64,000 nucleotides of DNA from Microtetraspora sp. NBRC 13810 (GTDB lineage: Bacteria > Actinomycetota > Actinomycetes > Streptosporangiales > Streptosporangiaceae): positions 62,001 to 126,000 of the forward strand of contig NZ_BSRQ01000010.1 in assembly GCF_030268685.1 (NCBI RefSeq), in the 5' to 3' direction. The translations under genes were made by a program, and so were the position numbers. Shown in pieces: positions 1-64,000 of the stretch; within the stretch, counting starts at the first letter, position 1; each line of letters begins with the position of its first letter. Below the pieces are notes generated by a model. The model saw only the letters and a program-made list of their open reading frames with translations. It searched no databases and was not told the origin of the DNA.

Positions 1-1385
1 GGTCCGGGCACGAGGTCCGGTTGTTCGAACGGCTGCCGCGGCTGGGCGGCAAGCTGGCCGAGCACCGGCGCGACGGTTTCACGTTCTCCATCGGGCCCTC
101 CCTGCTCACGCTGCCGGACCTCTTCCGCGACCTCGGCGTCGAACGCGACCTGGTGCAGCCGCGTGAGCTGTGCCGTTACCGCTTCGCCGACGGCAGCCGG
201 CTGACCGCCCACCGGGACCCGGACCGGATGGCCGCGGAGGTCGAACGGCTGGCCCCTGGACAGGGCGTCCGCTGGCGGGCCTTCCACGCCTGGGCGCGGG
301 ACTGCTTCGAGGTGTCCTCGCGCGCCTTCTTCGCCGGGCCGCCGAACCGGCCTCCCGTCCGGCCGAGCCTGCGCGACCTGCGCGCCGTGGCGCCCGGCCG
401 TACCCTCGCCGGCCTGGCCCGCCGCTTCTTCCAGGACGCGCGGCTGCGCCAGTACGTGAACCGCTACGCCACCTACGCCGGCTCCGACCCCTACCGCGCC
501 CCCGCCGCGCTGGGCTGCATCCCGGCCGTCGAGCACGACGGCGGCGGCTGGTACGTGCCGGGCGGCCTGCCCTCCCTCGCCGGGGACCTGGCCGCGCTGC
601 TGGCCGGGGCCGGGGTGGAGGTGCGCCTGGACACGCCGGTGGCCGGGATCCTGGCCGACGGGCAGCGGGTGAAAGGGGTGCGGCTGGCGGGCGGCGAGCG
701 GGTGGGCGGCGACGTGGTCGTGGCCAACGTGGACGCGGCCCAGTTGTACGGGCGGTTGCTGCCCGACCGGCGCAGGCTGCGCCGGATCGCCGCGCTCGGG
801 CCGTCCTCCTCGGCGTTCCTCCTGCTGGCGGGGGTGGACGGGCGCACGGACGACCTGCCGCACCATTCCGTGCTCTTCTCGGCCGACTATCCGGCGGAGT
901 TCGCCGACGTCTTCCGCCGCCGCACGCCGCCCCGGGATCCGACCGTCTACGTCGGCTGCGCGTCGGCCGACGATCCCACCCAGGCCCCGGCGGGCGCGGA
1001 GAGCTGGACGATGCTGGTCAACGTGCCGGCGCGCGACCCCTCCCGGTGGCCGATCAGCCCGGAGGCGTACCGGGACCTCGTGCTGGAACGGCTGGCCGAG
1101 CGCGGCCACGACCTGGCCGGCCGGTTGCGTTTCGTGGACATCCTCACCCCGGCCGACCTGCGCGACCGTTACCGGTCGTGGGGCGGGGCCATCTACGGCG
1201 CCGCCTACGCGGGCCCGCTGGCCCCCTTCCGCCGGCCCGGCAACCGGGGGCCGCGGCGGGGGCTCTACCTGGTGGGCGGCTCGGTCCATCCGGGCGGCGG
1301 GCTGCCCCTCGTCGCCATGGGCGGGCGGATCGTCGCCGATCTGGTGAACCACGACTTCCCCGCGGGCAAGGGCGGCGCGCCATGA
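1..1385 (+). CDS. Carotenoid desaturase/oxidase, CrtD/CrtP-like (5' end outside window)
   Basis: FAD-dependent carotenoid oxidoreductase related to CrtI, expected to desaturate or oxidise a carotene at the membrane. The reading frame is already open at the window edge, and the first visible residues (SGHEVRLFER then LGGK) are the second half of the N-terminal Rossmann dinucleotide fold. The true start therefore lies upstream and the TTG at 21 is not a start. The DxGPSLLTLP-like motif (FSIGPSLLTLP) and the C-terminal GGSVHPGGGLPLVAMGG motif are typical of the CrtI/CrtN/CrtD family. It overlaps the following glycosyltransferase by 4 bases (ATGA). With a second CrtI encoded at 4744-6159, this copy more likely acts on a later intermediate, as CrtD or diapocarotenoid oxidases do. 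That substrate is inferred. Confidence 0.85.
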   Translation, partial: SGHEVRLFERLPRLGGKLAEHRRDGFTFSIGPSLLTLPDLFRDLGVERDLVQPRELCRYRFADGSRLTAHRDPDRMAAEVERLAPGQGVRWRAFHAWARDCFEVSSRAFFAGPPNRPPVRPSLRDLRAVAPGRTLAGLARRFFQDARLRQYVNRYATYAGSDPYRAPAALGCIPAVEHDGGGWYVPGGLPSLAGDLAALLAGAGVEVRLDTPVAGILADGQRVKGVRLAGGERVGGDVVVANVDAAQLYGRLLPDRRRLRRIAALGPSSSAFLLLAGVDGRTDDLPHHSVLFSADYPAEFADVFRRRTPPRDPTVYVGCASADDPTQAPAGAESWTMLVNVPARDPSRWPISPEAYRDLVLERLAERGHDLAGRLRFVDILTPADLRDRYRSWGGAIYGAAYAGPLAPFRRPGNRGPRRGLYLVGGSVHPGGGLPLVAMGGRIVADLVNHDFPAGKGGAP

Positions 1386-2506
1386 GGTGGACGACCCTGC
1401 TCACCCTGGCCCAGGCCGCCGCGGCGCTCGCCGCCGGGGCCAGGCTCGCCGCGGGCCGCCGTCGCAGGCCGCCGCTGCGCCCGGTCGCCTGCGCCCCCGG
1501 CACGGTCTCGGTGGTCGTCCCGGCCCGCGACGAGGAGCACCGCATCGGCCCCTGCCTCACCGCCGCGCTGGCCGACCCGGCCGTGGCCGAGGTGATCGTC
1601 GTGGACGACGAGTCCACCGACGCCACCGCCCGGGTGGCCGCCGGGCTCGGCGCCCGGGTCGTGCCGGGCGGCCCGCCGCCGGAGGGCTGGGTGGGCAAGC
1701 AGTGGGCGCTGCACCAGGGTCTCCTGGCCGCGCGCGGCCCGGTGGTGGTCACACTGGACGCCGACACCCGGCCCCGGCCCGGCCTGTTCGGCGCGCTCAC
1801 CGCCGCGCTGGAGGAGTACGACCTGGTGACGGCCGGGCCGCGGTTCGTCTGCGACGGACCGGCGGAGCAGGCGTTGCACGCCTCCTTCCTGGCGACCCTG
1901 GTCCTCCGTTTCGGCCCGATCGGACCCGCCGTCCCGCCGCCGCCCGGCCGGGCCGTGGGGAACGGCCAGTGCATGGCGTTCCACCGGGCGGCGATGCTCG
2001 GGGCCGGCGCCCTGACCCGGGTGCGCGGCCACCTGGCCGACGACGTCGCCCTGGTCAGGACCCTGGCCGGGGACGGCTGGGCGGTCGGTTTCCTGGACGC
2101 GGGCGACCTGTTGCGGGTGGACATGCACGAGTCGGCCGCCGGGGTCTGGCGGGAGTGGGGCCGTACGCTGTCGCTGGCCGACGTCACCGCCCCCGGCCGG
2201 CAGGCCGCCGACCTCGCCGTGGTGTGGCTGACGGCGGCGCTGCCGGTGCTGCGCCTGCTGGCGGGCCGCCCGACCGCGCTCGACCTCGGGCTGCTGGCCG
2301 CGCGGCTGTCGCTGGCCGGTGTGCTGCGCGGCAGCTACGTGCGGCCCGGTGCCGGAGTATGGCTGTCGCCGCTGCTGGACCCGGCCACCGCCGTCCGGCT
2401 CACCCAGGCCACCGTGCGCCCGGCGCGCACCTGGCGCGGCCGTACCTACGCGCGTCTCACCTCCGGCGCGCGGCCGACGCGGCCTGCCAGAAGCGCAGCC
2501 CGATGA
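1382..2506 (+). CDS. Family 2 glycosyltransferase, CrtQ-like
   Basis: GT-A fold glycosyltransferase predicted to add a sugar to a carotenoid or other lipid. One N-terminal hydrophobic segment (about residues 5-25) is followed by the nucleotide-sugar motif VSVVVPARDEE, VVDDES, and the metal-binding DADTRP. Two hydrophobic stretches near the C terminus suggest membrane association. Length, about 374 residues, is normal for CrtQ-type enzymes. The start ATG overlaps the stop of the upstream carotenoid oxidase (ATGA), so the two are translationally coupled. This is the pairing seen in staphyloxanthin-type pathways, where oxidation precedes glycosylation. The last 50 bases run into the convergent PlsY-like gene. 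The function is well supported at family level; the acceptor is inferred from neighbours. Confidence 0.8.
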   Translation: MRWTTLLTLAQAAAALAAGARLAAGRRRRPPLRPVACAPGTVSVVVPARDEEHRIGPCLTAALADPAVAEVIVVDDESTDATARVAAGLGARVVPGGPPPEGWVGKQWALHQGLLAARGPVVVTLDADTRPRPGLFGALTAALEEYDLVTAGPRFVCDGPAEQALHASFLATLVLRFGPIGPAVPPPPGRAVGNGQCMAFHRAAMLGAGALTRVRGHLADDVALVRTLAGDGWAVGFLDAGDLLRVDMHESAAGVWREWGRTLSLADVTAPGRQAADLAVVWLTAALPVLRLLAGRPTALDLGLLAARLSLAGVLRGSYVRPGAGVWLSPLLDPATAVRLTQATVRPARTWRGRTYARLTSGARPTRPARSAAR

Positions 2507-3020
2507 AACACATCAGCGCCCCGGTGGCCGCCACCCGTTCCACCGGGGCGAACCCGAGTTGCAGCACCGGCAGCGCGAACACCCCCGCCCGCGCGCCGAT
2601 CGCGAACGACCTGGCGGCCAGGCCGGCGCAGGCCAGCACCGCCACGCCCAGCAGGAGGGCGGGCCAGCAGATCACCGCGAACCCGCCGGCGAAGGTCAGC
2701 ACCGAGCGCCCGCCGCGGAACCGGGCGAACACCGGCCACGCGTGCCCGGCCATGGCCGCCGCGACGGCCGCGTACACCGGTCCCCAGGCGCCGCCGCCCG
2801 CCGCCAGGCCGGTCAGGCCCGCCGCGGCGCCCTTGAGCGCGTCACCGGCGAAGACCGCCGCGGCGGCCCGGCGGCCGAGCCGGTCCTTCACGTTCCAGAA
2901 GCCGGGGTTGCGGTCGCCGACCTCGCGCGGGTCGAAGCCGCGCGCCCTGCCGCACAGCACGGCGACGGGGATCGAGCCGAGAAGGTAGCCGACGATGACC
3001 GCCGCGAACCAGGAGACCAT
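2457..3020 (-). CDS. PlsY-like membrane acyltransferase
   Basis: Small polytopic membrane protein of the acyl-phosphate:glycerol-3-phosphate acyltransferase (PlsY) family. The N terminus FAAVIVGYLLGSIPVAVL, the GDRNPGFWNV segment and the FRGGRSVLTFAGG segment (equivalent to the usual FxGGKGVAT loop) are family signatures. Length is 187 residues. I chose ATG at 3020 because it places the GSIP segment at the usual distance from the N terminus. The gene sits inside the carotenoid cluster, its 5' end overlapping the divergent CrtA-like gene by 26 bases and its 3' end overlapping the glycosyltransferase by 50 bases. In this context it may acylate a glycosyl carotenoid rather than glycerol 3-phosphate. 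That role is inferred; ordinary phospholipid synthesis is the alternative. Confidence 0.75.
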   Translation of the reverse strand: MVSWFAAVIVGYLLGSIPVAVLCGRARGFDPREVGDRNPGFWNVKDRLGRRAAAAVFAGDALKGAAAGLTGLAAGGGAWGPVYAAVAAAMAGHAWPVFARFRGGRSVLTFAGGFAVICWPALLLGVAVLACAGLAARSFAIGARAGVFALPVLQLGFAPVERVAATGALMCFIGLRFWQAASAARRR

Positions 3021-3705
3021 CGCGTCCTTCCATCTCGTGAGATATGCGGATGCGGGGGGCATGCGGCACATGGCGTTCGACCGGCCGGTGCTACGGCGTA
3101 CCGGCGGGCTGCTGTTCCACCGGCTGCTCGGCACCGGCCGGGGCGACTCGATGAGCCTGGGAGCCGACCTGCGACGGTGGGCGCTCTTCGCGGTCTGGCG
3201 GGAGGAGGCCGACCTGGCCGCGTTCCTGGACGGCTCTCCCGTCGCGCGCGGGTGGCGGCGGGAGGCGGCCGAGTCCTGGCACGTCAGGCTGACGCCGCTG
3301 GCGTGGCGGGGGCGCTGGGGCGGCCGCGACCCGTTCGCCGGCGCGGCCCGGCCGCCCCGCCCGGCCGCCGGGGAGGGGCCGGTGGCCGTGCTGACCAGGG
3401 CGTCCATCAGGCCGTCCCGGCTGGTGGCCTTCTACCGGGCGGTCCCGCGCGTGGACCGGCTGCTGGCTGGGCAGCCGGGATGCCTGGCCTCCGTCGGCGT
3501 CGGGGAGTGGCCGCTGGCCCGGCAGGCGACGTTCTCGCTGTGGCGGGACGCCGGCGCCGTCGACGGGTTCGCCTACCGGGGGGCGGCGCACCGGGAGGTG
3601 ATCGGGAGGGTACGCGGGGAGGACTGGTACGCCGAGGAGTTGTTCGCCCGGTTCCGCCCCTTCGCCAGCGCGGGCGCGTGGAACGGCGCCGACCCGCTGA
3701 CCTGA
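2995..3705 (+). CDS. CrtA-like (spheroidene monooxygenase family) protein
   Basis: Resembles the spheroidene monooxygenase family, which introduces keto groups into acyclic carotenoids. Visible family features are the N-terminal SFHLVRY strand, the LLGTGRGDSM segment, RRWALFAVWREE, and ESWHVRLTPL about 100 residues in. A second related block follows (FYRAVPRVDRLL ... ATFSLWRD). At 236 residues the length fits the family. ATG at 2995 is preferred because the first strand of the fold would be lost with the GTG at 3037. This start makes the gene overlap head-to-head with the PlsY-like gene by 26 bases, which is unusual and implies mutual promoter interference. The role in colour formation is inferred from context. 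Confidence 0.72.
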   Translation: MTAANQETIASFHLVRYADAGGMRHMAFDRPVLRRTGGLLFHRLLGTGRGDSMSLGADLRRWALFAVWREEADLAAFLDGSPVARGWRREAAESWHVRLTPLAWRGRWGGRDPFAGAARPPRPAAGEGPVAVLTRASIRPSRLVAFYRAVPRVDRLLAGQPGCLASVGVGEWPLARQATFSLWRDAGAVDGFAYRGAAHREVIGRVRGEDWYAEELFARFRPFASAGAWNGADPLT

Positions 3706-3808
3706 CCCGCTCACCGGACCGTCCCCGGCGCGTCGGCGGCGCCGCCCGCCTCGACGGGCACCGTCCGGCCGCCGGGCCGAGGACGGGCACGCCGTGCGCC
3801 CGCGCGGC

Positions 3809-4747
3809 TCACGGCGGTTCCACCGCGGCGCGCCGTTCCCACCGGGCGGCGGCCAGCGCGGCCAGTAGGTGCCGGGCGAAGATGACCGCCCGCCGCCGCA
3901 CCGGCACCCGCGCCCGCCGGGCCAGCACCTGGAAGCCGGCGCGCTCGATCTCACCGAGGATGCCGCCGTACAGCCCGTACGCCGCGCGCACGCACGGCCG
4001 GGAGGAGGGCGTGAGCAGGTCGATGCCCGCGAGGGCCGCCCGGTAGTGGCGGCGGGCGCGTTCGGCCTCGAAGGCGAGCAGGGCCTGCAAAGCGGGCCCC
4101 GCGCGCGGCCCGCGCAGGTCGCGCGCGGTGACGCCGAACGCGGCGAGGTCCGCCTCCGGCAGGTAGATCCGCCCCCGGGCCAGGTCCTCGGCGACGTCGC
4201 GCAGGAAGTTGGTGAGCTGGAAGGCGAGGCCGAGCTGCCTGGCGGGTTCCCTGGCGGCCCGCCCGGCGCCGGGCAGCGGCTCCAGGATCGGCACCATCAT
4301 CGTGCCGATCACCGCCGCCGAGCCCTCCATGTACTCCAGCAGGTCGTCGTAGGTGGCGTAGCGGGTCACGGTGAGGTCCGCGCGCATGGCACGCAGGAAG
4401 CAGGCCACGTCGGCGCGCTCGATGGCGAAGGACCGCACGGTGTGGGCGAAGGCGGGCAGCACCGGATCTTCGACCAGCTCGCCGGAGAACGCCGCGGCGA
4501 CCCGCTCCGAGAGGGCGTCCAGCGCGCCCGCCCGGTCGGGGTGCCGGAAGGAGTCGACGATCTCGTCGGCGTGCCGGGCGAAGCCGTACAGGGCGTGCAC
4601 GTGCGGGCGTTTCCAGGCGGGCAGCAGGAGCGTCGCCAGGTAGTAGGAGCGCCCGCAGCGGGCGTGCAGGCGGCGGCAGTGCTCGTAGCTGGAGGTGAGG
4701 CTGCTCACCGGACCGCCGGGCCCGCGGCCGGACAGCCGGACGCTCAC
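3809..4747 (-). CDS. crtB: Phytoene synthase family protein (squalene/phytoene synthase)
   Basis: Head-to-head prenyl transferase that condenses two geranylgeranyl diphosphates (or farnesyl diphosphates in C30 pathways) to the first carotene. The two aspartate-rich motifs are present: RHADEIVD near residue 60, and DVAEDLARGRIYLP about 120 residues later. The family signatures YEHCRRLHARCGRSYYLAT and QLTNFLRD are also clear. The GTG at 4747 overlaps the crtI stop (GTGA), which favours it as start through coupling; GTG at 4708 is a credible shorter start. Together with crtI this forms the core carotene-producing operon, transcribed from the crtI side. Whether the product is C40 or C30 cannot be decided from sequence reading alone. 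Confidence 0.9.
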   Translation of the reverse strand: MSVRLSGRGPGGPVSSLTSSYEHCRRLHARCGRSYYLATLLLPAWKRPHVHALYGFARHADEIVDSFRHPDRAGALDALSERVAAAFSGELVEDPVLPAFAHTVRSFAIERADVACFLRAMRADLTVTRYATYDDLLEYMEGSAAVIGTMMVPILEPLPGAGRAAREPARQLGLAFQLTNFLRDVAEDLARGRIYLPEADLAAFGVTARDLRGPRAGPALQALLAFEAERARRHYRAALAGIDLLTPSSRPCVRAAYGLYGGILGEIERAGFQVLARRARVPVRRRAVIFARHLLAALAAARWERRAAVEPP

Positions 4748-6159
4748 CGGCCGGCCGCCAGGATGCGGCGCGCGGCGAGCCGCCCGGAGACGAGCACGGG
4801 AGGGACGCCGACGCCCGGCGCGGTGTGCATGCCCGCGAAGTGCAGGCCGGGGATCCGGCGGGCGACGCCCGAGGGGCGGAACCAGCCCGTCTGGGTGAAC
4901 CGGTGGTCCAGCGCGAACGGCGTGCCCGCCGAGTGCCCCTCGGCCTGCCACCTGCGCGGATCCCAGATCAGCCGGGGGGCCTCGGACAGGTCGCCGTATC
5001 CCAGCCGGGCCAGCCGGTCCAGCAGCCGCCGCTCCACCCGTTCCCAGCCGTGACCGTGCAGGTTGGGGACGGGTTCGAGCGCGGTGAGGGTGTCCGGCGC
5101 CGCGTGGGTGACCATGATGCTGGGGTCCGGCTGCGGCCACCCGGCCTCCAGCGCGGCGAAGCCTGCCTCCCACCTGCGCCCGAAGTGCAGGGTGTGGTGG
5201 GTCCTGCCGGGCAGCGGGCGGTCCAGGCCGAGATGCACGACCACGCACGAGGGCGAGTGGCGGGCCCGCCGCAGCCGCCAGTCGGCGGCGGCCTCCGGCA
5301 GCAGGCCGGCGTGCGCCGCCGGCAGGTCGCAGGCGACGACGACGTTCCGGGCGGGAAGGCGCTCCCCGGTGTCCAGGCACACGGCCGTCACCCCGCCGGA
5401 GTCGGCCTGCACCCGGGTGGCCCTGGTGCCGTACCGGAACGACGCCCCGCACTTCTCCGCCACCGCGGCCAGCGCCACCGGGACGGCGTGCATGCCGCCC
5501 GAGCTGGGGAAGTAGACCCCTCCCACGGTGTCCATGTACGAGATGACCGCGTAGACGCCCAGCGCCCGCCGCGGCGACAGTCCCGCGTACAGCGACTGGA
5601 AGGTGTGCGCCCTGATGAGCCGCTCGTCGGTCAGGTGCGCGGCCACGAGCCGGTCCAGCCGCCGGAAACCGCCCATCGACGCCAGCCGGAGCAGCGCGTA
5701 CGGCTTCGCCATGGCGCCCAGGGTCGTCATGTCGGCGTCGATGAAGGCGGGCCACTCGGCCGCGAACATCCGGCCCAGCAGGTCGCGGAACCGCCGGTAG
5801 CGGTCCGCCTCGGCCGGCCCGCACAGCAGTCTCACCTGCTCGATCATGGCGGCGTCGTCGGCGACCACGTCGAGCCGGGAGCCGTCGTGGAACTCCAGCC
5901 GGTAGGCGGGGTCCAGGCGGCGCAGCGGGAGCCAGCGGTCCAGCTCCTCCCCCGCCGCGCCGAAGACCTCGGCCAGGACGCCCGGCATGGTGAGCACCGA
6001 GGGGCCCGTGTCGAAGCGGTGGGGCCCCAGCTCCGCCGTGCCGCAGCAGCCGCCGGGCCGCCGCCGCGACTCGACCACCGTCACCGCGCGGCCGGCCGCG
6101 GCCAGGTGCACCGCCGCGGACAGGCCGGCCAGTCCGGCCCCGATCACCACGTCCATCAT
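4744..6159 (-). CDS. crtI: Phytoene desaturase
   Basis: FAD-dependent desaturase that converts phytoene stepwise to conjugated carotenes. The N terminus has a complete dinucleotide-binding motif (VVIGAGLAGLSAAVHL), followed by RRPGGCCGT, RFDTGPSVLTMP, and a C-terminal FAGMHTAPGVGVPPVLVSGRL motif, all diagnostic of CrtI. Length is 471 residues. Adjacent ATGs at 6159 and 6156 are both possible starts. It is the first gene of a coupled crtI-crtB operon on the minus strand. The roughly 200 bases between its start and the SpoIIE-type phosphatase gene must hold its promoter, but I could not fix -35 and -10 boxes there. No crtE is visible in the window. Confidence 0.92.
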   Translation of the reverse strand: MMDVVIGAGLAGLSAAVHLAAAGRAVTVVESRRRPGGCCGTAELGPHRFDTGPSVLTMPGVLAEVFGAAGEELDRWLPLRRLDPAYRLEFHDGSRLDVVADDAAMIEQVRLLCGPAEADRYRRFRDLLGRMFAAEWPAFIDADMTTLGAMAKPYALLRLASMGGFRRLDRLVAAHLTDERLIRAHTFQSLYAGLSPRRALGVYAVISYMDTVGGVYFPSSGGMHAVPVALAAVAEKCGASFRYGTRATRVQADSGGVTAVCLDTGERLPARNVVVACDLPAAHAGLLPEAAADWRLRRARHSPSCVVVHLGLDRPLPGRTHHTLHFGRRWEAGFAALEAGWPQPDPSIMVTHAAPDTLTALEPVPNLHGHGWERVERRLLDRLARLGYGDLSEAPRLIWDPRRWQAEGHSAGTPFALDHRFTQTGWFRPSGVARRIPGLHFAGMHTAPGVGVPPVLVSGRLAARRILAAGR

Positions 6160-6363
6160 GCCCGCCTGTCCGTGGCCTGGGCGGCGGGCCCGGACCTGCC
6201 GGCCGGCTCCCCTACGGGACTGGTCGGAGTGGTGACGGTCATGGCTGCTCCTATGGTCGAACGCCGTACCTCATGACTACCCAGCGTGACGGCAAGGGCT
6301 GGCAAGGCCGGGTCCAAGGTGTTCGCAGCGAGCGTTCCATCGGAGTGGAGGAGTACCGCCGGC

Positions 6364-8406
6364 TCAGACTCCGGGCACCCGCACGGCGATCATGGCGATG
6401 TCGTCCTTCTTCGCGATCGGCATCCGGGTGAGCAGCGCGTCGGAGAAGGCGTCGAGGGGCGCGCGGGCCAGCGCGGCGGCGTGCCCGCGCAGCCGGTCGA
6501 GTCCCGCGTCGAGGTGCTCGCCGGGCAGTTCCACCAGGCCGTCGGTGTAGAAGAGCAGCGTGCCCCGCGGCGGCACGGTGGCGACCGCGCTGGTGCGCGG
6601 CTCGTCGCCGGCCAGGCCGAGGAGCGGGTTGGCGCCGTCCTCCAGGTAGCGGGCCTCGCCGTCGCAGGTGACGAGCAGCGGCGGCGGGTGCCCGGCGACG
6701 GAGTAGTTCAGCCGCCACGAGCCGTCGCCGGAGCTCTCCAGGCGGGCGAGGACGCAGGTCGCCATGCCCTCGTGGTGCAGGGACTCGGTGGCGACGTCGA
6801 GCCGGCGCAGGATGTCGCCGGGCGGCTCGCGGCGGTCCACGGCGAGCCCTCTGAGCATGTTGCGCAACTGGCTCATGGTCACGGCGGCCGCCAGGTCGTG
6901 CCCGGCGACGTCGCCGATGGTCACGATCGCGGCGCCGTCCGGCAGCAGGAACGAGTCGTACCAGTCTCCGCCGATCTCCGACGTCGTGACGCTCGGCCGG
7001 TACCGGGCGGTGATCTCCAGGCCGGGCACCTGGGGCGGGTCGGGCAGCAGGCAGTTCTGCAACGCCAGGGCCACCCGCTGGGTGCGCTGGAACCGCATGG
7101 CGTTGCTGAGGTGGGCGTGCGCGTGGTCCAGCATCCCGCCGAGCAGGTCGACGTCGGCGGCGGTGATCGGCTCGCGGTCGCCGCAGTTCACGGCGTCGAC
7201 CACCGCGGCCACGGCGCCGTCGACGATCACCGGCACGAGGGCCATGCTGTTGACCCCGGCGGCGGCGAACCACTCCTCGGCCCCGGTCGGCACGACACCG
7301 GGCGGGATCCTCCCGCCCGGAAAGACGCGGCGGATCGGGCGGCGCGTCCTGATCGCCTCGGCGAAACCGCTGTCCGGTTCGAACCGTTCGGTGCGCAGCG
7401 TCTGGTGCGCGGGCAGCCCGTCGCGTTTCGTGCTGGTGATCCGTTCGGCGATGAAAGGGCGGGAGTACGTCCGGTCCTCGAACTGGGGAAGCAGGTAGAC
7501 GCCGCAGCCGTCGGTCAGGGTCGGCACGATCACCTCGGACAGCATGCCGAGCACCTCCTCCAGGTCGGCGACGTCCGCGGTGGCCGCCGCCGTGCGGTCG
7601 AGGAGTTCCCTGCGCCGCGTCTCCTGCCACTCCTGCTCGATGTCGGCGCAGGAGCCGACCCACTCGACCACCTCGCCGTGGTCGATGACCGGCACGGCGC
7701 GCGAGCGGACGTGCCGGTAGGTGCCGTCGGGCATCCTCAGCCGGTAGACCTGTTCCAGGTGGCTCTGCCGCTGCATCGCCTGGTAGCACGCCTCCACGGA
7801 CGGCGCGCGATCCTCGGGGTGGATGGCCCGCAGCCAGCCGTCGCCGCGGTACTCCTCCCAGGTCTGCCCGCTCAGCCGCTGCCAGCCGGGGCTCGGCTCG
7901 GTGATCCGGCCGAGCAGGTCGCCCACCCACACGGCCTGCGTCTCGATCTGCAGGAGGCTCTGGTAACGCTGGAGGAACCTGTCCCGCCCGCCGGCGGCGG
8001 AGCCGAACTGCCGTTCCGGGTCGACCTGGCCGGCGCGCTCGGTGACCACGATCAGCACGCCTGGCTCACCGGCCGCCAGCGAGATCTTCGCCATCCTCGT
8101 GGAGGCGCGGCGCTCGCGCCCGGACGGGCCGTTGGAGCGGAACTCGAACGGGAGCTCGCGCAGGGTGATCGTCCGTCCCGTCTCCATGACCAGGTCGAGA
8201 TGGGAGAGGTAGTCCTGCCTGCGCAGGTCGCCGAACGCCTCGCGTGCGGGCAGGCCCAGGGGGCGCACGCCGGCGATCTGCCGGTAGGCGTGGTTGGTGT
8301 AGACGAGGCGGTGGTCCGGGCCGCTGGTCGCGGCGATCCCGACCGGCGCAGGATCGAAGACGTCCAGCGGCAGGCCGCCGGACATCCGTGGTTCCGCAAC
8401 GCTCAT
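6364..8406 (-). CDS. PAS-PAS-GAF-PP2C (SpoIIE/RsbU-type) sensor phosphatase
   Basis: Soluble signalling phosphatase expected to dephosphorylate an anti-anti-sigma factor. Domains in order: PAS (about 15-125), a second PAS with PAC-like tail (about 150-275; note HPEDRA, VYRLRMPDGTYRHV), GAF (about 295-430), and a SpoIIE-type PP2C domain (about 445-675). The PP2C motifs are GGDWYD, GDVAGHD and a late KKDDIAMIAV. There is no C-terminal HATPase (RsbW-like) module, which many actinomycete relatives carry, so the kinase partner must be encoded elsewhere. A purine-rich ribosome site (GGGGGAAA) precedes the ATG. There are no membrane segments, so the signal is probably internal. No cognate STAS protein lies nearby. 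Confidence 0.88.
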   Translation of the reverse strand: MSVAEPRMSGGLPLDVFDPAPVGIAATSGPDHRLVYTNHAYRQIAGVRPLGLPAREAFGDLRRQDYLSHLDLVMETGRTITLRELPFEFRSNGPSGRERRASTRMAKISLAAGEPGVLIVVTERAGQVDPERQFGSAAGGRDRFLQRYQSLLQIETQAVWVGDLLGRITEPSPGWQRLSGQTWEEYRGDGWLRAIHPEDRAPSVEACYQAMQRQSHLEQVYRLRMPDGTYRHVRSRAVPVIDHGEVVEWVGSCADIEQEWQETRRRELLDRTAAATADVADLEEVLGMLSEVIVPTLTDGCGVYLLPQFEDRTYSRPFIAERITSTKRDGLPAHQTLRTERFEPDSGFAEAIRTRRPIRRVFPGGRIPPGVVPTGAEEWFAAAGVNSMALVPVIVDGAVAAVVDAVNCGDREPITAADVDLLGGMLDHAHAHLSNAMRFQRTQRVALALQNCLLPDPPQVPGLEITARYRPSVTTSEIGGDWYDSFLLPDGAAIVTIGDVAGHDLAAAVTMSQLRNMLRGLAVDRREPPGDILRRLDVATESLHHEGMATCVLARLESSGDGSWRLNYSVAGHPPPLLVTCDGEARYLEDGANPLLGLAGDEPRTSAVATVPPRGTLLFYTDGLVELPGEHLDAGLDRLRGHAAALARAPLDAFSDALLTRMPIAKKDDIAMIAVRVPGV

Positions 8407-8526
8407 CTGTCATTTCCCCCAGCCCGCCGGCGCCCCTCGGTCACGCCCCCGTCCACTGGCCCGGCCACGAAATTATCCAGCCATTCGAGTAAACAAGGTC
8501 CAAAGCGCAAGACATCAGCTCATGGG

Positions 8527-8862
8527 GTGTTTATCTGGGTGCTCGACCACGTGCCGGCCCTTCCGTTCGTCGATCCGCGGCGGGTGGCGCTGCTCGGGGT
8601 CAGCATGGGCGGGCTGCTCGCCCCGCGGGCCGCCGCCTTCGATCCCCGGGTCATGACGCTCACCTGGGCGGCGGCCCTCCTCGTCGAGTCCGCCCTCCGC
8701 ACGGTCCTCGTCTACCGGCTGCCCGTGGACGTCATGGCGGGCCTGTCCTGGGTGCTGCTCCTCGGCACCGTCGCCCTGCTCGGCGTGTGGAGCGCCTGGT
8801 ACGGCGGGCGGGCCGAACGCGCCGCCGCCCGGCACGCCGCCGTGCCGGGGACGGCCTCGTGA
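8527..8862 (+). pseudogene. Chimeric remnant: alpha/beta hydrolase fragment joined to VC0807-like membrane protein tail
   Basis: The open frame first reads as the nucleophile-elbow region of a dipeptidyl-peptidase-like alpha/beta hydrolase (DPRRVALLGVSMGG then LAPRAAAFDPRV). It then switches without a frame change into a different protein: two hydrophobic helices (TWAAALLVESALRTVLVYRLPVDV and LSWVLLLGTVALLGVWSAWYGGR) like the C-terminal half of VC0807-family membrane proteins. Neither half is complete: the hydrolase lacks most of its N terminus and its catalytic Asp/His region. The simplest reading is a deletion that fused two decayed genes. No convincing ribosome site precedes it; GTG at 8527 is only the first in-frame candidate. 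A recently formed fusion protein is the less likely alternative. Confidence 0.6.
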
Positions 8863-9008
8863 CGACCGGGGACGGCCTCACGGCGGCCTGGCCGGGCCGT
8901 CCTGCCGGGCGTGGAAAGCGCCGGGTTCTCGGCCGTACCTGTCGGCCGACCGGGACGGGCGCCTACTCCCCCGTGGAAACGCCGGCCCTCCGCCGTGCCG
9001 TACCCGGC

Positions 9009-9947
9009 TCATCCGGCGTCGGCGTGGCCGGTCGGCTGGGCGCCGAGTTCGGCCACGGCGTCGCGGAGCGCGGCGATGACCACCGCCTGCACCGGGTCGG
9101 GTTCGCCGGACCTGCTGCGGTTGGCCCGGGTCACCGCGTCGATCCGGCGGGCCCCCACGTCCCGGATGCCGGTCACCTGCACCTCGCCCCCCGGCATGTC
9201 GAGCAGCGCCAGGGCCGGGACGATGGCGACCCCGTGACCGGCCGCGACCAGTGCCAGCGTGGGCGGGAACTCGACGATGACGTGCACCTTGCGCGGGGCG
9301 AAGCCGTGCAGGGCGGCCAGCCGTTCGAGCGCCTGGCCGCACGCCTGCTCGACCGGCCCGGCCACCCACGGCACGTCGGCGAGGTCGGCGACGCTCCGCG
9401 GGGCGGGCATGCCGGGCGGCGCCACGATCCGGTACTCGTCCACGTGCAGCGGGTGCAACGTCATCGACGGCTGCGCGGGCACCGGGCGGCTCATGTCCTG
9501 CTCGGTGATCGCCACGTCCACCTCGCCCAGGCGCAGTTCCTGAAGGGCGGCCGGGCCGTACAGTTCGCGGATGAACGGCTCGATGCGCGGGTGCCGTTCG
9601 CGCAGCATGCCGAGGGCGGGCACCAGCAGGTGCCAGATGACGGTGGGGAACGCGGCCACGGTGACCGGGCCGGTGATCCGCTCGGTGAGGCGGATGAGCT
9701 CCTGTCTCGCCTCGGCCAGTTCCTCCTCGACCCGGTCGGCGTAGCCCGCCAGCACCCGGCCGGCGGGGGTGAGGGTGGCCCTGCGCTGGGACCGGTCGAT
9801 GAGCGCCAGGCCGACCTCGCGTTCGAGCTGGGCGAGCTGCTGGGAGACGGCGGAGGGAGTGAGGTGCAGCGCCTCCGCCGCCCGGCCGACGCCGCCGCGC
9901 CTGGCGACCTCGCGCAGGACGCGCAGCCGCCGGGGATCAATGTCCAT
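9009..9947 (-). CDS. LysR family transcriptional regulator
   Basis: DNA-binding regulator with an N-terminal winged helix-turn-helix (residues about 1-60: RLRVLREVARRGGVGRAAEALHL, TPSAVSQQLAQLE) followed by a periplasmic-binding-protein-like effector domain (about 90-300). Length is 312 residues, normal for the family. I start at ATG 9947 (MDIDPRRL), since the longer open frame adds 39 residues that do not look like LysR sequence. It is transcribed divergently from the small membrane protein gene at 10045, about 97 bases away, the usual arrangement for a LysR protein and its target. The effector is unknown. Confidence 0.9.
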   Translation of the reverse strand: MDIDPRRLRVLREVARRGGVGRAAEALHLTPSAVSQQLAQLEREVGLALIDRSQRRATLTPAGRVLAGYADRVEEELAEARQELIRLTERITGPVTVAAFPTVIWHLLVPALGMLRERHPRIEPFIRELYGPAALQELRLGEVDVAITEQDMSRPVPAQPSMTLHPLHVDEYRIVAPPGMPAPRSVADLADVPWVAGPVEQACGQALERLAALHGFAPRKVHVIVEFPPTLALVAAGHGVAIVPALALLDMPGGEVQVTGIRDVGARRIDAVTRANRSRSGEPDPVQAVVIAALRDAVAELGAQPTGHADAG

Positions 9948-10044
9948 GAAGCTCAGCTTAAGGTCGATTTCAGAATTCGTTATTTGTACTTTACCCAGTG
10001 TGCTCAGATCATGGTGGCATGAGTTCTCACCTCCTGGACCGGCC

Positions 10045-10290
10045 GTGACCCTGCTGATCTCCATGATCGGCTGGGCCGGGGCCGCGCTGCTCCTGGTGAG
10101 CTACATGCTGGTCTCCACCGCGCGCGTCTCCGGCGACGGCGCGGCCTATCAGGTGCTCAACCTCGCCGGCTCGGCCGGGCTCATGGTCAACTCCGCCTAC
10201 TTCGCGGCCTGGCCGTCCGCCGCCCTGAACGTGATCTGGTGCCTCATCGGCACGGTGGTGCTGAGCAGGATGGTGGCAAGGCGCCGCTGA
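10045..10290 (+). CDS. Small three-helix membrane protein (CBU_0592-like)
   Basis: An 81-residue protein made almost entirely of three hydrophobic segments (LLISMIGWAGAALLLVSYML, a middle LAGSAGLMVNSAYFA, and LNVIWCLIGTVVLS), ending in RMVARRR. This layout matches the CBU_0592 family of small integral membrane proteins, whose function is unknown. GTG at 10045 is chosen as start. A separate in-frame ATG is not available upstream before a stop. Its divergent position next to the LysR gene makes it the probable regulatory target. It is not an EmrE-type transporter by length or motif. Confidence 0.72.
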   Translation: MTLLISMIGWAGAALLLVSYMLVSTARVSGDGAAYQVLNLAGSAGLMVNSAYFAAWPSAALNVIWCLIGTVVLSRMVARRR

Positions 10291-10372
10291 TGGGAGACTG
10301 TCAGCGTGTGACGGGCCCCGCCCGTCGTCGCAGCGCCCGATGATGACAGCCCCGAGTCGTCAGGATGCCACC

Positions 10373-11614
10373 ATGCTGAAGCCCGGTCGGGTCCAGGAGG
10401 AGATTCGCCGGCGCAACCTGGGTACGTTGCTCCGGCACGTGCACCTGGGCGGCCCCCTCTCCCGGGCGGTGCTGGCCGAGCGGATGGGACTCAACCGCAG
10501 CACGATCATGGCGCTGACCGCCGAGCTGACCTCCGCCGGACTGGTCCGCGAGGAGCTCCCCGGGGACACCGGCAGGGCGGGCCGCCCCTCGCTGGTGGTG
10601 CGGGCGGAGTCCGAGCGGGTGTACGTGCTGGCCTTCGACGTCCGGGTGGACCGGCTGGTCGCGGCCAGGGTCGGGCTGGGCGGGACGATCCTGGACCGCA
10701 GGGAGGCGGTCCGGGCCCGCGCCGGGGCCGACCTGCACGACGTGGTCGAGGTGCTCGCCGGGTTCGCCCGGGAGATGCACGGGGAGGCGCCCCCAGGGCC
10801 GGTGTGCGCCGGGGTCGGCGCGGCCTACTGCGGCATGATCAGGCGCGGCGACGGGATGGTGCGCTTCGGGCCGAACATGGGATGGGTGGACCAGGCGTTC
10901 GGCACCGAGCTGGGGCGGCGGCTGGGCCTCGGGCTGCCGGTGGCGGTGGGCAACGAGGCCCACCTGGGCGCGCTCGCCGAGCACGAGCGCGGCGCGGGCA
11001 TCGGCTTCGGCAACCTCATCTACCTGCACGGGGACGTCGGCGTCGGCGGCGGGATCATCGTCGGTGGCAGGCTGCTCGACGGGGACGGCGGCTACGGCTG
11101 CGAGGTCGGGCACATGATGGTCAACCCCTACGACGGGCGGCCCTGCGGGTGCGGCTCGCGGGGCTGCCTGGAGGCGGAGGTCGGCGAGCAGGCCCTGATC
11201 GACGCCGCCGGCCGGTCCGGCGAGCTGACCGGCCGCGAGGGCGTGCGGGCCGTCGTCCGGGCCGCCGGCGAGGGCGACCTCGCGGCCCGGGACGCGCTGT
11301 GCCGGATCGGCGACTGGCTCGGCATCGGCGTGGCCAACCTGATCAACCTCTTCAACCCCGGTCTCGTCATCTTCGGCGGGATGCTGCGCGAGGTCTACCC
11401 GGGCTCGGCCGCCCAGGTGCACGAGCGGGTGGCCGCCAACACACTGGTGATCTCCCGCGAGGTACGGCTCCGCACCTCCGCACTCGGCGACGACGCCACC
11501 CTCGTCGGCGCCGCCGAACTCGCCTTCGCCGACCTGCTGGCCGGCCCCCTGGAGACGCTCGCCCTGCTGACGCCGCCCCCGGTCCCCGAACGGCGGGCGC
11601 TCACCCGCCCGTAG
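10373..11614 (+). CDS. ROK family transcriptional repressor
   Basis: Sugar-responsive regulator of the ROK (repressor, ORF, kinase) family. The N-terminal 70 residues form a MarR-like winged helix (VLAERMGLNRSTIMALTAEL). The ROK domain follows, with EVGHMMV carrying the conserved metal-binding histidine and the zinc motif CGCGSRGCLE. An intact GNEAHLGALAE segment and a glycine-rich GDVGVGGGI segment are also visible. ATG at 10373 is preferred over ATG 10340 because AGGA lies seven bases ahead of it. No sugar transporter or glycosidase is next to it, so its target is not evident. Whether it still phosphorylates sugar is unclear. Confidence 0.88.
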   Translation: MLKPGRVQEEIRRRNLGTLLRHVHLGGPLSRAVLAERMGLNRSTIMALTAELTSAGLVREELPGDTGRAGRPSLVVRAESERVYVLAFDVRVDRLVAARVGLGGTILDRREAVRARAGADLHDVVEVLAGFAREMHGEAPPGPVCAGVGAAYCGMIRRGDGMVRFGPNMGWVDQAFGTELGRRLGLGLPVAVGNEAHLGALAEHERGAGIGFGNLIYLHGDVGVGGGIIVGGRLLDGDGGYGCEVGHMMVNPYDGRPCGCGSRGCLEAEVGEQALIDAAGRSGELTGREGVRAVVRAAGEGDLAARDALCRIGDWLGIGVANLINLFNPGLVIFGGMLREVYPGSAAQVHERVAANTLVISREVRLRTSALGDDATLVGAAELAFADLLAGPLETLALLTPPPVPERRALTRP

Positions 11615-12037
11615 CCACCCGGTGACCAGGACCGCCACTACCGACGCAGACCCGAATCCATGAATCGCGGAAATGTCACTGGAGTACCAAGCCGTTGCCG
11701 CTTGGCGTTGTTTTCGATGAGAACTACTGGGACACATGAGGATCGCGGGATGGGACGGGTCTATGACGATGTCCGGTTGGCGGGCGCGCATATCAGGCCG
11801 GCAATGAGATGCCGGAGGCGTCACTTCGGGCCCCGGGTCGCCGTAGTATCCGCCGAAAATCCAATGTTTAAGGGGTCAGATGAACTCGAGTGCGGTGACT
11901 CGGCCGCCTGTCGGAGAACCCTTGTATAGGCGCGTCACCGCTCGATAAACTCGATGTGTCGACATCGGCACGCTGTCTGGTTACTCGTATCTCGCGCGTT
12001 GCCGACGCACGTCCGTGGTGGTCCTGGAGGAGACGCT
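11615..12037 (+). other. Intergenic, lower GC, no gene supported
   Basis: About 420 bases with base composition visibly lower in GC than the flanking ROK gene. No frame has convincing coding character. It contains one copy (11671-11687) of a 17-base sequence that recurs with 15 matches at 13323-13339, so the pair brackets the hemopexin-like gene. A ribosome site GGAGG at 12026-12030 serves the next gene. No clear promoter boxes or tRNA were seen. Confidence 0.5.
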
Positions 12038-13243
12038 ATGCCGCTTCCGAATCAACCTGTTGATGGAACGCTCGTGCACCGCCCGCGCCCCGGGGGGACC
12101 AACACCGGAAAGGCCGACATCAGTGGAGACGTCTATTGCGAATTGAGCGGCCTTCACTACACCATTCACTTGAGCAAGCAGGCGGTCATCTGGATCGGCG
12201 GCATGAAGAAGCTCTTCAATCAGTACCTGAAAGCCGCCATGGAGGTGCTGGGGGATCTCGCGCCGCTCTTCGAGGCGATAAGTGCCTATATCGACGTTGA
12301 GGCGCAGACGATCAAGGCGGTGTCGGACAGGGTGTCGGACGGAAGGGTCAAACTGGAGGGATACATTCCCGATCCTGCCGTGGTGCCGGAGCCTGACCCG
12401 GGCTACGTCCCCCCGGGCTCATGGGACCCCCCGGACCCCGTGAACGGCCTGCGGTGGTGGACCGTGAACTCCATCAACCTCTACAACGGCCATTGGGCCT
12501 TCACCGCCACCAATTCGAATCCGGACGAGTCCTCGGTGTCGTCGATTTACTTCTCCACGGCGTATGACGGGAACTCCATGAACGCCGACCCCCAGGATTT
12601 CAGAGACACCTACGGATGGCCCTGCCTCAAGGACTATGCGCAGTTCGACAGCGGACTGGACACGTGCACCTTCGTCCCCCGCACCGGGATGTGGTGGCTG
12701 TTCAACGGCACATACTGCGCGAGAACGGACGGCACCGGAAGCTCTGTCACCTGGGCGCCGTCAAAACTGACGGACACCTGGGCCGGGCTCAGCCGGATCG
12801 ACAGCGGAGAATTCGGCCAAGAAGAGAAAGACCACTGGGCCAACGGCATCTCCTGCGCCACGACCGACGGCGACGGCTACTACTGGCTCACCGCGGGAAA
12901 CCGGGTCGTCGTTCTTGAACCGAGCAGCGGAGATATGCTGCCCATCCCCGGCTGGGACCGTCCCAGGGATCTGACTGAAATTTGGCCGGCTCTCCAACAC
13001 CTGGAAGACGCCGGCATCATGGACGACCAGACCCTGAAAGCCCTGTGCTGGGCACACAACGGCAACAGGGCGAAATGGTTTCTGGTCTTCCACAGCGTAC
13101 TCTTCACCAATTACCCCGACGACAACGGCGATTTCGGTTACAGCTATATGGCGTGCCAATCCAACACGTCCGACTGGTTCTACAGCTGGAACGCCATGGC
13201 CAGCTACCTGAACGGCCCATGGCCGTACCCTTCCTGCTATTGA
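12038..13243 (+). CDS. Unknown protein with hemopexin-like repeats
   Basis: A 401-residue protein without a signal peptide, encoded by DNA of clearly lower GC than its neighbours. The middle and C-terminal parts contain repeated blade-like units that end in a tryptophan motif: MWWLFNGTYCARTDGTG followed by WAPSKLTDTWAGL, and YYWLTAGNRVVVLEP followed by LTEIWPAL. Hemopexin repeats have this layout (aromatic-rich strand, YxxYD-like strand, then a WPGL-type ending). The N-terminal 120 residues look helical and are unassigned. ATG at 12038 is chosen because GGAGG sits eight bases ahead. The neighbours give no functional clue. Photopexin-type or toxin-associated hemopexin-repeat proteins are the nearest idea; confidence in the fold is modest. 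Confidence 0.55.
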   Translation: MPLPNQPVDGTLVHRPRPGGTNTGKADISGDVYCELSGLHYTIHLSKQAVIWIGGMKKLFNQYLKAAMEVLGDLAPLFEAISAYIDVEAQTIKAVSDRVSDGRVKLEGYIPDPAVVPEPDPGYVPPGSWDPPDPVNGLRWWTVNSINLYNGHWAFTATNSNPDESSVSSIYFSTAYDGNSMNADPQDFRDTYGWPCLKDYAQFDSGLDTCTFVPRTGMWWLFNGTYCARTDGTGSSVTWAPSKLTDTWAGLSRIDSGEFGQEEKDHWANGISCATTDGDGYYWLTAGNRVVVLEPSSGDMLPIPGWDRPRDLTEIWPALQHLEDAGIMDDQTLKALCWAHNGNRAKWFLVFHSVLFTNYPDDNGDFGYSYMACQSNTSDWFYSWNAMASYLNGPWPYPSCY

Positions 13244-13278
13244 CCGCATCACCCGGTACTCCGGTGACGTTTCGCTGA

Positions 13279-14898
<1,620 letters not shown>

Positions 14899-14905
14899 CC
14901 GCCCC

Positions 14906-14936
14906 GCGCGCGGTCCTCCCCACGAGGACCGCGCGC
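14906..14936 (+). terminator. Perfect 12-bp hairpin terminator
   Basis: Arms GCGCGCGGTCCT (14906-14917) and AGGACCGCGCGC (14925-14936) pair perfectly around a 7-base loop, 7 bases after the aminopeptidase stop codon. There is no T-run, as is common for actinomycete terminators. Confidence 0.85.
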
Positions 14937-15044
14937 CACCGGCGGTTTCATGACCGCGTCATGAACGCGGCCACAGAGGCGATCACGTACGCGGGCGGAC
15001 GTCACCCGGGCGACGGGCGGAGCCGGGCGTCACCGTGAGGCCGG

Positions 15045-15401
15045 TCAGCGCATGCGGGATTCCTGAACCTGCTGCTGGACTCCGTAGGAGAGCCGGGCGT
15101 CGCCGGTGTCGCACAGAACGTATGACCTGCTGGTGGCCCCTACCCAGCCTCCGTATCTGGTGTACTGGGTGACGGGCTGGCCCGGCGGCCTCAGGTCGTT
15201 GCGGCATGTCACCCTCGGGCGATGCGCCACTCCATAAGTACCGGCGGGGCAGCTGGAAACGGCACCGTATTGGCCACCGGACGTATACGGGCCGGCCGTG
15301 CAGGAGGCGGCGTTCAGCGCGCCGGCATGGGCCGGAACCGCGAACGGCAGCACTCCCGCGCCTGCGAAAAGCGCGACGGTCAACAGGTGTTTCAATTTCA
15401 T
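15045..15401 (-). CDS. Small secreted protein, unknown function
   Basis: A 118-residue exported protein: a classic signal peptide (MKLKHLLTVALFAGAGVLPFAVPAHA) followed by a short mature domain with four cysteines (SCTAG, SCPAG, TCRND, LCDTG) that could form two disulfides. I do not recognise the family. ATG at 15401 is chosen because AGAGGG lies five bases before it; an in-frame ATG at 15416 would extend the N terminus by five residues. It is convergent with the aminopeptidase gene and has no operon partner. The small size, cysteine pattern and secretion fit an enzyme inhibitor or surface-interaction protein, but nothing in the sequence decides this. Confidence 0.7.
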   Translation of the reverse strand: MKLKHLLTVALFAGAGVLPFAVPAHAGALNAASCTAGPYTSGGQYGAVSSCPAGTYGVAHRPRVTCRNDLRPPGQPVTQYTRYGGWVGATSRSYVLCDTGDARLSYGVQQQVQESRMR

Positions 15402-15701
15402 GAGCCCTCTTTTCATTCGCCCGAATTGAGCATCGAAACGGCCGGACCAACGGGTCAAACATAACCTCCGACCGGTTCGCACACTATGGGGTTAACCCTG
15501 AACAATCACCGGCCCGGGCGATATAGAATGCCTTGCCGCCCAGGCATGTCCCGGCACGTTGTTCCGGCTGCCGGCACCCGGGCAGGGCAGTCTCGATACC
15601 GGCCCGCCTCAGCGCTCACATCCTCGGTGACCTGCTGTTTCCCCTCCGAAGTGACGTCACGCTCCACCGGATCGCGCTGTTTCCACGGGATATACGTTCA
15701 C
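15402..15701. other. Intergenic, nothing recognised
   Basis: About 300 bases between two minus-strand genes. It must contain the promoter of the small secreted protein gene at its left end and the 3' untranslated region of the cyclohexadienyl dehydratase-like gene at its right end. No convincing hairpin, repeat or coding frame was seen. Confidence 0.4.
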
Positions 15702-16526
15702 CTATTCCCAGGCGCGCGCGAAGCGCCGGTAGGTGCCGTCGTGGGTGCGCAGGCGTAGCCACCGGTCGACGTAGGTCAGGAAGTCCGGGTCGCCGCGGCG
15801 CATCAGGTACGCCTTCTCCGCGAAGGTGAGAGGGCGGTCGGGACGAACGGCGCACAGTTCCGGGTGCAGCCGGGCCTGGTAGCGCGCCTCGGCGGCGTCG
15901 GTGATCATCACGTCGGCGCGGCCCGCCGCGATCTCGTCGAAGATCCGGTTGTTGTCCGGGAAGACGGTGACGCGGGCGTGCCGCAGGCGCGTGCGGGCGA
16001 ACGTCTCGTTCGTGCCGCCCGGGTTCACCACGACCCGCACGCCCCGCCGGTCGATCCGCGTCAGGCCGGTGTACCTGCCGGCGTCCTCGCACCTGGCGAT
16101 CGGCGCCTTCCCGTCCTCCAGGTAAGGCGCGGTGAACACCGCCTCACGGGCGCGTTCGAGGGTCGCGGTGATGCCGCCCATGGCGATGTCGCAGCGGCCC
16201 GCCGTCACCTGGGCGAGCAGGCTCGCCCAGGTGACCGGGACGAAGTCGGCCCTGGCCCCGAGGCTCCCCGCCAGGTCGCGGGCCATGTCGACGTCGATGC
16301 CGCGATAGGCGCCGGTCGCGGGATCGCGGTAGGTGAACGGCCGGTAGTCGCCGGTGGTGCAGACGCGCAGCACCCCGGCCCGCGGCACCTCGTCCAGCAG
16401 CGAGCCCCGCGGCGGTGCGGCGGAACCCGCCGGAGTGTCTCCCGCGGCCGTGCAGGCCGCCCCGGCGGCCACGACCGACAGTACGGAAAGTACGGACAGT
16501 ACGGCTGTGCGTAGGCTCGTCCACAC
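15702..16526 (-). CDS. Exported cyclohexadienyl dehydratase-like protein (PheC type)
   Basis: Looks like a small-molecule binding protein, but its motifs match PheC, the periplasmic enzyme that turns prephenate or arogenate into phenylpyruvate or phenylalanine. Shared stretches are TTGDYRPFTYR, LEDGKAPI, VNPGGTNETFAR, TDAAEARYQARLHPELCAV and FAEKAYLM. Lys140 and Glu213 occupy the positions I recall as catalytic in the Pseudomonas enzyme. An N-terminal hydrophobic signal ends near Cys25 in a weak lipobox, so it is exported and perhaps lipid-anchored. Length is 274 residues with a GTG start. There is no ABC permease or ATPase beside it, which supports an enzyme over a transporter subunit. An amino-acid binding protein is the alternative. 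Confidence 0.72.
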   Translation of the reverse strand: MWTSLRTAVLSVLSVLSVVAAGAACTAAGDTPAGSAAPPRGSLLDEVPRAGVLRVCTTGDYRPFTYRDPATGAYRGIDVDMARDLAGSLGARADFVPVTWASLLAQVTAGRCDIAMGGITATLERAREAVFTAPYLEDGKAPIARCEDAGRYTGLTRIDRRGVRVVVNPGGTNETFARTRLRHARVTVFPDNNRIFDEIAAGRADVMITDAAEARYQARLHPELCAVRPDRPLTFAEKAYLMRRGDPDFLTYVDRWLRLRTHDGTYRRFARAWE

Positions 16527-16698
16527 GATCAGGCGTCTCCCTGCTGACAGAGGGTCACGGTCACGTGAGATGTTCCCGTTCTCGCCGGTGCGCGCGGTCG
16601 AAGAAACGGTGAATCGCCGTTGCTGCTACAGGTTTTCCCATAAGATCCCCTGGAGCTTGTCGATCATGATGTGGCACACCACGCGGAGATGGGGCGAG

Positions 16699-17502
16699 AT
16701 GACCGATAGGCGAGACCTGTGGAAGAGCGGTGTCGACACCACCCGGCCGAGCATCGCCAGGGCCTACGACGTCGTCCTGAACGGCAAGGACAACTTCGAG
16801 GTCGACCGGGCCTTCGTCCATGAGATCACGAAGGTCGTCCCGGAGATCTACGACGTGGCCACCTACAACCGGCAGATCCTGGGCCGCGGCGTGCGCTTCA
16901 TGGTCGGCCAGGGTGTCACGCAGTTCATCGACCTGGGCTCGGGGCTGCCGACGGTGGAGAACACCCACCAGGTCGCGCAGCGGGCGGACCCGCAGGCACG
17001 GGTCGTCTACGTCGACAACGACCCGATGGTGCTGGCCCACGGCCGGGCGCTGCTGGCCGAGAACGCCCGGACCGCGGTGATCACCTCCGACCTGCGCGAC
17101 CCGGCGGAGATCCTCGCCGCCCCGGACGTGCGGCGGCTGATCGACTTCGACCGGCCGGTGGGCGTGATGCTGGTCGGCGTCCTGCACCACCTGCACGACG
17201 ACGACGATCCCGCGGGCCTCGTGCGGTCGTACATGGAGGCCGTGCCCGCCGGCAGCCATCTGTTCGTCACCCACTTCTGCGCCTCCACCCAGGACGCCAG
17301 GGACGCGGAGAAGAAGTTCCTCTCCCTCCTCGGCACCGGCAGGTTCCGCACGCCGGAGGAGATCACCGCCTTCTTCGACGGCTTCGACCTGGTCGAGCCC
17401 GGCGTCGTCCCGCTGCCCCTGTGGCGCCCGGAGGAGCAGGTGCCGGCCGACCTCACCGTGGGCCAGCGCCTCATGTTCGGCGGCATCGCCCGCAAGCACT
17501 GA
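16699..17502 (+). CDS. SAM-dependent methyltransferase, SAV_2177 family
   Basis: A 267-residue member of the actinomycete-specific methyltransferase family represented by SAV_2177. The family N terminus (TTRPSIARAYDVVLNGKDNFEVDR) is clear, followed by the SAM-binding motif FIDLGSGLPTVENTH, the acidic loop VVYVDNDPMVL, and GVMLVGVLHHLHDDDDP. ATG at 16699 fits the family start. In-frame ATG codons at 16666 and 16669 would add 10 or 11 residues without family character. It is transcribed divergently from the PheC-like gene. Members of this family are numerous in Streptomyces relatives and mostly lack a known substrate, so none is proposed. Confidence 0.88.
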   Translation: MTDRRDLWKSGVDTTRPSIARAYDVVLNGKDNFEVDRAFVHEITKVVPEIYDVATYNRQILGRGVRFMVGQGVTQFIDLGSGLPTVENTHQVAQRADPQARVVYVDNDPMVLAHGRALLAENARTAVITSDLRDPAEILAAPDVRRLIDFDRPVGVMLVGVLHHLHDDDDPAGLVRSYMEAVPAGSHLFVTHFCASTQDARDAEKKFLSLLGTGRFRTPEEITAFFDGFDLVEPGVVPLPLWRPEEQVPADLTVGQRLMFGGIARKH

Positions 17503-17600
17503 ACGGCCCCCACCCCGCGGGCCGTCAATGGCGCGTACGGCATGGCCGGGCACGGCCGCGGCGCGTCGTCCAGCGTGGCGGCGGACCGGAGGCCCCGCCC

Positions 17601-17683
17601 GGCCGGTTCAGGACTCCAGCAACCGGCCCGGCCGGTTCAGGACTCCAGCAACCGGTCCGGCCGGTTCAGGACTCCAGCAACCG
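17601..17683. repeat. 29-bp tandem repeat, three copies, spanning the soxR stop codon
   Basis: Three head-to-tail copies of a 29-base unit whose core is GGTTCAGGACTCCAGCAACC (cores at 17605, 17634 and 17663). The third copy contains the last codons and the TGA stop of the minus-strand soxR gene, so two extra copies of the soxR 3' end lie downstream of it. Differences between copies are limited to one or two bases at the unit borders. Confidence 0.9.
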
Positions 17684-18118
17684 GGGCCCCGGTCCCTGCT
17701 CGGCGAGGACGTCGCCGGGGTTGACGAGCAGGCACTGCTCGAAGGACAGGCAGCCGCAGCCGATGCACTCGGTGAACCGGTCGCGCATCCGCTCCATCTT
17801 CGCGATGCGCGCGTTGACCTCCTGCTTCCAGTACTCCGAGACGCCGACCCAGAACTCCCGGGTGGGCTCCGCGTCGTGCGGGAGCATGCCGAGCACGTAA
17901 CCGATGCAGGACAGCGGCATGCCGGCGCTCTGGGTGGCGCGGATGAAGGCGACCCGGCGCAGGGTCGTGCGGTGGTAGCGGCGCTGGTTGCCGGTGGTGC
18001 GCCGGCTGCGGATCAGCCCCTGGCGCTCGTAGAAGCGCAACGCGGAGGCGGGCACGCCGCTGCGCTCGGACAGCTCTCCGATGGTGAGTTCCTTGGTGAT
18101 CGTCCCCTGGTCCGGCAT
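17666..18118 (-). CDS. soxR: SoxR redox-sensing transcriptional activator
   Basis: MerR-family [2Fe-2S] regulator that senses redox-active compounds. The N-terminal winged helix (LTIGELSERSGVPASALRFYERQGLI) and dimerisation helix are followed by the iron-sulfur motif with Cys118, Cys121, Cys123 and Cys129 (CIGCGCLSFEQC), the exact SoxR spacing. Length is 150 residues. It is divergent from an NADPH-dependent FMN reductase gene, and a 22-base palindrome lies between them. In actinomycetes SoxR controls such oxidoreductases in response to the cell's own pigments or antibiotics, rather than a soxS gene. Its 3' end is duplicated in a tandem repeat. Confidence 0.95.
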   Translation of the reverse strand: MPDQGTITKELTIGELSERSGVPASALRFYERQGLIRSRRTTGNQRRYHRTTLRRVAFIRATQSAGMPLSCIGYVLGMLPHDAEPTREFWVGVSEYWKQEVNARIAKMERMRDRFTECIGCGCLSFEQCLLVNPGDVLAEQGPGPRLLES

Positions 18119-18135
18119 ACCGGCCAGCCTAGCTT

Positions 18136-18157
18136 GACTTAAACCTTTGTTTAAGTC
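18136..18157. promoter_or_regulatory. SoxR operator palindrome
   Basis: GACTTAAAC (18136-18144) and GTTTAAGTC (18149-18157) form a perfect inverted repeat with a 4-base spacer, midway between soxR and the FMN reductase gene. A TTGACT box (18134-18139) overlaps the left arm. MerR-family sites usually lie in such an over-long promoter spacer. Confidence 0.82.
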
Positions 18158-18210
18158 CGAGAGTGTTCCTGCGCACCGAAACGGTTGTGAACGAACAGGA
18201 GAATCTCGCC

Positions 18211-18810
18211 ATGCTGGAAAACCCCCGCCCGCTGAAGGTGGCCGTGATCGTCGGCAGTGTCAGGGAAGGCAGGTTCGGCGCCGTCGTGTCGCGGTGGTTC
18301 GCCGCCCAGACGGCCGGGCGCACCGACATGACGGTCGACGTGGTGGACCTCGCGGACGTCCCGCTCCCCCTGGTGCTGCCCGCCTACGGCGGCACCCCGT
18401 CGCCCGAGACCGTTCGCGCCCTGGCCGGCCTGAGCCCCCGGCTGGACACGGCCGACGCGTTCGTGGTGATCACCCCCGAGTACAACCACAGCTTCCCCGC
18501 CTCGCTGAAGAACGTCATCGACTGGCACCAGCGGGAGTGGCACGCCAAGCCGGTCGGCTTCGTGTCCTACGGCGGCCTGTCCGGCGGGCTGCGCGCGATC
18601 GAGCAACTGAGGATCGTCTTCGCCGAGGTGCACGCCGTGACCATCCGCGACACCGTCAGCTTCCACAACGCCTGGGGCGGGTTCGACCCCGAGAACCCGG
18701 CCACCGGCCCGGCCGGCTGCGAGAGCGCGGCCAAGACCATGCTCGACCAGCTCGCCTGGTGGGCCCACGCCCTGCGCGACGCCAAAACCGGACGCCCGTA
18801 CGCCGCCTGA
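18211..18810 (+). CDS. NADPH-dependent FMN reductase (SoxR target)
   Basis: Flavodoxin-fold oxidoreductase of 199 residues that transfers electrons from NAD(P)H via FMN to quinones or other acceptors. The phosphate-binding loop VIVGSVREGRFG starts the protein, and the family motif TPEYNHSFPASLKNVIDW follows near residue 90, with YGGLSGGLRAIEQLR after it. ATG at 18211 is preferred (AGGAG nine to thirteen bases upstream); GTG codons at 18163 and 18187 are possible alternatives. It faces soxR across a palindromic operator, so it is most likely induced by redox-cycling compounds and may detoxify them. Confidence 0.9.
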   Translation: MLENPRPLKVAVIVGSVREGRFGAVVSRWFAAQTAGRTDMTVDVVDLADVPLPLVLPAYGGTPSPETVRALAGLSPRLDTADAFVVITPEYNHSFPASLKNVIDWHQREWHAKPVGFVSYGGLSGGLRAIEQLRIVFAEVHAVTIRDTVSFHNAWGGFDPENPATGPAGCESAAKTMLDQLAWWAHALRDAKTGRPYAA

Positions 18811-19011
18811 CCCCCGCCCGCAGCCACCGCCCGCCCCCGCCCCGCCCGGCGAACGCGGCATCCGCCCGGCGGACCGCGGCACGCGCCCGGCGGGCCGTGG
18901 CACGCGTCGTCAACTGCATGGCGCTCACTGCCAACGACAAGCCCGGTCGGACTCCAGCATCCTGGGGACGCCGTAGTTGATCAATGCGAAACACATGCGG
19001 AGGACGCACCT

Positions 19012-19509
19012 ATGCTCACGCTCAAGCGGGACGCCCGGCTCGGCGAACCGGCGACTCGCTCCGCACGGAGGCGCGGAAGCGGCGCCGGGCGCCGGATCGG
19101 CGCCCTGTTGGGAACCCTGGCCATGACCGCGGCCATGTCGATCGCGGCCACGCCCCCCGCACAGGCGGCCCCGTGGCTGTCGGACCCCGGCTCGTGCACG
19201 AACGTGCAGACCGGAAGGCAGGCCGACGGCAACGGCTACACCGTGCAGATCAGGTACGGCACGTGTGGCGGCGTCCAGTACGGCTGGGGCCGGGTGCTCA
19301 ACGGCCGTGCCGACATGTACGTCTTCTTCGAGGTCGACATCACCGGCGACCGCAGGTCCGACGGCAACGACTCGCGGCTGATCGGCACCCGGAACTACAC
19401 CAGCGGCTATGCGACGGCCTCGGGCAGCACCCGGGCCTTCCGCGCCTGCGTCATCAAGGACCCGACCTGGGACTGCAACGCCGCCAGCGTCGTCACCGCC
19501 TGGTGGTGA
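19012..19509 (+). CDS. Secreted protein of unknown function
   Basis: A 165-residue exported protein. A long, arginine-rich N region is followed by a hydrophobic core (IGALLGTLAMTAAMSIAA) and a cleavage site near PAQAAPW. The mature part is about 110 residues with four cysteines (SCTN, TCGG, ACVI, DCNA) and many aromatic and glycine residues, suggesting a small disulfide-bonded beta domain. I do not recognise the family. The start ATG at 19012 is preceded by GGAGGA. No operon partner is evident; the sulfotransferase gene begins about 200 bases downstream. Confidence 0.72.
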   Translation: MLTLKRDARLGEPATRSARRRGSGAGRRIGALLGTLAMTAAMSIAATPPAQAAPWLSDPGSCTNVQTGRQADGNGYTVQIRYGTCGGVQYGWGRVLNGRADMYVFFEVDITGDRRSDGNDSRLIGTRNYTSGYATASGSTRAFRACVIKDPTWDCNAASVVTAWW

Positions 19510-19703
19510 CGCACCGGCGATAGCGGCACTCGGTCAGGCGCCGTGCAGGGCGGGCACCGTGCCCCAAGGCGGCGGTGACTTCGGGTCAAGCGAGCCCGTA
19601 CGCCCGGCGCGGCGCCTGCGCCTCGTGCCGCGGATCGCCGGACAGTGCTTCCGTGGGCCCGGGGCAGGTGTCGCGGGCGGCCGGGAGCGAGAAAGCGGGA
19701 AGC

Positions 19704-20381
19704 ATGATCGAGGTGATCGGGGCGGGCCTGCCGCGTACGGGCACTCTGTCGCTCAAGGCGGCGTTGGAGCGGCTGGGGTTCGGGCCGTGCTACCACATGT
19801 TCGAGATCTACGACCATCTTGAGCTCATCGACCGCTGGCTGCCCGCCGTGCCGGACACCCCGGCGGGATGGGAGCGGGTGTTCGCGGGTTACCGTTCGAC
19901 GCTGGACTGGCCGGCCAGCTTCTTCTGGCGCGAGCAGGCGGCGGCGTTCCCGCGGGCGAAGGTCGTCCTCACCGTGCGCGACCCCGCGGGCTGGTGCACG
20001 AGCTTCCACAACATGATCAGCCTGCGCGCCGAGCCGATGCCGCCGGACGCCCCGGCGGCGGCCGTGTCCTTCCAGGCGAGCTTCGCGCGCATCCAGCCGC
20101 TGCTGGGACGGATCGTGCGCGCCACCTTCGGGGAGGATCTGCGTTTCCCGGACGAACTGCCGAGCGAGGAGCAGGCCGCGCGGGCTTTCGACCGGCATGT
20201 GGCCACCGTACGGCAGAGCCTGCCCGCCGACCGGCTCCTGGTCTTCGACGTGCGCGAGGGCTGGGAACCGCTGTGCGCCTTCCTCGACGTCGACGTGCCG
20301 GCCGGTGAGCCGTTTCCGCGGCTCAACGACATCGAGGCCACCAAGCGCAGATTCGAGCAGTTCAACCTGGGCCGCCGGTAG
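19704..20381 (+). CDS. Sulfotransferase family protein
   Basis: A 225-residue PAPS-dependent sulfotransferase. The N-terminal phosphosulfate loop reads GAGLPRTGTLSLKAAL, and the 3'-phosphate site appears as VVLTVRDPAGWCTSF near residue 97. The C-terminal FDVREGWEPLCAFLDV motif is typical of the Sulfotransfer_4-type group found in fungi and actinomycetes. ATG at 19704 is chosen because the loop then begins at residue 6. The gene ends about 157 bases before the NRPS-like synthetase on the same strand, making it a plausible tailoring enzyme for that product. The acceptor is unknown. Confidence 0.85.
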   Translation: MIEVIGAGLPRTGTLSLKAALERLGFGPCYHMFEIYDHLELIDRWLPAVPDTPAGWERVFAGYRSTLDWPASFFWREQAAAFPRAKVVLTVRDPAGWCTSFHNMISLRAEPMPPDAPAAAVSFQASFARIQPLLGRIVRATFGEDLRFPDELPSEEQAARAFDRHVATVRQSLPADRLLVFDVREGWEPLCAFLDVDVPAGEPFPRLNDIEATKRRFEQFNLGRR

Positions 20382-20538
20382 CCGCCGGCCTGCGGTCCCG
20401 CCGTAAAGCACGGTCATGCCCCAGTAGAGCGTCCCGGGAAGACGGTAACTTTCCCGCAAGATACCCATCAAAGCTCATCTTCTCCCCGGCGGCCCCCGTC
20501 CCCATTCCGCCTAATCTGGCGGCACGGGGGGAAATATC

Positions 20539-23313
20539 GTGACTGGCGAATCGCGAGTTCATGTCAGGAGAGAAGCCAGTCCGGGCGGGAACGGCGGTAT
20601 CGCGGAACTCCTCTTGCGGGCCGCGGCGACATCCCCGCCGGACTTGGGAGTCTGTTACATCGACGATTCGGGCGACGCCGACGTCCAGCCGTACCGGGAC
20701 CTGCTGGACCTGGCCCGCCGCCTGCTCACCGGGCTGCGGAAGGCGGGCCTCGCGCCGCGGGCCAGGGTGGCGCTGCTGCTGGAACGGCCGCGGGACGTCG
20801 TCCCGGCCTTCTGGGCGTGTGTGCTCGGCGGATACGTGCCGTGCCCGATGACGCCGCTGCGCGGGGACGCCGGGCGCTGGGCGGCGCAGCTCCGGCACGT
20901 CGGCAGGCTGCTGGGCGACCCGGTGGTGATCACGAGCGCGGCCATCAGGCGGGACATGCCGACCGCGCCCGGCCTCCGGGTCGTGCTGCTGGAGGACCTG
21001 CCCGCCGCCGACCCCGAACCGGCGTTCCCGGCGCCCGACCCGGACGAGGTGGCGCTGCTGATGCTGACCTCGGGTTCCTCCGGCGACAGCAAGGCCGTCA
21101 TGCTCACCCACGGCAACCTGCTGGCGGCCCTGGCCGCGAAGGCCGAACGGCTGGAGTTCCAGGCCGAGGACGTCATGATGAACTGGATCGCCTTCGACCA
21201 CGTGGCCGCCTTCGAAGGGCACCTGCTCCCCCTGTCGGCCGGCGCCGCCCAGGTCCAGGTGCAGCCGCAGTTCGTCCTGAGCGACCCGGTGCGATTCCTG
21301 CGCCTGGCGGCGGCGCACCGGGTCACCCTCACCTTCGCCCCCAACTTCCTCTTCGCCGGCATCGACCGGGCACTGGCCGACGCGCCCCCGGATCCCGAAC
21401 TCGACCTGTCCGCGCTGCGGCTCGTCATCTCCGGCGGCGAGGCGGTCGTGTGCGCCACCGCGCGGCGCTTCCTGGCCGGCCTGGCGCCGTACGGGCTGCG
21501 GGAGGAGGCGATCGCGCCCGCGTTCGGAATGACCGAGACGTGCGCGGGCAGCACCTTCTCCCGCGAGTTCCCCGCCGTGGACGCCGGGCGGGAGTTCGCG
21601 TCGCTCGGCCCGCCCGTCCGCGGCCTGCGGTTGCGCGTCGCGGACGAGCGGGACACGCCGCTGCCCGAGGGCGCCACGGGCGAGCTCCAGGTGCGCGGCC
21701 CGATGGTCTTCCGCGGCTACCTCAACGACCCGGAGGCGACCCGCGCGGCGTTCACCGAGGACGGCTGGTTCCGCACCGGGGACCGCGGCTCCCTCGTCGG
21801 CGGACGGCTGCGCCTGGCCGGCCGTACCAAGGAGAGCGTCATCGTCAACGGCGTCAACTACTACAGCCACGACGTGGAGACGGCGCTGGAAGAGCTGGAG
21901 GAGGTCGAGAACTCCTGCGTGGCCGCCTTCCCGACCCGGCCGCCGGGCAGCGACACCGAGCAACTGGTGATCGCCTTCACCCCGGCCGTGCCGATGTCCG
22001 ACGAGGCGGCGATCCACCGGGTGCTGGTGGCGATCCGCACCACCGTCGTACTGCTCTGGGGTTTCCGCCCGGCGCTGATCCTGCCGCTGCCCAGGGCGGA
22101 GCTGCCGAAGACCAGCCTGGGGAAGATCCAGCGCGCGGTGCTGCGCGGTCGCCTGGAGCGGGGGGAGTTCGAGGCCCGCGAGCGCTGGGTGGCCGAGCTG
22201 ACCGAACGGCGGCTCGGCGGGAACGTGCCGCCGCGCGACGACACCGAGCGCGCGGTCGCCGGCGTCTACGCCGACCTGTTCGGCCTCGACCCCGGCCGGG
22301 TCAGCGCCACGGCGAACTTCCTGGAACTGGGCGGGACGTCGCTGGACGTGCTGCGGCTGAAGCAGCGCCTCCAGCGCGCCTTCCCGGCCGCCGACCTGCC
22401 GGTCCTGACGATCCTGCGCTCGCCCACCGTCCGCGCGCTGGCCGCCCTGCTCGGCCGTGGCGCGCGGACCGGCGACGGTTACGACCCCATCGTGCCCCTC
22501 CAGCTCACCGGGGACCGCACCCCGCTGTTCTGCGTGCACCCCGGGGTGGGCGAGGTCCTCGTCTTCGTCAACCTGGCCGGCTACTTCACCGGCGAGCGTC
22601 CCTTCTACGCGCTCCGGGCCCGGGGCTTCGCCCGCGGCGAACCGTACTTCACCGGCTTCGAGGAGATGGTGTCCTGCTACGTGCGCGCGATCCGGCGGCG
22701 CCAGCCGTCCGGGCCGTACGCGATCGCCGGCTACTCCTACGGCGCCGCCGTGGCGTTCGAGATCGCCAAGGCGCTGGAGGGGCAGGGCGAGCGGGTGGAC
22801 TTCGTCGGCATCTTCAACCTGCCGCCGCACATCAGGGCCCGCATGCACGAGCTGGACTTCACCGAGGGCGCGGTGCACCTGGCCCTCTTCCTCGACCTCG
22901 TCACCCCCGAGCAGGGGGACGAACTCCTCGGCCGGATCCGCGGCCTGTCCCGGCCCCGGCAGATCGACCACATCATGCGGGCCGCCTCCAAGCGCCGCCT
23001 GGCCGAGCTCGACCTGGACCGGAAGGGCTTCGCCGCCTGGGTCGAGCTGGCGCAGTCCCTGGTGAGGGCGGGCCGCTCCTACGAGCCGAGCGGCAGCGTC
23101 GCCTCGCTCAGCGTCTTCTACGCCATCCCGCTGCACGGGACCAAACAGGACTGGCTGGCCGGCGAACTACGCAGATGGGACGACTTCGCCCGCGGCGAGA
23201 ACCGGTACATCGAGGTACCCGGCGAGCATTACACCCTCATGAACGCCGACCACGTCGGCGCCTTCCAGCACATCCTGCGCACCGAACTGGACCGCGCCCT
23301 GGGCGGGAAATGA
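20539..23313 (+). CDS. NRPS-like synthetase: adenylation - thiolation - thioesterase (A-T-TE)
   Basis: A 924-residue single-module enzyme without a condensation domain. The adenylation domain (about 20-555) has A3 LMLTSGSSGDSKAVMLTHGN at 174, a WIAFDHVA segment, A5 AFGMTETCAG, A7 WFRTGDRG and A10 LPKTSLGKIQR. The thiolation domain carries the phosphopantetheine serine Ser601 (LGGTSLDVL). The thioesterase has CVHPGVGEV, nucleophile Ser733 (GYSYGA) and His897 (GEHYTL). A-T-TE enzymes of this shape, such as RalA and fungal furanone or quinone synthetases, activate aryl-pyruvates and dimerise them. The DHVA segment fits that group, but substrate is inferred. GTG start with GGGGGGAAA ahead. A sulfotransferase lies just upstream, and an Sfp-type transferase at 58636 could activate it. 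Confidence 0.88.
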   Translation: MTGESRVHVRREASPGGNGGIAELLLRAAATSPPDLGVCYIDDSGDADVQPYRDLLDLARRLLTGLRKAGLAPRARVALLLERPRDVVPAFWACVLGGYVPCPMTPLRGDAGRWAAQLRHVGRLLGDPVVITSAAIRRDMPTAPGLRVVLLEDLPAADPEPAFPAPDPDEVALLMLTSGSSGDSKAVMLTHGNLLAALAAKAERLEFQAEDVMMNWIAFDHVAAFEGHLLPLSAGAAQVQVQPQFVLSDPVRFLRLAAAHRVTLTFAPNFLFAGIDRALADAPPDPELDLSALRLVISGGEAVVCATARRFLAGLAPYGLREEAIAPAFGMTETCAGSTFSREFPAVDAGREFASLGPPVRGLRLRVADERDTPLPEGATGELQVRGPMVFRGYLNDPEATRAAFTEDGWFRTGDRGSLVGGRLRLAGRTKESVIVNGVNYYSHDVETALEELEEVENSCVAAFPTRPPGSDTEQLVIAFTPAVPMSDEAAIHRVLVAIRTTVVLLWGFRPALILPLPRAELPKTSLGKIQRAVLRGRLERGEFEARERWVAELTERRLGGNVPPRDDTERAVAGVYADLFGLDPGRVSATANFLELGGTSLDVLRLKQRLQRAFPAADLPVLTILRSPTVRALAALLGRGARTGDGYDPIVPLQLTGDRTPLFCVHPGVGEVLVFVNLAGYFTGERPFYALRARGFARGEPYFTGFEEMVSCYVRAIRRRQPSGPYAIAGYSYGAAVAFEIAKALEGQGERVDFVGIFNLPPHIRARMHELDFTEGAVHLALFLDLVTPEQGDELLGRIRGLSRPRQIDHIMRAASKRRLAELDLDRKGFAAWVELAQSLVRAGRSYEPSGSVASLSVFYAIPLHGTKQDWLAGELRRWDDFARGENRYIEVPGEHYTLMNADHVGAFQHILRTELDRALGGK

Positions 23314-23427
23314 CCCGCCCGGCCAGGCGGGTCGGCCGCGCTCGGACGGCGGCATCCGGTCTCCCTCGACCTGGCCGGCGATGCGGCCGTGACCTTCGTG
23401 GCCACGGTGGTCTCGTCCCGCCGCCGG

Positions 23428-23829
23428 TCAGAAGCGGAAGACCGGGCCGGTCGCCCCGTGCAGCTCGCAGAGGTTGACGAAGGACCTGCGCCAGTCGACC
23501 GGCCTGCCGTTCCAGGTCCCCTTCGCGGTCGCGGTGACCGGGGCGTGCTCCAGGGTGCAGACGCCCGGCGGCTCCTTCAGCCGGTCGAAGTTCCCACCGG
23601 CCGCCTGGATGGCCGCGCACGCGCCCTTCGCATCCGGATGGCCGTTTCCCGCGCCGCCCGGGCAGGTGAGCCGCACTCCTCTGGTCCAGGTGTTCTCGTC
23701 GCCGGAGACGGTCAGCGAGAAAGTGCCCGGGACCGGGGCGGGGGCGGGGGCCGGGGCCGCGTGCGCGGGCGATGCCGAGATGAGGAGGGACGCCGCCGCG
23801 GCCACGCCGCAGGCGAAGGACATGCGCAT
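23428..23829 (-). CDS. Subtilisin inhibitor-like (SSI family) secreted protease inhibitor
   Basis: Exported serine-protease inhibitor of the Streptomyces subtilisin inhibitor family. A signal peptide (MRMSFACGVAAAASLLISASPAHA) precedes an SSI domain with the hallmark sequence LTCPGGAGNGHPDAKGACAAI, then TAKGTWNGRPVDWRRSF and the terminal GPVFRF. The four cysteines match the two family disulfides. Aligning the reactive loop (GVCTLEHAPV) with SSI places leucine at P1, which suits subtilisin- or chymotrypsin-like targets. Length is 133 residues before processing. A left copy of the 31-bp direct repeat lies in its upstream region. It likely protects against, or tunes, extracellular proteases. Confidence 0.93.
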   Translation of the reverse strand: MRMSFACGVAAAASLLISASPAHAAPAPAPAPVPGTFSLTVSGDENTWTRGVRLTCPGGAGNGHPDAKGACAAIQAAGGNFDRLKEPPGVCTLEHAPVTATAKGTWNGRPVDWRRSFVNLCELHGATGPVFRF

Positions 23830-23867
23830 GAACGCTCCCGAACACGGTTGACACGTTGAGCATCTTG

Positions 23868-23898
23868 GACGTCACTCATTGTGACCCATCGCGCCGAG
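23868..23898. repeat. 31-bp direct repeat, left copy
   Basis: Begins GACGTCACTCATTGTGAC and ends CATCGCGCCGAG. It recurs at 26832-26862 with one mismatch in 31 bases. The two copies are 2964 bases apart and enclose a lower-GC segment with an XRE regulator and three small genes. The first 18 bases contain GTCAC-TCATT-GTGAC, a small inverted repeat. Confidence 0.9.
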
Positions 23899-24350
23899 AT
23901 CGAACAGGTCACCGTGCGGCTCGACGTCGGCCCGTAGCCCGTGCTCGACACCCTCGTACGGCTCTACCTCACCCAGGCCGGGAACGCTCGCGGCCGGCCT
24001 TCCTCATCCCTTCCCTCGGCCGAGGGTCGTCCCCCGGAGGTTCGCATGCACACCGCTTTCCCTGTCCCCGTCACCGTCCGCTACCCGCTGTTCGTCCGCG
24101 GCGGTATCGCCCTGGCCCTGATGGGCTTGACCCGGCTCGCCGTGAGCGGCAGCAGCCACCGCGCGTCCGTCACCGCGACGGACGCACGCCCCACCGCTTC
24201 GCCATTCCCGGCGGGGCGGTGGGGGCCTTTTCTCATGTCAGGGCCGCAACGGCGATGCCTGTAGCAGGAGATATCCCCAGCGCTGGACATGAATGAGCCC
24301 CGCACAGCTAGCCTGATAGTTGACGAGACTTTCAGGAAGGCGGCGGGGCT
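23899..24350. other. Gene-poor segment inside the direct repeats
   Basis: About 450 bases between the left 31-bp repeat and the XRE regulator. A short plus-strand frame from ATG 24045 (about 73 residues, one hydrophobic stretch) exists, but it resembles no family and has no clear ribosome site, so I do not call it. The last 50 bases hold the promoter region and the purine-rich site AGGAAGG for the XRE gene. Confidence 0.4.
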
Positions 24351-25529
24351 ATGCCCGAAGGTTACAGCAGAATGAAGCTTTCTGCCCGGCTCCAGACTGT
24401 CAGGAAGCGGCGGGGTCTAACCCAAAAGGAACTAGCCGATCTGGCCGGTGTCTCCGTCAGCCTCGTACGTAAGATCGAGCAAGGCGTCGTCCAAGACACC
24501 CGACTTGAAACGGTTCGCCGATTCGCAACCGCTCTGCGTATCCCCACCACGCAACTCGTCGGCCCCCGCCCTGACGACCAGGAACAGCCAGCCGGACGCG
24601 AGATATGGGAGCCCACCAAGCGAGCCCTCATCGGGCAGGTGGAACAGCCGTCAGAGCCGCCGACCGCCGAAGGCGTGCGTGCCGGGTTCGAGGCGCTCAA
24701 ACCGCTTCTGGCGGCCAACAAGTACGCCGAGATCGCATCGCTCCTCCCGCTGCTTCTGCGCGACGCTGACGCCCTCAGCGGGGACGGCAGGGCGGTCCGC
24801 TCCCGGCTGCTCAACATGACCGGGTGGATACTCACCCAGACTCGCCAGTACGGCGCCGCCGAACCCACCCTGCAACTCGCGCTCGACACGGCGGACAACC
24901 GGTTGGACGCCGGCGCGGCCGTCAACACCTTGGGCTGGCTGCACCTACGCCGCGGCCTGCTCGACGACGCCCGCGAGTTGACCGTCCGGTGGGCTGATGA
25001 GCTTGAGCCCCGATTCAGCAGGGCCACAACCGCCGAGCTGAGCGTGTGGGGGCGATTGCTGCTGAACGTGTCCGCTGCCGCGATCCGCGACAACCGCGAG
25101 GGGGAAGCGGAGGACACGATCAGGCTCGCCCGCTCAGCAGCCGTGCGCATCGGTCACGAGACGCTTTCGGATGCCAGCACGACACGGACGTTCGGCCCCG
25201 TCACCGTCGCGATGATTCACGCCGAACATTCGACCGTTCAGGACAAGCCGGACAAGGTGCTCGCCATTGCAGCCCGCGTCCCCACCACGCTCCTACATGG
25301 GCAATCTGCCAGCAGAAACCGGCATCGTCTCGACGTGGCGAATGCCCTGGTGTCCACGCGTCAACGCAGTGAGGCCCTAGGCGTCCTGACCGACCTATCG
25401 CAGAGTTCGCCGGAATGGATTGCTTCGCAGCGGTACGCGAAAGACATCCTCGGCCGTGTGATCAATCGCAGGCGAACCCTTACAGACGAAATGCGCAGCC
25501 TCGCGGACACGATAGGAATGGCTTACTGA
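24351..25529 (+). CDS. XRE family regulator with TPR-like helical C-terminal domain
   Basis: A 392-residue regulator. Residues about 8-65 form a Cro/CI-type helix-turn-helix (LQTVRKRRGLTQKELADLAGVSVSLVRKIEQGV), and the remaining 300 residues are helical with repeat-like spacing (NMTGWILTQTRQYGAAEPTLQLALDTA; VNTLGWLHLRRGLLDDARELTVRWAD), suggesting TPR-type peptide or ligand sensing. AGGAAGG lies upstream of ATG 24351; an in-frame ATG at 24372 is an alternative. Base composition is lower in GC than the window average, and the gene lies between the 31-bp repeats, so it may be acquired DNA. It is followed, after a promoter-like region, by three overlapping small genes that are its likely targets. 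Confidence 0.85.
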   Translation: MPEGYSRMKLSARLQTVRKRRGLTQKELADLAGVSVSLVRKIEQGVVQDTRLETVRRFATALRIPTTQLVGPRPDDQEQPAGREIWEPTKRALIGQVEQPSEPPTAEGVRAGFEALKPLLAANKYAEIASLLPLLLRDADALSGDGRAVRSRLLNMTGWILTQTRQYGAAEPTLQLALDTADNRLDAGAAVNTLGWLHLRRGLLDDARELTVRWADELEPRFSRATTAELSVWGRLLLNVSAAAIRDNREGEAEDTIRLARSAAVRIGHETLSDASTTRTFGPVTVAMIHAEHSTVQDKPDKVLAIAARVPTTLLHGQSASRNRHRLDVANALVSTRQRSEALGVLTDLSQSSPEWIASQRYAKDILGRVINRRRTLTDEMRSLADTIGMAY

Positions 25530-25548
25530 CCTGCGCGTTTAACGCGGA

Positions 25549-25612
25549 TTGACACTTCCGAGATCACGTCCGGAAAAGTGTCAATGACAGCGCGTCACGC
25601 CCGTTCTACGGT
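25549..25612 (+). promoter_or_regulatory. Inverted repeat overlapping a promoter for the small-gene operon
   Basis: TTGACACTT (25549-25557) and AAGTGTCAA (25576-25584) are a 9-base inverted repeat. The right arm abuts ATGACA (25584-25589), which with TACGGT (25607-25612) at a 17-base spacing makes a plausible -35/-10 pair. Position suggests an operator for the XRE regulator upstream. Confidence 0.55.
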
Positions 25613-25762
25613 CGCGATGTGAGCAGGTGCGGCGTCGGCTTATTCGCCCTCCGACCGGAGTCTCGGCCTGGCGCTGCGCCTGCTCACCCCCTTACATGGC
25701 GGAACCCGCCGAGCGTCTGCAGCGCGTCGGCGGGCTCCTTGATCGCATGGAGGTGCGACCCA

Positions 25763-26032
25763 ATGCATCACCCTAGGACAGAACAGCCCTCGGTTCTCTA
25801 CCGCCGAAACCACGACCCGGAGCGCCGGTCCGCCGCCGCCAAGCTCAACGCGGCCACCCCGGCTTGGCTGGTGCTCTACAGCCTGCACCGCAGGAAGTTC
25901 TACGCCATCGCCGCGTGGCCGGCCTCCGAGCCGGTCGTCCTGTGGGCGCGCACCGCCGAGGACCTCGCCGAACAGATGCGCTCGATGACCCCGGTGGTTC
26001 CGCGTCCGCGGGTTCTTCAGGACGCCCGATGA
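25763..26032 (+). CDS. Small protein, unknown function (first of three overlapping genes)
   Basis: An 89-residue soluble protein, basic at the N terminus, with a central strand-rich stretch (AWLVLYSLHRRKFYAIAAWPASEPVVLWARTAEDLAEQM). I do not recognise the family. ATG at 25763 is supported by GGAGG about ten bases upstream. A GTG at 25619 would add 48 residues with no coding character. Its stop overlaps the next start (ATGA), so it belongs to a coupled three-gene unit downstream of the XRE regulator. Such regulator plus small-gene sets are common in actinomycete accessory DNA. Confidence 0.62.
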   Translation: MHHPRTEQPSVLYRRNHDPERRSAAAKLNAATPAWLVLYSLHRRKFYAIAAWPASEPVVLWARTAEDLAEQMRSMTPVVPRPRVLQDAR

Positions 26033-26325
26033 GAGGCCGGCCGGAGTCCCCGCCGATGTCCGCGGTCTCTCACCTGAAGGCTCTCGCCGACGTGCTCGGC
26101 AGCCTGTCCCTGGGCGCCCGGGTAGAGGACGGTGACACCCCGCGCCTGGTCGTGACGAACCCGCGGGTGTCGCAGCTCAGCGAGTCCATCACTGTCGCCC
26201 TGGACGGCGACAGCGTGCGCCAGTTCTGGTGGTCGTGGGGCGACCCGATAGCCCCCGTGGGCGACCTACATGCGGTCGCGACGCGAATCAGGTACGTCCT
26301 CACCCCAACGAAGAATCTCCCATGA
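26029..26325 (+). CDS. Small protein, unknown function (second gene)
   Basis: A 98-residue protein beginning at the ATGA overlap with the preceding gene. It shows a helical N-terminal segment (AVSHLKALADVLGSLSL) and a strand-rich second half containing ITVALDGDSVRQFWWSWGDPI, then a helix (DLHAVATRIRYVL). The WWSWG cluster is distinctive. Looks like a small alpha/beta domain that could bind a partner protein; no family is recognised. ATG at 26056 is an alternative start, but the overlap favours 26029. It is coupled in turn to the next gene by another ATGA overlap. Confidence 0.62.
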   Translation: MRGRPESPPMSAVSHLKALADVLGSLSLGARVEDGDTPRLVVTNPRVSQLSESITVALDGDSVRQFWWSWGDPIAPVGDLHAVATRIRYVLTPTKNLP

Positions 26326-26555
26326 CCCCGGAAGAAGAGGCGCTCCACCTGAACGTCCTCGACCAGACCTTCCCCGCGTGGCGGTTCACCGTACTCAACG
26401 ACGGCTGGTGGGCCACCAAGGTCGACCCACCCACGGAGAAGGAGAAGGCGTTGGGGGTGTACGCGCAGATCCGCCGCGACCACCCCCACGCGCTCGTCTC
26501 GGCCATCGCCGAGCAGCAGGGCATCATCTCCGCTCGGCGCGGCATCTCCGTCTGA
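26322..26555 (+). CDS. Small protein, unknown function (third gene)
   Basis: A 77-residue protein starting in an ATGA overlap with the second gene. It is acidic at the N terminus (MTPEEEALHLNVLDQTFP), has a short strand pair (WRFTVLNDGWWATKV), and ends in a charged helix (EKEKALGVYAQIRRDHPHALVSAIAEQQG). No family recognised. The WWAT turn echoes the WWSWG turn of the second protein, which may mean the two pack together; that is a guess. A strong hairpin follows 68 bases downstream and closes the operon. Confidence 0.62.
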   Translation: MTPEEEALHLNVLDQTFPAWRFTVLNDGWWATKVDPPTEKEKALGVYAQIRRDHPHALVSAIAEQQGIISARRGISV

Positions 26556-26623
26556 CGACCCTCTGAGCCCCTCGGCGGGGGCATGCTTCCCCCAGGTCGT
26601 GTCCCCGCTGAGGTGCCAACACG

Positions 26624-26657
26624 GCGCCCCCTGTCCTCATCCGAGGGCAGGGGGCGC
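26624..26657 (+). terminator. Strong hairpin terminator
   Basis: GCGCCCCCTG (26624-26633) pairs perfectly with CAGGGGGCGC (26648-26657). The 14-base loop can itself pair CCTC with GAGG, lengthening the stem. It lies just after the three-gene operon. Confidence 0.82.
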
Positions 26658-26701
26658 TCTCGTGCGCGTACGGCTGCGCGCCCAGCACTTTTCGATCTTG
26701 A

Positions 26702-26821
26702 TGCCAGGGGTGCCAGGCCAGATGCCAGCCCCCTGCCAGGAAGGTGCCAGAAATCCTGGAACCCCTCCTGACCTGTAACCCTCCCCCCAACCCCCGCCCC
26801 TCACACAACAGGGGGTGCCAG
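26702..26821. repeat. Cluster of six TGCCAG hexamers
   Basis: TGCCAG occurs in the same orientation at 26702, 26711, 26723, 26734, 26745 and 26816, with spacings of 9, 12, 11 and 11 bases for the first five. That is close to one helical turn. The stretch has no coding frame and ends 10 bases before the right 31-bp repeat. Regular spacing suggests sites for a DNA-binding protein such as an integrase, partition or replication protein. Confidence 0.7.
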
Positions 26822-26831
26822 ACGATCACCC

Positions 26832-26862
26832 GACGTCACTCATTGTGACTCATCGCGCCGAG
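26832..26862. repeat. 31-bp direct repeat, right copy
   Basis: Matches the copy at 23868-23898 at 30 of 31 positions (T instead of C at position 19). The truncated histidine kinase sequence begins immediately after it. Confidence 0.9.
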
Positions 26863-27278
26863 TGGTTCGGCCTTTCCAGGATGGCGGCCGGTTCCCCGGC
26901 CCCGCGCTGGAGTCGCTGGCCGAACGGGCGCTGGTGCCGGTACGGCTGCTCACCGTGCCGGACCGGCGGCTGCCCGCCCTGGTGGAGCGGACCGCCTACT
27001 TCGTGACCTCCAAGGCCATCGCCAACGCCGCCAAGCACGCCGCCGCGACCGAGGTCACCGTCGAGGTGTGCGAGGTGGGCGCGGCTCTGTGGCTCACGGT
27101 GGCCGACGACGGCGTGGGCGGCGCCGACCCGCACGGCTCCGGCCTGCGCGCCCTCGCCGACCGCGTCGCCGCCGCCGACGGCCGTCTCACCGTCACCAGC
27201 CCTCCGGCCCGCGGCACCCGGCTCACCGTCGTGCTGCCCCTCATCCCCGAGTTGCTCGCCCGGCCGCGTCCGCGATGA
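26862..27278 (+). pseudogene. 3' fragment of a NarL-type sensor histidine kinase
   Basis: Only the ATP-binding half of a two-component kinase remains. The tail of the dimerisation region (FPGPALESLAERALVPVRL ... PALVERTAYFV) runs into the N box (KAIANAAKHAAATEVTVEV), the G1 box (VADDGVGG) and the G2-like ending (PARGTRLTVVLPL). A full kinase would have 200 or more further residues with sensor segments and the phosphorylated histidine, all absent here. The fragment starts at the right 31-bp repeat, so the truncation is likely tied to the rearrangement that made the repeat. No response regulator gene follows. It overlaps the convergent lipoprotein gene by 38 bases. Confidence 0.75.
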
Positions 27279-28128
27279 CCTGACGGGCGTTGCGGAGCTC
27301 GGCTTCCCGTGCCCGCAGGAAGAGGCGGAAGTCCTCGGGGTGGGCGGCGACGGCGGCGCGCTGGATGCGCTGCTCGGCGGCGGACCAGAGGGCGACGAGC
27401 CCCACCTGCCGCTTGCAGCCGACGTCGGCCTCGGCGACGGCGATCTCCCGCGGTGACGCCCGCCCGGATCGCGCCCAGGCCGGATCGGCGGACGCGTCGA
27501 AGGGGACGCCGTAGGTGAATCCCCTGGCCCGCATGCACGCGCTCCACCTGCCGAAGACCGCCACGACCACGGGATCCCGCTGGGACGCCCTGAAGGTCTC
27601 GCCGATATGGCCGTTCAGCCGTTGCCGGTCGATGTCGGGGAGTCCTTCGGCCAGCCGCGCGCGGGCCCGGGCCCGGCAGCCGCCCTGCCCGTCCGCGCCG
27701 TAGGCCGCGTGCCGCACCGCCGGGGACAGCGCCTCCCTGCGCCGCCACACCTCCGCGCGGGCACGCTGGTCCGGGGCCGGCGGCGGCAGGTGGTAGCCGT
27801 AGCGGCGGGCGAGCTCGGGTTCGATCAGGCCGTAACGCCTGCGGTTGAGTGGATCCGTGTCCTGCTCCGCCGGCGGCGGCAGCGTCTCCCAGTCCAGGCC
27901 GAGACCGCGCATGCAGGTGCGGGTGAGCAGGTCTTCGGCGTGCTCGACGGTGTGGATGTCGAGCCGGGACAGGCTGTAGTCGTCGAAGGGGACGCGGAGG
28001 CCGCGGACCTCCGCGCTCACCTCGGGGGCCTCCTCGGCCGGTGCCGGGGCGCCCGTCCCCGCCGCGCATCCGGCGGCGAGGACGAGACCCGCGGTGAGGA
28101 CCACGACGCCGCTCCGGCGGATCGGCAC
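27241..28128 (-). CDS. Putative lipoprotein, unknown function
   Basis: A 295-residue exported lipoprotein: signal segment with lipobox VLAAGC, cysteine 21 being the lipidation site. The mature protein is rich in Arg and Ala, largely helical by appearance, and has four further cysteines in short motifs (RTCMRGLGLDW, GGCRARARA, SACMRARGF, VGCKRQVG). Paired CMR-type motifs like these recur in actinomycete lipoproteins annotated only as hypothetical, sometimes beside peptidoglycan-binding proteins. Here the neighbours are a kinase fragment (convergent) and a secreted inhibitor-like gene, which give no functional clue. I do not assign a role. Confidence 0.75.
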   Translation of the reverse strand: MPIRRSGVVVLTAGLVLAAGCAAGTGAPAPAEEAPEVSAEVRGLRVPFDDYSLSRLDIHTVEHAEDLLTRTCMRGLGLDWETLPPPAEQDTDPLNRRRYGLIEPELARRYGYHLPPPAPDQRARAEVWRRREALSPAVRHAAYGADGQGGCRARARARLAEGLPDIDRQRLNGHIGETFRASQRDPVVVAVFGRWSACMRARGFTYGVPFDASADPAWARSGRASPREIAVAEADVGCKRQVGLVALWSAAEQRIQRAAVAAHPEDFRLFLRAREAELRNARQVIADAAGRATRG

Positions 28129-28151
28129 GACTCCGCTTTCCCCTCGCCCCG

Positions 28152-28550
28152 CTAGATGACGAAGCGGACGGAACTCGCCACGTTGTCGAAGTTGGAGGGG
28201 TTGTTGCTGTTGCTGGTCAGATCCCTGTCCGAGGAGTGGGCCAGGGCGGTGTAGGCGGCGCCGGAGTAACGCACGTCGGAGTACATCACCGCGCGCTGGT
28301 CGCCGGTGTTCCTGAAGGAGCTGATGTTGTCGCTGATGTTCCCGCTGCTGTCGGACCAGTAGTTGTTCAGGAAGTTGTCGTCGTTGGCCGTGAGGAGCGA
28401 CCAGCGGCCCTTGAAGTCGTCGTGCTCGTAGACATAGAGGGAACGGGCCGCCAGGTTGTCCGCCCCGGTGGCCTCGGCCGCCACCGCCGGCGCTCCGGCG
28501 CCGAGTCCCAGCGCCAGAACCCCGGCCGAGAACATGATCTTGCGTCGCAC
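28152..28550 (-). CDS. Secreted beta/gamma-crystallin-like protein (peptidase inhibitor I36-like)
   Basis: A 132-residue exported protein with a signal peptide (IMFSAGVLALGLGAGAPAVA) and a small beta domain. The stretch SLYVYEHDDFKGRWSLLTAND followed by SSGNISDNISSFRNTG is the Greek-key pattern of beta/gamma crystallins, as in the SMPI metalloprotease inhibitor (MEROPS I36). A second, weaker unit follows (AVMYSDVRYSGAAYTALA ... NVASSVRF). GTG at 28550 or ATG at 28535 could start translation. Calcium binding is possible from the NISDNIS loop. With the SSI gene at 23428 this is a second potential secreted protease inhibitor within 5 kb. Confidence 0.7.
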   Translation of the reverse strand: MRRKIMFSAGVLALGLGAGAPAVAAEATGADNLAARSLYVYEHDDFKGRWSLLTANDDNFLNNYWSDSSGNISDNISSFRNTGDQRAVMYSDVRYSGAAYTALAHSSDRDLTSNSNNPSNFDNVASSVRFVI

Positions 28551-28640
28551 CTTGCCGTCTCCCTTCGCGCGGTGTGCCCGCGACGAGTCGCCACAGCCTT
28601 ACACGACGCTACGTTACCATGTCATTACTTTGGGTTAAGC

Positions 28641-29468
28641 CTATACGCCCCGCCAGTCGACCTTCTCCTTCGCCAGGAAGGCCGGGACGGCGGCGCGGAA
28701 GTCCTCGCTGCCGAAGGCCGTGAAGACGAGGTCGTCGCCGTCGGGCAGCGACGCCACCCGCAGCCGCCTGACCGCCTCCTTCGCCGCCCACATCGACAGC
28801 GGCGCGTGCGAGAGCAGCCGCCGCTCGGTCTCCGCGAGCCGGTCCGCGAGCTCCTCCGGCGGGCAGACCTCGGCCACGAACCCCGCGGCCGCGGCCTCCT
28901 CCGCGGTGAACATGCGGGCGCGCAGCAGCATGTCGAGGGTGCGGGCGGGGCCCAGGTGGTGGACGAGCAGCGAGTAGGTGTTCATCGACAGGCAGTTGCC
29001 GAGCGTGCGGGCGATGGGGGCGCCGAAGCTCGACCCGGTGGTGGCGATCCGCAGGTCGCAGGCCGCCGCGACGATCAGGCCGCCGCCGACGCAGTACCCC
29101 TGGACGGCAGCGACGGTCGGCACCCTGACGCGTTCCAGGCGGTCGATGATCCGCTGGATCCGGTGCTCGTACGCGACGCCGTCGTCCCCGGTACGGAAGG
29201 CGGCGAACTGGGAGATGTCGGTGCCCGCGACGAACGCCCGCCCGCCTTCGCCGGACAGCACCAGCAGTTTCACGCCGGGATCGGCGTCGGCCGTCTCGCA
29301 CGCCTCGTAGAGACCGTCCCACATCGCCCAGGTCAGCGCGTTGTGCTGGGCGGGACGGTTGAAGCTCACCCGCAGCGCCGGACCGTCCCTGGTGACGAGG
29401 ATCTCGCCGCCGGTCTCCGTCCGCTGTCCGGTTGGCTCGGTCGTGGGCTCGGTCGTTGGCTGGGTCAT
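28641..29468 (-). CDS. Enoyl-CoA hydratase/isomerase family protein
   Basis: Crotonase-fold enzyme of 275 residues acting on acyl-CoA thioesters. Core motifs are FNRPAQHNALTWAMWDGL, the oxyanion-hole segment GGRAFVAGTDISQF, and VAAVQGYCVGGGLIVAAACDLRIA. A Thr/Glu-rich tail of about 20 residues precedes the domain. Only seven bases separate it from the upstream CoA-transferase stop, so the two are one operon. In the usual active site a glutamate follows the CDLR strand region; here that position reads SFGAPIARTLG, so the exact reaction (hydratase, isomerase or hydrolase) is uncertain. A CaiB plus crotonase pair points to catabolism of a carboxylic acid through its CoA ester. Confidence 0.88.
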   Translation of the reverse strand: MTQPTTEPTTEPTGQRTETGGEILVTRDGPALRVSFNRPAQHNALTWAMWDGLYEACETADADPGVKLLVLSGEGGRAFVAGTDISQFAAFRTGDDGVAYEHRIQRIIDRLERVRVPTVAAVQGYCVGGGLIVAAACDLRIATTGSSFGAPIARTLGNCLSMNTYSLLVHHLGPARTLDMLLRARMFTAEEAAAAGFVAEVCPPEELADRLAETERRLLSHAPLSMWAAKEAVRRLRVASLPDGDDLVFTAFGSEDFRAAVPAFLAKEKVDWRGV

Positions 29469-29475
29469 GGATGTG

Positions 29476-30714
29476 TCACTCCCCTGGTCGGATCCTCGCC
29501 GTCATCGGTGCGGGGCGGGCCGCCACGCCGTCGGCGAGCAGCCGTTCGATCTCGTCCTCCGCGAGGCCGGTCTCGCGCAGGACGTCGAGCGTGTCGGCGC
29601 CGAGCGGCGGTCCCGCGGGGCCCCGGCGGGCCGGGGTCGCGGAGAAGCGCATCGGCGAGCCGAGCTGGCGTACGCCGCCGAGCGCGGGGTGCTCGGCGTC
29701 CCAGAAGAAGTCCCGTTCGGACAGGTGCCCGTCGGTGAAGACCTGCGCGTAGTCGTGGATGGGGGCGCACGGCACGCCGTGCGCGTCGAGGTCGGCCACG
29801 AGCCGCGCGGTGGGCCGTCCGCTGGTCACCGCCTCGATGGCGGGGATGAGCTCGTGCCGCAGCGCGTGCCGGTCGTGCGCGTCGGCGTAGCGCGGGTCGG
29901 CGAGCAGGCCGGGCAGGCCGAGGGCGGTGCACAGGCCGGTCCAGGTCTTCGGGGTGACCGCGCCGAGGGTGCACCAGCCGTCGGCGGTCCGCACCGCCTG
30001 GTAGGGGGCCGAGCTCTGGTGCGCGGAGCCGAGGGGACGGCCGGACTCCCCGGTGGCGAAGTACTTCCCGGCCTCCCAGATGGCCAGCGAGACGGCCGAC
30101 TCCAGCAGCGAGACGTCGATGTGCTGTCCCTCGCCGGTGAGCTCGCGCGCCCGCAGCGCCGCCGTCGCGGCCAGCGCGCCGTACAGGCCGCAGGTCAGGT
30201 CGGCGACGGGCACGCCGGCCTTGACGGGGTCGCCGTCCGGCATGCCGGTGATGCTCATCAGCCCGCTGCGCGCCTGCGCCATGATGTCCAGGCCCGGCAG
30301 CGCGGCGAGCGGCCCGTCCTGCCCCCAGCCGGACGCCGAGACGTAGACGAGCCGCGGATTGGTCCGGCGCAGATCCTCGTACGCCAGGCCGAGCCTGCGC
30401 ATGGCGCCGGGCCGGAGGTTCTCCACCAGCACGTCGGAACGGTCGGCGAGGCGGCGCAGCACGGACACGCCCGCCGCGGACTTCAGGTCCAGCGCGAGCG
30501 AGCGCTTGTTGCGGTTGAGCCGGGCGAACGGCGAGCTGTGCCCGTCGAGGAACGGCCCGACGTCGCGCACCTGGTCGCCGCCGGCCGGGTTCTCCACCTT
30601 GACGACGTCGGCGCCCAGGTCGGCGAGCTGCATGGCGGCGAACGGGGCCGCCATGAACACGCCGACCTCGATCACCCGCACGCCGGCCAGCGGCGCCACC
30701 TGCTGCGAGCCCAT
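29476..30714 (-). CDS. CaiB/BaiF family class III CoA-transferase
   Basis: Transfers CoA between carboxylic acids through an aspartyl-CoA intermediate. The N terminus (PLAGVRVIEVGVFMAAPFAAMQLADLGADVVKVE) and LNRNKRSLALDLK are diagnostic. The catalytic aspartate is Asp143 in PGLDIMAQA. ATG at 30714 is chosen because GGGGGG precedes it; the open frame extends nine residues further upstream to 30741. Length is 412 residues, normal for the family. It is the first gene of a two-gene operon with the crotonase-fold enzyme. The substrate cannot be read from sequence. Confidence 0.92.
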   Translation of the reverse strand: MGSQQVAPLAGVRVIEVGVFMAAPFAAMQLADLGADVVKVENPAGGDQVRDVGPFLDGHSSPFARLNRNKRSLALDLKSAAGVSVLRRLADRSDVLVENLRPGAMRRLGLAYEDLRRTNPRLVYVSASGWGQDGPLAALPGLDIMAQARSGLMSITGMPDGDPVKAGVPVADLTCGLYGALAATAALRARELTGEGQHIDVSLLESAVSLAIWEAGKYFATGESGRPLGSAHQSSAPYQAVRTADGWCTLGAVTPKTWTGLCTALGLPGLLADPRYADAHDRHALRHELIPAIEAVTSGRPTARLVADLDAHGVPCAPIHDYAQVFTDGHLSERDFFWDAEHPALGGVRQLGSPMRFSATPARRGPAGPPLGADTLDVLRETGLAEDEIERLLADGVAARPAPMTARIRPGE

Positions 30715-30972
30715 CGTGCCCCCCGGAGTCACGACCCACACTCATGTTCGCCAAGACGACCAGCGTAGCCAATCACCCCGTCCGATCCGCTTCCGGCTCA
30801 CCTGCCCGGGTTCGCGAGCCGAGGAGACGTGAAGAGCGCCGAACCCCGGATCCGCCTGACCGCGGAGACCTACCGGCGCCGGCCACCCGTCGAGGTCATG
30901 GACCCGACCACGTCCCCTACCCGGCGGCGTGTTCACGTATCGATCGGCCGGCGGAGGTGCGGCCCGGTGGCG

Positions 30973-31308
30973 TCACTGGTGGTCGGGGTCTACGGCGAGG
31001 ACGACGTGTACCAGGTCCTCGATGGCGTGGGCCAGCCGGGCGTCGGCGAGTTCGTACCGGGTCTGGCGGCCTTCGGGGACGGCCACGACCAGGCCGCAGC
31101 CGCGCAGGCAGGCGAGGTGGTTGGAGACGTTCTGCCGGGTGAGGCCCAGGTCGTCGGCGAGTCTGGCCGGGTAGGCGGGGCCTTCCAGCAGGGAGATGAG
31201 CAGGCGGCAGCGGTTGGGGTCCGCCAGTGCTCGGCCGAGCCTGGCCATCGCGTCGAGACGCGTCGCGGCAGTGAACACGGTTATCACGGTACACCATTCG
31301 CTGTACAT
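30973..31308 (-). CDS. CmtR-like ArsR/SmtB metal-sensing repressor
   Basis: A 111-residue winged-helix metal sensor very like Mycobacterium CmtR: ARLGRALADPNRCRLLISLL, LGLTRQNVSNHLACLRGCGLVV, EGRQTRYELADARLAHA. The Cys-x3-Cys pair (Cys67, Cys71) that binds Cd(II)/Pb(II) is present, as is Cys34 equivalent to CmtR Cys24. The C terminus stops at VDPDHQ, so the third CmtR metal ligand in the tail (Cys102) is missing. Cys6 near the N terminus could contribute. ATG 31308 has a GAGGAT ribosome site; a GTG ten codons later would match CmtR length better. It is divergent from a cation efflux gene and surrounded by repeated operators. Confidence 0.9.
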   Translation of the reverse strand: MYSEWCTVITVFTAATRLDAMARLGRALADPNRCRLLISLLEGPAYPARLADDLGLTRQNVSNHLACLRGCGLVVAVPEGRQTRYELADARLAHAIEDLVHVVLAVDPDHQ

Positions 31309-31367
31309 GCATAGATCCTCGACTCTCTATACATTGCTTGCTGTATATACAGTGATTGCTGTATAAA
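31289..31367. promoter_or_regulatory. Three repeated operators and the efflux gene promoter
   Basis: TATACA-N8-TGTATA occurs twice (31328-31347 and 31346-31365, sharing two bases) and as GTACA-N8-TGTAC at 31289-31306, inside the first codons of the repressor gene. A promoter TTGCTG (31338-31343), 18-base spacer, TATAAA (31362-31367) for the efflux gene is covered by the first two sites. The arrangement is what one expects for repression by the ArsR-type protein. Confidence 0.85.
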
Positions 31368-31405
31368 AGCGGCTGTAGCGGACGGTCTGGGGAGAGTGAG
31401 GTCTC

Positions 31406-32329
31406 ATGGGGCACGGACACGGACACGGGCACACGGAAAGGACCGCGGCCGCCGCCCATCGCGGCCGGCTCGTCATCGTGTTGGTCCTCACCACGACCGT
31501 CCTGGTCGTGGAGGCGGTCGGCGCGGTGTTGTCGGGGAGCCTCGCGCTGCTCGCCGACGCGGGGCACATGGCGACGGACGCCGCGGGGGTGGCGCTCGCG
31601 CTGTTCGCGGTGTGGATGGCGGCGCGACCGGCCAGCGCCCGCCGTACCTTCGGCTACCAGCGGGCCGAGATCCTCGCCGCCGCCGTCAACGCGGTGCTGC
31701 TGATCGGCCTGAGCGCGTACATCCTGTACGAGGCCGTCGGCCGGTTCACCGCTCCCGAGCCGGTGGACGGGCCGATCATGCTGGTCACCGCGGCGGCCGG
31801 GCTGGCGGCCAACGCGATCGGGCTGTGGCTGCTGCGCCGGGGGCAGGCCGAGAGCCTCAACGTGCGCGGTGCCTATCTGGAGGTGCTCAGCGACCTGGTC
31901 GGCTCGGTCGCGACGATCGTGGCCGCGGTCGTCATCACCCTGACCGGCTGGCCGTACGCCGACCTGGCCGTCTCGGTGGTCATCGCGCTGTTCATCCTGC
32001 CCCGCACCTGGGCGCTGCTCCGCGAGGCCGTGCACATCCTGCTGGAGGCGGCGCCCAGGGACGTGGACCTGGACGAGGTACGCCGCCACCTGCTGGAGGA
32101 GCCAGGCGTCACCGACGTGCACGACCTGCACGCCTGGACGATCACCTCCGGTGTGCCCGTGATGTCCGCGCACGTCGTCGTCGAGGAGGAGACCCTCGCC
32201 AACGGCGACTTCGGCCGGCTCCTCGACCGCCTCCACGAGTGCCTGGCCGGCCACTTCGACGTCGAACACTCCACCCTGCAACTCGAACCCGCCGGCCACG
32301 CCGACCACGAGGGCGCCCGCCACCGCTAA
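31406..32329 (+). CDS. Cation diffusion facilitator, CzcD/ZitB-like metal efflux protein
   Basis: A 307-residue inner-membrane metal/proton antiporter. The His-rich start (GHGHGHGH) and six hydrophobic segments are followed by a cytoplasmic domain (about 205-295). The transport-site motifs are visible: LLADAGHMATDAAG in helix II and AYLEVLSDLVGSV in helix V, giving the HxxxD/HxxxD-type site with Glu in place of the second His. Metal preference is thus not plain; Zn, Cd or Pb are candidates. It is divergent from the CmtR-like repressor, with two operators over its promoter, so export is presumably induced by the metal that repressor binds. Confidence 0.92.
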   Translation: MGHGHGHGHTERTAAAAHRGRLVIVLVLTTTVLVVEAVGAVLSGSLALLADAGHMATDAAGVALALFAVWMAARPASARRTFGYQRAEILAAAVNAVLLIGLSAYILYEAVGRFTAPEPVDGPIMLVTAAAGLAANAIGLWLLRRGQAESLNVRGAYLEVLSDLVGSVATIVAAVVITLTGWPYADLAVSVVIALFILPRTWALLREAVHILLEAAPRDVDLDEVRRHLLEEPGVTDVHDLHAWTITSGVPVMSAHVVVEEETLANGDFGRLLDRLHECLAGHFDVEHSTLQLEPAGHADHEGARHR

Positions 32330-32548
32330 CCCGCCACACGCCCGGCACGGCCACCGGCTCACCGGGCGGGGCGAGCGGGGCGTCGCCGGGCGCACGGCCG
32401 GCCGGGCGGGCAGAGGCAGGGCGGCCCGATACGCCCCCGTGCGGACCTGTGCGGCGCCGGTGATCGGGTCTATGTTGAATGGTGATCGTCCGCGGTCTCA
32501 TCCCGCGACGGCGGCGCCCGGTCCGGCCTTCCGACGAGAGGAACTCCG

Positions 32549-33421
32549 ATGCCCCGCCCCCTGGTCGCGTTCAACCCCCTGACCTGGTACTTCACCGCGG
32601 ACGGCCGGTACGACGCCACGGTGGCGCCGCCGTTGCCGGAGATCTACCGGCAGCTTCGCGAGGCCGGGTTCGACGCGGTCCACGTGGAGATCCCCGGCAC
32701 GATGACCGTGGCCGGGTACCGCCGTCTCCTCGACGACTCCGGGCTCGCGCCCGCGCCCGGCTACTTCCAGGCGCCCTTCGGCGAGCGTGACACGATCGCG
32801 GCGACCACGGAGCAGGCCAGGAGGGCCGCCGGGGCGCATGCCGAGCTCGGGCTGGAGCGGATCTTCATCGCCGACCGGTTCGGCGACGCCGGGCCGCGGC
32901 TCGCCGCACCCGGGGTGGGCGCGGGCTTCGACCGGGACCGGCTGGACCGGATCATCGAGGGGCTCTCCGCCGCGGCGGCGGCGATGGCCGCGGAGGGCGT
33001 GCTGCCCTGTCTGCACCCGCACGTGGGCACCTGGATCGAGACCCCGGAGGAGACGGACGCGGTCCTGGCCGGGGTGAGCGCGGAGACGCTGCTGTTCGGG
33101 CCGGACACCGGGCACCTGGCCTGGGCGGGCGCCGATCCGGCCGCGTTCATCGGCCGCCACCTGGACCGGGTCGGCGCGGTGCACCTCAAGGACCTGCGCC
33201 ACGCCGTACGGGAGCGGGGGCAGGACTACGAGCGGAGCACGTCGGACCACCTGTGGACGGAGCCCGGCCGCGGCGACGTGGACCTCGCCGCCGTCCTCTC
33301 GACGCTCTCCCGCTTCGAAGGCTGGTACGTCGTCGAGGTGGACTTCGCCGACCAGCCCACTCCGCAGGAGTCCGCCGCCGTGTCCGCGGCGTGGGTGAGG
33401 AAGCACCTCGGGGCAGGGTGA
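32549..33421 (+). CDS. Sugar phosphate isomerase/epimerase (xylose isomerase-like TIM barrel)
   Basis: A 290-residue TIM-barrel protein of the AP-endonuclease 2/xylose-isomerase-like family, related to inosose dehydratase IolE. Metal and substrate motifs are EAGFDAVHVEIPG, LPCLHPHVGTWIET, LLFGPDTGHLAWAGADP and VGAVHLKDL, ending in YVVEVDFAD, where the last Glu and the two His are likely metal ligands. AGAGGAA precedes the ATG. No inositol or sugar transport gene is near, so a role in myo-inositol use is only suggested. The gene stands alone on the plus strand. Confidence 0.85.
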   Translation: MPRPLVAFNPLTWYFTADGRYDATVAPPLPEIYRQLREAGFDAVHVEIPGTMTVAGYRRLLDDSGLAPAPGYFQAPFGERDTIAATTEQARRAAGAHAELGLERIFIADRFGDAGPRLAAPGVGAGFDRDRLDRIIEGLSAAAAAMAAEGVLPCLHPHVGTWIETPEETDAVLAGVSAETLLFGPDTGHLAWAGADPAAFIGRHLDRVGAVHLKDLRHAVRERGQDYERSTSDHLWTEPGRGDVDLAAVLSTLSRFEGWYVVEVDFADQPTPQESAAVSAAWVRKHLGAG

Positions 33422-33553
33422 CGCGGGCCGCCGGGACGGATGACGCCGCAGGTCAGACACTCCGGGACAGTCATGACTATCTGTGTTCGTTGTATTACGC
33501 TGCGCAGGTGAACGGGGCCGCGCCCGCGGCTCCCCGCGCTCCAGGAGGCCCCA

Positions 33554-33829
33554 ATGCGACCCACCGTGACCCTGCTCGGCACCCTCACCGCCGCCGGGCT
33601 GCTCGCCCTCACCGTTCCCTCCGCGGCGCAGGCCGCCGGGGCCGCGGGGGTGGGGGTGCGGGCCGCCGCCGCGCCGCCGGCGGAGCCGTGCGACCGGGTG
33701 CGGAAGGTCGCGCCCCCGATCCTCCGCCGGGTCGCCGCCGGGCAGATCCCGCTGACCACCGGCATGGCGCTGATCGCCGAGCTCGGCGGCACGACCGTGC
33801 CCGTCGTGCTGCGCTGCCTCTCCGCCTGA
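33554..33829 (+). CDS. Small secreted protein, unknown function
   Basis: A 91-residue protein with a clear signal peptide (TVTLLGTLTAAGLLALTVPSAAQA) and a mature part of about 60 residues containing only two cysteines (EPCDRV and LRCLSA), which may close a single disulfide. The mature domain is helical (VAPPILRRVAAGQIPLTTGMALIAEL). An AGGAGG site precedes the ATG. No family recognised. It ends a few dozen bases before an encapsulin remnant on the same strand. Confidence 0.65.
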   Translation: MRPTVTLLGTLTAAGLLALTVPSAAQAAGAAGVGVRAAAAPPAEPCDRVRKVAPPILRRVAAGQIPLTTGMALIAELGGTTVPVVLRCLSA

Positions 33830-33891
33830 CGACCACCGGCGCGGCCGGCCAGCTGATCCATCAGAAACCCGGCGGAAGCCGCTGCCAGGCG

Positions 33892-34227
33892 GTGACCGCC
33901 CTGCGGCTGGCCGGCGTGGACGGGCCGTACTCGCTGGCGCTCAGCGCCGACGCCTACACGGCGGTCAACGAGACCTCCGACCACGGGTACCCGATCCACG
34001 AGCACCTGAGCAGGGTGATCGACGGCGACATCATCTGGGCCCCGGCCATCGACGGCGCGTTCCTGCTGTCCACCCGCGGCGGCGACTTCGCCCTGCACCT
34101 CGGCCAGGACCTCTCCATCGGCTACCTGTCGCACGACGCCCACGGCGTACAGCTCTATTTGCAGGAGTCCCTCACCTTCCTGGCCTACGCCGGCGAGGCG
34201 GCCGTGGCCTTCACCGCTCCCGCCTGA
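33892..34227 (+). pseudogene. 5'-truncated encapsulin (linocin M18-type shell protein)
   Basis: About 111 residues that match the C-terminal part of encapsulin nanocompartment shell proteins. They read VTALRLAGVDGPYSLAL, SADAYTAVNETSDHGYPI, HLSRVIDGDIIWAPAIDGAF, STRGGDFALHLGQDLSIGYLSHD, and LYLQESLTFLAYAGEAAV. Full encapsulins are about 265 residues, so roughly the first 150 (including the N-arm and cargo-peptide binding surface) are missing. Upstream sequence in this frame is unrelated. GTG 33892 is merely the first in-frame start in the homologous part. No cargo gene such as a DyP peroxidase or ferritin-like protein lies nearby. A truncated shell protein could not form the usual capsid, so I call it a pseudogene. 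Confidence 0.8.
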
Positions 34228-34272
34228 CCGGCCCCGCCTCGCGCCGATCCTGAAGAACGCGCAGTTCAGCGG

Positions 34273-34303
34273 CCTACAGATCGCGCCGGTCGCGCTCTGT
34301 AGG
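34273..34303. promoter_or_regulatory. Inverted repeat upstream of the Ppx/GppA gene
   Basis: CCTACAGA (34273-34280) and TCTGTAGG (34296-34303) pair, with inner GCGC segments also able to pair. It lies about 85 bases before the phosphatase start and 45 bases after the encapsulin remnant. It could be a terminator for the former gene or an operator, since a GACAAT box (34302-34307) touches its right arm. Confidence 0.5.
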
Positions 34304-34387
34304 ACAATGAACGGGTAAGACGATCGATGGAGGAGGACGATCCGGTCCCCGTCCGGGGGTGGGACGGGCGCGAGAGGAGTGTGCGGA

Positions 34388-35338
34388 ATGCAGCAGGCGG
34401 GAGTGCTCGACGTCGGGTGCCACAGTGCTCTGCTCACGGTGGTCCGGCCGGCACAAGCGGCGACGGGACTGGAAACGGTGCTGTCGCGCAAGGTGCGGTT
34501 GAGGCTGCATCAGATGCTCGCCCCCGACGGACGGCTGCGCGAGCGCGGGGTGCGCAGCGTGCAGCGCGCGGTGGTCGAGGCGATGGAGGCCGGCCCCGAT
34601 CCGCGGCCGGAGGTGTTCGCGTTCGCCACGTCCGTCATCCGTGACGCGCCCAACCGCAACGAGGTCATCAGCCGGGTCGCCCGGGCCACCGGCACCCGGC
34701 TGCGGGTGCTGCCGGGCCGGGAGGAGGCGCGCCTCGCCTACGTCGCCGCCCGGCACTGGGCGGGTGACCACGGCCCGCTCCTGGTGCTGGACATCGGCGG
34801 CGGCACCGTGGAGATCGCCTCCGGCACCGGCGGGCAGCCCGACACCGTGCTCTCCCTGCCCTTCGGCGCCAGGACGGTCACCCGCCAGTGGCTGCCCGGC
34901 GGCACCGTGTCCTCCAAGCGCCACCTGTCCGGGTTACGCCGGCACCTGCGCGAGGCCCTCGGCGAACTGCCCGGCCTGCCCACGGCCCGGCCCGGCACCC
35001 GGGTGCTGGCGAGTTCCAAGACCTTCACCCAGTTGGCCCGCCTCAGCGCCGGCCGGGGAGCGTCTCCGCGCAAGGCCCGCGAGCTGACCCTCACCGGCCT
35101 GCGCGCCTCGCTCGCCCTGCTGGCCCGCACCGACATCCGCCGCCGCGGCGACCTCCCCGGCATCAGCGGGCACCGTGCCGAGCAGTCCCTCGCCGGCGCC
35201 CTGGTCGCCGAGGCGCTGATGGACGCCTGCGAGACGCCCAGCGTCGAGATCTGCCCCTGGTCCACCCGGGAGGGCCTGCTCCTGGAACGGCTGAGCGTCA
35301 CCGGCACGGCCGCCCGCCGTCACCGCCTCACCGTCTAG
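34388..35338 (+). CDS. Ppx/GppA family phosphatase
   Basis: Actin-fold phosphatase of 316 residues acting on polyphosphate or pppGpp. Motifs: N-terminal GVLDVGCHSALLTVV (phosphate 1), FAFATSVIRDAPN, the catalytic region VLPGREEARLAYVAA, and the phosphate 2 loop LVLDIGGGTVEIA followed by SLPFGARTVT. Only the catalytic ppx-gppA core is present, without a C-terminal HD domain, as in actinobacterial Ppx1/MTB_PPX1-type proteins. ATG 34388 with GAGAGG about ten bases upstream is the preferred start; GTG 34379 is too close to that site. It probably contributes to phosphate and stringent-response control. Confidence 0.9.
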   Translation: MQQAGVLDVGCHSALLTVVRPAQAATGLETVLSRKVRLRLHQMLAPDGRLRERGVRSVQRAVVEAMEAGPDPRPEVFAFATSVIRDAPNRNEVISRVARATGTRLRVLPGREEARLAYVAARHWAGDHGPLLVLDIGGGTVEIASGTGGQPDTVLSLPFGARTVTRQWLPGGTVSSKRHLSGLRRHLREALGELPGLPTARPGTRVLASSKTFTQLARLSAGRGASPRKARELTLTGLRASLALLARTDIRRRGDLPGISGHRAEQSLAGALVAEALMDACETPSVEICPWSTREGLLLERLSVTGTAARRHRLTV

Positions 35339-35383
35339 AGCCACCGGCTAGAGCCACCGTCTAGAGCCACCGTCTGGAGCCAC
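35332..35383. repeat. 13-bp tandem repeat, four copies, at the Ppx/GppA stop codon
   Basis: Four adjacent 13-base units (35332, 35345, 35358, 35371) of the form CGTCTAGAGCCAC, with one or no substitutions each. The first contains the TAG stop codon of the phosphatase gene, so the 3' end has been copied downstream three times. Confidence 0.9.
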
Positions 35384-35453
35384 CGTCCGCGGGGGTTCTC
35401 GCCGTCAGCGCATCTACGGTTCTCGCACAGAGCCGGTGCGCGCCGGACACCGG

Positions 35454-35486
35454 TTAGACAACTCGTCCATCCAGGACATAATGTCC
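35454..35486 (+). promoter_or_regulatory. Promoter with palindrome, probably giving a leaderless mRNA
   Basis: TTAGAC (35454-35459), 17-base spacer, CATAAT (35477-35482). The expected transcription start falls at about 35489, the G of the GTG start codon, so the transcript may be leaderless. The palindrome GGACA-TAA-TGTCC (35474-35486) covers the -10 box and could be an autoregulatory site. Confidence 0.65.
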
Positions 35487-35488
35487 GA

Positions 35489-36106
35489 GTGTCCGATCCG
35501 AGGGTGTCCCAGTATTCGCCGATCTGCGCCGCGATCGCCGCGCTGCTCGCCCCGCACGCCGAGGTCGTCCTGCACGACGCGGAGCGGGACGAGGTCCTGG
35601 CCGTCTGGAACCCGCTGTCGGGGAGGAAGCCAGGCGATCCGTCGTTCCTAGGCGAGCTGGCGCGGCAGCCTCTCGGCGCGGACGGCGTCCACGGCCCGTA
35701 CGAGAAGACGTCGGCGGACGGCAGGCGGATCTCCTCGGTGAGCGCGGTCGTCCCCGGCGCCGGCGGCCGTCCGGAGCTCCTGCTGTGCGTCAACTTCGAC
35801 CGGACTCCGATCGAGGACGCGGCGGCGCTGCTCAGGGGCTTCGCCGCGCCGGTCGCCGCCCGGCCGGAGCCGCTCTTCGAGCACGACTGGACCGAGCGGG
35901 TGAACGACATCGTCGGCGGCTTCGTCCGCGACCGGCGGCGCCCGCCCGACCGTCTCACCCGCGCCGACCGCCTGGAGGTGCTGGCCGAGCTGGACCGGGC
36001 CGGGATCTTCGGCATGCGGGGCGCCGCCCCGGTGGTGGCCAGGGCGCTGCGCGTCTCCCGATCCTCCCTCTACACCCTGCTGACCGAGCTGAGGAGCACC
36101 TCGTGA
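35489..36106 (+). CDS. YheO-like PAS/HTH transcriptional regulator
   Basis: A 205-residue regulator of the YheO/DauR family. The N-terminal PAS_6 domain (about 1-115) contains SPICAAIAALLAPHAEVVLHD and ISSVSAVVPGAGGRPELLLCVNFD. The C-terminal HTH_22 domain contains LEVLAELDRAGIFGMRGAAPVVARALRVSRSSLYTLL. GTG 35489 is the only start that keeps the family N terminus; it has no ribosome site, fitting a leaderless transcript. Its stop overlaps the aminotransferase start (GTGA), so both are one operon. DauR in Pseudomonas controls D-arginine use, and here an amino-acid enzyme follows, so control of amino-acid breakdown is plausible. Confidence 0.85.
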   Translation: MSDPRVSQYSPICAAIAALLAPHAEVVLHDAERDEVLAVWNPLSGRKPGDPSFLGELARQPLGADGVHGPYEKTSADGRRISSVSAVVPGAGGRPELLLCVNFDRTPIEDAAALLRGFAAPVAARPEPLFEHDWTERVNDIVGGFVRDRRRPPDRLTRADRLEVLAELDRAGIFGMRGAAPVVARALRVSRSSLYTLLTELRSTS

Positions 36107-37248
36107 CCGCCCTGCCCGACTTCCGGCTGGAGACGTACTTCTCCCGGTGGGAGTTCGACGCCCGCCACCATCTGACCGCGTCCGACGCCGAGACCCTCCC
36201 CATGGCCGACCTGCTCGCCCTGGCCGACGAGGAGGATCGCGCCGCGTGGACGGACCTGCGGCTCGGCTACACGCGGACGTACGGCGACCCCGGGCTGCGG
36301 GCGGCGATCGCGGGCACCTACACCGGCCTGGAGGCCGAGGACGTGCTGTGCTTCGCGGGCGCCGAGGAGGGGATCTACCTCGCCATGCGGGTGCTGCTCG
36401 GCCCGGACGACCATGCCGTGGTGGTCACGCCGAACTACCAGTCGGCCGAGACGGTGCCGCTGTCGCTGTGCGAGGTGACCGGGGTGGCGCTCGACCCCGA
36501 CCGCGGGTTCGCCCTCGACCTGGCCGCGATCGAGGCCGCCCTCAGGCCGAACACTCGCGTGGTGTCGGTGAACTTCCCGAACAACCCGACCGGCGCGCTG
36601 CTCCCCGAGGCCGACTTCCGGCGCCTGGTGGAACTCTGCGACGCCCGGGGGATCCGCCTGTTCAGCGACGAGGTGTACCGGGGCCTGGAGCTCGACCCCG
36701 CCGCCACGCTCCCGCAGGCGGCGGACCTGTCCGCGCGGGCGCTGTCGCTCGGTGTCATGTCCAAGTCCTACGGCCTGCCCGGGCTGCGCGTCGGCTGGAT
36801 CGCCTGCCGCGACCACGAGCTGCTGAGCCGCCTGGAGCGGGCCAAGCACTACACCACCATCTGCAACGCCGCGCCCAGCGAGATCCTCGCCAGGATCGCG
36901 GTGAAGGCGCGGGAGACGATCCTGGCCCGCAACCGGGGGATCATCGCCGCGAACCTGCCGCACTTCGAGCGTTTCTTCGCCGAGTTCGACGACCTGTTCT
37001 CCTGGTCGGCACCGCAGGGCGGCTGCGTCTGCTTCCCCCGCTACCTGGGTCCCGGCTCGGTCGAGGACTTCTGCGCGGCGCTCGTCCAGGAGGCCGGCGT
37101 CCTGCTGCTGCCCGCGGACAACTACCGGTCCGAGCTGACCTCCACGCCCACCGACCGGTTCCGCCTCGGAGTCGGCCGCCTCGACGCCCCGGAGGCGCTG
37201 GACGCGTTCGCCGCCTGGCTGCGACACCGAATTCGAGTAATCGAATGA
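36103..37248 (+). CDS. PLP-dependent aminotransferase class I/II
   Basis: A 381-residue fold-type I aminotransferase. Visible signatures are VTPNYQSAETVPLSL, SVNFPNNPTGALLPE (binding the PLP phosphate region), LFSDEVYRGLELD, and VMSKSYGLPGLRVGWIA, in which the lysine of MSKS forms the Schiff base. RFRLGVGR near the C terminus carries the substrate-carboxylate arginine. GTG 36103 overlaps the stop of the regulator gene. The family also contains capreomycidine-synthase-like enzymes that act on arginine derivatives, and the neighbouring remnant of an Orn/Lys/Arg decarboxylase hints at basic amino acids. That substrate is an inference. Confidence 0.9.
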   Translation: MTALPDFRLETYFSRWEFDARHHLTASDAETLPMADLLALADEEDRAAWTDLRLGYTRTYGDPGLRAAIAGTYTGLEAEDVLCFAGAEEGIYLAMRVLLGPDDHAVVVTPNYQSAETVPLSLCEVTGVALDPDRGFALDLAAIEAALRPNTRVVSVNFPNNPTGALLPEADFRRLVELCDARGIRLFSDEVYRGLELDPAATLPQAADLSARALSLGVMSKSYGLPGLRVGWIACRDHELLSRLERAKHYTTICNAAPSEILARIAVKARETILARNRGIIAANLPHFERFFAEFDDLFSWSAPQGGCVCFPRYLGPGSVEDFCAALVQEAGVLLLPADNYRSELTSTPTDRFRLGVGRLDAPEALDAFAAWLRHRIRVIE

Positions 37249-37317
37249 ACGCATAGTGTGACGATCATCAGGTGCGGGTAGGAGCGGGCCGGATACCCCC
37301 GGCCTCCTGGAGTCCCC

Positions 37318-38071
37318 ATGCAGCACACGGTCCTCGCCGCCGTCGCCGAGCGCCCCGACGCGGACTCGGCGCTCGCCGAGCAGATCCGCCGGGTGCGGAC
37401 CGCCATGGGCGACCTAGGGCTCCAGGTGCGCTGGACGCACCGGGCCGACGACGCGCTCGCGGTGATCGGCTCGGACGCGTCGCTGGCGGCGGTCCTCGCG
37501 GCCTGGGACGCTCCGGGTGCCGACAAGGTGCTCGACGCGGTGGCCAGGCGCTTCCGGCGGTTACCCGTCTTCCTGATGACCTCCGAGCAGGAGCTGCCGC
37601 TGTGGGTGTACGAGGTCATCCAGGGCTACGTCTTCCCGCTGGAGGACACTCCCGACTTCATCGCCGGGCGGATCGCGCACGCGGCCGACGAGTACGCCCA
37701 GCGCATCCTGCCGCCGTTCTTCGGCGCGCTGCGGCGGCTGGAAGACCACCACCGTTACTGTGGCGCACGCCGGCGCACGCCGGAGGAGTCGCCTTCCTGA
37801 AGTCGCCGGTCTGCGGGCGTTCTTCGACTTCCACGGCGAGCGGCTGTCCGCGCTGCCCGGCCGGATCGCCGCCACCACGGTCGTCGTCACCCCGCCCGGG
37901 ATCCCCATGCTGGTGCCGGGGGAGGCGACCGGCCCGGCCGGCGGCCCGCTGATGACCTACCTGCGCGCCCTGGAGGACTTCGACCTGGCCTTCCCCGACC
38001 TGGCCACCGACATCCACGGCGCCCACCGCGACGAGCACGGCCGCTACCAGGTCGAGGTCGTCGCCGGCTGA
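37318..38071 (+). pseudogene. Orn/Lys/Arg decarboxylase with internal deletion and frameshift
   Basis: Two pieces of one basic amino-acid decarboxylase in different frames. Positions 37318-37770 encode the N-terminal wing domain (VFPLEDTPDFIAGRIAHAADEYAQRILPPFFGALRRLEDHHRYC). The second piece, about 37793-38071, encodes the C-terminal domain (VAGLRAFFDFHGERLSALPGRI, VVVTPPGIPMLVPGE, DLATDIHGAHRDEHGRYQVEVV). The central PLP-binding domain, about 500 residues in intact enzymes, is gone. The join carries a 10-base tandem repeat (GGCGCACGCC twice near 37760), which may mark the deletion point. The first frame ends in unrelated residues at 37800. No enzyme activity is possible. It lies just after the YheO-aminotransferase operon. 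Confidence 0.8.
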
Positions 38072-38115
38072 TCCCGGCCGGGTGCGGGGCTGCCGGGTGT
38101 GCGATCCTGACGAGG

Positions 38116-38727
38116 ATGCTTCCCCCGATCGGTGAGCTCCGCGAGCACGTCACCGCCAACCTCGCCGCCTTCGAGCGCCGCGCCGTGCCTCCGCCGGAAG
38201 GCCACCGGCGGGCCGCGGTCACGGTGTGCGTGCTCGAAGACGGAGCCGGCCTGCCGTACACCGTCGTGATCAGGCGGGCGCCGCGCGGGCGGAATCCCGG
38301 GCAGTGGGCGCTGCCGGGCGGGCGGCTCGACGACGGCGAGGAGGCGGTGGCGGGGGCGCTGCGGGAGCTGGCCGAGGAGATCGCGGTCACCGGCGTGGCC
38401 GTGGCGGGGCTGCTCGACGACTTCGTCACCGACTCCGGGTTCGTGATCACTCCGGTGGTGGCCTTCGGCGGGCGTCAGGAGCCCCGCGGCGACGCCTTCG
38501 AAGTCGCCTCGGTGCACCGGGTGCCGCTGGAGCGGTTCCTCTCCCCCGGCGTGCCGCGCTGGGCGGCCGACCCGGCGGGCAAGCTGCTGCTGCAGATGCC
38601 GCTCGGCCCGTCGATCGTGATCCACGCGCCCACCGGCGCGATCCTGTGGCAGTTCGCGGAGGTCGCGCTCCGGGGGCGCGAGGTGCGGGTGGCCGGCGTG
38701 ACGCAGCCGATCTGGACCCGCCGCTGA
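38116..38727 (+). CDS. NUDIX hydrolase
   Basis: A 203-residue NUDIX-fold pyrophosphohydrolase. The sequence NPGQWALPGGRLDDGEEAVAGALRELAEEIAVTG contains the Nudix box, with the RELAEE catalytic core intact but Ala where the box usually has its second glycine. The NPGQWALPGG lead-in resembles CoA pyrophosphatase-like (NudL) members. A GVTQPIWTRR tail is distinctive. ATG 38116 is the only good start. No operon partner is clear. Substrate may be a CoA ester or nucleotide diphosphate derivative. Confidence 0.88.
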   Translation: MLPPIGELREHVTANLAAFERRAVPPPEGHRRAAVTVCVLEDGAGLPYTVVIRRAPRGRNPGQWALPGGRLDDGEEAVAGALRELAEEIAVTGVAVAGLLDDFVTDSGFVITPVVAFGGRQEPRGDAFEVASVHRVPLERFLSPGVPRWAADPAGKLLLQMPLGPSIVIHAPTGAILWQFAEVALRGREVRVAGVTQPIWTRR

Positions 38728-38820
38728 GCCGGGCTCACTCCCCGTGGGCGAGCAGCGAGCCGAAGGTGACGTCGGCCGGGGCGAACGGGGCGGTGTCCGG
38801 CGTGATCTAAGTTCGTAACC

Positions 38821-39624
38821 GTGCGAATCATCTCCCTGAACGCTTGGGGCGGCGCGATGTTCGACGAACTCGCCCGCTGGCTCGACGGCTGCGACGCCGA
38901 CATCCTGTGCCTGCAGGAGGTGACCCACACGCCGACCGCCGGCGGCTGGACCCGGTTCGACGACGACGAGCGATCGCTGCCGCAGCGAGCGGACCTCCTG
39001 GCCGACATCCGCTCGCGCCTCCCCCATCACCACGGCCTGTTCACCGCCAGCGACTCCGGCCCGGTCAACGACCACGAGCACCGTTCGCATCAGCAGGACT
39101 TCGGGCTCGCCTCCTTCGTCGCCGAGACGCTTCCCGTCGTCGGCATCCGATCCGCGTTCGTGCACGGCGGCTACGTCGAACACCACGACCGATGGCCGAG
39201 CCACGACCGGCCCCGCGCCGCACTGGCCGTGCGCGTCTTCGACCGCCGGGCACGGCGGTTCGTCACCGTCGTCAACCTCCACGGCCTGCGGGACGCACGG
39301 GGGAAGGCCGACACTCCGGTCCGCCGCGCACAGGCCGAACGGCTCGCGGACCTCATCACCGGCGTGCGCGAGAAGGGCGACCTCACCGTGGTGTGCGGCG
39401 ACTTCAACCTGCTGCCCGGCAGCGAGACGTTCCGGATCCTCGCCGAGCTCGAACTGACCGACCTGGTCCGGGACGCCGACACCAGAACCTCCCGCTACCC
39501 CAAGCCCGTACGGCATGCGAGCTACCTGCTCGTCTCCGACCCCGCCGCCGTCGCACGATTCGAGATCGTGAACACACCCGAGGTGTCCGACCACCGCGCC
39601 CTGATGCTCGACCTCCACCCCTGA
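38821..39624 (+). CDS. Endonuclease/exonuclease/phosphatase family protein
   Basis: A 267-residue metal-dependent phosphoesterase of the EEP superfamily. The catalytic segments are in order: RIISLNAWGG (metal/Asn), CDADILCLQEVTH (catalytic Glu), VVNLHGLRDARG, LTVVCGDFNLLPGSE (Asp-x-Asn), and the terminal VSDHRALMLDL (catalytic Asp-His). There is no signal peptide or membrane segment, so it is probably intracellular. The start is GTG 38821. It could act on nucleic acid, a sugar phosphate or an inositol phosphate; the sequence does not choose. Confidence 0.88.
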   Translation: MRIISLNAWGGAMFDELARWLDGCDADILCLQEVTHTPTAGGWTRFDDDERSLPQRADLLADIRSRLPHHHGLFTASDSGPVNDHEHRSHQQDFGLASFVAETLPVVGIRSAFVHGGYVEHHDRWPSHDRPRAALAVRVFDRRARRFVTVVNLHGLRDARGKADTPVRRAQAERLADLITGVREKGDLTVVCGDFNLLPGSETFRILAELELTDLVRDADTRTSRYPKPVRHASYLLVSDPAAVARFEIVNTPEVSDHRALMLDLHP

Positions 39625-39966
39625 ACGACGTCGCCCCCGCCCAAGGCCACGAAACAGCGGTACCCGCCAGAATGGATCAATGAATCGGACATATTGGTAT
39701 TAAGTAGACAGGTGTGGGAAGTAGCCACTCGGGAGGGTGCCCATGCCACCAGCCTCGTTACGGAGTATTGCCCGTGCGAGCGGGACAAGCTCAGCCACCG
39801 CGGGCGGACATGGTAGGGAGGTCTGTCGGGACCGCGCACTCGATCCTCTCGCATCGGCAAGACCGCTCCTGGAACTCGTTGCAGACGAAGCAAACGACAT
39901 CCTCGCGCCCGCAGGTCGCACTGGTGCCGGGCGCCGTCGTGATCGAATGGCCGGGAAGGAAAAATC
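39625..39966. other. Intergenic, possible small cysteine-rich remnant on the minus strand
   Basis: About 340 bases without a supported gene. One minus-strand frame (about 39943 down to the stop at 39791) reads a short cysteine-rich peptide, including CGREDVVCFVCNEF and SCRCERIEC, with GC-rich third codon positions. It lacks a normal start codon, so at most it is the end of a broken gene. The right end supplies the ribosome site for the next gene (GGAAGGAAAAATC ahead of ATG 39967). Confidence 0.35.
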
Positions 39967-41064
39967 ATGTCCGGAAAGGCTGTCTCTCCCGCCAACGTCG
40001 CCGCACCGCTGGGCAGTTGGGTCGCTCCCGACTACGAGATCGTCGCGGCGTTCGACGTCCTGATGCCGACCGGCCTGACCGTGACGGACGAAGGGCGCGT
40101 GTTCGTCTCCTTCCCCCGCTGGGGCGACGACGTGCCGTACACCGTCGCCGAGGTCGTGGACGGCACGCCGGTCCCGTACCCGAACGCCGAGATCAACGTG
40201 TGGCACCCGGAGAGCACGGAGGTCCGGCTCGTCTCGGTGCAGAGCGTCGTCACCGACCCCGTCGGGCACGTGTGGTTGCTCGACACCGGCAGCCTCGCCT
40301 TCGCCCCCTGGGTCGAGAACGGGCCGAAGCTGGTGGAGGTCGATCCGGCTGGTGACCAGGTGGTCCGCGTCGTCCGGCTCGACCCTGACGCGGTGACCCC
40401 GACGACGTACCTCAACGACGTGCGGTTCGACTTCTCGCGGGGCTCCGGCGGGTACGCGTACCTCACCGACTCCCAGCCCGAGGGTGCGCTGATCGTGGTC
40501 GACCTCGGCACCGGGGAGAACTGGGCGCGGCTGCGCGGCCACGAGAGCACCAGGGCGACGGAGGGGTTCCGCGCGATCGTGCAGGGCATCGTCCGGGAGA
40601 ACTACAAGGTCGGCGCGGACGGCATCGCCATCGGCGCCGACGGCGGTCTCCTCTACTACTGCCCGCTGTCCAGCCGTCGCCTGTACAGCGTCGAGACCGC
40701 CGCGCTGATCGACCGTTCACTGGACGACGAGCAGGTCGCGGCCACGATCGTGGACCTCGGGGACAAGGGCGCCTCCGACGGGCTGGAGTCCGACACCGAC
40801 GGCGCGGTGTACGCCACGGCGTACGAGCACAGCGCGGTCCTCAGGCGCGACGTCGATGGGACGTGGTCGACCGTGCTGCACGCCCCGGACCTGTTGTGGC
40901 CGGACACCCTCGCGCTCGCGAGCGACAGCTGTCTCTACGTGAGCGTCAACCAGTTGCCGCGGACCCCGCTGTTCAACGACGGGATCGACACCCGGGTGCC
41001 GCCGTACCTGATCGTGCGGGTGCACGTCGGCCGCCGGCCGATCCGGCTGACGTCGCTGCGGTGA
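39967..41064 (+). CDS. Major royal jelly/Yellow-like beta-propeller protein
   Basis: A 365-residue protein resembling the MRJP/Yellow family (dopachrome-conversion-related propellers). Repeated blade strands are visible: PTGLTVTDEGRVFVSFPRW, VTDPVGHVWLLDTG, LNDVRFDF, YAYLTDSQPEGALIVVDLGTG, GIAIGADGGLLYYCPLSSRRLYSV, and LWPDTLALASDSCLYVSVNQL. The phrase order RVFVSFPRW ... LPSRRLYSV matches bacterial members. There is no signal peptide, unlike the insect proteins. GGAAGG lies ahead of the ATG. Function in bacteria is unknown; lactonase or ligand-binding roles are possible by analogy with other propellers such as SMP-30. Confidence 0.82.
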   Translation: MSGKAVSPANVAAPLGSWVAPDYEIVAAFDVLMPTGLTVTDEGRVFVSFPRWGDDVPYTVAEVVDGTPVPYPNAEINVWHPESTEVRLVSVQSVVTDPVGHVWLLDTGSLAFAPWVENGPKLVEVDPAGDQVVRVVRLDPDAVTPTTYLNDVRFDFSRGSGGYAYLTDSQPEGALIVVDLGTGENWARLRGHESTRATEGFRAIVQGIVRENYKVGADGIAIGADGGLLYYCPLSSRRLYSVETAALIDRSLDDEQVAATIVDLGDKGASDGLESDTDGAVYATAYEHSAVLRRDVDGTWSTVLHAPDLLWPDTLALASDSCLYVSVNQLPRTPLFNDGIDTRVPPYLIVRVHVGRRPIRLTSLR

Positions 41065-41094
41065 TGGACTGGGCGGTGGAGGCGGTGGCCGACT

Positions 41095-41241
41095 ATGGTG
41101 ACGGCCAACCCATGGCATCTGCGGCGGGTCGTGGCCATCCGGGGCATGCTCTCCACCACCGACCTGCTCGGCCGGCCGGCCGAGCGGATGGACTACGCCG
41201 CCGACAGCTGCCGCCGATCCACGAAGGACACCGCACCGTGA
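41095..41241 (+). pseudogene. Truncated HTH DNA-binding protein coupled to the next gene
   Basis: A 48-codon frame whose first 25 residues (ANPWHLRRVVAIRGMLSTTDLLG) match the start of small actinomycete XRE-type regulators (LREVMAxRGMxxTTDL pattern). The rest, which should contain the recognition helix, is replaced by an unrelated short tail. Its TGA overlaps the GTG of the P-loop kinase (GTGA), so it may still be translated to drive coupling. It is more likely a decayed gene than a functional regulator. Confidence 0.5.
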
Positions 41242-41783
41242 CCGAAGCACACCAGCAGGCCGTCATCCTCATCACCGGGATCCAGGCGGCCGGGAAGTCG
41301 ACCGTCGCGCAGTCGCTGGCCGAACGGCTGCCTCGCTCGGTGCACGTCCGAGGTGACCTGTTCCGGCGCATGGTGATCAACGGGCGGGCGGACATGACCC
41401 CCGATCCTTCCGAGGAGGCGGTCCGGCAGCTGCGTCTGCGCCACCGACTGACAGCGGCGATCTGCGATGAGTACTTCCGGGAGGGGTTCACGGTGGTCGC
41501 CCAGGACGTCATCCTCGGCGAACACCTCACCGAGACGATCGAACTCATCCGGCAGCGGCCGCTGCTCGTCGTGGTGCTCGCCCCACGGCCCGAGGCCATC
41601 GCCGCCCGGGAGGCAGCCCGCGGCAAGAACGCCTACAACCGGTGGACCGTCGACCTGCTCGACGACAGCCTGCGGAACGAGACCCCCCGCCTCGGGCTCT
41701 GGCTCGACACCTCCGGCCAGACCCCGGACGACACCGTCAACGAGATCCTCACCCGAGCATGGACCGAGGCCGAGGTCCAATGA
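41238..41783 (+). CDS. P-loop AAA/kinase-like protein
   Basis: A 181-residue P-loop protein similar to small-molecule kinases. The Walker A motif is ITGIQAAGKST (Lys20), followed by VHVRGDLFRRMV and a Walker B-like VVAQDVIL. The lid is rich in arginines (APRPEAIAAREAARGK). The closing segment LWLDTSGQTPDDTVNEIL is common to shikimate/gluconate-kinase-like and chloramphenicol-phosphotransferase-like proteins. GTG 41238 with AAGGA ten bases ahead is the start. It is coupled to the truncated HTH gene. Substrate unknown. Confidence 0.82.
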   Translation: MTEAHQQAVILITGIQAAGKSTVAQSLAERLPRSVHVRGDLFRRMVINGRADMTPDPSEEAVRQLRLRHRLTAAICDEYFREGFTVVAQDVILGEHLTETIELIRQRPLLVVVLAPRPEAIAAREAARGKNAYNRWTVDLLDDSLRNETPRLGLWLDTSGQTPDDTVNEILTRAWTEAEVQ

Positions 41784-41840
41784 CCAAGCCCCCATTCGGG
41801 CAGTTCTCACCACGTCACCGCCGCATCGCCGGCATGTCGA

Positions 41841-42989
41841 TCAGAATCTCGTGGTCCCATCGACTCGGGCCACTCTCCTGATCTCGTCCTCTGTGACTCC
41901 CCGTACGCTCCTCAGGTCCGCGCCGGTCAGGTCCGCGCCACGCAGGATCGCGCCGGTCAGGTCCGCGCCGCGCAGGTCCGTGCCCGGCAGGTTCACGCCG
42001 GGCAGTTGCGCTGTCAGGGTCGCGCCGGTCAGATCCGCGCCGGTCAGATCCGCGTTGCGCAGGATCGCGCCGGCCAGGTGGGCGCTGGTCAGGTTCGCCT
42101 CGATCAGGTCCGCGGCGTACAGGTTCGCGCCGCGCAGATTCGCGCCGGTCAGGTCCATACGGGGAACGCGGATCAGGAACAGGTTGGGCACACTCACATC
42201 CTGGTTGGCGTCTCGACGGCCGATGACGGTCATCGCGGCTTGCACGTCAGTGGCGGGCACCTCGGGCATGTCCTTGATGAGGACGCTGGGCTTGAGGTCG
42301 TGCTCGCGAACGAACGCGGCCAGCACGTCGTAAACGGTCTGATGGTCGCGCGGGGAGTCTTGTGCGAGTCGTTCCAGGGCGTAGATGCCGCCCAGACGAA
42401 CGTCCGTCCTGGTGGAGCCGAGCTGTTCCACGGCCTTGGTGTACCGGTCGGTGATCTGCCCCTGCTCGGCGGTCCGCTGGGCCAGCCGGGAGGCTTCGAG
42501 GGACTCTGCCGTGTACCACAGGCCCTGTGCGGTGAAGACGACGCCGCCGATGACGACCAGCCCGGTGGCGGCCTGGATCAGGGTGTGGCGGGCGGCGTTG
42601 ACGGCCTCCACACGTTCCGTGGCGGTCATCTGGCCGCGCTCGGCCTGGGTGAGCGGGTGGCGTTCGCCTGCCAGGCGGCGCGCGGCCGGCCCGATGAGTA
42701 CGGCGATGCCGAGGACGGCGGCGCCGGCCAGGGCGAGACCGGCCAGGGTCCAGCGTCCCCAGTCCGGGATGCGCTCGTCGGTCGCCGTGACAGCGGCCCC
42801 GGCGATCCCCACCAGCAGGGGGATGAGCCACAGTAATCGGCGTGTCCACCGCCCCATCCGGTACCCCGGGCGGGGCAGGGCAGGCGGAGGAGCCGCCGCT
42901 TCCGCGGCTTCGGCCACGCGACGCGCCCTGGCCGTGGCCGCCGCCGCGATGACCTGCCGGACCGGCGGTCGCGGCTGTCTGGCCCTCAT
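41841..42989 (-). CDS. Membrane protein with C-terminal pentapeptide repeats
   Basis: A 382-residue protein. The N-terminal part has two transmembrane hairpins (LLWLIPLLVGIAGAAV; LAGLALAGAAVLGIAVLIG) and a third segment (ATGLVVIGGVVFTAQGLWY). A linker with YTKAVEQLGSTRTDVRLGGIYALERLAQDSPRDH follows, a module that recurs in actinomycete pentapeptide proteins. The last 100 residues are pentapeptide repeats of the A(D/N)LxG type (LTGANLRGANLYAADL, LRNADLTGADLTGATL), which fold as a right-handed beta-helix. Convergent with the P-loop kinase gene. Role unknown; the linker-plus-helix design suggests a sensor or scaffold at the membrane. Confidence 0.88.
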   Translation of the reverse strand: MRARQPRPPVRQVIAAAATARARRVAEAAEAAAPPPALPRPGYRMGRWTRRLLWLIPLLVGIAGAAVTATDERIPDWGRWTLAGLALAGAAVLGIAVLIGPAARRLAGERHPLTQAERGQMTATERVEAVNAARHTLIQAATGLVVIGGVVFTAQGLWYTAESLEASRLAQRTAEQGQITDRYTKAVEQLGSTRTDVRLGGIYALERLAQDSPRDHQTVYDVLAAFVREHDLKPSVLIKDMPEVPATDVQAAMTVIGRRDANQDVSVPNLFLIRVPRMDLTGANLRGANLYAADLIEANLTSAHLAGAILRNADLTGADLTGATLTAQLPGVNLPGTDLRGADLTGAILRGADLTGADLRSVRGVTEDEIRRVARVDGTTRF

Positions 42990-43169
42990 GCCCCTATTGG
43001 ATCTCTTCCGGAGTGCCGGCGGTGCCCCGGTTCCTCAACCGTTACCACAGGCCGACGCCCCGGCCCGGTGCTCAGAGGAACGCCCGGCCACCCGAACCGG
43101 TCACACCGTGGTGTCCTTCTGGCGTATTCCGAACCAGTGGCGATTTCATCTGATGAAGCACCCTCGATG

Positions 43170-43207
43170 GAACAGGTTCTGGCCGGGAGTCCGGCCAGAA
43201 CCTGTTC
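43170..43207 (-). terminator. Perfect 17-bp hairpin terminator
   Basis: GAACAGGTTCTGGCCGG (43170-43186) and its exact complement (43191-43207) with a GAGT loop. It starts 21 bases downstream of the M14 peptidase stop on the minus strand. Confidence 0.88.
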
Positions 43208-43227
43208 GTCATCGGGGGGAGAGGGGA

Positions 43228-46077
43228 TCAGCCCACCAGGGAGCGCAGCGGGATGCCGGTGCGCTGGAGGTCGGTGACCAGGTCGTGCAGGAACGGGTGT
43301 TCGTGCTCGGTCAGGCCGTCCGGGTTGGGGATGGTGATGTACGCCGAGCCGTCGGCCTTGGCCGACGTCGCGGTGCCGGTGTACTTCTGGACGACCGCCT
43401 CGGCCCGCGCCAGGTCGGCGTCGGCGACCTGGATGGTGATCGGGCGCCACTCGCCGCCGAGGATCGGCGGCTGCTCGGCCGTCTGGGCGGCGGCGCGCAG
43501 CGCGTCCACGTCCGGCCGCGGGGACGCCGCGCGCAGCTGCGCGGTGGCGGCGGGGGCCGCGGCGGCCGGGTAGAGGAGCGCGTTGGCGACCAGGTGGATG
43601 CCGTTCTCGTTGTAGCCGCGGAAGAGCGGGTTGTACGCGAACAGCAGGGCGTGGCCGGAGCCGGTCGGCTCGTCGACCAGTGCCGCCGAACCCTTGAGGG
43701 CGTCGGCGTGCACGGTGTAGCCGTTGGACCAGAAGGAGTCGCCCGACGGGTAGGTGAGCACGTTGGTGCCGGTCTGGGTCGGGTTCAGGATCGGGTCGTC
43801 GTTGTTGAACTGGAAGTCCTCGGCGGGACGGCCCAGCGCGGCGGGGTTGGCGTTGTCCACGTCCACCCGGAAGTGCGAGCCGATGACCTCGTAGCCGGTC
43901 GGCTTGGCCTTCTCGGTGGTGGAGGTCAGGCCGGCGCTGCGCGCCACCCGGGTGCCCTCGTTGCGCAGGCCGATGTAGGTGCCGCCCGCGGCCACCCACG
44001 CCTTGAGGTTGGCCAGGCCCTTCGCGTCCAGGCCGCCGGTGGAGCTGCTGCCGTCCGGGACGACGAGCGCGGTGCGCTCGGTGAACGCCGGGGTGTTGCC
44101 GTTGATGTCGGCGGAGGTCACCGGCTTGAGGTCGAGACCCCACTGGGAGCCGAGCACGTACCGCGCCTCGCCGTGGGAGCCGGAGGAGGTGGAGATGCCG
44201 GTGCCGGAGAACAGGCCGGTGTCGGGCAGCCGCAGGGGCGTGCCGGAGGCCGGGTCGGAGCCGCCTTCGACGGTGACGCCGAGCGATCCGGCCAGCTTGT
44301 CCAGGTCGTTCCGCCGCACGTCGCGGGCGGGGATGCCGACGAGCCCGGTCTTCAGGTCGCGTGACAGCGGGACGCCGGACTCCAGGAGCCGGAAGGTGAG
44401 CTGCGACGCGGCGGCCGAGTCCAGCGGGTAGGTGTACGAGCCGCGGGAGGAGGCCAGGGAGGCCACGCCGCCCTCGATGCCGTTCACCCGCTTGACCTTG
44501 GGCGACACCGCGTCACCGGTGTAGACGGCGTCCACGCCCATCAGCAGCGGGTTGCTCCAGGAGGAGACGTCGTAGAAGTACGGGAAGGGGACGTACGGGT
44601 CCTCGCCGATCAGCGCCTGGATCCAGTGCTTCTGCGGCTGGTCCATCGGGATCCAGTAGGCGCCCTCCGGAACCCGGAGGTTACTGGCGCTGCGCCCGCC
44701 GAAGATCTGGGCGTTGCGCACGGTGAGGGGCTTCTGCACCTCGTAGACCTCGACGTCCATGTCGCGCAGCCGGTCGACCAGCTTGCGCACGTCGCCGAGC
44801 TGCCGGTCGGGCATCAGGAAGTACGAGCGGATCTTGACGTCGGGGACCGGGAACTGCACGGTGTTGGTCGGCTGGACGACCTCGTTCGGCTCCAGCACGC
44901 CGGCGGCGCCCTCGGCGAGCGCGGTCTGCCAGATCTTGTAGTAGCCGTCGAGGATCTCGCGCCTGTTCTCCGCGGCCCAGCCGGTGGTCGCCCACTGGAC
45001 GTTGAACTGCTGCTGCACGCGGTCCTGGACGGCCGAGGAGCTGCCCTTCTCGTAGGTCATGCCGGCGGCGCCGAAGCCGGTGGCCGGGACCGTGTCGCCA
45101 TACCCCATGTAGAACAGGTCGTAGCGGGCGTAGTTGAAGTAGCACTCTTCGGTGACCTGGTCGGTGCAGGCGCCGTTGAAGCCGAATGCCTTGGAGTTGG
45201 CCGCGCCGATCCGGTTGATCCAGTCGACCGGCTGGTCGGCGATCTCGTGGTGGATCGGGTCGGCGTTCGGCGGGAAGAAGAACTGCCGCCCGCCCATCTC
45301 GTGCGCGTCGACGAAGATCTGCGGCGGGTAGGCGCGCAGCATCTCCAGCTTGCCGTCGGTCTCCGGCTGGGTGCGGGCGAACCAGTCGCGGTTGAGGTCG
45401 AAGCCGTAGTCGTTCTGCCGGCGGTTCGCGTCGCGGCCGTCCGGGTTCTGCGTCGGCACGATCACCGTGACGGTGTTGTCGTTGCGCTTGGCGACGTCAC
45501 AGGACAGCCCGCTGGCCAGCTCGTAGAGCGTCTTCAGCGAGGCGTCGGCGCCGCTCGTCTCGCCGCCGTGCACGTTGCCGGCCACCCACACGATGGCGGG
45601 GGTGTCCGCGGCGATGCGCGCGGCCTTGTCCGCCCGGAGCGAGCGGGGGTCGCGCAGCGACTGGATCTGCTTGACGATCTTGGCGAGCTCGCCCTTCGTC
45701 ACGTGGCTCGTGTCGGACACGATGGCGTAGGGCAGCGCCTGGCCCGAGACGCTGTGCGCCATCGTGCCGGTGACCACGCGGTCGGACGCCTTGCCCACGG
45801 CGTCGACGTACCGCCTGATCTCGTCTGAGGTGACCACCCGGGGCTGGCCGGCGCCGAGCGGGAAGCCGAAGAACTTCTCCGGGCTCGGTACCGAGGCCAG
45901 GCGGGCGTTCTGGTCCGTGCTACACGAGGTGTGGTCTCGGTCCGGGCGCGAGTGGTCGTCCCGGTCCGCGTTCGCGGCGGGACCCAACGGCAGCAAGAGG
46001 GCGGTCAGCGCGACGACCGCGGCGCCCGCCACCTTCCCGTGCGCGGGTCTCCCGCGCCTCGCCGTACTTGGCAGCAT
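43228..46077 (-). CDS. Secreted M14 zinc carboxypeptidase, large
   Basis: A 949-residue exported metallocarboxypeptidase. A signal segment (VAGAAVVALTALLLPLGPAANA) is followed by the catalytic domain, with zinc ligands His170 and Glu173 (NVHGGETSG) and His259 (FVDAHEMG), and the substrate-binding NPDGRDANRRQN segment. The remaining 600 residues include a DJ-1/glutamine-amidotransferase-like region (LKAWVAAGGTYIGLRNEGT) and a C-terminal extension, as in other large actinomycete M14 proteins. A CAGGAG site precedes the ATG. The promoter is likely at 46179-46207, and a perfect hairpin ends the transcript. With the M28 enzyme and two inhibitors it forms part of the secreted proteolysis set. Confidence 0.92.
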   Translation of the reverse strand: MLPSTARRGRPAHGKVAGAAVVALTALLLPLGPAANADRDDHSRPDRDHTSCSTDQNARLASVPSPEKFFGFPLGAGQPRVVTSDEIRRYVDAVGKASDRVVTGTMAHSVSGQALPYAIVSDTSHVTKGELAKIVKQIQSLRDPRSLRADKAARIAADTPAIVWVAGNVHGGETSGADASLKTLYELASGLSCDVAKRNDNTVTVIVPTQNPDGRDANRRQNDYGFDLNRDWFARTQPETDGKLEMLRAYPPQIFVDAHEMGGRQFFFPPNADPIHHEIADQPVDWINRIGAANSKAFGFNGACTDQVTEECYFNYARYDLFYMGYGDTVPATGFGAAGMTYEKGSSSAVQDRVQQQFNVQWATTGWAAENRREILDGYYKIWQTALAEGAAGVLEPNEVVQPTNTVQFPVPDVKIRSYFLMPDRQLGDVRKLVDRLRDMDVEVYEVQKPLTVRNAQIFGGRSASNLRVPEGAYWIPMDQPQKHWIQALIGEDPYVPFPYFYDVSSWSNPLLMGVDAVYTGDAVSPKVKRVNGIEGGVASLASSRGSYTYPLDSAAASQLTFRLLESGVPLSRDLKTGLVGIPARDVRRNDLDKLAGSLGVTVEGGSDPASGTPLRLPDTGLFSGTGISTSSGSHGEARYVLGSQWGLDLKPVTSADINGNTPAFTERTALVVPDGSSSTGGLDAKGLANLKAWVAAGGTYIGLRNEGTRVARSAGLTSTTEKAKPTGYEVIGSHFRVDVDNANPAALGRPAEDFQFNNDDPILNPTQTGTNVLTYPSGDSFWSNGYTVHADALKGSAALVDEPTGSGHALLFAYNPLFRGYNENGIHLVANALLYPAAAAPAATAQLRAASPRPDVDALRAAAQTAEQPPILGGEWRPITIQVADADLARAEAVVQKYTGTATSAKADGSAYITIPNPDGLTEHEHPFLHDLVTDLQRTGIPLRSLVG

Positions 46078-46178
46078 TTACGACTCCTGAAGGAGGGCAG
46101 GGACGATCGCACCCCCTGCCAGGGGGTGTGGCGTCCTTGAAACGGCGTCTCGGGTGACGCCAGAGGAAGATGATCAAG

Positions 46179-46207
46179 ATGGTATAAAGAGGTGATAAAG
46201 CGGTCAA
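46179..46207 (-). promoter_or_regulatory. Probable promoter of the M14 peptidase gene
   Basis: On the minus strand TTGACC (46207-46202) and TACCAT (46184-46179) are separated by 17 bases. The region lies about 100 bases upstream of the ATG. Confidence 0.5.
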
Positions 46208-46501
46208 GATGGTCAGAAGTGATGAAAGGGCACTGTTTCCCGGTTATCGGATGGCCGGAATGCCCCTCAGGGGAGCCCGCGCAGGGCCGGTGACCTGGAC
46301 CGGAAGCTTGTTCTGCGTACGCCGGGCCGGGGGGCCGGGAGCCCGCAGCCGGCACATGTGAAGATCGTGTTACGATCTCGCGTCCTCCCGGCCCCGGGCA
46401 TGACCCGTCTCGCGTCCGGGACGGACGCGCCCGCCGAGGAACGTTAGGCCCCTCTAATCCGCTTGATTACCTGCCGAGTGATTTCACCCTGACGCGGCAT
46501 G

Positions 46502-46554
46502 TGTTGTTTCGCGACAACTTTGAGTGGACTGCTGCACTCATGTTCCCGCGAACA
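46502..46554. promoter_or_regulatory. Three consecutive inverted repeats upstream of the GTPase-kinase operon
   Basis: GTTGT-N6-ACAAC (46502-46517), GAGTG-N8-CACTC (46521-46538) and ATGTTC-N4-GAACAT (46539-46554) follow one another with almost no gap. They end 110 bases before the first gene. Different sequences but similar size suggest sites for more than one regulator, or a structured leader. Confidence 0.55.
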
Positions 46555-46664
46555 TACAGTGACGCCGGGGGTTGGATCACGTGGCCGTCGTTTCCACCGG
46601 CCGCGCGAACACGTTCAGGGACGGGCTTGCGCCGCCTCAGGCGGGCAGGGAACGAAGGTGATGC

Positions 46665-48569
46665 ATGGGGCTCGGAAAGAAGTGGGATCCGTTCGCCAGA
46701 GCCGTCGAGGACCTGGCCGAATACGATTTCACCGGTCAATCACCGGTACTCCAGGACGTCGTGGCCCAGCTGCGCGACGTACTCGAACAGATGGTACGGG
46801 TACAGGCGGGCGAGGTGCGCATCGTCGCCCTCGGCCAGTCGGGTTCGATGAAGTCCACCATGCTCCGGCTGCTGCTGGGCTCGGACTTCCTGCGGGTCGG
46901 GCCGGGCGCCGTCACCGTGGCGGCCACCGAACTGCGGCTCACCCAGGCGGACGACGCCGGCCGTACGCCGGAGATCCGGGTGCTCACCCTGACCGAGGAG
47001 GGCGCCCGCCGCCGGGCCTGCGCGCTGCTCGACCTCACCGAGGACGACCCGCGCCCGCTGACGGAGCTGCTGACCGTCGCCCATCCGAACCAGAAGCTGG
47101 TGACCGCGATGGCGGAGGCCGCCCGGACCCTCGGGTACGGCGCCGCCTACGACCTGGCCGGTTACCTGGACAGGGGCGGCGCCCTCACCTTCGACGCGGC
47201 CGGCACCGGCACCGAGCTGGTCGCCCGGGTGACCGTCGGGCTGCCCGTCTCGCGGGACGTGTGGAACCTCGACTGGGCGGGGACGCGTTCGGTCGTCGTG
47301 GTGGACACTCCCGGCAAACGAGCCGGCGGGCCGCTCGAAGACGTGATCATCCAGGAGATGCGGGACCGCGCGCACATCGCCCTGCTGACCATGGCGTGCA
47401 GCGCCGGCACGTCGTTCGCGGTGCCGCCGGCGCCGCCCGGCTCGCATCCGGTGCTGGTGGCCACCAAGCTCGACGCCGTCGACAACCCCGCCAACGCCAA
47501 CGAGCTGAAGACGCTCGACGGCGCCGTGGCGAGCAACCTCGGCCAGCTCGGCGGCAACGGCAGGCAGGCCAGGATCGTGGCCGTCTGCGGCCCGTGGGCG
47601 ATGGGCGACCAGGAGGCGTGGGCGAGGTTCGACCCCGACAACCCGCACGCCTGGCACACGGCCGAGCTCAAGCGCGAGGGCTGGCGGGAGGCGCGGCGCA
47701 CGGCGACCGAGCCTGGACCGCTCCAGGAGGCGGTGTTCGCCGCGCTGGACGACGGCGGGGTCGGCCAGCTCCAGCGGGTGATCGCCGAGCTGTCCGCCCA
47801 GGATCCCGGCCGCCTCGACGAGGAGGAGCTCGACCGGCTGATCGCCCTCGGCCTGAAGCTGGTGGACGACGCGCTCGAACGGCTGCCCGACCCGGGCGAG
47901 CAGGAGGCGGTGGCCGCCAGGCAGCGCGACCGGGCGGCCAAGGATCCCACGCCGATCGCCGAGCTGCGCCAGATCGCGGCCAAGGTGTCCATCGACGCCG
48001 TGTACGGCACGTCCACCTGGCGGGCGGTCCGCCAGGCGTTCCAGCACCGGCAGGACCAGTGGCTCGGCCCGGCCAAGGACGTCGGGGCCGCGCTCGCCGG
48101 GCTCGACTTCGACCGCCTGGCCCACGAGGCGGTGAACGACGCCGGCGAACTGCTGAACACCGAGCTGGCGGCCTGGCAGCTGGAGTACACGACGGCCGAG
48201 TTCGGCGCTCCCGGCTGGCGGCGGCCGCCCGGCCTGGACGAGGCGACCGTGTCCCAGGCGGCCGGGCAGTTCGCCCGGCTGGCCCGCCAGCTCGTGGACC
48301 GGCTCACCCTGGGCGCGGGCGAGGACCTCACCCCCGACTGGCTCACCTTCCGCAAGGTCGCGAGGACCAGGGACGAGCTGGCCAAGCTGCTGGAACGCCT
48401 GCTGCTCGCGCTCTTCGAGGCCACGGCGGTACGGGCCAGGACCGACCTGATCGAGTTCTTCAAGAACCCGAAGAACGACCTGGACGACTCCGAGCTGCCC
48501 TTCCTGTTCGACGACATCCGGCGGGACCTGCTGAAGCTGGCGGAGGCGAGATCCGACGGTGCCGACTGA
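46665..48569 (+). CDS. Dynamin-like/SrfC-type GTPase
   Basis: A 634-residue large GTPase and first gene of a six-gene operon. G1 is ALGQSGSMKST (Lys63), G3 is VVVDTPGKR (Asp214), G4 is VATKLD (Lys268, Asp270). The first 50 residues are helical (LQDVVAQLRDVLEQMV) and the last 350 form a long helical region, as in dynamin-like proteins and the SrfC virulence-factor family. Such proteins hydrolyse GTP while assembling on membranes or filaments. There is no transmembrane segment. Its last 11 bases overlap the next gene, which encodes an SrfB-like ATPase, the partner with which SrfC proteins are normally encoded. ATG 46665 follows GGGAACGAAGG. Confidence 0.82.
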   Translation: MGLGKKWDPFARAVEDLAEYDFTGQSPVLQDVVAQLRDVLEQMVRVQAGEVRIVALGQSGSMKSTMLRLLLGSDFLRVGPGAVTVAATELRLTQADDAGRTPEIRVLTLTEEGARRRACALLDLTEDDPRPLTELLTVAHPNQKLVTAMAEAARTLGYGAAYDLAGYLDRGGALTFDAAGTGTELVARVTVGLPVSRDVWNLDWAGTRSVVVVDTPGKRAGGPLEDVIIQEMRDRAHIALLTMACSAGTSFAVPPAPPGSHPVLVATKLDAVDNPANANELKTLDGAVASNLGQLGGNGRQARIVAVCGPWAMGDQEAWARFDPDNPHAWHTAELKREGWREARRTATEPGPLQEAVFAALDDGGVGQLQRVIAELSAQDPGRLDEEELDRLIALGLKLVDDALERLPDPGEQEAVAARQRDRAAKDPTPIAELRQIAAKVSIDAVYGTSTWRAVRQAFQHRQDQWLGPAKDVGAALAGLDFDRLAHEAVNDAGELLNTELAAWQLEYTTAEFGAPGWRRPPGLDEATVSQAAGQFARLARQLVDRLTLGAGEDLTPDWLTFRKVARTRDELAKLLERLLLALFEATAVRARTDLIEFFKNPKNDLDDSELPFLFDDIRRDLLKLAEARSDGAD

Positions 48570-51366
48570 GCCTCCCGCGCTGGAACTCGCCCACGCGCCC
48601 GGGGAGGGGTGGCTGCGCCTGTCCGCCGGCACGGTGCCGGGCCGGATCGAGCGGGTGGACCTGCTCGACGGCGCCCGCGCCGTGGCGACCACCGGGATCC
48701 GGCCGCCGCAGGACGGTTCCGCGCACGACCTCGACCTGGCCCTGACCCCGTGGGACGCCGTCCTGGCCCGGCCGACCGTGGTCGTCTACTACCGCCGCGA
48801 CCAGCCGTCGGTGTCGGCCCCGTCCCCGCTGACCCGCGCCGCCTTCCGCCTTCTGCCCCACCAGATCAAGGACCTCACCATGACGCCCGAAGACCGTTCC
48901 GGCCAACCGGACCTGGACGAACGCGACCTCGTCTCCGCGACCTTCGACTTCGGCACCAGCCGCGCGGTGTGCGCCATCACCAACAACCGTGCGATCTACA
49001 TGGACCGCGGCACCCTGCCGGCGGACGGCCTGGCGCGGGCCGTCGCGGTCGCCCACCTCTCCCTCGACCCGGACGCCGACCAGGGGCTGGAGATCGACCG
49101 GCGCACCGCCCGCCGTCCGCAGGAGGGGGCGGCGGCCTGGCGTGAGGTGCTGGGCACGCCGCCGCTGGAGGTCAACCACCTGCAGTCCACCAGGGTCCGC
49201 AGCAGCGACCTGATCGTCGCCGACGGGCGGGCGGAGTTCGCCGACGAGAGCGTGGGCACCCAGCAGGCCCGGCGGCGCGGCGTGAAGCGCTATCTCGTCC
49301 AGCTCAAGGAGGAGGTCGCCGACACCGGCATGTCCGGCGAGAAGCTCTTCCACCAGGTGTACCAGCGTTTCATCGACCTGGTCGCCAAGGAGGTCGGCCT
49401 GGGCAAGGACGAGCGGATCAGCCGGGTGAACATCACCTATCCGACGAAGCTGCCGCCGGACCGCCGCCAGGAGCTGCTCGCCGTGGTGCGGGACCTGGCG
49501 CCGCGGGTGGAGATGACGATCGACGAGTCGGCCGCGGCGGCGGGGTTCTTCCTGCTGCGCAGGTTCGGCGCGGACTCGCTGCTCGGCGTGGAGGCGTTCA
49601 AGCTGCACGCCCGCTGCCCGGAGGGGCCGCGCGCCTGGGAGGCGCCGGAGCTGTGGGCGAAGGCCCGGCAGTGGCACGAGAACCTGCTGGTCATCGACGT
49701 GGGCGGCGGCACCACCGACTGCGCGCTGGTCAAGGCCGCGATCGTGGACGCCACGCCGGCCGAGGCGGGCGACTCCCGGGGGCGGTTCTACCGGTTGCAG
49801 CCGGAGGTGCTCGCCTCCGGCGGCCGGATGCACCTGGGCGGTGACCTGCTCACGCTGCACATCTTCCAGGCGCTCAAGCGGAAGCTGAACGTCCCGGACG
49901 AGATCACCAAGTTCGAGGGCCTCCAGGGGCAGGAGGCGGAGCAGCGGCGGGCCGCCTTCGACGCCCTGTGGCGGGCCGCGGAGGAGGTCAAGCACCAGGG
50001 GCTGAAGAAGGAGAACGCCCGCGACGTCACCGTCCGGGTGGCCGGGGGCCAGGGGCAGGACGCGGGTCCCGGCGGGGCGCGCCGGATCGAGGTGGGCCTG
50101 CCCGCCCAGGCGGCGGCAGAGGGCACGGAGACGGTCGTCACCGCCGCCGAGCTGACCGCGCTCATGGACAACGCCGTGGACCAGATCGCCGCGCTGGCGG
50201 CGGGGATCGCGCACGGCGGGCTGCACACGTCGGCGCCGGCCGCGGCGGAGTCGGCTCAGTCGGTGGACCACGTGCTGTTCTCCGGCGGGTCGCTGCTGTC
50301 GGGGTACCTGCGCCGCCGGATCGAGGAGTCGCTGCGGGCGAGGTTCGAGGAGGAGGGCCTCGACGCCACGTTCGAGGTGGTGTTCGACCCGGCGTACTGC
50401 AAGACCGGGACCGCGCTCGGCGGCATGTACCTGAACGCGGTGGCCGACTTCGCGGTCGCGCCGGAGGACCCGCTGGTGTGCGACCAGCTGGTCGCCGGGC
50501 GGTCGTACTTCGACGTGGACTCCTCCAACCTGCGGGTCAACCTGGCAGCCGACTTCCACATCCGGCAGGACACCGCCTCCGTCCGCCGCGAGCCCGTCTT
50601 CCGCAGGGGGCTGCACCTGTACCCGGACGGCAGCGGCAACGCCTACGCCGAGAGTGCCGCCTTCCCGGTCTCCTCCAAGATCGAGATCCACCGGTACGAC
50701 GTCTCCTTCGGCCAGGCGCACCAGTCCGACGGCGACACCCAGTGGGCGGCCTCGACCAGGGTCAGCCGGGAGGAGGCCAGGCGGCTGCGCGAGGCGGGCG
50801 TACAGGTGCGGTTCGAGATCGACCAGGAGGAGCGGGTCACCATGCTGCTGTGCAAGGGGGTGCCCGGCTGGCGGCTGGAGGGACGGCCGCAGCCGCTGCC
50901 CGCCGGCCTGCCCGCGCTGGTGGACCGGACCGGCCCGCAGGACGCCCCGGCGCTCGCGGTGTCCCTCTACGTGGACGTCTACCAGCCGGGGATCGGCGTG
51001 CAACGGCAGAAGCCGCTGCTGGCGGCGGGTCTCCCGGTCCCGCCGGGCGGCCTGGTCCGGCGGGTGTCCGGCAGGACGCTGTACTGGCGCCGCCCGGACG
51101 AGGCGTGGACCCCGCCGGGAGGCGCCGGCGCGGAGAACGCCCGGCGGCCCGACTTCGAGGTGTTCATGGAGCTCCCCGCGGACGCCCTGTGGCTGTCGGT
51201 GGACCAGGGTGGCGCCCTGCGCCTGCACGACCAGCGCCCGGAACGGCCCGGGGTGCCCGACCACATGGACCTGCTCACCGCTCCCCCGGGGTCGGTCTTC
51301 CAGCAGGTTCTCAGTTCGGGCACGCGCTACGAGAAGACGAAGGACCCGTTCAGTGGAGTTCACTAG
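48559..51366 (+). CDS. SrfB/Hsp70-like actin-fold ATPase
   Basis: A 935-residue protein with an actin/Hsp70 ATPase core. Phosphate 1 is TFDFGTSRAVCAI (Asp130), phosphate 2 is LLVIDVGGGTTDCAL (Asp380), and the adenosine motif is HVLFSGGSLLSGYL (Gly576-Gly577). About 110 residues precede the core and about 300 follow it, without an Hsp70 substrate-binding domain; this matches the SrfB family rather than DnaK. The DLVAKEVGL and ITYPTKLPPDRRQELL segments are typical of that group. GTG 48559 overlaps the GTPase gene by 11 bases. An ATP-driven scaffold or remodelling partner for the GTPase is the likely role. MTPEDRS at residue 108 is an alternative internal start. Confidence 0.82.
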   Translation: MPTEPPALELAHAPGEGWLRLSAGTVPGRIERVDLLDGARAVATTGIRPPQDGSAHDLDLALTPWDAVLARPTVVVYYRRDQPSVSAPSPLTRAAFRLLPHQIKDLTMTPEDRSGQPDLDERDLVSATFDFGTSRAVCAITNNRAIYMDRGTLPADGLARAVAVAHLSLDPDADQGLEIDRRTARRPQEGAAAWREVLGTPPLEVNHLQSTRVRSSDLIVADGRAEFADESVGTQQARRRGVKRYLVQLKEEVADTGMSGEKLFHQVYQRFIDLVAKEVGLGKDERISRVNITYPTKLPPDRRQELLAVVRDLAPRVEMTIDESAAAAGFFLLRRFGADSLLGVEAFKLHARCPEGPRAWEAPELWAKARQWHENLLVIDVGGGTTDCALVKAAIVDATPAEAGDSRGRFYRLQPEVLASGGRMHLGGDLLTLHIFQALKRKLNVPDEITKFEGLQGQEAEQRRAAFDALWRAAEEVKHQGLKKENARDVTVRVAGGQGQDAGPGGARRIEVGLPAQAAAEGTETVVTAAELTALMDNAVDQIAALAAGIAHGGLHTSAPAAAESAQSVDHVLFSGGSLLSGYLRRRIEESLRARFEEEGLDATFEVVFDPAYCKTGTALGGMYLNAVADFAVAPEDPLVCDQLVAGRSYFDVDSSNLRVNLAADFHIRQDTASVRREPVFRRGLHLYPDGSGNAYAESAAFPVSSKIEIHRYDVSFGQAHQSDGDTQWAASTRVSREEARRLREAGVQVRFEIDQEERVTMLLCKGVPGWRLEGRPQPLPAGLPALVDRTGPQDAPALAVSLYVDVYQPGIGVQRQKPLLAAGLPVPPGGLVRRVSGRTLYWRRPDEAWTPPGGAGAENARRPDFEVFMELPADALWLSVDQGGALRLHDQRPERPGVPDHMDLLTAPPGSVFQQVLSSGTRYEKTKDPFSGVH

Positions 51367-52186
51367 GAACGACCCCGGCGGCGACCCCGCCGACGAGCTC
51401 ATCGGGCAGCTCGCGGCCGACCTGTCGGTGATCACGGGCCGGGCGCTGCGGCCCGGCGACTTCCGCGCCCGGCGGGACGGCGCGCTCGCCCAGGTGCTCG
51501 GCGCCATGGTCACCGTGGACCCCCGGCGCCGTCAGACCGCCTGCCGGCTGCTCGCGGAGTGGATCAGGGCGGGCTCGCTGGAGTCCGCGGGACCGCCGCA
51601 GACGGCGGGACCGATGGAGTTCGAGATCCCGACGCTGGTCGTCGGCGAGCGGGTGGTCCCCGGGCTGCGCCTGGTCCCGCCGCCGCCGGGCGGCCGCCCG
51701 GTGGAGACGCTGGAGCGGCTGCTCCCCGCGGCGGCGGCGCTGGCCGGCGCGATGCCCGAGGTGGTGCAGGTGGGACCGGGCAGCACCGAGCGCTCGCCCG
51801 GCTGGGTGGCCAGGCTGCGGCTGCTGGCCCGGCTGGACGAGATCGGCGGCCCCGGGGCGGACCGGGGCGAATGGGCGGTGGCGGCGCACGAGGCCGTCGC
51901 GTCGGTGCACGTGCCGGACGCGGAACCGGGCAGCGTCTGGGCCGCCCTGGTGGACGCGGTGCGCACGCACGCCCAGGCGGCGTTGCAGGAACTGGGCGAG
52001 GAGGTCAAGGGCGACCTGCTGCGCCGCGACGACGAGTTCGGCGAGATCGTCGACATGCGGCTCAGCGCGATCCTGGACGGCGGGCCGGTGCCCGGCAGAG
52101 TGCTCCAGATCGTACGGCTGCCGCGTCGCCGGGGCGGCAGGACGCTGCGCGGCGCGGTGCTGTTCGCGGGAGGAGGAGCGGCATGA
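51353..52186 (+). CDS. Unknown protein of the GTPase-ATPase operon
   Basis: A 277-residue soluble protein without recognised domains. The N-terminal third is helical (ADELIGQLAADLSVITGRAL), a proline-rich centre follows (LRLVPPPPGGRPVETLERLLPAAAALAG), and the C-terminal part is helical again with ELGEEVKGDLLRRDDEFGEIVDM and a final basic strand (VLQIVRLPRRRGGRTLRGAVLF). Position after SrfC- and SrfB-like genes suggests it stands where SrfA-type third components stand, but I see no sequence proof. GTG 51353 overlaps the previous gene by 14 bases; the stop overlaps the VWA gene (ATGA). It is presumably a structural or adaptor subunit. Confidence 0.75.
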   Translation: MEFTRNDPGGDPADELIGQLAADLSVITGRALRPGDFRARRDGALAQVLGAMVTVDPRRRQTACRLLAEWIRAGSLESAGPPQTAGPMEFEIPTLVVGERVVPGLRLVPPPPGGRPVETLERLLPAAAALAGAMPEVVQVGPGSTERSPGWVARLRLLARLDEIGGPGADRGEWAVAAHEAVASVHVPDAEPGSVWAALVDAVRTHAQAALQELGEEVKGDLLRRDDEFGEIVDMRLSAILDGGPVPGRVLQIVRLPRRRGGRTLRGAVLFAGGGAA

Positions 52187-52851
52187 CCGTCTTTCCGATC
52201 TACGTGCTGGCGGACCGGTCGGCGTCGATGGCGACCATGGCCGGCACGGTCACCGCCATCGACGCGGTGAACACCGTCATCAGGGAGCTGATCGACGAGC
52301 TGTCCCGTGATCCCACCGTGCAGAAGCGGGCCAGGCTCGGCGTGATCTCCTTCTCCGAGGACGCCAGCGTGGAGCTGCCGCTGACCCGGCTGACCTCGGC
52401 CACCGTCTCGCCCACGCTGCTGGCCTCGGGGGGCACGTCGTTCGCGGCGGCCTTCGAGACGACGGCGCGGGCCGTCGCCGCCGACCTGCCCGCCCTGGAG
52501 GCGCCGCAGAACCCGATGGTCTTCATGCTGACCGACGGCCGCACCAACGCCTCCCGGGACTCCCGGCGCGGCTGGCGGGCCGAGCACCGGGCGCTGCTGG
52601 AGGCCGCCGGGCCCGGCCTCCGGGTCCAGGTCATCCCGTTCGGTTTCGGGAAGGTCGACGCGGCGGCGCTCGCGGAGATCGCCTCCGATCCCACCGCGGC
52701 GTACCTCGCCGGGCAGAACGACACCCCCGCCGAGGCGATCGAGCGGTTCGCCGAGCTGATCTTCGGTTCGGTGACCTCCAGCGTCGCCTACGGCGAACCC
52801 CTCACCGTCCCTCCCCCGGGCAGCCGGGTCCTCCCCTTCGACGAGATCTGA
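52183..52851 (+). CDS. VWA domain protein, TerY-like
   Basis: A 222-residue von Willebrand factor A domain. The MIDAS metal site is complete: Asp11-x-Ser13-x-Ser15 (ADRSASM), Thr85 (SGGTSF) and Asp118 (MLTDGR). The single-domain form, the FPIYVLADRSASM start and the PFGFGKVD segment resemble TerY proteins of tellurite/stress systems. It would bind a partner protein through a bound divalent ion. ATG 52183 overlaps the previous stop (ATGA), and its own stop shares one base with the next start (TGATG). The PP2C and kinase genes that follow complete the combination known as the TerY-P triad. Confidence 0.85.
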   Translation: MTVFPIYVLADRSASMATMAGTVTAIDAVNTVIRELIDELSRDPTVQKRARLGVISFSEDASVELPLTRLTSATVSPTLLASGGTSFAAAFETTARAVAADLPALEAPQNPMVFMLTDGRTNASRDSRRGWRAEHRALLEAAGPGLRVQVIPFGFGKVDAAALAEIASDPTAAYLAGQNDTPAEAIERFAELIFGSVTSSVAYGEPLTVPPPGSRVLPFDEI

Positions 52852-53702
52852 TGATGTCCGAGAATCCGACGATCGACGTGATGAACCGGCCCCTGACCGA
52901 GCCCGGCCTCTACCGCGGCAACGCGATGCCGATCCCGCCCCTGCTCGCCTACGACGGCGGGCAGGCGGGCTCGGTCACCGTGCGGGCGGGATGGGCCGCC
53001 GCCGAACGCCGCCGCCCGGTGGACAACTGCAACGACTCGGTGACGGTGTGGAGCGACCCCGAGGAGACCGTGGTGGTGCTGGCGGTCGCCGACGGGGTCG
53101 GCGCGGGCGAGAGCGCGGGCCGCGCGGCCAGGGCGGCGACCGCCCTGGCCGCGCGCGCCTTCCACCACCACTGGCACAACGCCGGGCGGCGCGACCTGGA
53201 GAACGTGGTCCGGTCGGCGATCGGCGACCTGGACGCCTCGCTCCGTCAGCAGGGGTCGCGGAGCGGCTCCCTCGACCCCGGCTACCGGACGACCGTGGTG
53301 CTGGCCGCCGTCCCCGCCGTCGTGCAGCCGGGCGGCAGCGTCCGGGCCGCGGTCGGGCGGGTGGGGGACTCCATGGCCTGGCTGGTCCGGCCGGGCGGCC
53401 TGGAGCCGGTCTTCGGCGCCCGCGATCCCGCCGGCGGGACGCCCGCCCTGCCCGGCCACTACCAGTTGCTGGAGTCGCGGAGCCTGGTCCTGTCCGACGG
53501 CGAGGTGCTCGCCCTGACCACGGACGGCCTGGCGGCCGGCGGCCCGGAGGAGCGGGCGGCGCCGTACCTCGCCGACATGTGGGCCGCCCCGCCCGCCCCG
53601 CTGGAGTTCCTGCGCACGCTCACCGTGCGCCGCAACGACCGCGACGACGACCGGGCCGCCGCGGTCGCCTGGCTCGGCCACTACGAGATCAGGAATGCCT
53701 GA
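52851..53702 (+). CDS. PP2C-type serine/threonine phosphatase
   Basis: A 283-residue PPM/PP2C phosphatase. Metal-binding acidic residues are visible in LAVADGVGAGESAG (Asp81), LTTDGLAAGG (Asp225) and RDDDRAAAVAW (Asp267), with VGRVGDSMAWLV near residue 171. The N-terminal ERRRPVDNCNDSV takes the place of the usual RxxNED segment. ATG 52851 shares its A with the stop of the VWA gene, implying tight coupling. It should reverse phosphorylation by the kinase-like protein encoded next. No sensor domain is attached. Confidence 0.88.
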   Translation: MMSENPTIDVMNRPLTEPGLYRGNAMPIPPLLAYDGGQAGSVTVRAGWAAAERRRPVDNCNDSVTVWSDPEETVVVLAVADGVGAGESAGRAARAATALAARAFHHHWHNAGRRDLENVVRSAIGDLDASLRQQGSRSGSLDPGYRTTVVLAAVPAVVQPGGSVRAAVGRVGDSMAWLVRPGGLEPVFGARDPAGGTPALPGHYQLLESRSLVLSDGEVLALTTDGLAAGGPEERAAPYLADMWAAPPAPLEFLRTLTVRRNDRDDDRAAAVAWLGHYEIRNA

Positions 53703-53741
53703 CCGCGTGCCCCGCCGCCGTGGTCCCCGCGGGAGCGTCCG

Positions 53742-55397
53742 GTGATGGAGTCCGCGGGGGTCGCGCTGGGGTGGTGGCTGCCGGCGGGGGTGGTGGTGGC
53801 GCAGGTGGCGGCCGAGCCGCTGCGCGGGTGGGTGGAGCGGAACCTCGCGGCTGGCCGTACGGACCGGCTGGCCTCGGCGGAGCTGCGTCGCAGGCTGCGG
53901 GCCCGCCCCGCCGAGGCGGACCGCGACGTGCTCCAGGTGGGGGCCGGCGATCTGCGGCTGCGCGCCCGGCGGGCCCGCCGCAAGGCCGCGCTCGGCTGGG
54001 CGGTGCTGGCGGCGGCCTGGCTCGGCGCGCAGGCGGCCGTGCTGCACTGGCAGGTCAACGACGCGTGGCTGCCCTGGCTGGAGCGCGGGCCGTTCGTCCT
54101 CGCCGCCGCGGGCGCGGCCGTGGCGTGCTGGCTGGGGCTGTGGTGGGCGCTCGGCCGGGCCGGCGCCACGGCGGCCTTCGACCGGGCCTTCGCGCAGGTG
54201 ACGTACGCGGGGGCGGCGGGTCTCGCGGCGGCCCTGACCTTCGCCCTCGTCCTGGACACCCCCCTGACGCCGTCCACCGCGGCCGCGGCGCTGCTGATCA
54301 CGCTCTCCCCGCTGGTCCGGCGGATCATCGTGACGGTGGCCAGGCCGCGGCGGGCGGCGCTGCCGCCGGAGGTCGAGGAGGTCCTCACCCGCACCGCGCC
54401 CCCACCCGCCGTCGCCACCGCCGGCCCCACCAGGGAGATGCCCGTCCCCGGGCGCGGCGAGGCACGCGCGGACACCGCCGCGCACCCGCACGACGAGACG
54501 CCGGCGAAGCGGACGCCGCCGCCGAGGCGGGGCGGCGGGCCGGCGCCGGGGGATCCGCGGACGCCGGCGCGGCAACTGGACGTGGTGGCGCTCGCGGAGC
54601 TGACGGTGGGCGCTTCGCTGCAACGGGGCAGGCAGTACATCCGGCACGCCACCGTGCCGGGGTCGGACGAGAAGGTGGTGTTCAAGCGGTTCGCCGAGCC
54701 CGGGGCGAAGGAGCGCAACCCGGCGCGCCCGCTGGCCCCCTACCGGCGGCTGCTGTCCCGGGCGGGCACGCTGTCCATGGCCGAACGGGCGCTGCTCGAC
54801 CGGGTCGCCCTGTGGCCGCACGCCGTCGTGGCCGAGAACGGGCAGGCGGTCGGCGTGCTGTACCGGATGATCACGCCGCCTTTCCTGCTCGCCTCGGGCG
54901 GCGCGCAGACGGGCGACTACCTGCACGCCGACGACCCCGCCCACAGCGGCTGCCAGGTCGTCTCGGCGACCCAGCGCGGCCAGGTGCTGCTGGACGTGCT
55001 CCGCGCCCACGAGATGCTGCACGATCTCGGCCTGGCGCACGGCGACACCTGCTGGAAGAACTTCGTCTACGGCGTGCAGGGCGGGCGCGGCCGGGGCCAG
55101 CTCATCGACATCGACGGCGTCACGGCGGTGGACGACGCCAAGCCGCTGCTGCTGCACCAGCCCGACTGGGACGTCGGCGGCACCCCCATCGAGCGGGACC
55201 GGCGGCGGCTGGCGCTGCTGGTGGCCCGGCTGGCCACCCCGGAGATCCGGTACGACTCCTGGTCGATCCCCGTCGAGGGCGTGTCCTGGTTCGACCCGTC
55301 GATCTCCTGGCTGGCCGGGGAGGCGCTGTCCGATCCCAAGAAGGGGACGACCGCCCGGCTGCGGGCCGCCCTGGAGGACTCCCTCGCCGGCGCGTAG
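53742..55397 (+). CDS. Membrane-anchored kinase-like protein (TerY-P triad kinase)
   Basis: A 551-residue protein. Five hydrophobic segments in the first 200 residues (for example LGWAVLAAAWLGAQAAVLHW and FVLAAAGAAVACWLGLWWAL) anchor it in the membrane. A Pro/Arg-rich linker (about 215-290) leads to a kinase-like domain with Lys315 (VVFKRF), the catalytic loop HGDTCWKNF (Asp435, Asn440) and the metal site LIDIDG (Asp456, Asp458) in place of DFG. The catalytic residues are thus retained in an atypical form, as in the TerY-P kinase group. GTG 53742 or ATG 53745 starts it, 39 bases after the PP2C stop. It ends the operon and meets a bidirectional hairpin. Confidence 0.82.
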   Translation: MMESAGVALGWWLPAGVVVAQVAAEPLRGWVERNLAAGRTDRLASAELRRRLRARPAEADRDVLQVGAGDLRLRARRARRKAALGWAVLAAAWLGAQAAVLHWQVNDAWLPWLERGPFVLAAAGAAVACWLGLWWALGRAGATAAFDRAFAQVTYAGAAGLAAALTFALVLDTPLTPSTAAAALLITLSPLVRRIIVTVARPRRAALPPEVEEVLTRTAPPPAVATAGPTREMPVPGRGEARADTAAHPHDETPAKRTPPPRRGGGPAPGDPRTPARQLDVVALAELTVGASLQRGRQYIRHATVPGSDEKVVFKRFAEPGAKERNPARPLAPYRRLLSRAGTLSMAERALLDRVALWPHAVVAENGQAVGVLYRMITPPFLLASGGAQTGDYLHADDPAHSGCQVVSATQRGQVLLDVLRAHEMLHDLGLAHGDTCWKNFVYGVQGGRGRGQLIDIDGVTAVDDAKPLLLHQPDWDVGGTPIERDRRRLALLVARLATPEIRYDSWSIPVEGVSWFDPSISWLAGEALSDPKKGTTARLRAALEDSLAGA

Positions 55398-55462
55398 CCG
55401 CCGGGCGGGCGGACCGGCGCGCCCGGCGGGCTCCACGCGGTGTCGGCGGGTGGTCACACACG

Positions 55463-55496
55463 ACGGTCGCGGGCCCCACCGGGGACCCGCGACCGT
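55463..55496. terminator. Bidirectional hairpin terminator
   Basis: ACGGTCGCGGG (55463-55473) pairs with CCCGCGACCGT (55486-55496), and CCCC/GGGG extends the stem inside. It lies between the convergent kinase and DUF1772 genes. Confidence 0.85.
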
Positions 55497-55506
55497 GTGC
55501 CGCAGG

Positions 55507-55995
55507 TCAGGAGACCAGCAGCGCCCAGCACAGGCAGACGAACCCGGCGAGGGACACCAGGGCCCGCATGACGTTCCACCGGTTCCAGGTCGCCTCGAAG
55601 CTCGCCCGCACCGCCGCGGGGTCGGCGATGCCGCTCGGCTCACCGGCCGCGTCGAGCCGGTTGTTCAGCGGGATGTTGATCCCGAACGTGATGACCAGCG
55701 ACAGCACGTACAGCACGCAGCCGGCCACCACCGGGACCGACAGCCCCCGCCCGGCGGCCAGGTCGAGCACGATGACGGCGATCGCGAAGAGCGCGGCGCC
55801 CAGGAAGGCGATGAGGAACACGCCGTTCTGGATCGCCACGTTGATCCGCTGCATCACGTCGATGAAGACCCGGTCGCCCACCTTGCGCAGCCCGAGCATG
55901 ACCGAGCAGGCGTAGGCGTAGTAGAGCCCCGCGATCAGCCCCGTGGTGACCGTGGCGAGCATCAGCACCAGCTCGCGTAACGACTCCGATGTCAC
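55507..55995 (-). CDS. DUF1772 family membrane protein
   Basis: A 162-residue four-helix membrane protein of the DUF1772 (anthrone oxygenase-like) family. The first helix reads LMLATVTTGLIAGLYYAYACSVM, then the conserved FIDVMQRINVAIQNGVFLIAF, a third helix, and the motif ITFGINIPLNNRLD before the last helix. GTG 55995 with GGAGG ahead is the start. It is divergent from an AraC regulator. A second DUF1772 gene lies on the other side of that regulator at 57207. Some members of this fold act as small-molecule oxygenases in polyketide pathways; for stand-alone copies the role is unknown. Confidence 0.85.
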   Translation of the reverse strand: MTSESLRELVLMLATVTTGLIAGLYYAYACSVMLGLRKVGDRVFIDVMQRINVAIQNGVFLIAFLGAALFAIAVIVLDLAAGRGLSVPVVAGCVLYVLSLVITFGINIPLNNRLDAAGEPSGIADPAAVRASFEATWNRWNVMRALVSLAGFVCLCWALLVS

Positions 55996-56072
55996 TGTTC
56001 CTCCCAACAAGATCGCATTCTTACCCTAGGCCGGGAGGAGTGCGACTTTCCATAGCCGCAACGCTCACATCC

Positions 56073-56091
56073 ATACGCGAACGTATACAAT
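56073..56091 (+). promoter_or_regulatory. Palindrome and -10 box just before the AraC gene
   Basis: ATACG-CGAA-CGTAT (56073-56086) abuts TACAAT (56086-56091). A transcript starting 7-9 bases after this box would begin at about the ATG at 56100, so translation may be leaderless. The palindrome could be an autoregulatory site. Confidence 0.5.
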
Positions 56092-56099
56092 CACCCGTC

Positions 56100-57092
56100 A
56101 TGGGGACGTTGACCGACGAAACATTGGCGGGCATCCTGGAGGGTCCCCGGGCGCGCGGGGCGTTCCTGCTCCGGTCGGTGCTGAACCCGCCGTGGGCGCT
56201 GCGCATCGAGGACCGCGCCCCGCTCTCCCTCGCCACGTTGATCAGCGGCGAGGCGTGGATCACGTACGACGACGGCGAGCCGGCCCGGATCCGCCCAGGC
56301 GAGATCGCGATCATGCGCGGGCCGGATCCCTACACGGTCGCCGACTCCCCCACCACCCCGCCGGACATCGTGATCCACCCCGGCCAGGTCTGCACCACGA
56401 CGCAGGGCGAGAACCTGTGGGACGCGATGAGCTTCGGCGTCCGCTCCTGGGGCGACGGGCCGGAGGGCTCGACGGTCATGCTGACCGGCACCTACCAGAT
56501 GCACAGCGCGATCGGCCGGCGGCTGCTCGGCGCCCTGCCGGCGCTGCTGGTCAGACCGGCCGGGGAGGGCGACCGCGGGCTCATCTCGCTGCTGGGCGAG
56601 GAGATGAGCAGATCCGATCCGGGACAGGAGCTGGTGCTCGACCGGATCCTCGACCTGCTGCTCGTCAGGGTCCTGCGGTCCTGGCTGGCCAGCCCGGGGG
56701 CGGGCGCCCCGGCGTGGTACCGGGCGCAGCACGACCCGGTGGTCGGGCCCGCGCTGCGGATGCTGCACTCCGACCCGGCCCGCCCCTGGACGCTGCCGGA
56801 CCTCGCCGCCGAGATCGGCGTCTCCCGGGCCGGGCTGGCCCGCCGGTTCACCTCGATGGTCGGGGAGCCGCCGATGAGCTATCTCACCGGCTGGCGGCTC
56901 GCCCTCGCGGCCGACCTGCTGTGCGAGCCGGAGATGACGATCGGCGCGGTGGCCAGGCAGGTCGGGTACGGCAGCTCGTTCGCGCTCAGCGCCGCCTTCA
57001 AACGGGTGCGCGGGCTCAGCCCCCAGGAGCACCGCAGGACCGCGGCCACCCGGCCCCGGCCGTTCACCGGCGACACGGCCGACGAAGCCTGA
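56100..57092 (+). CDS. AraC family transcriptional regulator with cupin sensor
   Basis: A 330-residue regulator. The N-terminal cupin-like domain (AraC_binding_2 type) contains WALRIEDRAPLSLATLISGEAW and RIRPGEIAIMRGPDPYTVAD. The C-terminal pair of helix-turn-helices contains WTLPDLAAEIGVSRAGLARRFTSMVGEPPMSYL and TIGAVARQVGYGSSFALSAAFKRV. Such cupin-AraC proteins are often next to NmrA-type reductases and DUF1772 proteins, as here on both sides. ATG 56100 is chosen; no ribosome site is present, fitting the predicted leaderless transcript. It likely responds to a small electrophile or metabolite handled by its neighbours, which is an inference. Confidence 0.9.
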   Translation: MGTLTDETLAGILEGPRARGAFLLRSVLNPPWALRIEDRAPLSLATLISGEAWITYDDGEPARIRPGEIAIMRGPDPYTVADSPTTPPDIVIHPGQVCTTTQGENLWDAMSFGVRSWGDGPEGSTVMLTGTYQMHSAIGRRLLGALPALLVRPAGEGDRGLISLLGEEMSRSDPGQELVLDRILDLLLVRVLRSWLASPGAGAPAWYRAQHDPVVGPALRMLHSDPARPWTLPDLAAEIGVSRAGLARRFTSMVGEPPMSYLTGWRLALAADLLCEPEMTIGAVARQVGYGSSFALSAAFKRVRGLSPQEHRRTAATRPRPFTGDTADEA

Positions 57093-57126
57093 GCACCGGC
57101 TCCCCGCCGAGACGGCCGGGCAGCCG

Positions 57127-57206
57127 CCGATCCGGGCCGGGCGGCCACCGATCCGGGCCGGGTGGCGCCGATCCGGGCCGGGTGGCGCCGATCCGGGCCG
57201 GGCGGC
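57127..57206. repeat. 20/21-bp tandem repeat, four copies, directly after a stop codon
   Basis: Four units with the shared core CCGATCCGGGCCGGG (cores near 57127, 57148, 57168 and 57188), spaced 21, 20 and 20 bases. The array ends at the TGA of the minus-strand DUF1772 gene, filling nearly all the space to the convergent AraC stop. Confidence 0.88.
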
Positions 57207-57752
57207 TCAGGTTCCGGTATCCCTGCGGAGCGGGGCCGCCGCCCTGGCCAGGCAGGCCACCGCCAGTGTGCAGGCCAGCGCGCGCGCCGCGTTGGCGGCG
57301 ACCCACACGTCCTCGAAACCGGCGCGCGCGGCGGCGAGGCCGGTGTCCCCCGCCCGAGCCAGCTCGTCGTTGAGCGGCACGTTGACGCCGATGGTGACGA
57401 GGAGGGCCACGGTGTAGAGCGCCAGCGCCGCCGCGATCCACCGGGCGGCGGACCGCGTACCGGCGCGGCGGGCGGCGACCGCGGCGGCACCGGTGAAGAC
57501 GAACGCCCCGAAGAAGGCCGCGAAGAACACCGGGTTCTCGATCGACTCGTTGATCCGCTGCATGGCCTGGACGAACGTGTGGTCGTCCGCGCGGGCCAGG
57601 CCGGGCATGACCGCGATCGAGAAACCGTAGAACAGGCCGGCCATCAGCCCCATGGTCACCATGGCGAGCCAGAGCGCGGGCACCGACCACCGGTGGGCCG
57701 CCCTCCGCGACGCGGCCCCCGTGCGCCGCGCGGTGAGCGGTACGCCGGTCAC
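57207..57752 (-). CDS. DUF1772 family membrane protein (second copy)
   Basis: A 181-residue four-helix protein with the same signatures as the copy at 55507: LWLAMVTMGLMAGLFYGFSIAVMPGL, FVQAMQRINESIENPVFFAAFFGAF, and LVTIGVNVPLNDEL. It is somewhat longer at the N terminus (a basic cytoplasmic stretch). GTG 57752 overlaps the stop of the upstream NmrA-like gene (GTGA), so both are translated together. The two DUF1772 proteins differ enough to exclude a very recent duplication. Pairing with an NAD(P)-binding reductase suggests a two-component redox function, unproven. Confidence 0.85.
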   Translation of the reverse strand: MTGVPLTARRTGAASRRAAHRWSVPALWLAMVTMGLMAGLFYGFSIAVMPGLARADDHTFVQAMQRINESIENPVFFAAFFGAFVFTGAAAVAARRAGTRSAARWIAAALALYTVALLVTIGVNVPLNDELARAGDTGLAAARAGFEDVWVAANAARALACTLAVACLARAAAPLRRDTGT

Positions 57753-58549
57753 CGGTTCCACACGCCGGTGGCGGCGGCGTCCTCGGCGTAGTCGCGGAAG
57801 TCGCGGGCTTCCCTGCCGAGGGCGCGGCGCACCCCGTCGGACAGGTAGGCGTTGCGGCCGTCGAGCGTCTCGGTGAACAGGTCCACGATCTCGACCGGCT
57901 CGCCCGCCTTGACCAGCTCGGCCGCGTACTCGTCGGCGGTGACCGGCACGTAGCGCACCTCGCGGCCGGTGGCGGCGCTGAGCTCGGCCGCGACGTCGCC
58001 GAAGGTCAGCAGCCGCGGCCCGGTGACCTCGTACACCTGCCCGGCGTGCCCCTCCCCGGTCAGCGCCTCGACGACGACGTCGGCGATGTCCTCGACGTCG
58101 ATGAACGGCTCGGCCGCCTCCCCCGCGGGCAGGGCGAGCTCGCCGTCGAGCACGGCGTCCAGCAGGAAGCTCTCGCTGAAGTTCTGGGCGAACCAGCTCG
58201 CCCGGACGATCGTCCATTCGGCGCCCGCGTGCTGCACCACCTTCTCGCCCGCCTGGGCGCCGTCCTCGCCGCGGCCGGACAGCAGCACGAACCGGCTGAC
58301 CCCGGCGCGCACGGCGAGGTCCACGAAGGAGCCGACCCGCTCGACCGCGCCGGGGAAGGCGAGGTCCGGCTGGTAGGTGATGTAGACCGCGCGGACACCG
58401 GGCAGCACCCCTGGCCACGTGGACGAGTCCTCCCAGTCGAACGCCGGGTCGCCGGACCGCGACACGGCGCGCACCGGCAGCCCCCGCGCGGTGAGCCGCT
58501 CGGCCACCCGGCGCCCGGTCTTACCCTTCCCACCCAGGACAAGCCACAT
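57749..58549 (-). CDS. NmrA-like NAD(P)-binding oxidoreductase
   Basis: A 266-residue atypical short-chain dehydrogenase. The Rossmann motif LVLGGKGKTGRRVAERL starts the protein, then RFVLLSGRGEDG, WTIVRASWFAQNFSE and a late EPFIDVEDIADV, a pattern shared with NmrA and quinone reductase QOR2-type proteins. The usual catalytic Tyr-x3-Lys is not apparent, consistent with this group. ATG 58549 is preferred because GGAG sits at a good distance; ATGs at 58561 and 58570 would add residues outside the fold. It leads a two-gene operon with DUF1772. Confidence 0.88.
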   Translation of the reverse strand: MWLVLGGKGKTGRRVAERLTARGLPVRAVSRSGDPAFDWEDSSTWPGVLPGVRAVYITYQPDLAFPGAVERVGSFVDLAVRAGVSRFVLLSGRGEDGAQAGEKVVQHAGAEWTIVRASWFAQNFSESFLLDAVLDGELALPAGEAAEPFIDVEDIADVVVEALTGEGHAGQVYEVTGPRLLTFGDVAAELSAATGREVRYVPVTADEYAAELVKAGEPVEIVDLFTETLDGRNAYLSDGVRRALGREARDFRDYAEDAAATGVWNR

Positions 58550-58635
58550 ATCTATCTCCATCTCTCGCATGACTCGCTTGATGCCTCAAGTCAAGCCGTC
58601 CCGGCTGAGATGGGCCATGGTCGGAATGCTCAGGT

Positions 58636-59298
58636 TCATGTCCGATCGTCCAACTCCGGGCCCGGGTCCCCGGTGGCCTCGACGGCAATCGCGGCCAGGA
58701 GCAGGCCGTGGCCGGTCGCCCAGCGGCCGTCGAACCCGCCGGGCGTCCGGCCGGGGATCACCACGCCGAACGTGCCTCCCGGGTCGAGCTCCACCACGGC
58801 GTCGAGGAACCCGAGCCAGCTCCCGGTCAGCGGGAACCACGCCTTGTAGACCGCCTCCTTCACGCAGAACAGCAGCCTGTCCCAGCACACCGACGGATCC
58901 TTCAGGCGGGCGAGCATGGCCTGCTCCCGCGGGCCGGCGACCTTGTCGAGGATCCGGGGCGGCAGCGGCAGCGCGGGCTCCGCGTCGATGCCGACCGTGG
59001 TCACGTCCCCGGCCAGGGCGACGGCGGCAGCCCGGTAGCCCCGGCAGTGCGTCATGCTGCCCACCACGCCGTCCGGCCAGCGCGGCGCGCCGTCCTCGCC
59101 CGCCGGGATCGCCACCGGTGGCAGCCCCAGCCCGGCGAGCGCCCGCCGGGCGCAGGCCCGCGCGGTCGCGAACTCGCCGCGCCGCTTGCCCGACGCGCGG
59201 GCGACGAGCGCCTCCTCCTCGGGGAACAGCGCGACCGCCGGCTCGTCGCCGAACGCCTCCGCGACCCGCACGGAGGAAGGGAGGATCTCTTCCAGCAC
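58636..59298 (-). CDS. 4'-phosphopantetheinyl transferase (EntD/Sfp type)
   Basis: Transfers the phosphopantetheine arm from CoA to carrier-protein serines. The 220-residue protein has the EntD-like N-terminal SGKRRGEFATARACARRAL, then GSMTHCRGYRAAAVAL, the metal-binding GIDAEP, and the catalytic helix FCVKEAVYKAWFPLTG (the WxxKEAxxK-type motif). It stands alone, without a biosynthetic cluster around it. The nearest carrier domain in the window is the thiolation domain of the NRPS-like enzyme at 20539, which it could activate in trans. It may also serve other polyketide or peptide synthases of the genome. Confidence 0.92.
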   Translation of the reverse strand: MLEEILPSSVRVAEAFGDEPAVALFPEEEALVARASGKRRGEFATARACARRALAGLGLPPVAIPAGEDGAPRWPDGVVGSMTHCRGYRAAAVALAGDVTTVGIDAEPALPLPPRILDKVAGPREQAMLARLKDPSVCWDRLLFCVKEAVYKAWFPLTGSWLGFLDAVVELDPGGTFGVVIPGRTPGGFDGRWATGHGLLLAAIAVEATGDPGPELDDRT

Positions 59299-59392
59299 AC
59301 CTGCTCCGGCTCGTGGAGACGCCTACTTTGGACCTACCTGTGTATACCAAGGTGCGATGCCCCGGCGCGCCGCCGCTCCCTAGCGTCGGATC

Positions 59393-60541
59393 ATGACGCA
59401 GACCTCCGCGCCACCCGTGTCCCGCATCGGCGAGATCGACGCCATCCGCGGCTTCGCCCTCGGCGGCATCCTGCTCGCGAACATCGGCTTCTTCGCCGAT
59501 CCCGTCCAACTGAGCTGGCCGGAGGCGTCGACGATCTACACCGGGCCGGTGCGGTCGGTGGTGGACGCCCTGGTGCTCTCCAAGTTCTACGTGATCTTCT
59601 CGTTCCTGTTCGGCTACTCGTTCACGTTGCAGATGCGCTCGGCCGGCGGCGCGGGGGCGAGCGTCGGGGCCCGCACCCTGCGGCGCTGCCTGGGGCTCTT
59701 CCTGATCGGCGCGCTGCACGGGCTGCTGCTGTGGTCGGGGGACATCCTCACCCTCTACGCGGCGCTCGGCCTGGTGCTCCTGGCCATGCGCCGGGTACGG
59801 CCGCGTACCGCGATCACCGTCTCGGGCGTGATCCTCATGATGACGGCGGCCCTGCTCGCCCTGCTCTCCTGGCTGAGCACGCTGGTCCCGGCCGGGGCGA
59901 TCCCGGCTCCGGCCGCGGGCGACCCGGCCCGGCTGCTCGCCGAGATCAACGCCGGCCCGCTGGACTACCTGTCCGCGCACGTGCCGCAGTACCTGCTGAC
60001 CGTGCCGGTGATCTGGCTGGTGCAGGGGCCGGTCGCGATGGCGATGTTCCTGCTCGGGCTGGCGGCGGGCAGGACCCGCCTGTTCGAGGAGCGCGACAGG
60101 TGGGCGCACCTCATGCCGCGCGTCCAGTGGCTCGGGTTCGGTGTGGGCGCCCCCTTCGCCGTGCTGACCGGCGCGTCGCACGACCTGGGCCAGTCGGCCG
60201 AGCTCCTGGTGCACGCCGGGAACGCGGTCGCCTCTCCGCTGCTCGCCGCCGCCTACGTCGTCACCCTGCTCCGCCTGGCCGGGCGATTCCCCGCGCTGCC
60301 GGCCGTGCTCGCCCCGGCGGGCCGCCTGGCCGCGTCCAACTACGTCGGCCAGTCGGTGCTGGCCTGCCTGGTCTTCACCGGGTACGGCCTGGGCCTGGCC
60401 GGCCGGATCCCGCCGCTCGGCACGGTCGCCGTGGCCCTGCTCATCTACGCGGTCCTGCTGGCCCTGAGCGCCTGGTGGCTGCGCTCCCACCGGTACGGCC
60501 CGGTCGAGTACGGCCTGCGCCGGCTCACTCTCTGGCGCTGA
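59393..60541 (+). CDS. DUF418 family membrane protein
   Basis: A 382-residue polytopic membrane protein. The first helix carries the conserved RIGEIDAIRGFALGGILLANI, and the C-terminal DUF418 region reads GRLAASNYVGQSVLACLVFTGYGLGL and ends in a basic tail after SAWWLRSHRYGPVEYGLRRLT. Around nine to ten helices are visible. The family resembles acyltransferase-3 membrane enzymes in layout, but the function is unknown. It is transcribed divergently from the phosphopantetheinyl transferase gene. ATG 59393 is used; no strong ribosome site precedes it. Confidence 0.88.
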   Translation: MTQTSAPPVSRIGEIDAIRGFALGGILLANIGFFADPVQLSWPEASTIYTGPVRSVVDALVLSKFYVIFSFLFGYSFTLQMRSAGGAGASVGARTLRRCLGLFLIGALHGLLLWSGDILTLYAALGLVLLAMRRVRPRTAITVSGVILMMTAALLALLSWLSTLVPAGAIPAPAAGDPARLLAEINAGPLDYLSAHVPQYLLTVPVIWLVQGPVAMAMFLLGLAAGRTRLFEERDRWAHLMPRVQWLGFGVGAPFAVLTGASHDLGQSAELLVHAGNAVASPLLAAAYVVTLLRLAGRFPALPAVLAPAGRLAASNYVGQSVLACLVFTGYGLGLAGRIPPLGTVAVALLIYAVLLALSAWWLRSHRYGPVEYGLRRLTLWR

Positions 60542-60632
60542 CCACATGGCTTGACCGAAATGTCAGCAAAAGGGTGCCCGATTTGTATAGGATCCCCGGC
60601 TGAACGTTACCTATGTGACTCGGGGGACAGAA

Positions 60633-61913
60633 GTGACTCTCACACGCCGCGACATGCTCAGGGCGGGTGCCGGAATCGTCCCGGCGGCGGCCCTCACCGG
60701 CCTCGTCACGCCGGCCGCCCAGGCCGCCCAGACCGCGACGACCGCCACGACCGCCGCCGCCACGATGACGCTGACCGGCACCGCGCCCTCGCAGCTCGCC
60801 GCCCTGGACACCGTCATGAAGACCTACATCCAGGAGCGCGGCATCCCGGGCGCGCAGCTCGCCGCCGTCAAGAACGGCAAGCTGGTGATGGCCCGGGGCT
60901 ACCGGTACACCGCGGACACCACCGTCCCCGCCGTGCAGCCGACCTCGCTGTTCCGGATCGCCAGCCTGAGCAAGAACATCACCGCGGCGGCGATCCTCCG
61001 GCTGGCGCAGGACGGCAAGCTGTCGCTGGGCGCGAAGGTCACCGACGTGCTCGGCCTGCCGACGAGCGGCGACTCCCGGCTGGCCCAGGTGACCATGTGG
61101 CGGCTGATGCAGCACACCGGCGGCTGGGACCGCGACATCTCGCCCGACTGGCTCTGGGCCGACCCGACCGTCGCGGCCGCCCTGGACAAGCCGCTGCCGG
61201 TCACCAACAAGGACATCATCAACTACGTCAGCACCAGGCGGCTCGACTTCGCCCCCGGGTCGCGGATGGCCTACAGCAACTACGGCTACATGCTGCTCGG
61301 CCGGGTCATCGAGAAGGTGTCCGGCCAGAGCTACGAGTCCTACGTGAAGCAGAAGCTGCTCGCCCCGGCCCGCATCACCCGGATGCGGCTCGGCCACACG
61401 CTCAGGTCGCAGGCCGCGCCGGGCGAGATGCCCTACTTCTCCGACTTCACCACGAAGACCGTGCTGAACGACTCCGGCGCCGTCGTGCCGTGGCCGTACG
61501 GCGGCTTCAACATGACGAACCACGACGCCAACGGCGGCTGGCTGGCCTCCGCCGTGGACCTGGTCAAGTGGGCCGGCGTCTTCGACGCCGCCGGCACGGT
61601 GCTGAACGCGACCTCGATCTCCAGGGCGTTCGCCAAGCCGGAGATCGGCGTCAGCCCCGACGGCTCCTGGTACGGCTGCGGCTGGTACGTCCGCCAGGTC
61701 ACCGGCCACCTCAACACCTGGCACAACGGCTCCATGCCGGGCACCTACACCTACCTCGCCCGCCTGCAGAACGGCTTCACCTACGCCGCCGTCTTCAACC
61801 ACCGCGAGGAGAGCGGCACCCTCGACTACGACGTCCTCAGCTCCCGGATGAACACCGCCTGGAACAGCGTCAAGACCTGGCCGACCACCGACCTCTTCCC
61901 CAAGTACCTCTGA
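60633..61913 (+). CDS. Tat-exported serine hydrolase, beta-lactamase/DD-peptidase family
   Basis: A 426-residue penicillin-binding-protein-like hydrolase (class C beta-lactamase fold). A twin-arginine signal (LTRRDMLRAGAGIVPAAALTG) directs folded export. The catalytic Ser111-x-x-Lys114 (SLSK) and Tyr214-x-Asn216 (YSN) are in place, and HNGSMPGT near the C terminus supplies the third motif in the HxG form seen in esterase and D-aminopeptidase members. GTG 60633 preceded by GGGGGAC is chosen over the GTG at 60615. Reaction may be D-peptide hydrolysis or esterase activity; true beta-lactamase function is not implied. Confidence 0.9.
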   Translation: MTLTRRDMLRAGAGIVPAAALTGLVTPAAQAAQTATTATTAAATMTLTGTAPSQLAALDTVMKTYIQERGIPGAQLAAVKNGKLVMARGYRYTADTTVPAVQPTSLFRIASLSKNITAAAILRLAQDGKLSLGAKVTDVLGLPTSGDSRLAQVTMWRLMQHTGGWDRDISPDWLWADPTVAAALDKPLPVTNKDIINYVSTRRLDFAPGSRMAYSNYGYMLLGRVIEKVSGQSYESYVKQKLLAPARITRMRLGHTLRSQAAPGEMPYFSDFTTKTVLNDSGAVVPWPYGGFNMTNHDANGGWLASAVDLVKWAGVFDAAGTVLNATSISRAFAKPEIGVSPDGSWYGCGWYVRQVTGHLNTWHNGSMPGTYTYLARLQNGFTYAAVFNHREESGTLDYDVLSSRMNTAWNSVKTWPTTDLFPKYL

Positions 61914-62091
61914 ACGGGACGCCCGCCCGATCACATCTCCCGGCGCCTCCGCTCCCGGGAAACGGGTTGTGCCCGGGGGCCGTGGGTGCGTAGGGTCGAT
62001 CACATGCGTTGCTGATCATGCCCGCGCCCACGTCCGCGGCCCGTGCCCGGTGGGTGAGACACCGCCACAGCGTGTGGAAGAGACCGTCACC

Positions 62092-62868
62092 ATGATCGAT
62101 ACCGGGCTCGAAGGGCTCAACGTGCTCGTCACCGGCGGTGCGGGCAACATCGGCGCCGCGATCAGCCGGGCGTTCGCCGCTCAGGGCGCCCGGGTCGCGG
62201 TGCACCATCTCGCCGCGGACCCGCCCGCGCCCGGCGGCGTCGAGTGGGGGCACGTCACCCCGGGCACGGACGCGGCCACAAAGCTGGCGGACGAGCTGGA
62301 CGGGGTGGCGGTGAGCGCCGACCTGTCCGAGCCGGACGCGGCGGAGCGCCTCCTCGACGCCGTCGAACACCTGCTCGGCCCGGTCAACGTGCTGGTCAAC
62401 AACGCCGCGCACTGCGAGACGCCGGACGCGATAGACACGCTGACCGCCGGGTCGCTGGAACGGCACTACCGGGTCAACGCGATCGCGCCGGCGCTGCTGA
62501 TCGCCGAGGCCGCGCGGCGGCACCGGGACGGCACGCCGCTGAGCGTGGTCAACGTCTCGACCGACGCCGCCCGCGCGTTCCCCGGCCAGATCGGCTACGG
62601 CACCTCCAAGGCCGCGCTGGAGGCGCTGACCCGGGCCACGGCGCTGGACCTCGCCCCCAGGGGCATCCGGGTGAACGCGGTCGCGCCCGGCCCGGTGCAG
62701 ACCGGATGGATCATCGGCGAACTCGTCGATCAGGTCACGGCGCTGGTGCCGCTGGCCCGGCTCGGCGAGCCCGCGGACATCGCCGACGCCGCCGTCTTCC
62801 TCGCCTCCCACCAGGCACGATGGGTCACCGGGCAGGTGCTCCAGGTGGCCGGCGGCCACGCCTTGTGA
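62092..62868 (+). CDS. Short-chain dehydrogenase/reductase
   Basis: A 258-residue classical SDR. NAD(P)-binding TGGAGNIGAAI, the NNA motif (VLVNNAAH), catalytic Ser in VVNVSTDAA and Tyr-x3-Lys in IGYGTSKAALEAL are present, followed by the RGIRVNAVAPGPVQT segment and the C-terminal VTGQVLQVAGGHAL. Lacking acidic residue after the second strand (VAVHHL) hints at NADPH preference. ATG 62092 fits the family start, although no strong ribosome site precedes it. No partner enzyme is adjacent, so the alcohol substrate is unknown. Confidence 0.92.
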   Translation: MIDTGLEGLNVLVTGGAGNIGAAISRAFAAQGARVAVHHLAADPPAPGGVEWGHVTPGTDAATKLADELDGVAVSADLSEPDAAERLLDAVEHLLGPVNVLVNNAAHCETPDAIDTLTAGSLERHYRVNAIAPALLIAEAARRHRDGTPLSVVNVSTDAARAFPGQIGYGTSKAALEALTRATALDLAPRGIRVNAVAPGPVQTGWIIGELVDQVTALVPLARLGEPADIADAAVFLASHQARWVTGQVLQVAGGHAL

Positions 62869-62968
62869 CCTGCGTCACGTCTCACGTGTCCTGACCGTCG
62901 GGGAAGGTTTCCGCGCGCGTCATACCAGGTTCCCGGCGGCGGCGACCTGACCCGTCACCATCCACGAC

Positions 62969-63388
62969 ATGGACGTACTCGGCCAAGATGCCGGCGGGAG
63001 CGGCACACCGCGCGCCCTCCTCCCCGCCACGGGGGACCGCGCGGGCACCGAAGACCAGGACGAGGAACCCCGCAAGGCGTCCACCGGACGACAAGCGGGC
63101 GCGCGGACGACAGCCGGACGGGAAGCGGGCGCGTGGGCGACGGCCGCGGGGGAACCCCCTGTCGCGGAGTCCGGCAAGGGATCTCCAGGGGCGGGCGCCG
63201 CCGTGGCGGGAGTCCGCGGGTGGCTTCCCGGCGTGAAGGCTGCCGGGGCGGGAGTCCGCAGGTGGCTTCCGGGGGCGGGGGCCGCCGGGGCGGATATCCG
63301 CAGACGGCTTCCCGGCCTAGGGGCTGCCGGGGCGGGAGTCCGCGGGTGGTTTCCGGGGGCGGGGGCGGCCGGGTGGGGGGCGGGATGA
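62969..63388 (+). CDS. Repeat-rich ORF coupled to a glycosyltransferase, unknown
   Basis: A 139-codon frame, mostly Gly, Ala, Arg and Pro. The second half is four copies of a 14-residue unit such as AGVRRWLPGAGAAG (the DNA unit is 42 bases, keeping the frame). A shorter repeat precedes it (RQAGARTTAG / REAGAWATAA). Its stop overlaps the glycosyltransferase start (ATGA), which argues for real translation. I recognise no family, and a minus-strand frame across the same repeats is also open, so this could be non-coding repeat DNA. ATG 62969 has no good ribosome site. Confidence 0.4.
   Translation: MDVLGQDAGGSGTPRALLPATGDRAGTEDQDEEPRKASTGRQAGARTTAGREAGAWATAAGEPPVAESGKGSPGAGAAVAGVRGWLPGVKAAGAGVRRWLPGAGAAGADIRRRLPGLGAAGAGVRGWFPGAGAAGWGAG
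63206..63373. repeat. 42-bp tandem repeat, four diverged copies
   Basis: Units begin at 63206, 63248, 63290 and 63332, each starting GCGGGAGTCCGC or a close variant. The third is the most diverged. Unit length is a multiple of three. Confidence 0.88.
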
Positions 63389-64000
63389 GGATCGTGCGGC
63401 TGGCGAACTTCGTCGCTCCGCGGTCGGGGGGACTGCGTACCGCGTTGCGGGAGCTCGGGGCGGGCTACGCGGCGGCGGGGCACGAGGTGACGCTCGTGGT
63501 GCCCGGGCCGGAGCGGCGCGAGGAGCACACCGCGCAGGGGCGGGTGATCACCGTGCCGGGGGTGCCGGTGCCGTTCACCGGGGGCTACCGCGTCATCCTG
63601 GCCCGCCGGTCCCTGAGGCGGCTGCTGGCGGAGCTCGAACCGGACCGCCTGGAGGTGTCGGACCGTACGACGCTGCGGTGGACCGGGGCCTGGGCCCGGC
63701 GGCACGGCATCCGCACGGTCATGGTGTCCCACGAGAGCCTGGCCGGCCTGCTCGACCTCGCCGGTCCCCTCCGGGCGCCGTCGCGGTGGGCGGCCGACCG
63801 GCTCAACCGGGCCACCGCCGCGTCCTACGACACGGTGGTGTGCACGACGGAGTGGGCGGCGGCGGAGTTCCGGCGGCTGCACGTGCGCAATCTCGTCCGC
63901 GTACCGCTCGGCGTGGACCTCGCCCACTTCACCCCCGGCCGGTACGACCCCACGCTGCGGGCCGAGCTGGGCGCCGGCGACGGGCCGCTGCTGGTGCAGT
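63385..64000 (+). CDS. Glycosyltransferase family 4 (3' end outside window)
   Basis: N-terminal 205 residues of a GT-B glycosyltransferase. The start MRIVRLANFVAPRSGGLRTALRELGAGYAAAGHEVTLVVPGP is the acceptor-side Rossmann half of GT4 enzymes with its glycine loop. LEVSDRTTLRWTGAWARRHG, MVSHESLAGLL, VVCTTEWAAAEF and VPLGVDLAHFTPG follow, typical of PimB/mannosyltransferase-like proteins. The nucleotide-sugar-binding C-terminal half lies beyond 64000. ATG 63385 overlaps the upstream repeat-rich ORF. A role in phosphatidylinositol mannoside or exopolysaccharide synthesis is possible; the substrate cannot be told from this half. Confidence 0.88.
   Translation, partial: MRIVRLANFVAPRSGGLRTALRELGAGYAAAGHEVTLVVPGPERREEHTAQGRVITVPGVPVPFTGGYRVILARRSLRRLLAELEPDRLEVSDRTTLRWTGAWARRHGIRTVMVSHESLAGLLDLAGPLRAPSRWAADRLNRATAASYDTVVCTTEWAAAEFRRLHVRNLVRVPLGVDLAHFTPGRYDPTLRAELGAGDGPLLVQ

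Follow-up and report, generated by a model that had tools for sequence, protein, structure and literature searches.

A sulfotransferase paired with an A-T-TE NRPS-like synthetase: a candidate two-gene cassette for a sulfated phenylpyruvate dimer in Microtetraspora

The closest described counterparts of the synthetase considered here are EchA and DatA of the Streptomyces echoside and daturamycin pathways, which like it have the A-T-TE architecture (adenylation, thiolation and thioesterase domains), a keto-acid-type adenylation code and the thioesterase motifs given below. These enzymes convert phenylpyruvate to polyporic acid and belong to the datA-datB-datC cluster and the similar echoside cluster (PMC9379647), which also carry an EchB dehydratase and EchC (SnoaL). 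In Burkholderia thailandensis the BTH_II0204-0207 operon is a terphenyl cluster in which an NRPS-like enzyme is accompanied by a dehydratase, an isomerase and a methyltransferase (PMC6481063). RalA (ralfuranone) and the fungal furanone and quinone synthetases are also A-T-TE enzymes that dimerise aryl-pyruvates (PMC9047271; PMC10316625), a likeness that we draw from their published descriptions; RalA was not recognised among 349 Burkholderiaceae genomes or plasmid records. The adenylation domains of McyG (A-PCP, 4r0m) and StsA (6ulw/6ulx) are related keto-acid/phenylpropanoid domains in proteins that have no dimerising thioesterase. Finally, two solved PAPS-dependent sulfotransferases of the PF17784 type, Cpz8 (9kf1/9kf2) and SgdX2 (8y9p), serve the caprazamycin and sungeidine pathways, respectively, and Cpz8 is known to sulfate a triketide pyrone (PMC6731281).

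The window analysed here (the whole stretch of 64,000 nucleotides of Microtetraspora sp. NBRC 13810 DNA) contains an A-T-TE NRPS-like synthetase gene at positions 20539-23313 (+ strand, GTG start, 924 aa), recognised from its open reading frame, its Pfam matches and its relatives in other genomes, and preceded by the purine-rich, ribosome-site-like GGGGGGAAA. Its Pfam search gives three domains and nothing further, AMP-binding (residues 46-395, 2e-53), PP-binding (572-638, 3e-11) and Thioesterase (662-908, 1.5e-29), so there is no condensation domain in the 924-residue protein. The adenylation domain (about residues 46-545, positions 20674-22173) includes a DHVA segment at residues 220-223 (21196-21207), whose Val222 lies at the site of the amino-group-binding Asp235 of GrsA. 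The thiolation domain (22252-22452) has its serine, Ser601 (22339-22341), in a GGTSL motif, and the thioesterase domain (22522-23262) has the GxSxG serine Ser733 (22735-22737) in GYSYG and the catalytic histidine His897 (23227-23229) in GEHYTLM; all three motifs are conserved throughout the family. An earlier note, made from the letters of this DNA, had described a complete single-module A-T-TE enzyme without a condensation domain and had named the DHVA segment and the three residues Ser601, Ser733 and His897; each of these holds against the Pfam domains and the residue index. Other thioesterases have the aspartate of their catalytic triad at a site which is Asn760 (22816-22818, in FNLPP) in this protein and in nearly all of its relatives, so the thioesterase may work with a Ser-His pair.

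Among solved proteins the adenylation domain has its best matches in McyG (4.6e-111) and StsA, which activate keto acids. Of its ten pocket positions, those corresponding to 299-331 are tied to GrsA (1amu, numbering verified over residues 298-335) and the others are placed by motif; together they read VAEFIGAAGK, a non-amino-acid code in which Val/Ile replaces Asp235 at position 1. Keto-acid enzymes are reported to carry Val at position 1, and Ile or Val at position 5 to distinguish those that use phenylpyruvate from those that use 4-hydroxyphenylpyruvate, which have Asn there (PMC10316625). The window code, with Ile and no Asn at position 5, matches that of the phenylpyruvate-type clusters; most members of its own clade (five of seven, or five of the six closest relatives) have Leu there instead of Ile or Val, which speaks against the phenylpyruvate reading. 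Adenylation of a keto acid is strongly supported by the sequence, and phenylpyruvate as the substrate is supported by the code together with the relatives.

A scan of the genome collection found 35 close relatives of the synthetase in Actinomadura, Nonomuraea, Marinactinospora, Streptomyces, Frankia, Burkholderia, Chromobacterium, Xenorhabdus and others. In maximum-likelihood trees all of the A-T-TE relatives used form one group (100/100) that leaves McyG and StsA outside, and the window protein is a member of this known bacterial kind. It lies between EchB-EchC-linked Streptomyces enzymes and EchB-SnoaL-linked enzymes of Burkholderia and other genera, and in many of the relatives to either side of it in the tree the neighbouring genes encode an EchB-like dehydratase and a SnoaL-like protein. 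In these trees EchA and DatA are represented by stand-ins defined by synteny: the Streptomyces enzymes in echoside/daturamycin gene order are 57-60% identical to the window protein. Two Burkholderiaceae relatives with EchB and SnoaL genes next door (L068 and L069) are 58% identical to it and, judging by gene order, probably belong to the BTH_II0204-0207 type of cluster, an operon whose published gene order is that of these neighbours (PMC6481063). Since the gene order of the relatives fits both datA-datB-datC/echoside and BTH_II0204-0207, we infer from synteny that dimerisation of phenylpyruvate to a terphenylquinone was the ancestral activity and is the likeliest one here. The earlier note's assignment of the substrate class is supported by the solved relatives, the code and this placement, and the grouping with amino-acid- or fatty-acid-activating enzymes that it had said would speak against aryl-pyruvate use is not seen in the tree. 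Its view that an actinomycete would be an unusual source of such a product is not upheld; whole-genome searches find relatives of the synthetase in 40 of 344 sampled Streptomyces genomes and, within the window's own family, in 15 of 341, and Streptomyces products have been published. The comparison shows that Streptomyces commonly has such synthetases, combined there with two or more other tailoring sets.

What sets the window locus apart from the EchA/DatA clusters is that it has neither EchB nor EchC and instead has a sulfotransferase gene (19704-20381) directly upstream of the synthetase gene. tblastn found no homologues of EchB or EchC (SnoaL) near the window gene or near its sulfotransferase-linked relatives, and without them the pathway cannot follow that of the echosides beyond its first step. 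The tailoring set also differs from that of BTH_II0204-0207, which has no sulfotransferase. The adjacency of the two genes, already remarked on in the earlier note, recurs in at least six other genomes: the sulfotransferase gene is immediately upstream on the same strand in A. craniellae, N. aridisoli, N. thailandensis, G200, G213 and G352 as in the window, and the intergenic gap, 157 bases in the window, goes down to a short overlap in the relatives. Across some 20 kb of called genes the pair is all that these loci have in common, and the flanks are alike only in the close relatives N. thailandensis and G213. The recurrence of the pair within flanks that are (this one close pair excepted) otherwise unrelated indicates that the adjacency is more than chance. 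A wider conserved cluster was considered and rejected, as the window's MerR/FMN reductase pair, SAM methyltransferase, protease inhibitor and M28 peptidase genes are not kept beside the relatives. The seven sulfotransferase-linked synthetases, all from Streptosporangiaceae-type genomes and including that of the window, form one clade (100/99), and in every bootstrap A-T-TE tree the linkage label changes once, that is, there was one gain. The linked sulfotransferases likewise group in one clade (100/99); nested inside it is just one unlinked sequence, from G203, which has lost its partner, and in genome G225 an intact sulfotransferase gene has only scraps of an A-T-TE gene beside it. Taken together, the conserved pairing, the congruent clades, the G225 remnant and the absence of EchB and EchC argue, at the level of sequence comparison, that the two genes are a cassette inherited as a pair. 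The G203 relative survives without an A-T-TE gene, so the sulfotransferase may have a wider role.

The sulfotransferase (+ strand, 225 aa) matches PF17784 (Sulfotransfer_4) at 1.8e-61, with a score of 208 bits against a curated cut-off of 22.8. Its orthologues share the start codon at 19704 (ATG), though the frame is open further upstream. Both PAPS-binding motifs and the catalytic acid of the family are kept: the 5'-phosphosulfate-binding LPRTGT (residues 9-14, positions 19728-19745), in which R11-T-G-T14 is invariant, judged from a 24-sequence alignment and an alignment to the solved chains; the 3'-phosphate-binding RDPxxWxxS (residues 92-100, 19977-20003), located by the same alignment and by alignment to the solved chains; and Asp68 (19905-19907), which is invariant in the 24 sequences and aligns with the probable catalytic aspartate, Asp91, of a Schistosoma sulfotransferase. 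A predicted model (pLDDT 82) has SgdX2 as its closest fold match (Z 24.1, rmsd 2.4 over 192 residues), then Cpz8 with PAP (Z 22.5, rmsd 2.7 over 197), with the Schistosoma sulfotransferases next. Cpz8 and SgdX2, the nearest sulfotransferases that have been characterised, are 44-47% identical to the window protein (Z 22-24), which instead partners an A-T-TE synthetase. The pyrone sulfation by Cpz8 is a precedent for reaction at an acidic enol-type hydroxyl such as polyporic acid offers, and an APS kinase domain is present in the genome.

We favor, with a probability of roughly 55%, the reading that this minimal two-gene cassette makes a sulfated phenylpyruvate dimer, most likely one derived from polyporic acid. 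The A-T-TE enzyme would adenylate phenylpyruvate taken from primary metabolism, load it on Ser601 and pass it, as the family suggests, to Ser733 of the thioesterase; there a second loaded molecule would be joined to it by Claisen-Dieckmann chemistry and the dimer released, most likely as polyporic acid, a terphenylquinone resembling mushroom pigments. With PAPS as donor, the sulfotransferase encoded upstream (its gene probably co-transcribed) would then sulfate an acidic enol or a reduced hydroquinone hydroxyl of the dimer to give a water-soluble sulfate ester. Phenylpyruvate as the substrate and polyporic acid as the product are argued by analogy with the relatives, and sulfation of the dimer by analogy with Cpz8 and the sulfotransferase family together with the conserved linkage of the two genes.

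Several other readings of the same two genes must be weighed against this one. The same cassette might have a thioesterase that releases a furanone or another five-membered core, which is then sulfated; the thioesterase sets the core in this family, and quinone, furanone, lactone and dioxolanone are all allowed (PMC9047271; PMC12105029), while EchB and EchC, the companions of quinone products, are missing here. We consider this unlikely, though not negligibly so, given that the thioesterase shares its GYSYG, FNLPP and GEHYTLM signature with the EchB-EchC-linked enzymes that flank the window protein in the tree. The earlier note had named furanone and quinone without choosing between them; phylogenetic bracketing and these common motifs make a polyporic-acid-type quinone appear more likely than a furanone. 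Slightly less probable is the use of another aryl-pyruvate (4-hydroxyphenyl- or indolepyruvate) followed by sulfation of the phenols on the resulting atromentin- or asterriquinone-type core. Such phenolic hydroxyls would be easy targets for the sulfotransferase and the Leu at pocket position 5 in most clade members would fit, but the window's own code is the phenylpyruvate-type one, with Ile at that position and no Asn. That the synthetase is just an ordinary amino-acid- or fatty-acyl-activating NRPS-like enzyme is scarcely credible: generic NCBIfam fatty-acyl and NRPS profiles do match it, every one of them below its own cut-off, but the tree and the best solved relatives are against it, and we reject amino-acid or fatty-acid activation on the pocket code and the tree.

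The role of the sulfate can also be read in other ways. It could be a leaving group, with the sulfotransferase activating a hydroxyl for an elimination or rearrangement that replaces the EchB step, and here the cassette's lack of an EchB dehydratase and the closest fold match, SgdX2, which has been described as an activating sulfotransferase, both speak in favor. Against this, Cpz8 is about equally close and forms a sulfate ester whose fate is transfer, not elimination, and we judge quinone enol sulfates to be poor candidates for elimination, so we give this idea only a small chance. No greater chance goes to a related possibility in which sulfation helps to build the core, trapping or activating one tautomer of the dimer in place of EchB, so that two genes would suffice for an undescribed sulfated terphenyl or ring-contracted scaffold. 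That the sulfotransferase is a mere neighbour acting on an unrelated metabolite seems a shade less likely again; PF17784 paralogues are common (182 of 338 genomes of the family) and one close copy of the sulfotransferase (L075) has no A-T-TE gene, but linkage in all seven clade members within differing flanks, the congruent single clades and the decayed A-T-TE gene still beside the sulfotransferase in G225 speak against such a view. Very improbable is a sulfate shuttle, in which the sulfated dimer would hand its sulfate to another molecule as in the Cpz8/Cpz4 steps of caprazamycin biosynthesis. This has the homology to Cpz8 and a published two-step route (PMC6731281) in its favor, but a profile search of the genome finds no match to the PAPS-independent aryl sulfotransferase families Arylsulfotrans (PF05935) or Arylsulfotran_2 (PF14269), and we have set the shuttle aside, an exclusion that is not final as Cpz4 is divergent from other aryl sulfotransferases of this kind.

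The pairing with a sulfotransferase and the missing EchB/EchC set are new for the known A-T-TE kind of synthetase, and in the open-licence literature we found no polyporic acid sulfate, no sulfated terphenyls or terphenylquinones and no sulfotransferase in a terphenylquinone pathway. These genes define a separate subfamily among the bacterial enzymes that dimerise aryl-pyruvates, one with a sulfotransferase dedicated to it, and at two genes and 3.6 kb the cassette is small enough for a direct expression test. If the favored reading of a sulfated phenylpyruvate dimer is true, the cassette would give access to terphenylquinone or furanone sulfates, a class that we have not found described, and the mostly uncharacterised PF17784 sulfotransferases of the actinomycetes would become accessible through a member with a predictable substrate.

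The sulfotransferase/A-T-TE cassette is bordered in the window by a divergent MerR regulator/FMN reductase gene pair just upstream (17666-18810), which is not conserved at the loci of the cassette's relatives, and by a gene for a subtilisin-inhibitor-like secreted protein (PF00720) just downstream on the opposite strand (23428-23829).

Comparison of the bacterial A-T-TE family shows that nearly all of its members, including the window protein (codon 22816-22818), have an Asn (in the motif FNLPP) in place of the Asp of the thioesterase catalytic triad; the Asp is retained only in the synthetases of loci L027, L031, L058 and L059. The Marinactinospora enzyme is sister to the sulfotransferase clade, and at its locus (L012:12750-14135) a SnoaL-O-methyltransferase-like fusion gene follows the A-T-TE gene, with neither EchB nor a sulfotransferase. 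Two A-T-TE loci that look identical (L038 and L039) lie close to contig ends in Actinomadura rupiterrae, possibly as linear-chromosome terminal repeats or an assembly duplicate; in them the synthetase is accompanied by an EchB-like gene and a SnoaL-methyltransferase. Streptomyces carries a second type of A-T-TE cluster (the L016-L042 set; for example, L021:8448-9644 and L017:13640-15652), with an ATP-grasp-like gene upstream of the synthetase and, downstream, an EchB-like dehydratase and a 670-amino-acid protein whose sequence resembles a fusion of an acetyltransferase and an aminotransferase.

In G225 (L087:2185-2590) an intact sulfotransferase gene precedes the remnants of a decayed A-T-TE gene, which cover the beginning of the protein, a stretch at about residues 121-147 and the C-terminal 63 residues. 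In G203 (L075:1501-2145) the sulfotransferase stands alone, and the gene upstream of it is of the same kind as in N. aridisoli, so the A-T-TE gene appears to have been lost.

Follow-up and report, generated by a model that had tools for sequence, protein, structure and literature searches.

Six adjacent genes in the analysed window (the whole stretch of DNA under study, 64,000 nt) raise the question of whether a GTPase/ATPase gene set and the VWA/phosphatase/kinase gene set that follows it constitute one machine controlled by a phosphorylation switch, or two systems that happen to share an operon. All coordinates given below are positions within the window, and the start codons were inferred from the sequence.

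Organization of the operon

The following features were predicted:
46665..48569, + strand: g1, dynamin-type GTPase, cassette gene 1 (634 aa; Dynamin_N, PF00350; directly 5' of the ATPase gene)
48559..51366, + strand: g2, SrfB-like/Hsp70-fold ATPase, cassette gene 2 (935 aa; GTG start; identified by a profile of relatives)
51353..52186, + strand: g3, third cassette protein (277 aa; GTG start; conserved C-terminal part, residues ~155-272)
52183..52851, + strand: g4, stand-alone TerY-like VWA protein with MIDAS (222 aa; Pfam VWA)
52851..53702, + strand: g5, PP2C phosphatase (283 aa; Pfam PP2C_2)
53742..55397, + strand: g6, membrane protein kinase (551 aa; GTG start, the next codon being ATG; motifs and hydropathy)
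55445..55510, no strand assigned: strong inverted repeat that separates the operon from a convergent ORF (55507-56010, - strand), folding on both strands

The ORF coordinates, with successive overlaps of 11, 14, 4 and 1 bases and then a 39-base gap (g5/g6), bear out the six-gene + strand operon proposed in the preliminary description of this DNA. The catalytic motifs that it had listed (GTPase, actin/Hsp70, MIDAS, PP2C and kinase) are present in g1, g2, g4, g5 and g6. As judged from the sequences, the six genes form two modules: (i) an NTPase cassette (g1-g3), divergent from the other members of its conserved kind, and (ii) a TerY-P-type triad (g4-g6).

The 3' boundary contains two hairpins, one at 55392-55445 (-37.4 kcal/mol, z -1.8) and the inverted repeat at 55445-55510 (-43.9 and -40.8 on the two strands, z -3.8 and -3.1). 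The latter agrees with the bidirectional hairpin claimed earlier in that it folds on both strands, but neither structure has a T-run and neither is among the predictions of the terminator scan. A role of this region as a putative bidirectional terminator is therefore only plausible.

The NTPase cassette

The g1 protein matches Dynamin_N in Pfam (E 2.8e-6; 27.9 bits vs a cut-off of 27) and carries the motifs GQSGSMKS at 57 (with Lys63, and with Met where Gly is usual in the Walker A motif), DTPG at 214 and TKLD at 267. It had been described as SrfC-like; however, Pfam detected no SrfC domain (PF10139) in g1 or in the GTPases of four relatives (L026, L029, L041 and L100), which leaves a likeness in position and fold only. 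By position and fold, g1 was equated with gene 1 of the cassettes found in other genomes. The cassette-GTPase profile, made from 15 of 23 such loci, matched g1 with an E value of 8.6e-6, and generic dynamin did about equally well (1e-5). Thus, g1 is as near to generic dynamin as to the cassette GTPases, an observation that counts against the switch.

The g2 protein contains the motifs DFGT at 130, DVGG at 380 (GGGTTD by reading) and SGGS at 575, and is 23-28% identical to seven relatives (alignment A1). The profile of these seven, built with the window left out, matched g2 at E 7.2e-73 in three collinear segments that include the C-terminal end, and the profile of g2 with its relatives retrieves DnaK/BiP among PDB sequences. 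The epithet SrfB-like stands for the relatives, eight of the nine tested cassette ATPases matching SrfB (PF07520) at E up to 0.1 (one of them above the cut-off, and all over only ~70-140 residues around the phosphate-binding motif), but not for g2 directly, which had no match to this Pfam family at E up to 1. The branch of g2 is very long (2.88) and has no supported placement in the tree, which also counts against the switch. Structure prediction of g2 and two relatives yielded a pLDDT of 32, too low to be of use.

A profile of the third cassette gene, from which g3 had been excluded, found g3 with an E value of 1.6e-7 among 2403 sequences, whereas the best of 2000 shuffles reached 0.041, the homology being confined to the C-terminal 118 residues. 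By this homology to the third gene of other cassettes g3 belongs to the cassette, and the earlier statement that it has no recognisable domain no longer holds. The idea of an adaptor specific to this system is, as it was worded, likewise not supported. The third gene recurs in 21 of the 23 other cassettes. A GrpE beta domain had been perceived by eye at the g3 C-terminus; this reading was dropped because Pfam gives no such match and the third-gene homology explains the same region. The pLDDT of a structure predicted for g3 alone was 41, again too low to be of use.

The VWA/PP2C/kinase triad

The TerY-P-type triad claimed for the second half of the operon was recovered in full, i.e. a TerY-like VWA protein with MIDAS, a neighbouring PP2C and a neighbouring kinase. 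The g4 protein matches Pfam VWA (8.8e-12) and a leave-window-out profile (1.3e-43), is 35.9% identical over 57% of the query to TerY of Enterobacter plasmids, and contains DRSAS at 11; the T and D that follow later in the MIDAS were recognised by reading. Similarly, g5 matches PP2C_2 (3.8e-18) and its leave-window-out profile (5.1e-25), and reading of its sequence shows the acidic residues of a PP2C.

In g6, four hydrophobic segments (residues 83-199) precede a kinase domain (~275-551) with the motifs HGDTCWKN at 433 and DID at 456. No Pfam kinase family scored above the cut-off (Kdo, E 0.13); a leave-window-out profile of three other triad kinases matched at 6.9e-20, and the identity to the kinases of genomes G026, G033 and G630 is 31-33%. 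Pfam revealed no zinc ribbon in g6, whose only cysteines (129, 404 and 437) are not paired. Because g6 is devoid of a C-terminal zinc ribbon, we assign g4-g6 as a TerY-P-type triad and not as a classical member of TerY-P.

Distribution of the cassette

Comparison was made with 23 other cassette loci (L026-L041, L090-L094, L099 and L100) and 40 control windows. The GTPase gene lies directly 5' of the ATPase gene in all 23 loci (one is clipped by a contig end). Seventeen of the third genes built the corresponding profile, and four of the six remaining loci match it. None of the 40 controls was matched by the three cassette profiles (GTPase, ATPase and third protein). Sequence comparison places the cassette in actinobacteria and cyanobacteria. 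The other cassettes have the same gene order as the window, with g2 and g3 in the same protein families, but encode longer proteins: ~780-1010, 1041-1247 and 342-519 aa (leaving aside ORFs extended by an open frame) vs 634, 935 and 277 aa.

In the order sample the presence is sporadic: besides the genome of the window itself, 14 of 199 others have a relative of g2, and none was detected in the remaining 185. The scan of the genome collection with A1 gave at least five loci, and among the matches listed the cassette is present at L040 and L041 only; at L042-L044 no third gene was seen, and these three were left out of the cassette counts. At the phylum level, A1 matched 173 of 396 genomes. Apart from G000 and G260, these matches were taken for DnaK, as suggested by ORF length and matched region among the matches listed.

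Genetic neighbourhood of cassettes and triads

Conserved co-occurrence of cassette and triad had been set in advance as the test of the preliminary description. In the stretches fetched, the triad was absent as a full set from all 23 other cassettes, and the cassette from all five other triads. Among the loci examined, the complete six-gene set is present in this genome only, which counts against the switch. The outcome is nevertheless mixed, as single signalling partners adjoin four of the 23 cassettes: (i) at L032 and L090, a PP2C with an N-terminal hydrophobic segment (46% identity to each other); (ii) directly downstream of the L035 cassette, a protein that resembles kinases (APH, 1.5e-5) and has several hydrophobic segments; and (iii) ~1.3 kb downstream of the L091 cassette, VWA plus Tubulin_2. 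An independent PP2C profile, excluding the L032 and L090 proteins, matched 2/23 cassettes vs 0/40 controls. A small membrane protein that occurs at the triad loci L082, L083 and L084 also adjoins the PP2C of cassette L032; its profile has weak matches in two of the 40 controls (E 5.5e-4 and 7.2e-4).

VWA proteins were not enriched, the general profile matching 2/40 controls vs 1/23 cassettes (weakly), and the triad-kinase profile had no match at any of the 23 cassette loci. A DUF4407 membrane partner adjoins six of the 23 cassettes and is found in none of the 40 controls. Single cassettes are flanked by a CHAT gene or a TIR gene, and one triad by BrxC/D and a helicase. The profiles for the L035 kinase, tubulin, membrane-VWA, CHAT and TIR each represent one case protein only, and these categories were picked post hoc.

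Comparison with known systems

The accessible parts of PMC7159879 (Kaur et al. 2020) describe actinobacterial GTPase-centric conflict systems of the GAP1-N2 type, the third theme of which comprises PP2C, a stand-alone vWA and a catalytically active kinase that bears a zinc ribbon or TM helices as a fusion; in other themes HSP70 occurs together with GrpE, or tubulin together with vWA. As far as that description extends, the window likewise links a TM-type kinase, PP2C and stand-alone vWA to a GTPase gene, but the core is a different one, made up of a dynamin-type GTPase, an Hsp70-fold ATPase and a third protein. Pfam gave no GAP1 match at E up to 1 and no FNIII match in the six proteins, and zinc ribbons are absent (few cysteines). 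Pfam presumably includes GAP1 models.

In the sections available of PMC11090510, the TerY-P triad is presented as a TerY-like VWA with MIDAS, PP2C and a kinase encoded side by side and joined to varied systems, with Hsp70-like domains accompanying it in Type III-A CoCoNuTs. The window resembles this arrangement in the adjacency of its VWA (with MIDAS), PP2C and kinase and in their attachment to another system; it differs in that g6 has N-terminal hydrophobic segments instead of the C-terminal zinc ribbon or OB-fold described there. No McrBC or nuclease family was matched in the operon by Pfam. Precedents thus exist, within what these two sources offer, for a GTPase with TM-kinase/PP2C/vWA (PMC7159879) and for an Hsp70-like protein with TerY-P (PMC11090510).

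The SrfABC operon is described as a cytotoxic complex in the part of PMC6950479 at hand. It shares with the window a large ATPase, similar in its core to the cassette ATPases, and two more proteins encoded alongside; it differs in that g2 has no SrfB match and g1 no SrfC match. No triad is known from the SrfABC operon. Among the best-ranked papers of the literature covered, which takes in few subscription journals, we recognised none that connects SrfB or SrfC with either TerY or a VWA/PP2C/kinase triad. PADLOC-DB 2.0.0 revealed no convincing match in the six proteins (only MkoA, E 0.076, for g6), and no effector gene was recognised in the operon.

Possible mechanism and alternative explanations

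We consider it a somewhat less than even chance (roughly 0.45) that a conserved NTPase cassette has here been placed under a phosphorylation switch. The products of g1-g3 would form a membrane-proximal assembly, with the ATP cycle of g2, together with g3, governing how g1 assembles or acts on membranes. Phosphorylation of a cassette subunit or of g4 by the membrane kinase g6 would be reversed by g5, and the VWA protein g4 would recruit the cassette. In this way an envelope or infection signal may switch the assembly on or off. The system most probably acts in stress or conflict and not in housekeeping, because its presence is sporadic and some related cassettes adjoin TIR, CHAT, tubulin/VWA or DUF4407 genes. 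Phage defence is a possible but weakly supported role, since CHAT or TIR adjoins single cassettes, and BrxC/D with a helicase one triad.

A serious though less probable explanation is that two independent modules share the operon through a recent insertion, the triad regulating something else and the cassette acting alone. The missing full joins at 23 cassettes and five triads (stretches fetched), the occurrence of each module alone in other genomes and the lack of VWA enrichment at cassettes all favour it; however, the 4-base g3/g4 and 1-base g4/g5 overlaps suggest translational coupling, PP2C adjoins two cassettes, and at L032 there is the bridging small membrane protein. It is unlikely that the genes encode an envelope or developmental device, in which dynamin/Hsp70-type membrane remodelling in hyphae or spores would be coupled to the growth state by the triad. 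The Dynamin_N fold, the hydrophobic segments of the kinase, the DUF4407 partners (6/23 vs 0/40) and the cassette with VWA and a tubulin-like protein are consistent with such a device, but for developmental genes it would be odd that no g2 relative was detected in 185 of the 199 others in the order sample, and the TIR and CHAT neighbours (single loci) suggest conflict. More improbable still is the view that the cassette is akin to the SrfABC cytotoxic operon, as its actinobacterial relative, with the triad gating release or activity: against the PF07520 matches of eight of nine cassette ATPases (E up to 0.1, one above cut-off) and the cytotoxicity reported in the portion of PMC6950479 seen stand the short extent of these matches (~70-140 residues), the unmatched g2, the missing SrfC match and the fact that no secretion gene was recognised by eye adjoining the window operon.

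Reports describe SrfB-type ATPases, along with their partner proteins, as widespread but, as far as these reports were accessible, such proteins carry labels from virulence, cytotoxicity or motility screens and not from a mechanism. Attachment of a kinase, phosphatase and VWA protein, as in the phosphorylation switch that we favour, offers a way to switch an SrfB-type machine and to find its partners, and the cassette-triad operon suggests how machines of this class may be controlled. A conserved three-gene cassette with changing membrane and signalling neighbours is a broader result than a single operon. It is possible, if doubtful, that the cassette represents a hitherto undescribed family of machines for conflict or envelope stress, driven by NTPases and fitted with an interchangeable trigger (DUF4407, PP2C, membrane kinase, or VWA with tubulin), of which the window would be the full phospho-switch form; if true, this form would give the first direct handle on the function of SrfB-type ATPases.

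Carriage on mobile elements

With tblastn, g2 had no match in plasmids or phages, and neither g1, the kinase part of g6 nor the L026 ATPase had one in plasmids. One weak relative (L085) is located on a viral contig.

Structure of the operon

The six open reading frames of the preliminary description, together with their overlaps, were borne out by the coordinates:

46665-48569, +, dynamin-type GTPase (g1)
48559-51366, +, putative SrfB-like/Hsp70-fold ATPase (g2)
51353-52186, +, third protein, 277 aa (g3)
52183-52851, +, VWA protein (g4)
52851-53702, +, PP2C (g5)
53742-55397, +, membrane kinase (g6)

Dynamin_N (g1), VWA (g4) and PP2C_2 (g5) were each recognised above the Pfam cut-off, while for g2, g3 and g6 neither Pfam nor NCBIfam gave a family above the cut-off, nor PADLOC a convincing match. 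The motifs DFGT, DVGGGTTD and SGGS were found in g2, and a P-loop with Met for the usual Gly before Lys63, as well as DTPG and TKLD, in g1. The g6 kinase carries HGDTCWKN, DID and four hydrophobic segments, which are membrane segments as judged by hydropathy. The operon is real and well-formed; it is a single overlapping unit of two types of module, whose catalytic motifs are present. The strongest hairpin (55445-55510) separates it from a convergent ORF and, as proposed for a bidirectional element closing the operon, folds on both strands, but it lacks a T-run.

ARAGORN also reported two 90-base tRNA genes in the window, tRNA-Arg (1576-1665) and tRNA-Thr (10640-10729), the latter probably a false positive because it lies within a strongly biased coding ORF (10340-11614).

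A conserved three-gene cassette

The general result of this analysis, stronger than the claim concerning the cassette-triad join of the window, is that a GTPase, an Hsp70-fold ATPase and a third protein form a conserved cassette whose membrane and signalling neighbours change. Outside the window, 23 distinct relatives of g2 were examined (14 + 4 loci, genome G260 with L004 and L094, L099, L100, and the cyanobacterial L040 and L041, which were among the matches listed in their scan). In all 23 loci the ATPase gene is immediately preceded by a gene for a large GTPase (truncated at the contig end in L040), and in 21 it is immediately followed by a third gene.

The preliminary description had found no recognised domain in the third protein. 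A third-gene profile built from 17 of the 23 loci matched the C-terminal part of g3 with an E value of 1.6e-7 among 2403 sequences, whereas the best of 2000 shuffled g3 sequences reached 0.041; g3 therefore belongs to the cassette. Of the six loci outside this profile, L090, L092, L099 and L100 matched it and L091 and L093 did not. With an earlier, smaller profile, g3 scored 8.9 bits versus 6.9 for the best shuffle.

The g2 protein is 23–28% identical to seven aligned relatives and was recovered, over three collinear segments, by a profile that leaves out the window (7.2e-73); in a 21-row tree it forms a very long branch whose placement is without support. The cassette GTPase profile, built from 15 of the 23 loci, scored g1 (8.6e-6) on par with a generic dynamin, so the assignment of g1 to the cassette rests on position and fold. 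The surroundings of the G260 cassette (L004:6983-12864) also encode an Hsp70-WD40 fusion and two more proteins with Dynamin_N.

The proposed SrfC-like nature of g1 was not upheld, as PF10139 matched neither g1 nor the four relatives tested. The SrfB likeness of g2 held for its relatives: PF07520 matched 8 of 9 tested cassette ATPases (E ≤0.1, over about 70–140 residues), but only that of L026 passed the cut-off, and there HSP70 outscored SrfB; g2 itself matched neither SrfB nor HSP70 in Pfam. A profile of g2 and its seven relatives found DnaK and BiP in PDB. We use SrfB-like/Hsp70-fold as a name for g2, without claiming SrfABC membership.

The presence of the system is sporadic. Matches to g2 occurred in 15/200 genomes of the order, 14/150 of the family and 4/197 of the class (overlapping samples, own genome counted), and none in plasmids or phages. 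At E ≤0.001, g1 had no full-length match outside its own genome among 60 relatives or 396 genomes of the phylum, each sample yielding one short partial match.

The triad and its relation to the cassette

The g4 protein is similar to actinobacterial VWA proteins and to the TerY encoded on Enterobacter plasmids. Five loci hold a VWA-PP2C-kinase unit but not the cassette: L075 (Streptomyces plasmid), L076 (Nonomuraea), L082, L083 and L084, the kinase call in L075 and L076 being based on motifs and a shared profile. When the window was excluded from the profiles, they recovered g4 (1.3e-43), g5 (5.1e-25) and g6 (6.9e-20).

Features at other triad and cassette loci
L083:5659-14446, VWA-PP2C-kinase, then BrxC/BrxD-type ATPase and DEAD/Cas3-like helicase
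L091:6047-17438, GTPase and SrfB-like ATPase, then VWA and Tubulin_2 about 1.3 kb downstream
L099:13443-17539, DUF4407 protein upstream of cassette
L100:14071-16446, DUF4407 protein upstream of cassette

The setting of L083, with BrxC/BrxD (match of 447 bits) and the helicase, is defence-like; the C-terminus of its kinase matches that of PglZ. A coiled-coil-like membrane protein lies upstream of its triad. At L082 (5476-9885) and L084 (9360-15232) the triads are preceded by such a protein and by a small one that has a single hydrophobic segment, a pair by eye reminiscent of ZorA/ZorB-type proteins. The small protein is present at L083 and L032 as well.

Co-occurrence of the NTPase pair with the triad, an expectation of the preliminary description, was seen for single partners but not for the full join: no cassette had a complete triad (0/23) and no triad locus had a cassette (0/5), within 14–20 kb per locus (8 kb for L040). 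Divergently transcribed PP2C genes whose products carry an N-terminal hydrophobic segment (46% identical) occur at L032 and L090, and the gene directly downstream at L035 encodes a kinase-like protein (APH, 1.5e-5) that has several hydrophobic segments. The VWA protein of L091 has two hydrophobic segments, and its arrangement with Tubulin_2 resembles the theme in which GTPase conflict systems combine tubulin with vWA. CHAT (L032) and TIR (L099) proteins were also found, as was DUF4407 upstream of the cassette at L029, L093, L099 and L100 (Pfam) and of L031 and L094 (profile search, in which each of five members was still found when left out).

As controls we used 40 windows of about 20 kb from the same contigs. 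A PP2C profile excluding the L032 and L090 proteins detected 2/23 cassettes versus 0/40 controls. Profiles for DUF4407, tubulin, CHAT, TIR, the L035-type kinase and membrane VWA, all built from case proteins, gave 0/40 controls. Fisher tests yielded 0.0015 for DUF4407 and 0.015 for the four signalling partners, values which are indications, since the categories were defined post hoc and some of the loci are closely related.

In the proposed mechanism, the kinase/phosphatase pair and the VWA protein would act at the membrane as a switch for the cassette, which would be driven by ATP and GTP. Precedent for such logic comes from two reports, describing actinobacterial GTPase systems with PP2C, stand-alone vWA and a kinase that carries a fused zinc ribbon or TM helices, and separate themes using HSP70 or tubulin (PMC7159879), and CoCoNuTs containing TerY-P triads with Hsp70-like proteins (PMC11090510). 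Against this reading, a general VWA profile found 2/40 controls versus 1/23 cassettes (a weak match), and the triad-kinase profile found 0/23 cassettes. We consider phosphorylation-based switching of the cassette by the triad tentative (probability about 45%), and a coincidental joining of the two less likely. The small membrane protein found at the triad loci L082, L083 and L084 has a counterpart next to the L032 PP2C (E = 1.6e-9 to that of L082), its profile reaching 2/40 controls at 5.5e-4 and 7.2e-4 only, and is a direct bridge between cassette and triad loci.
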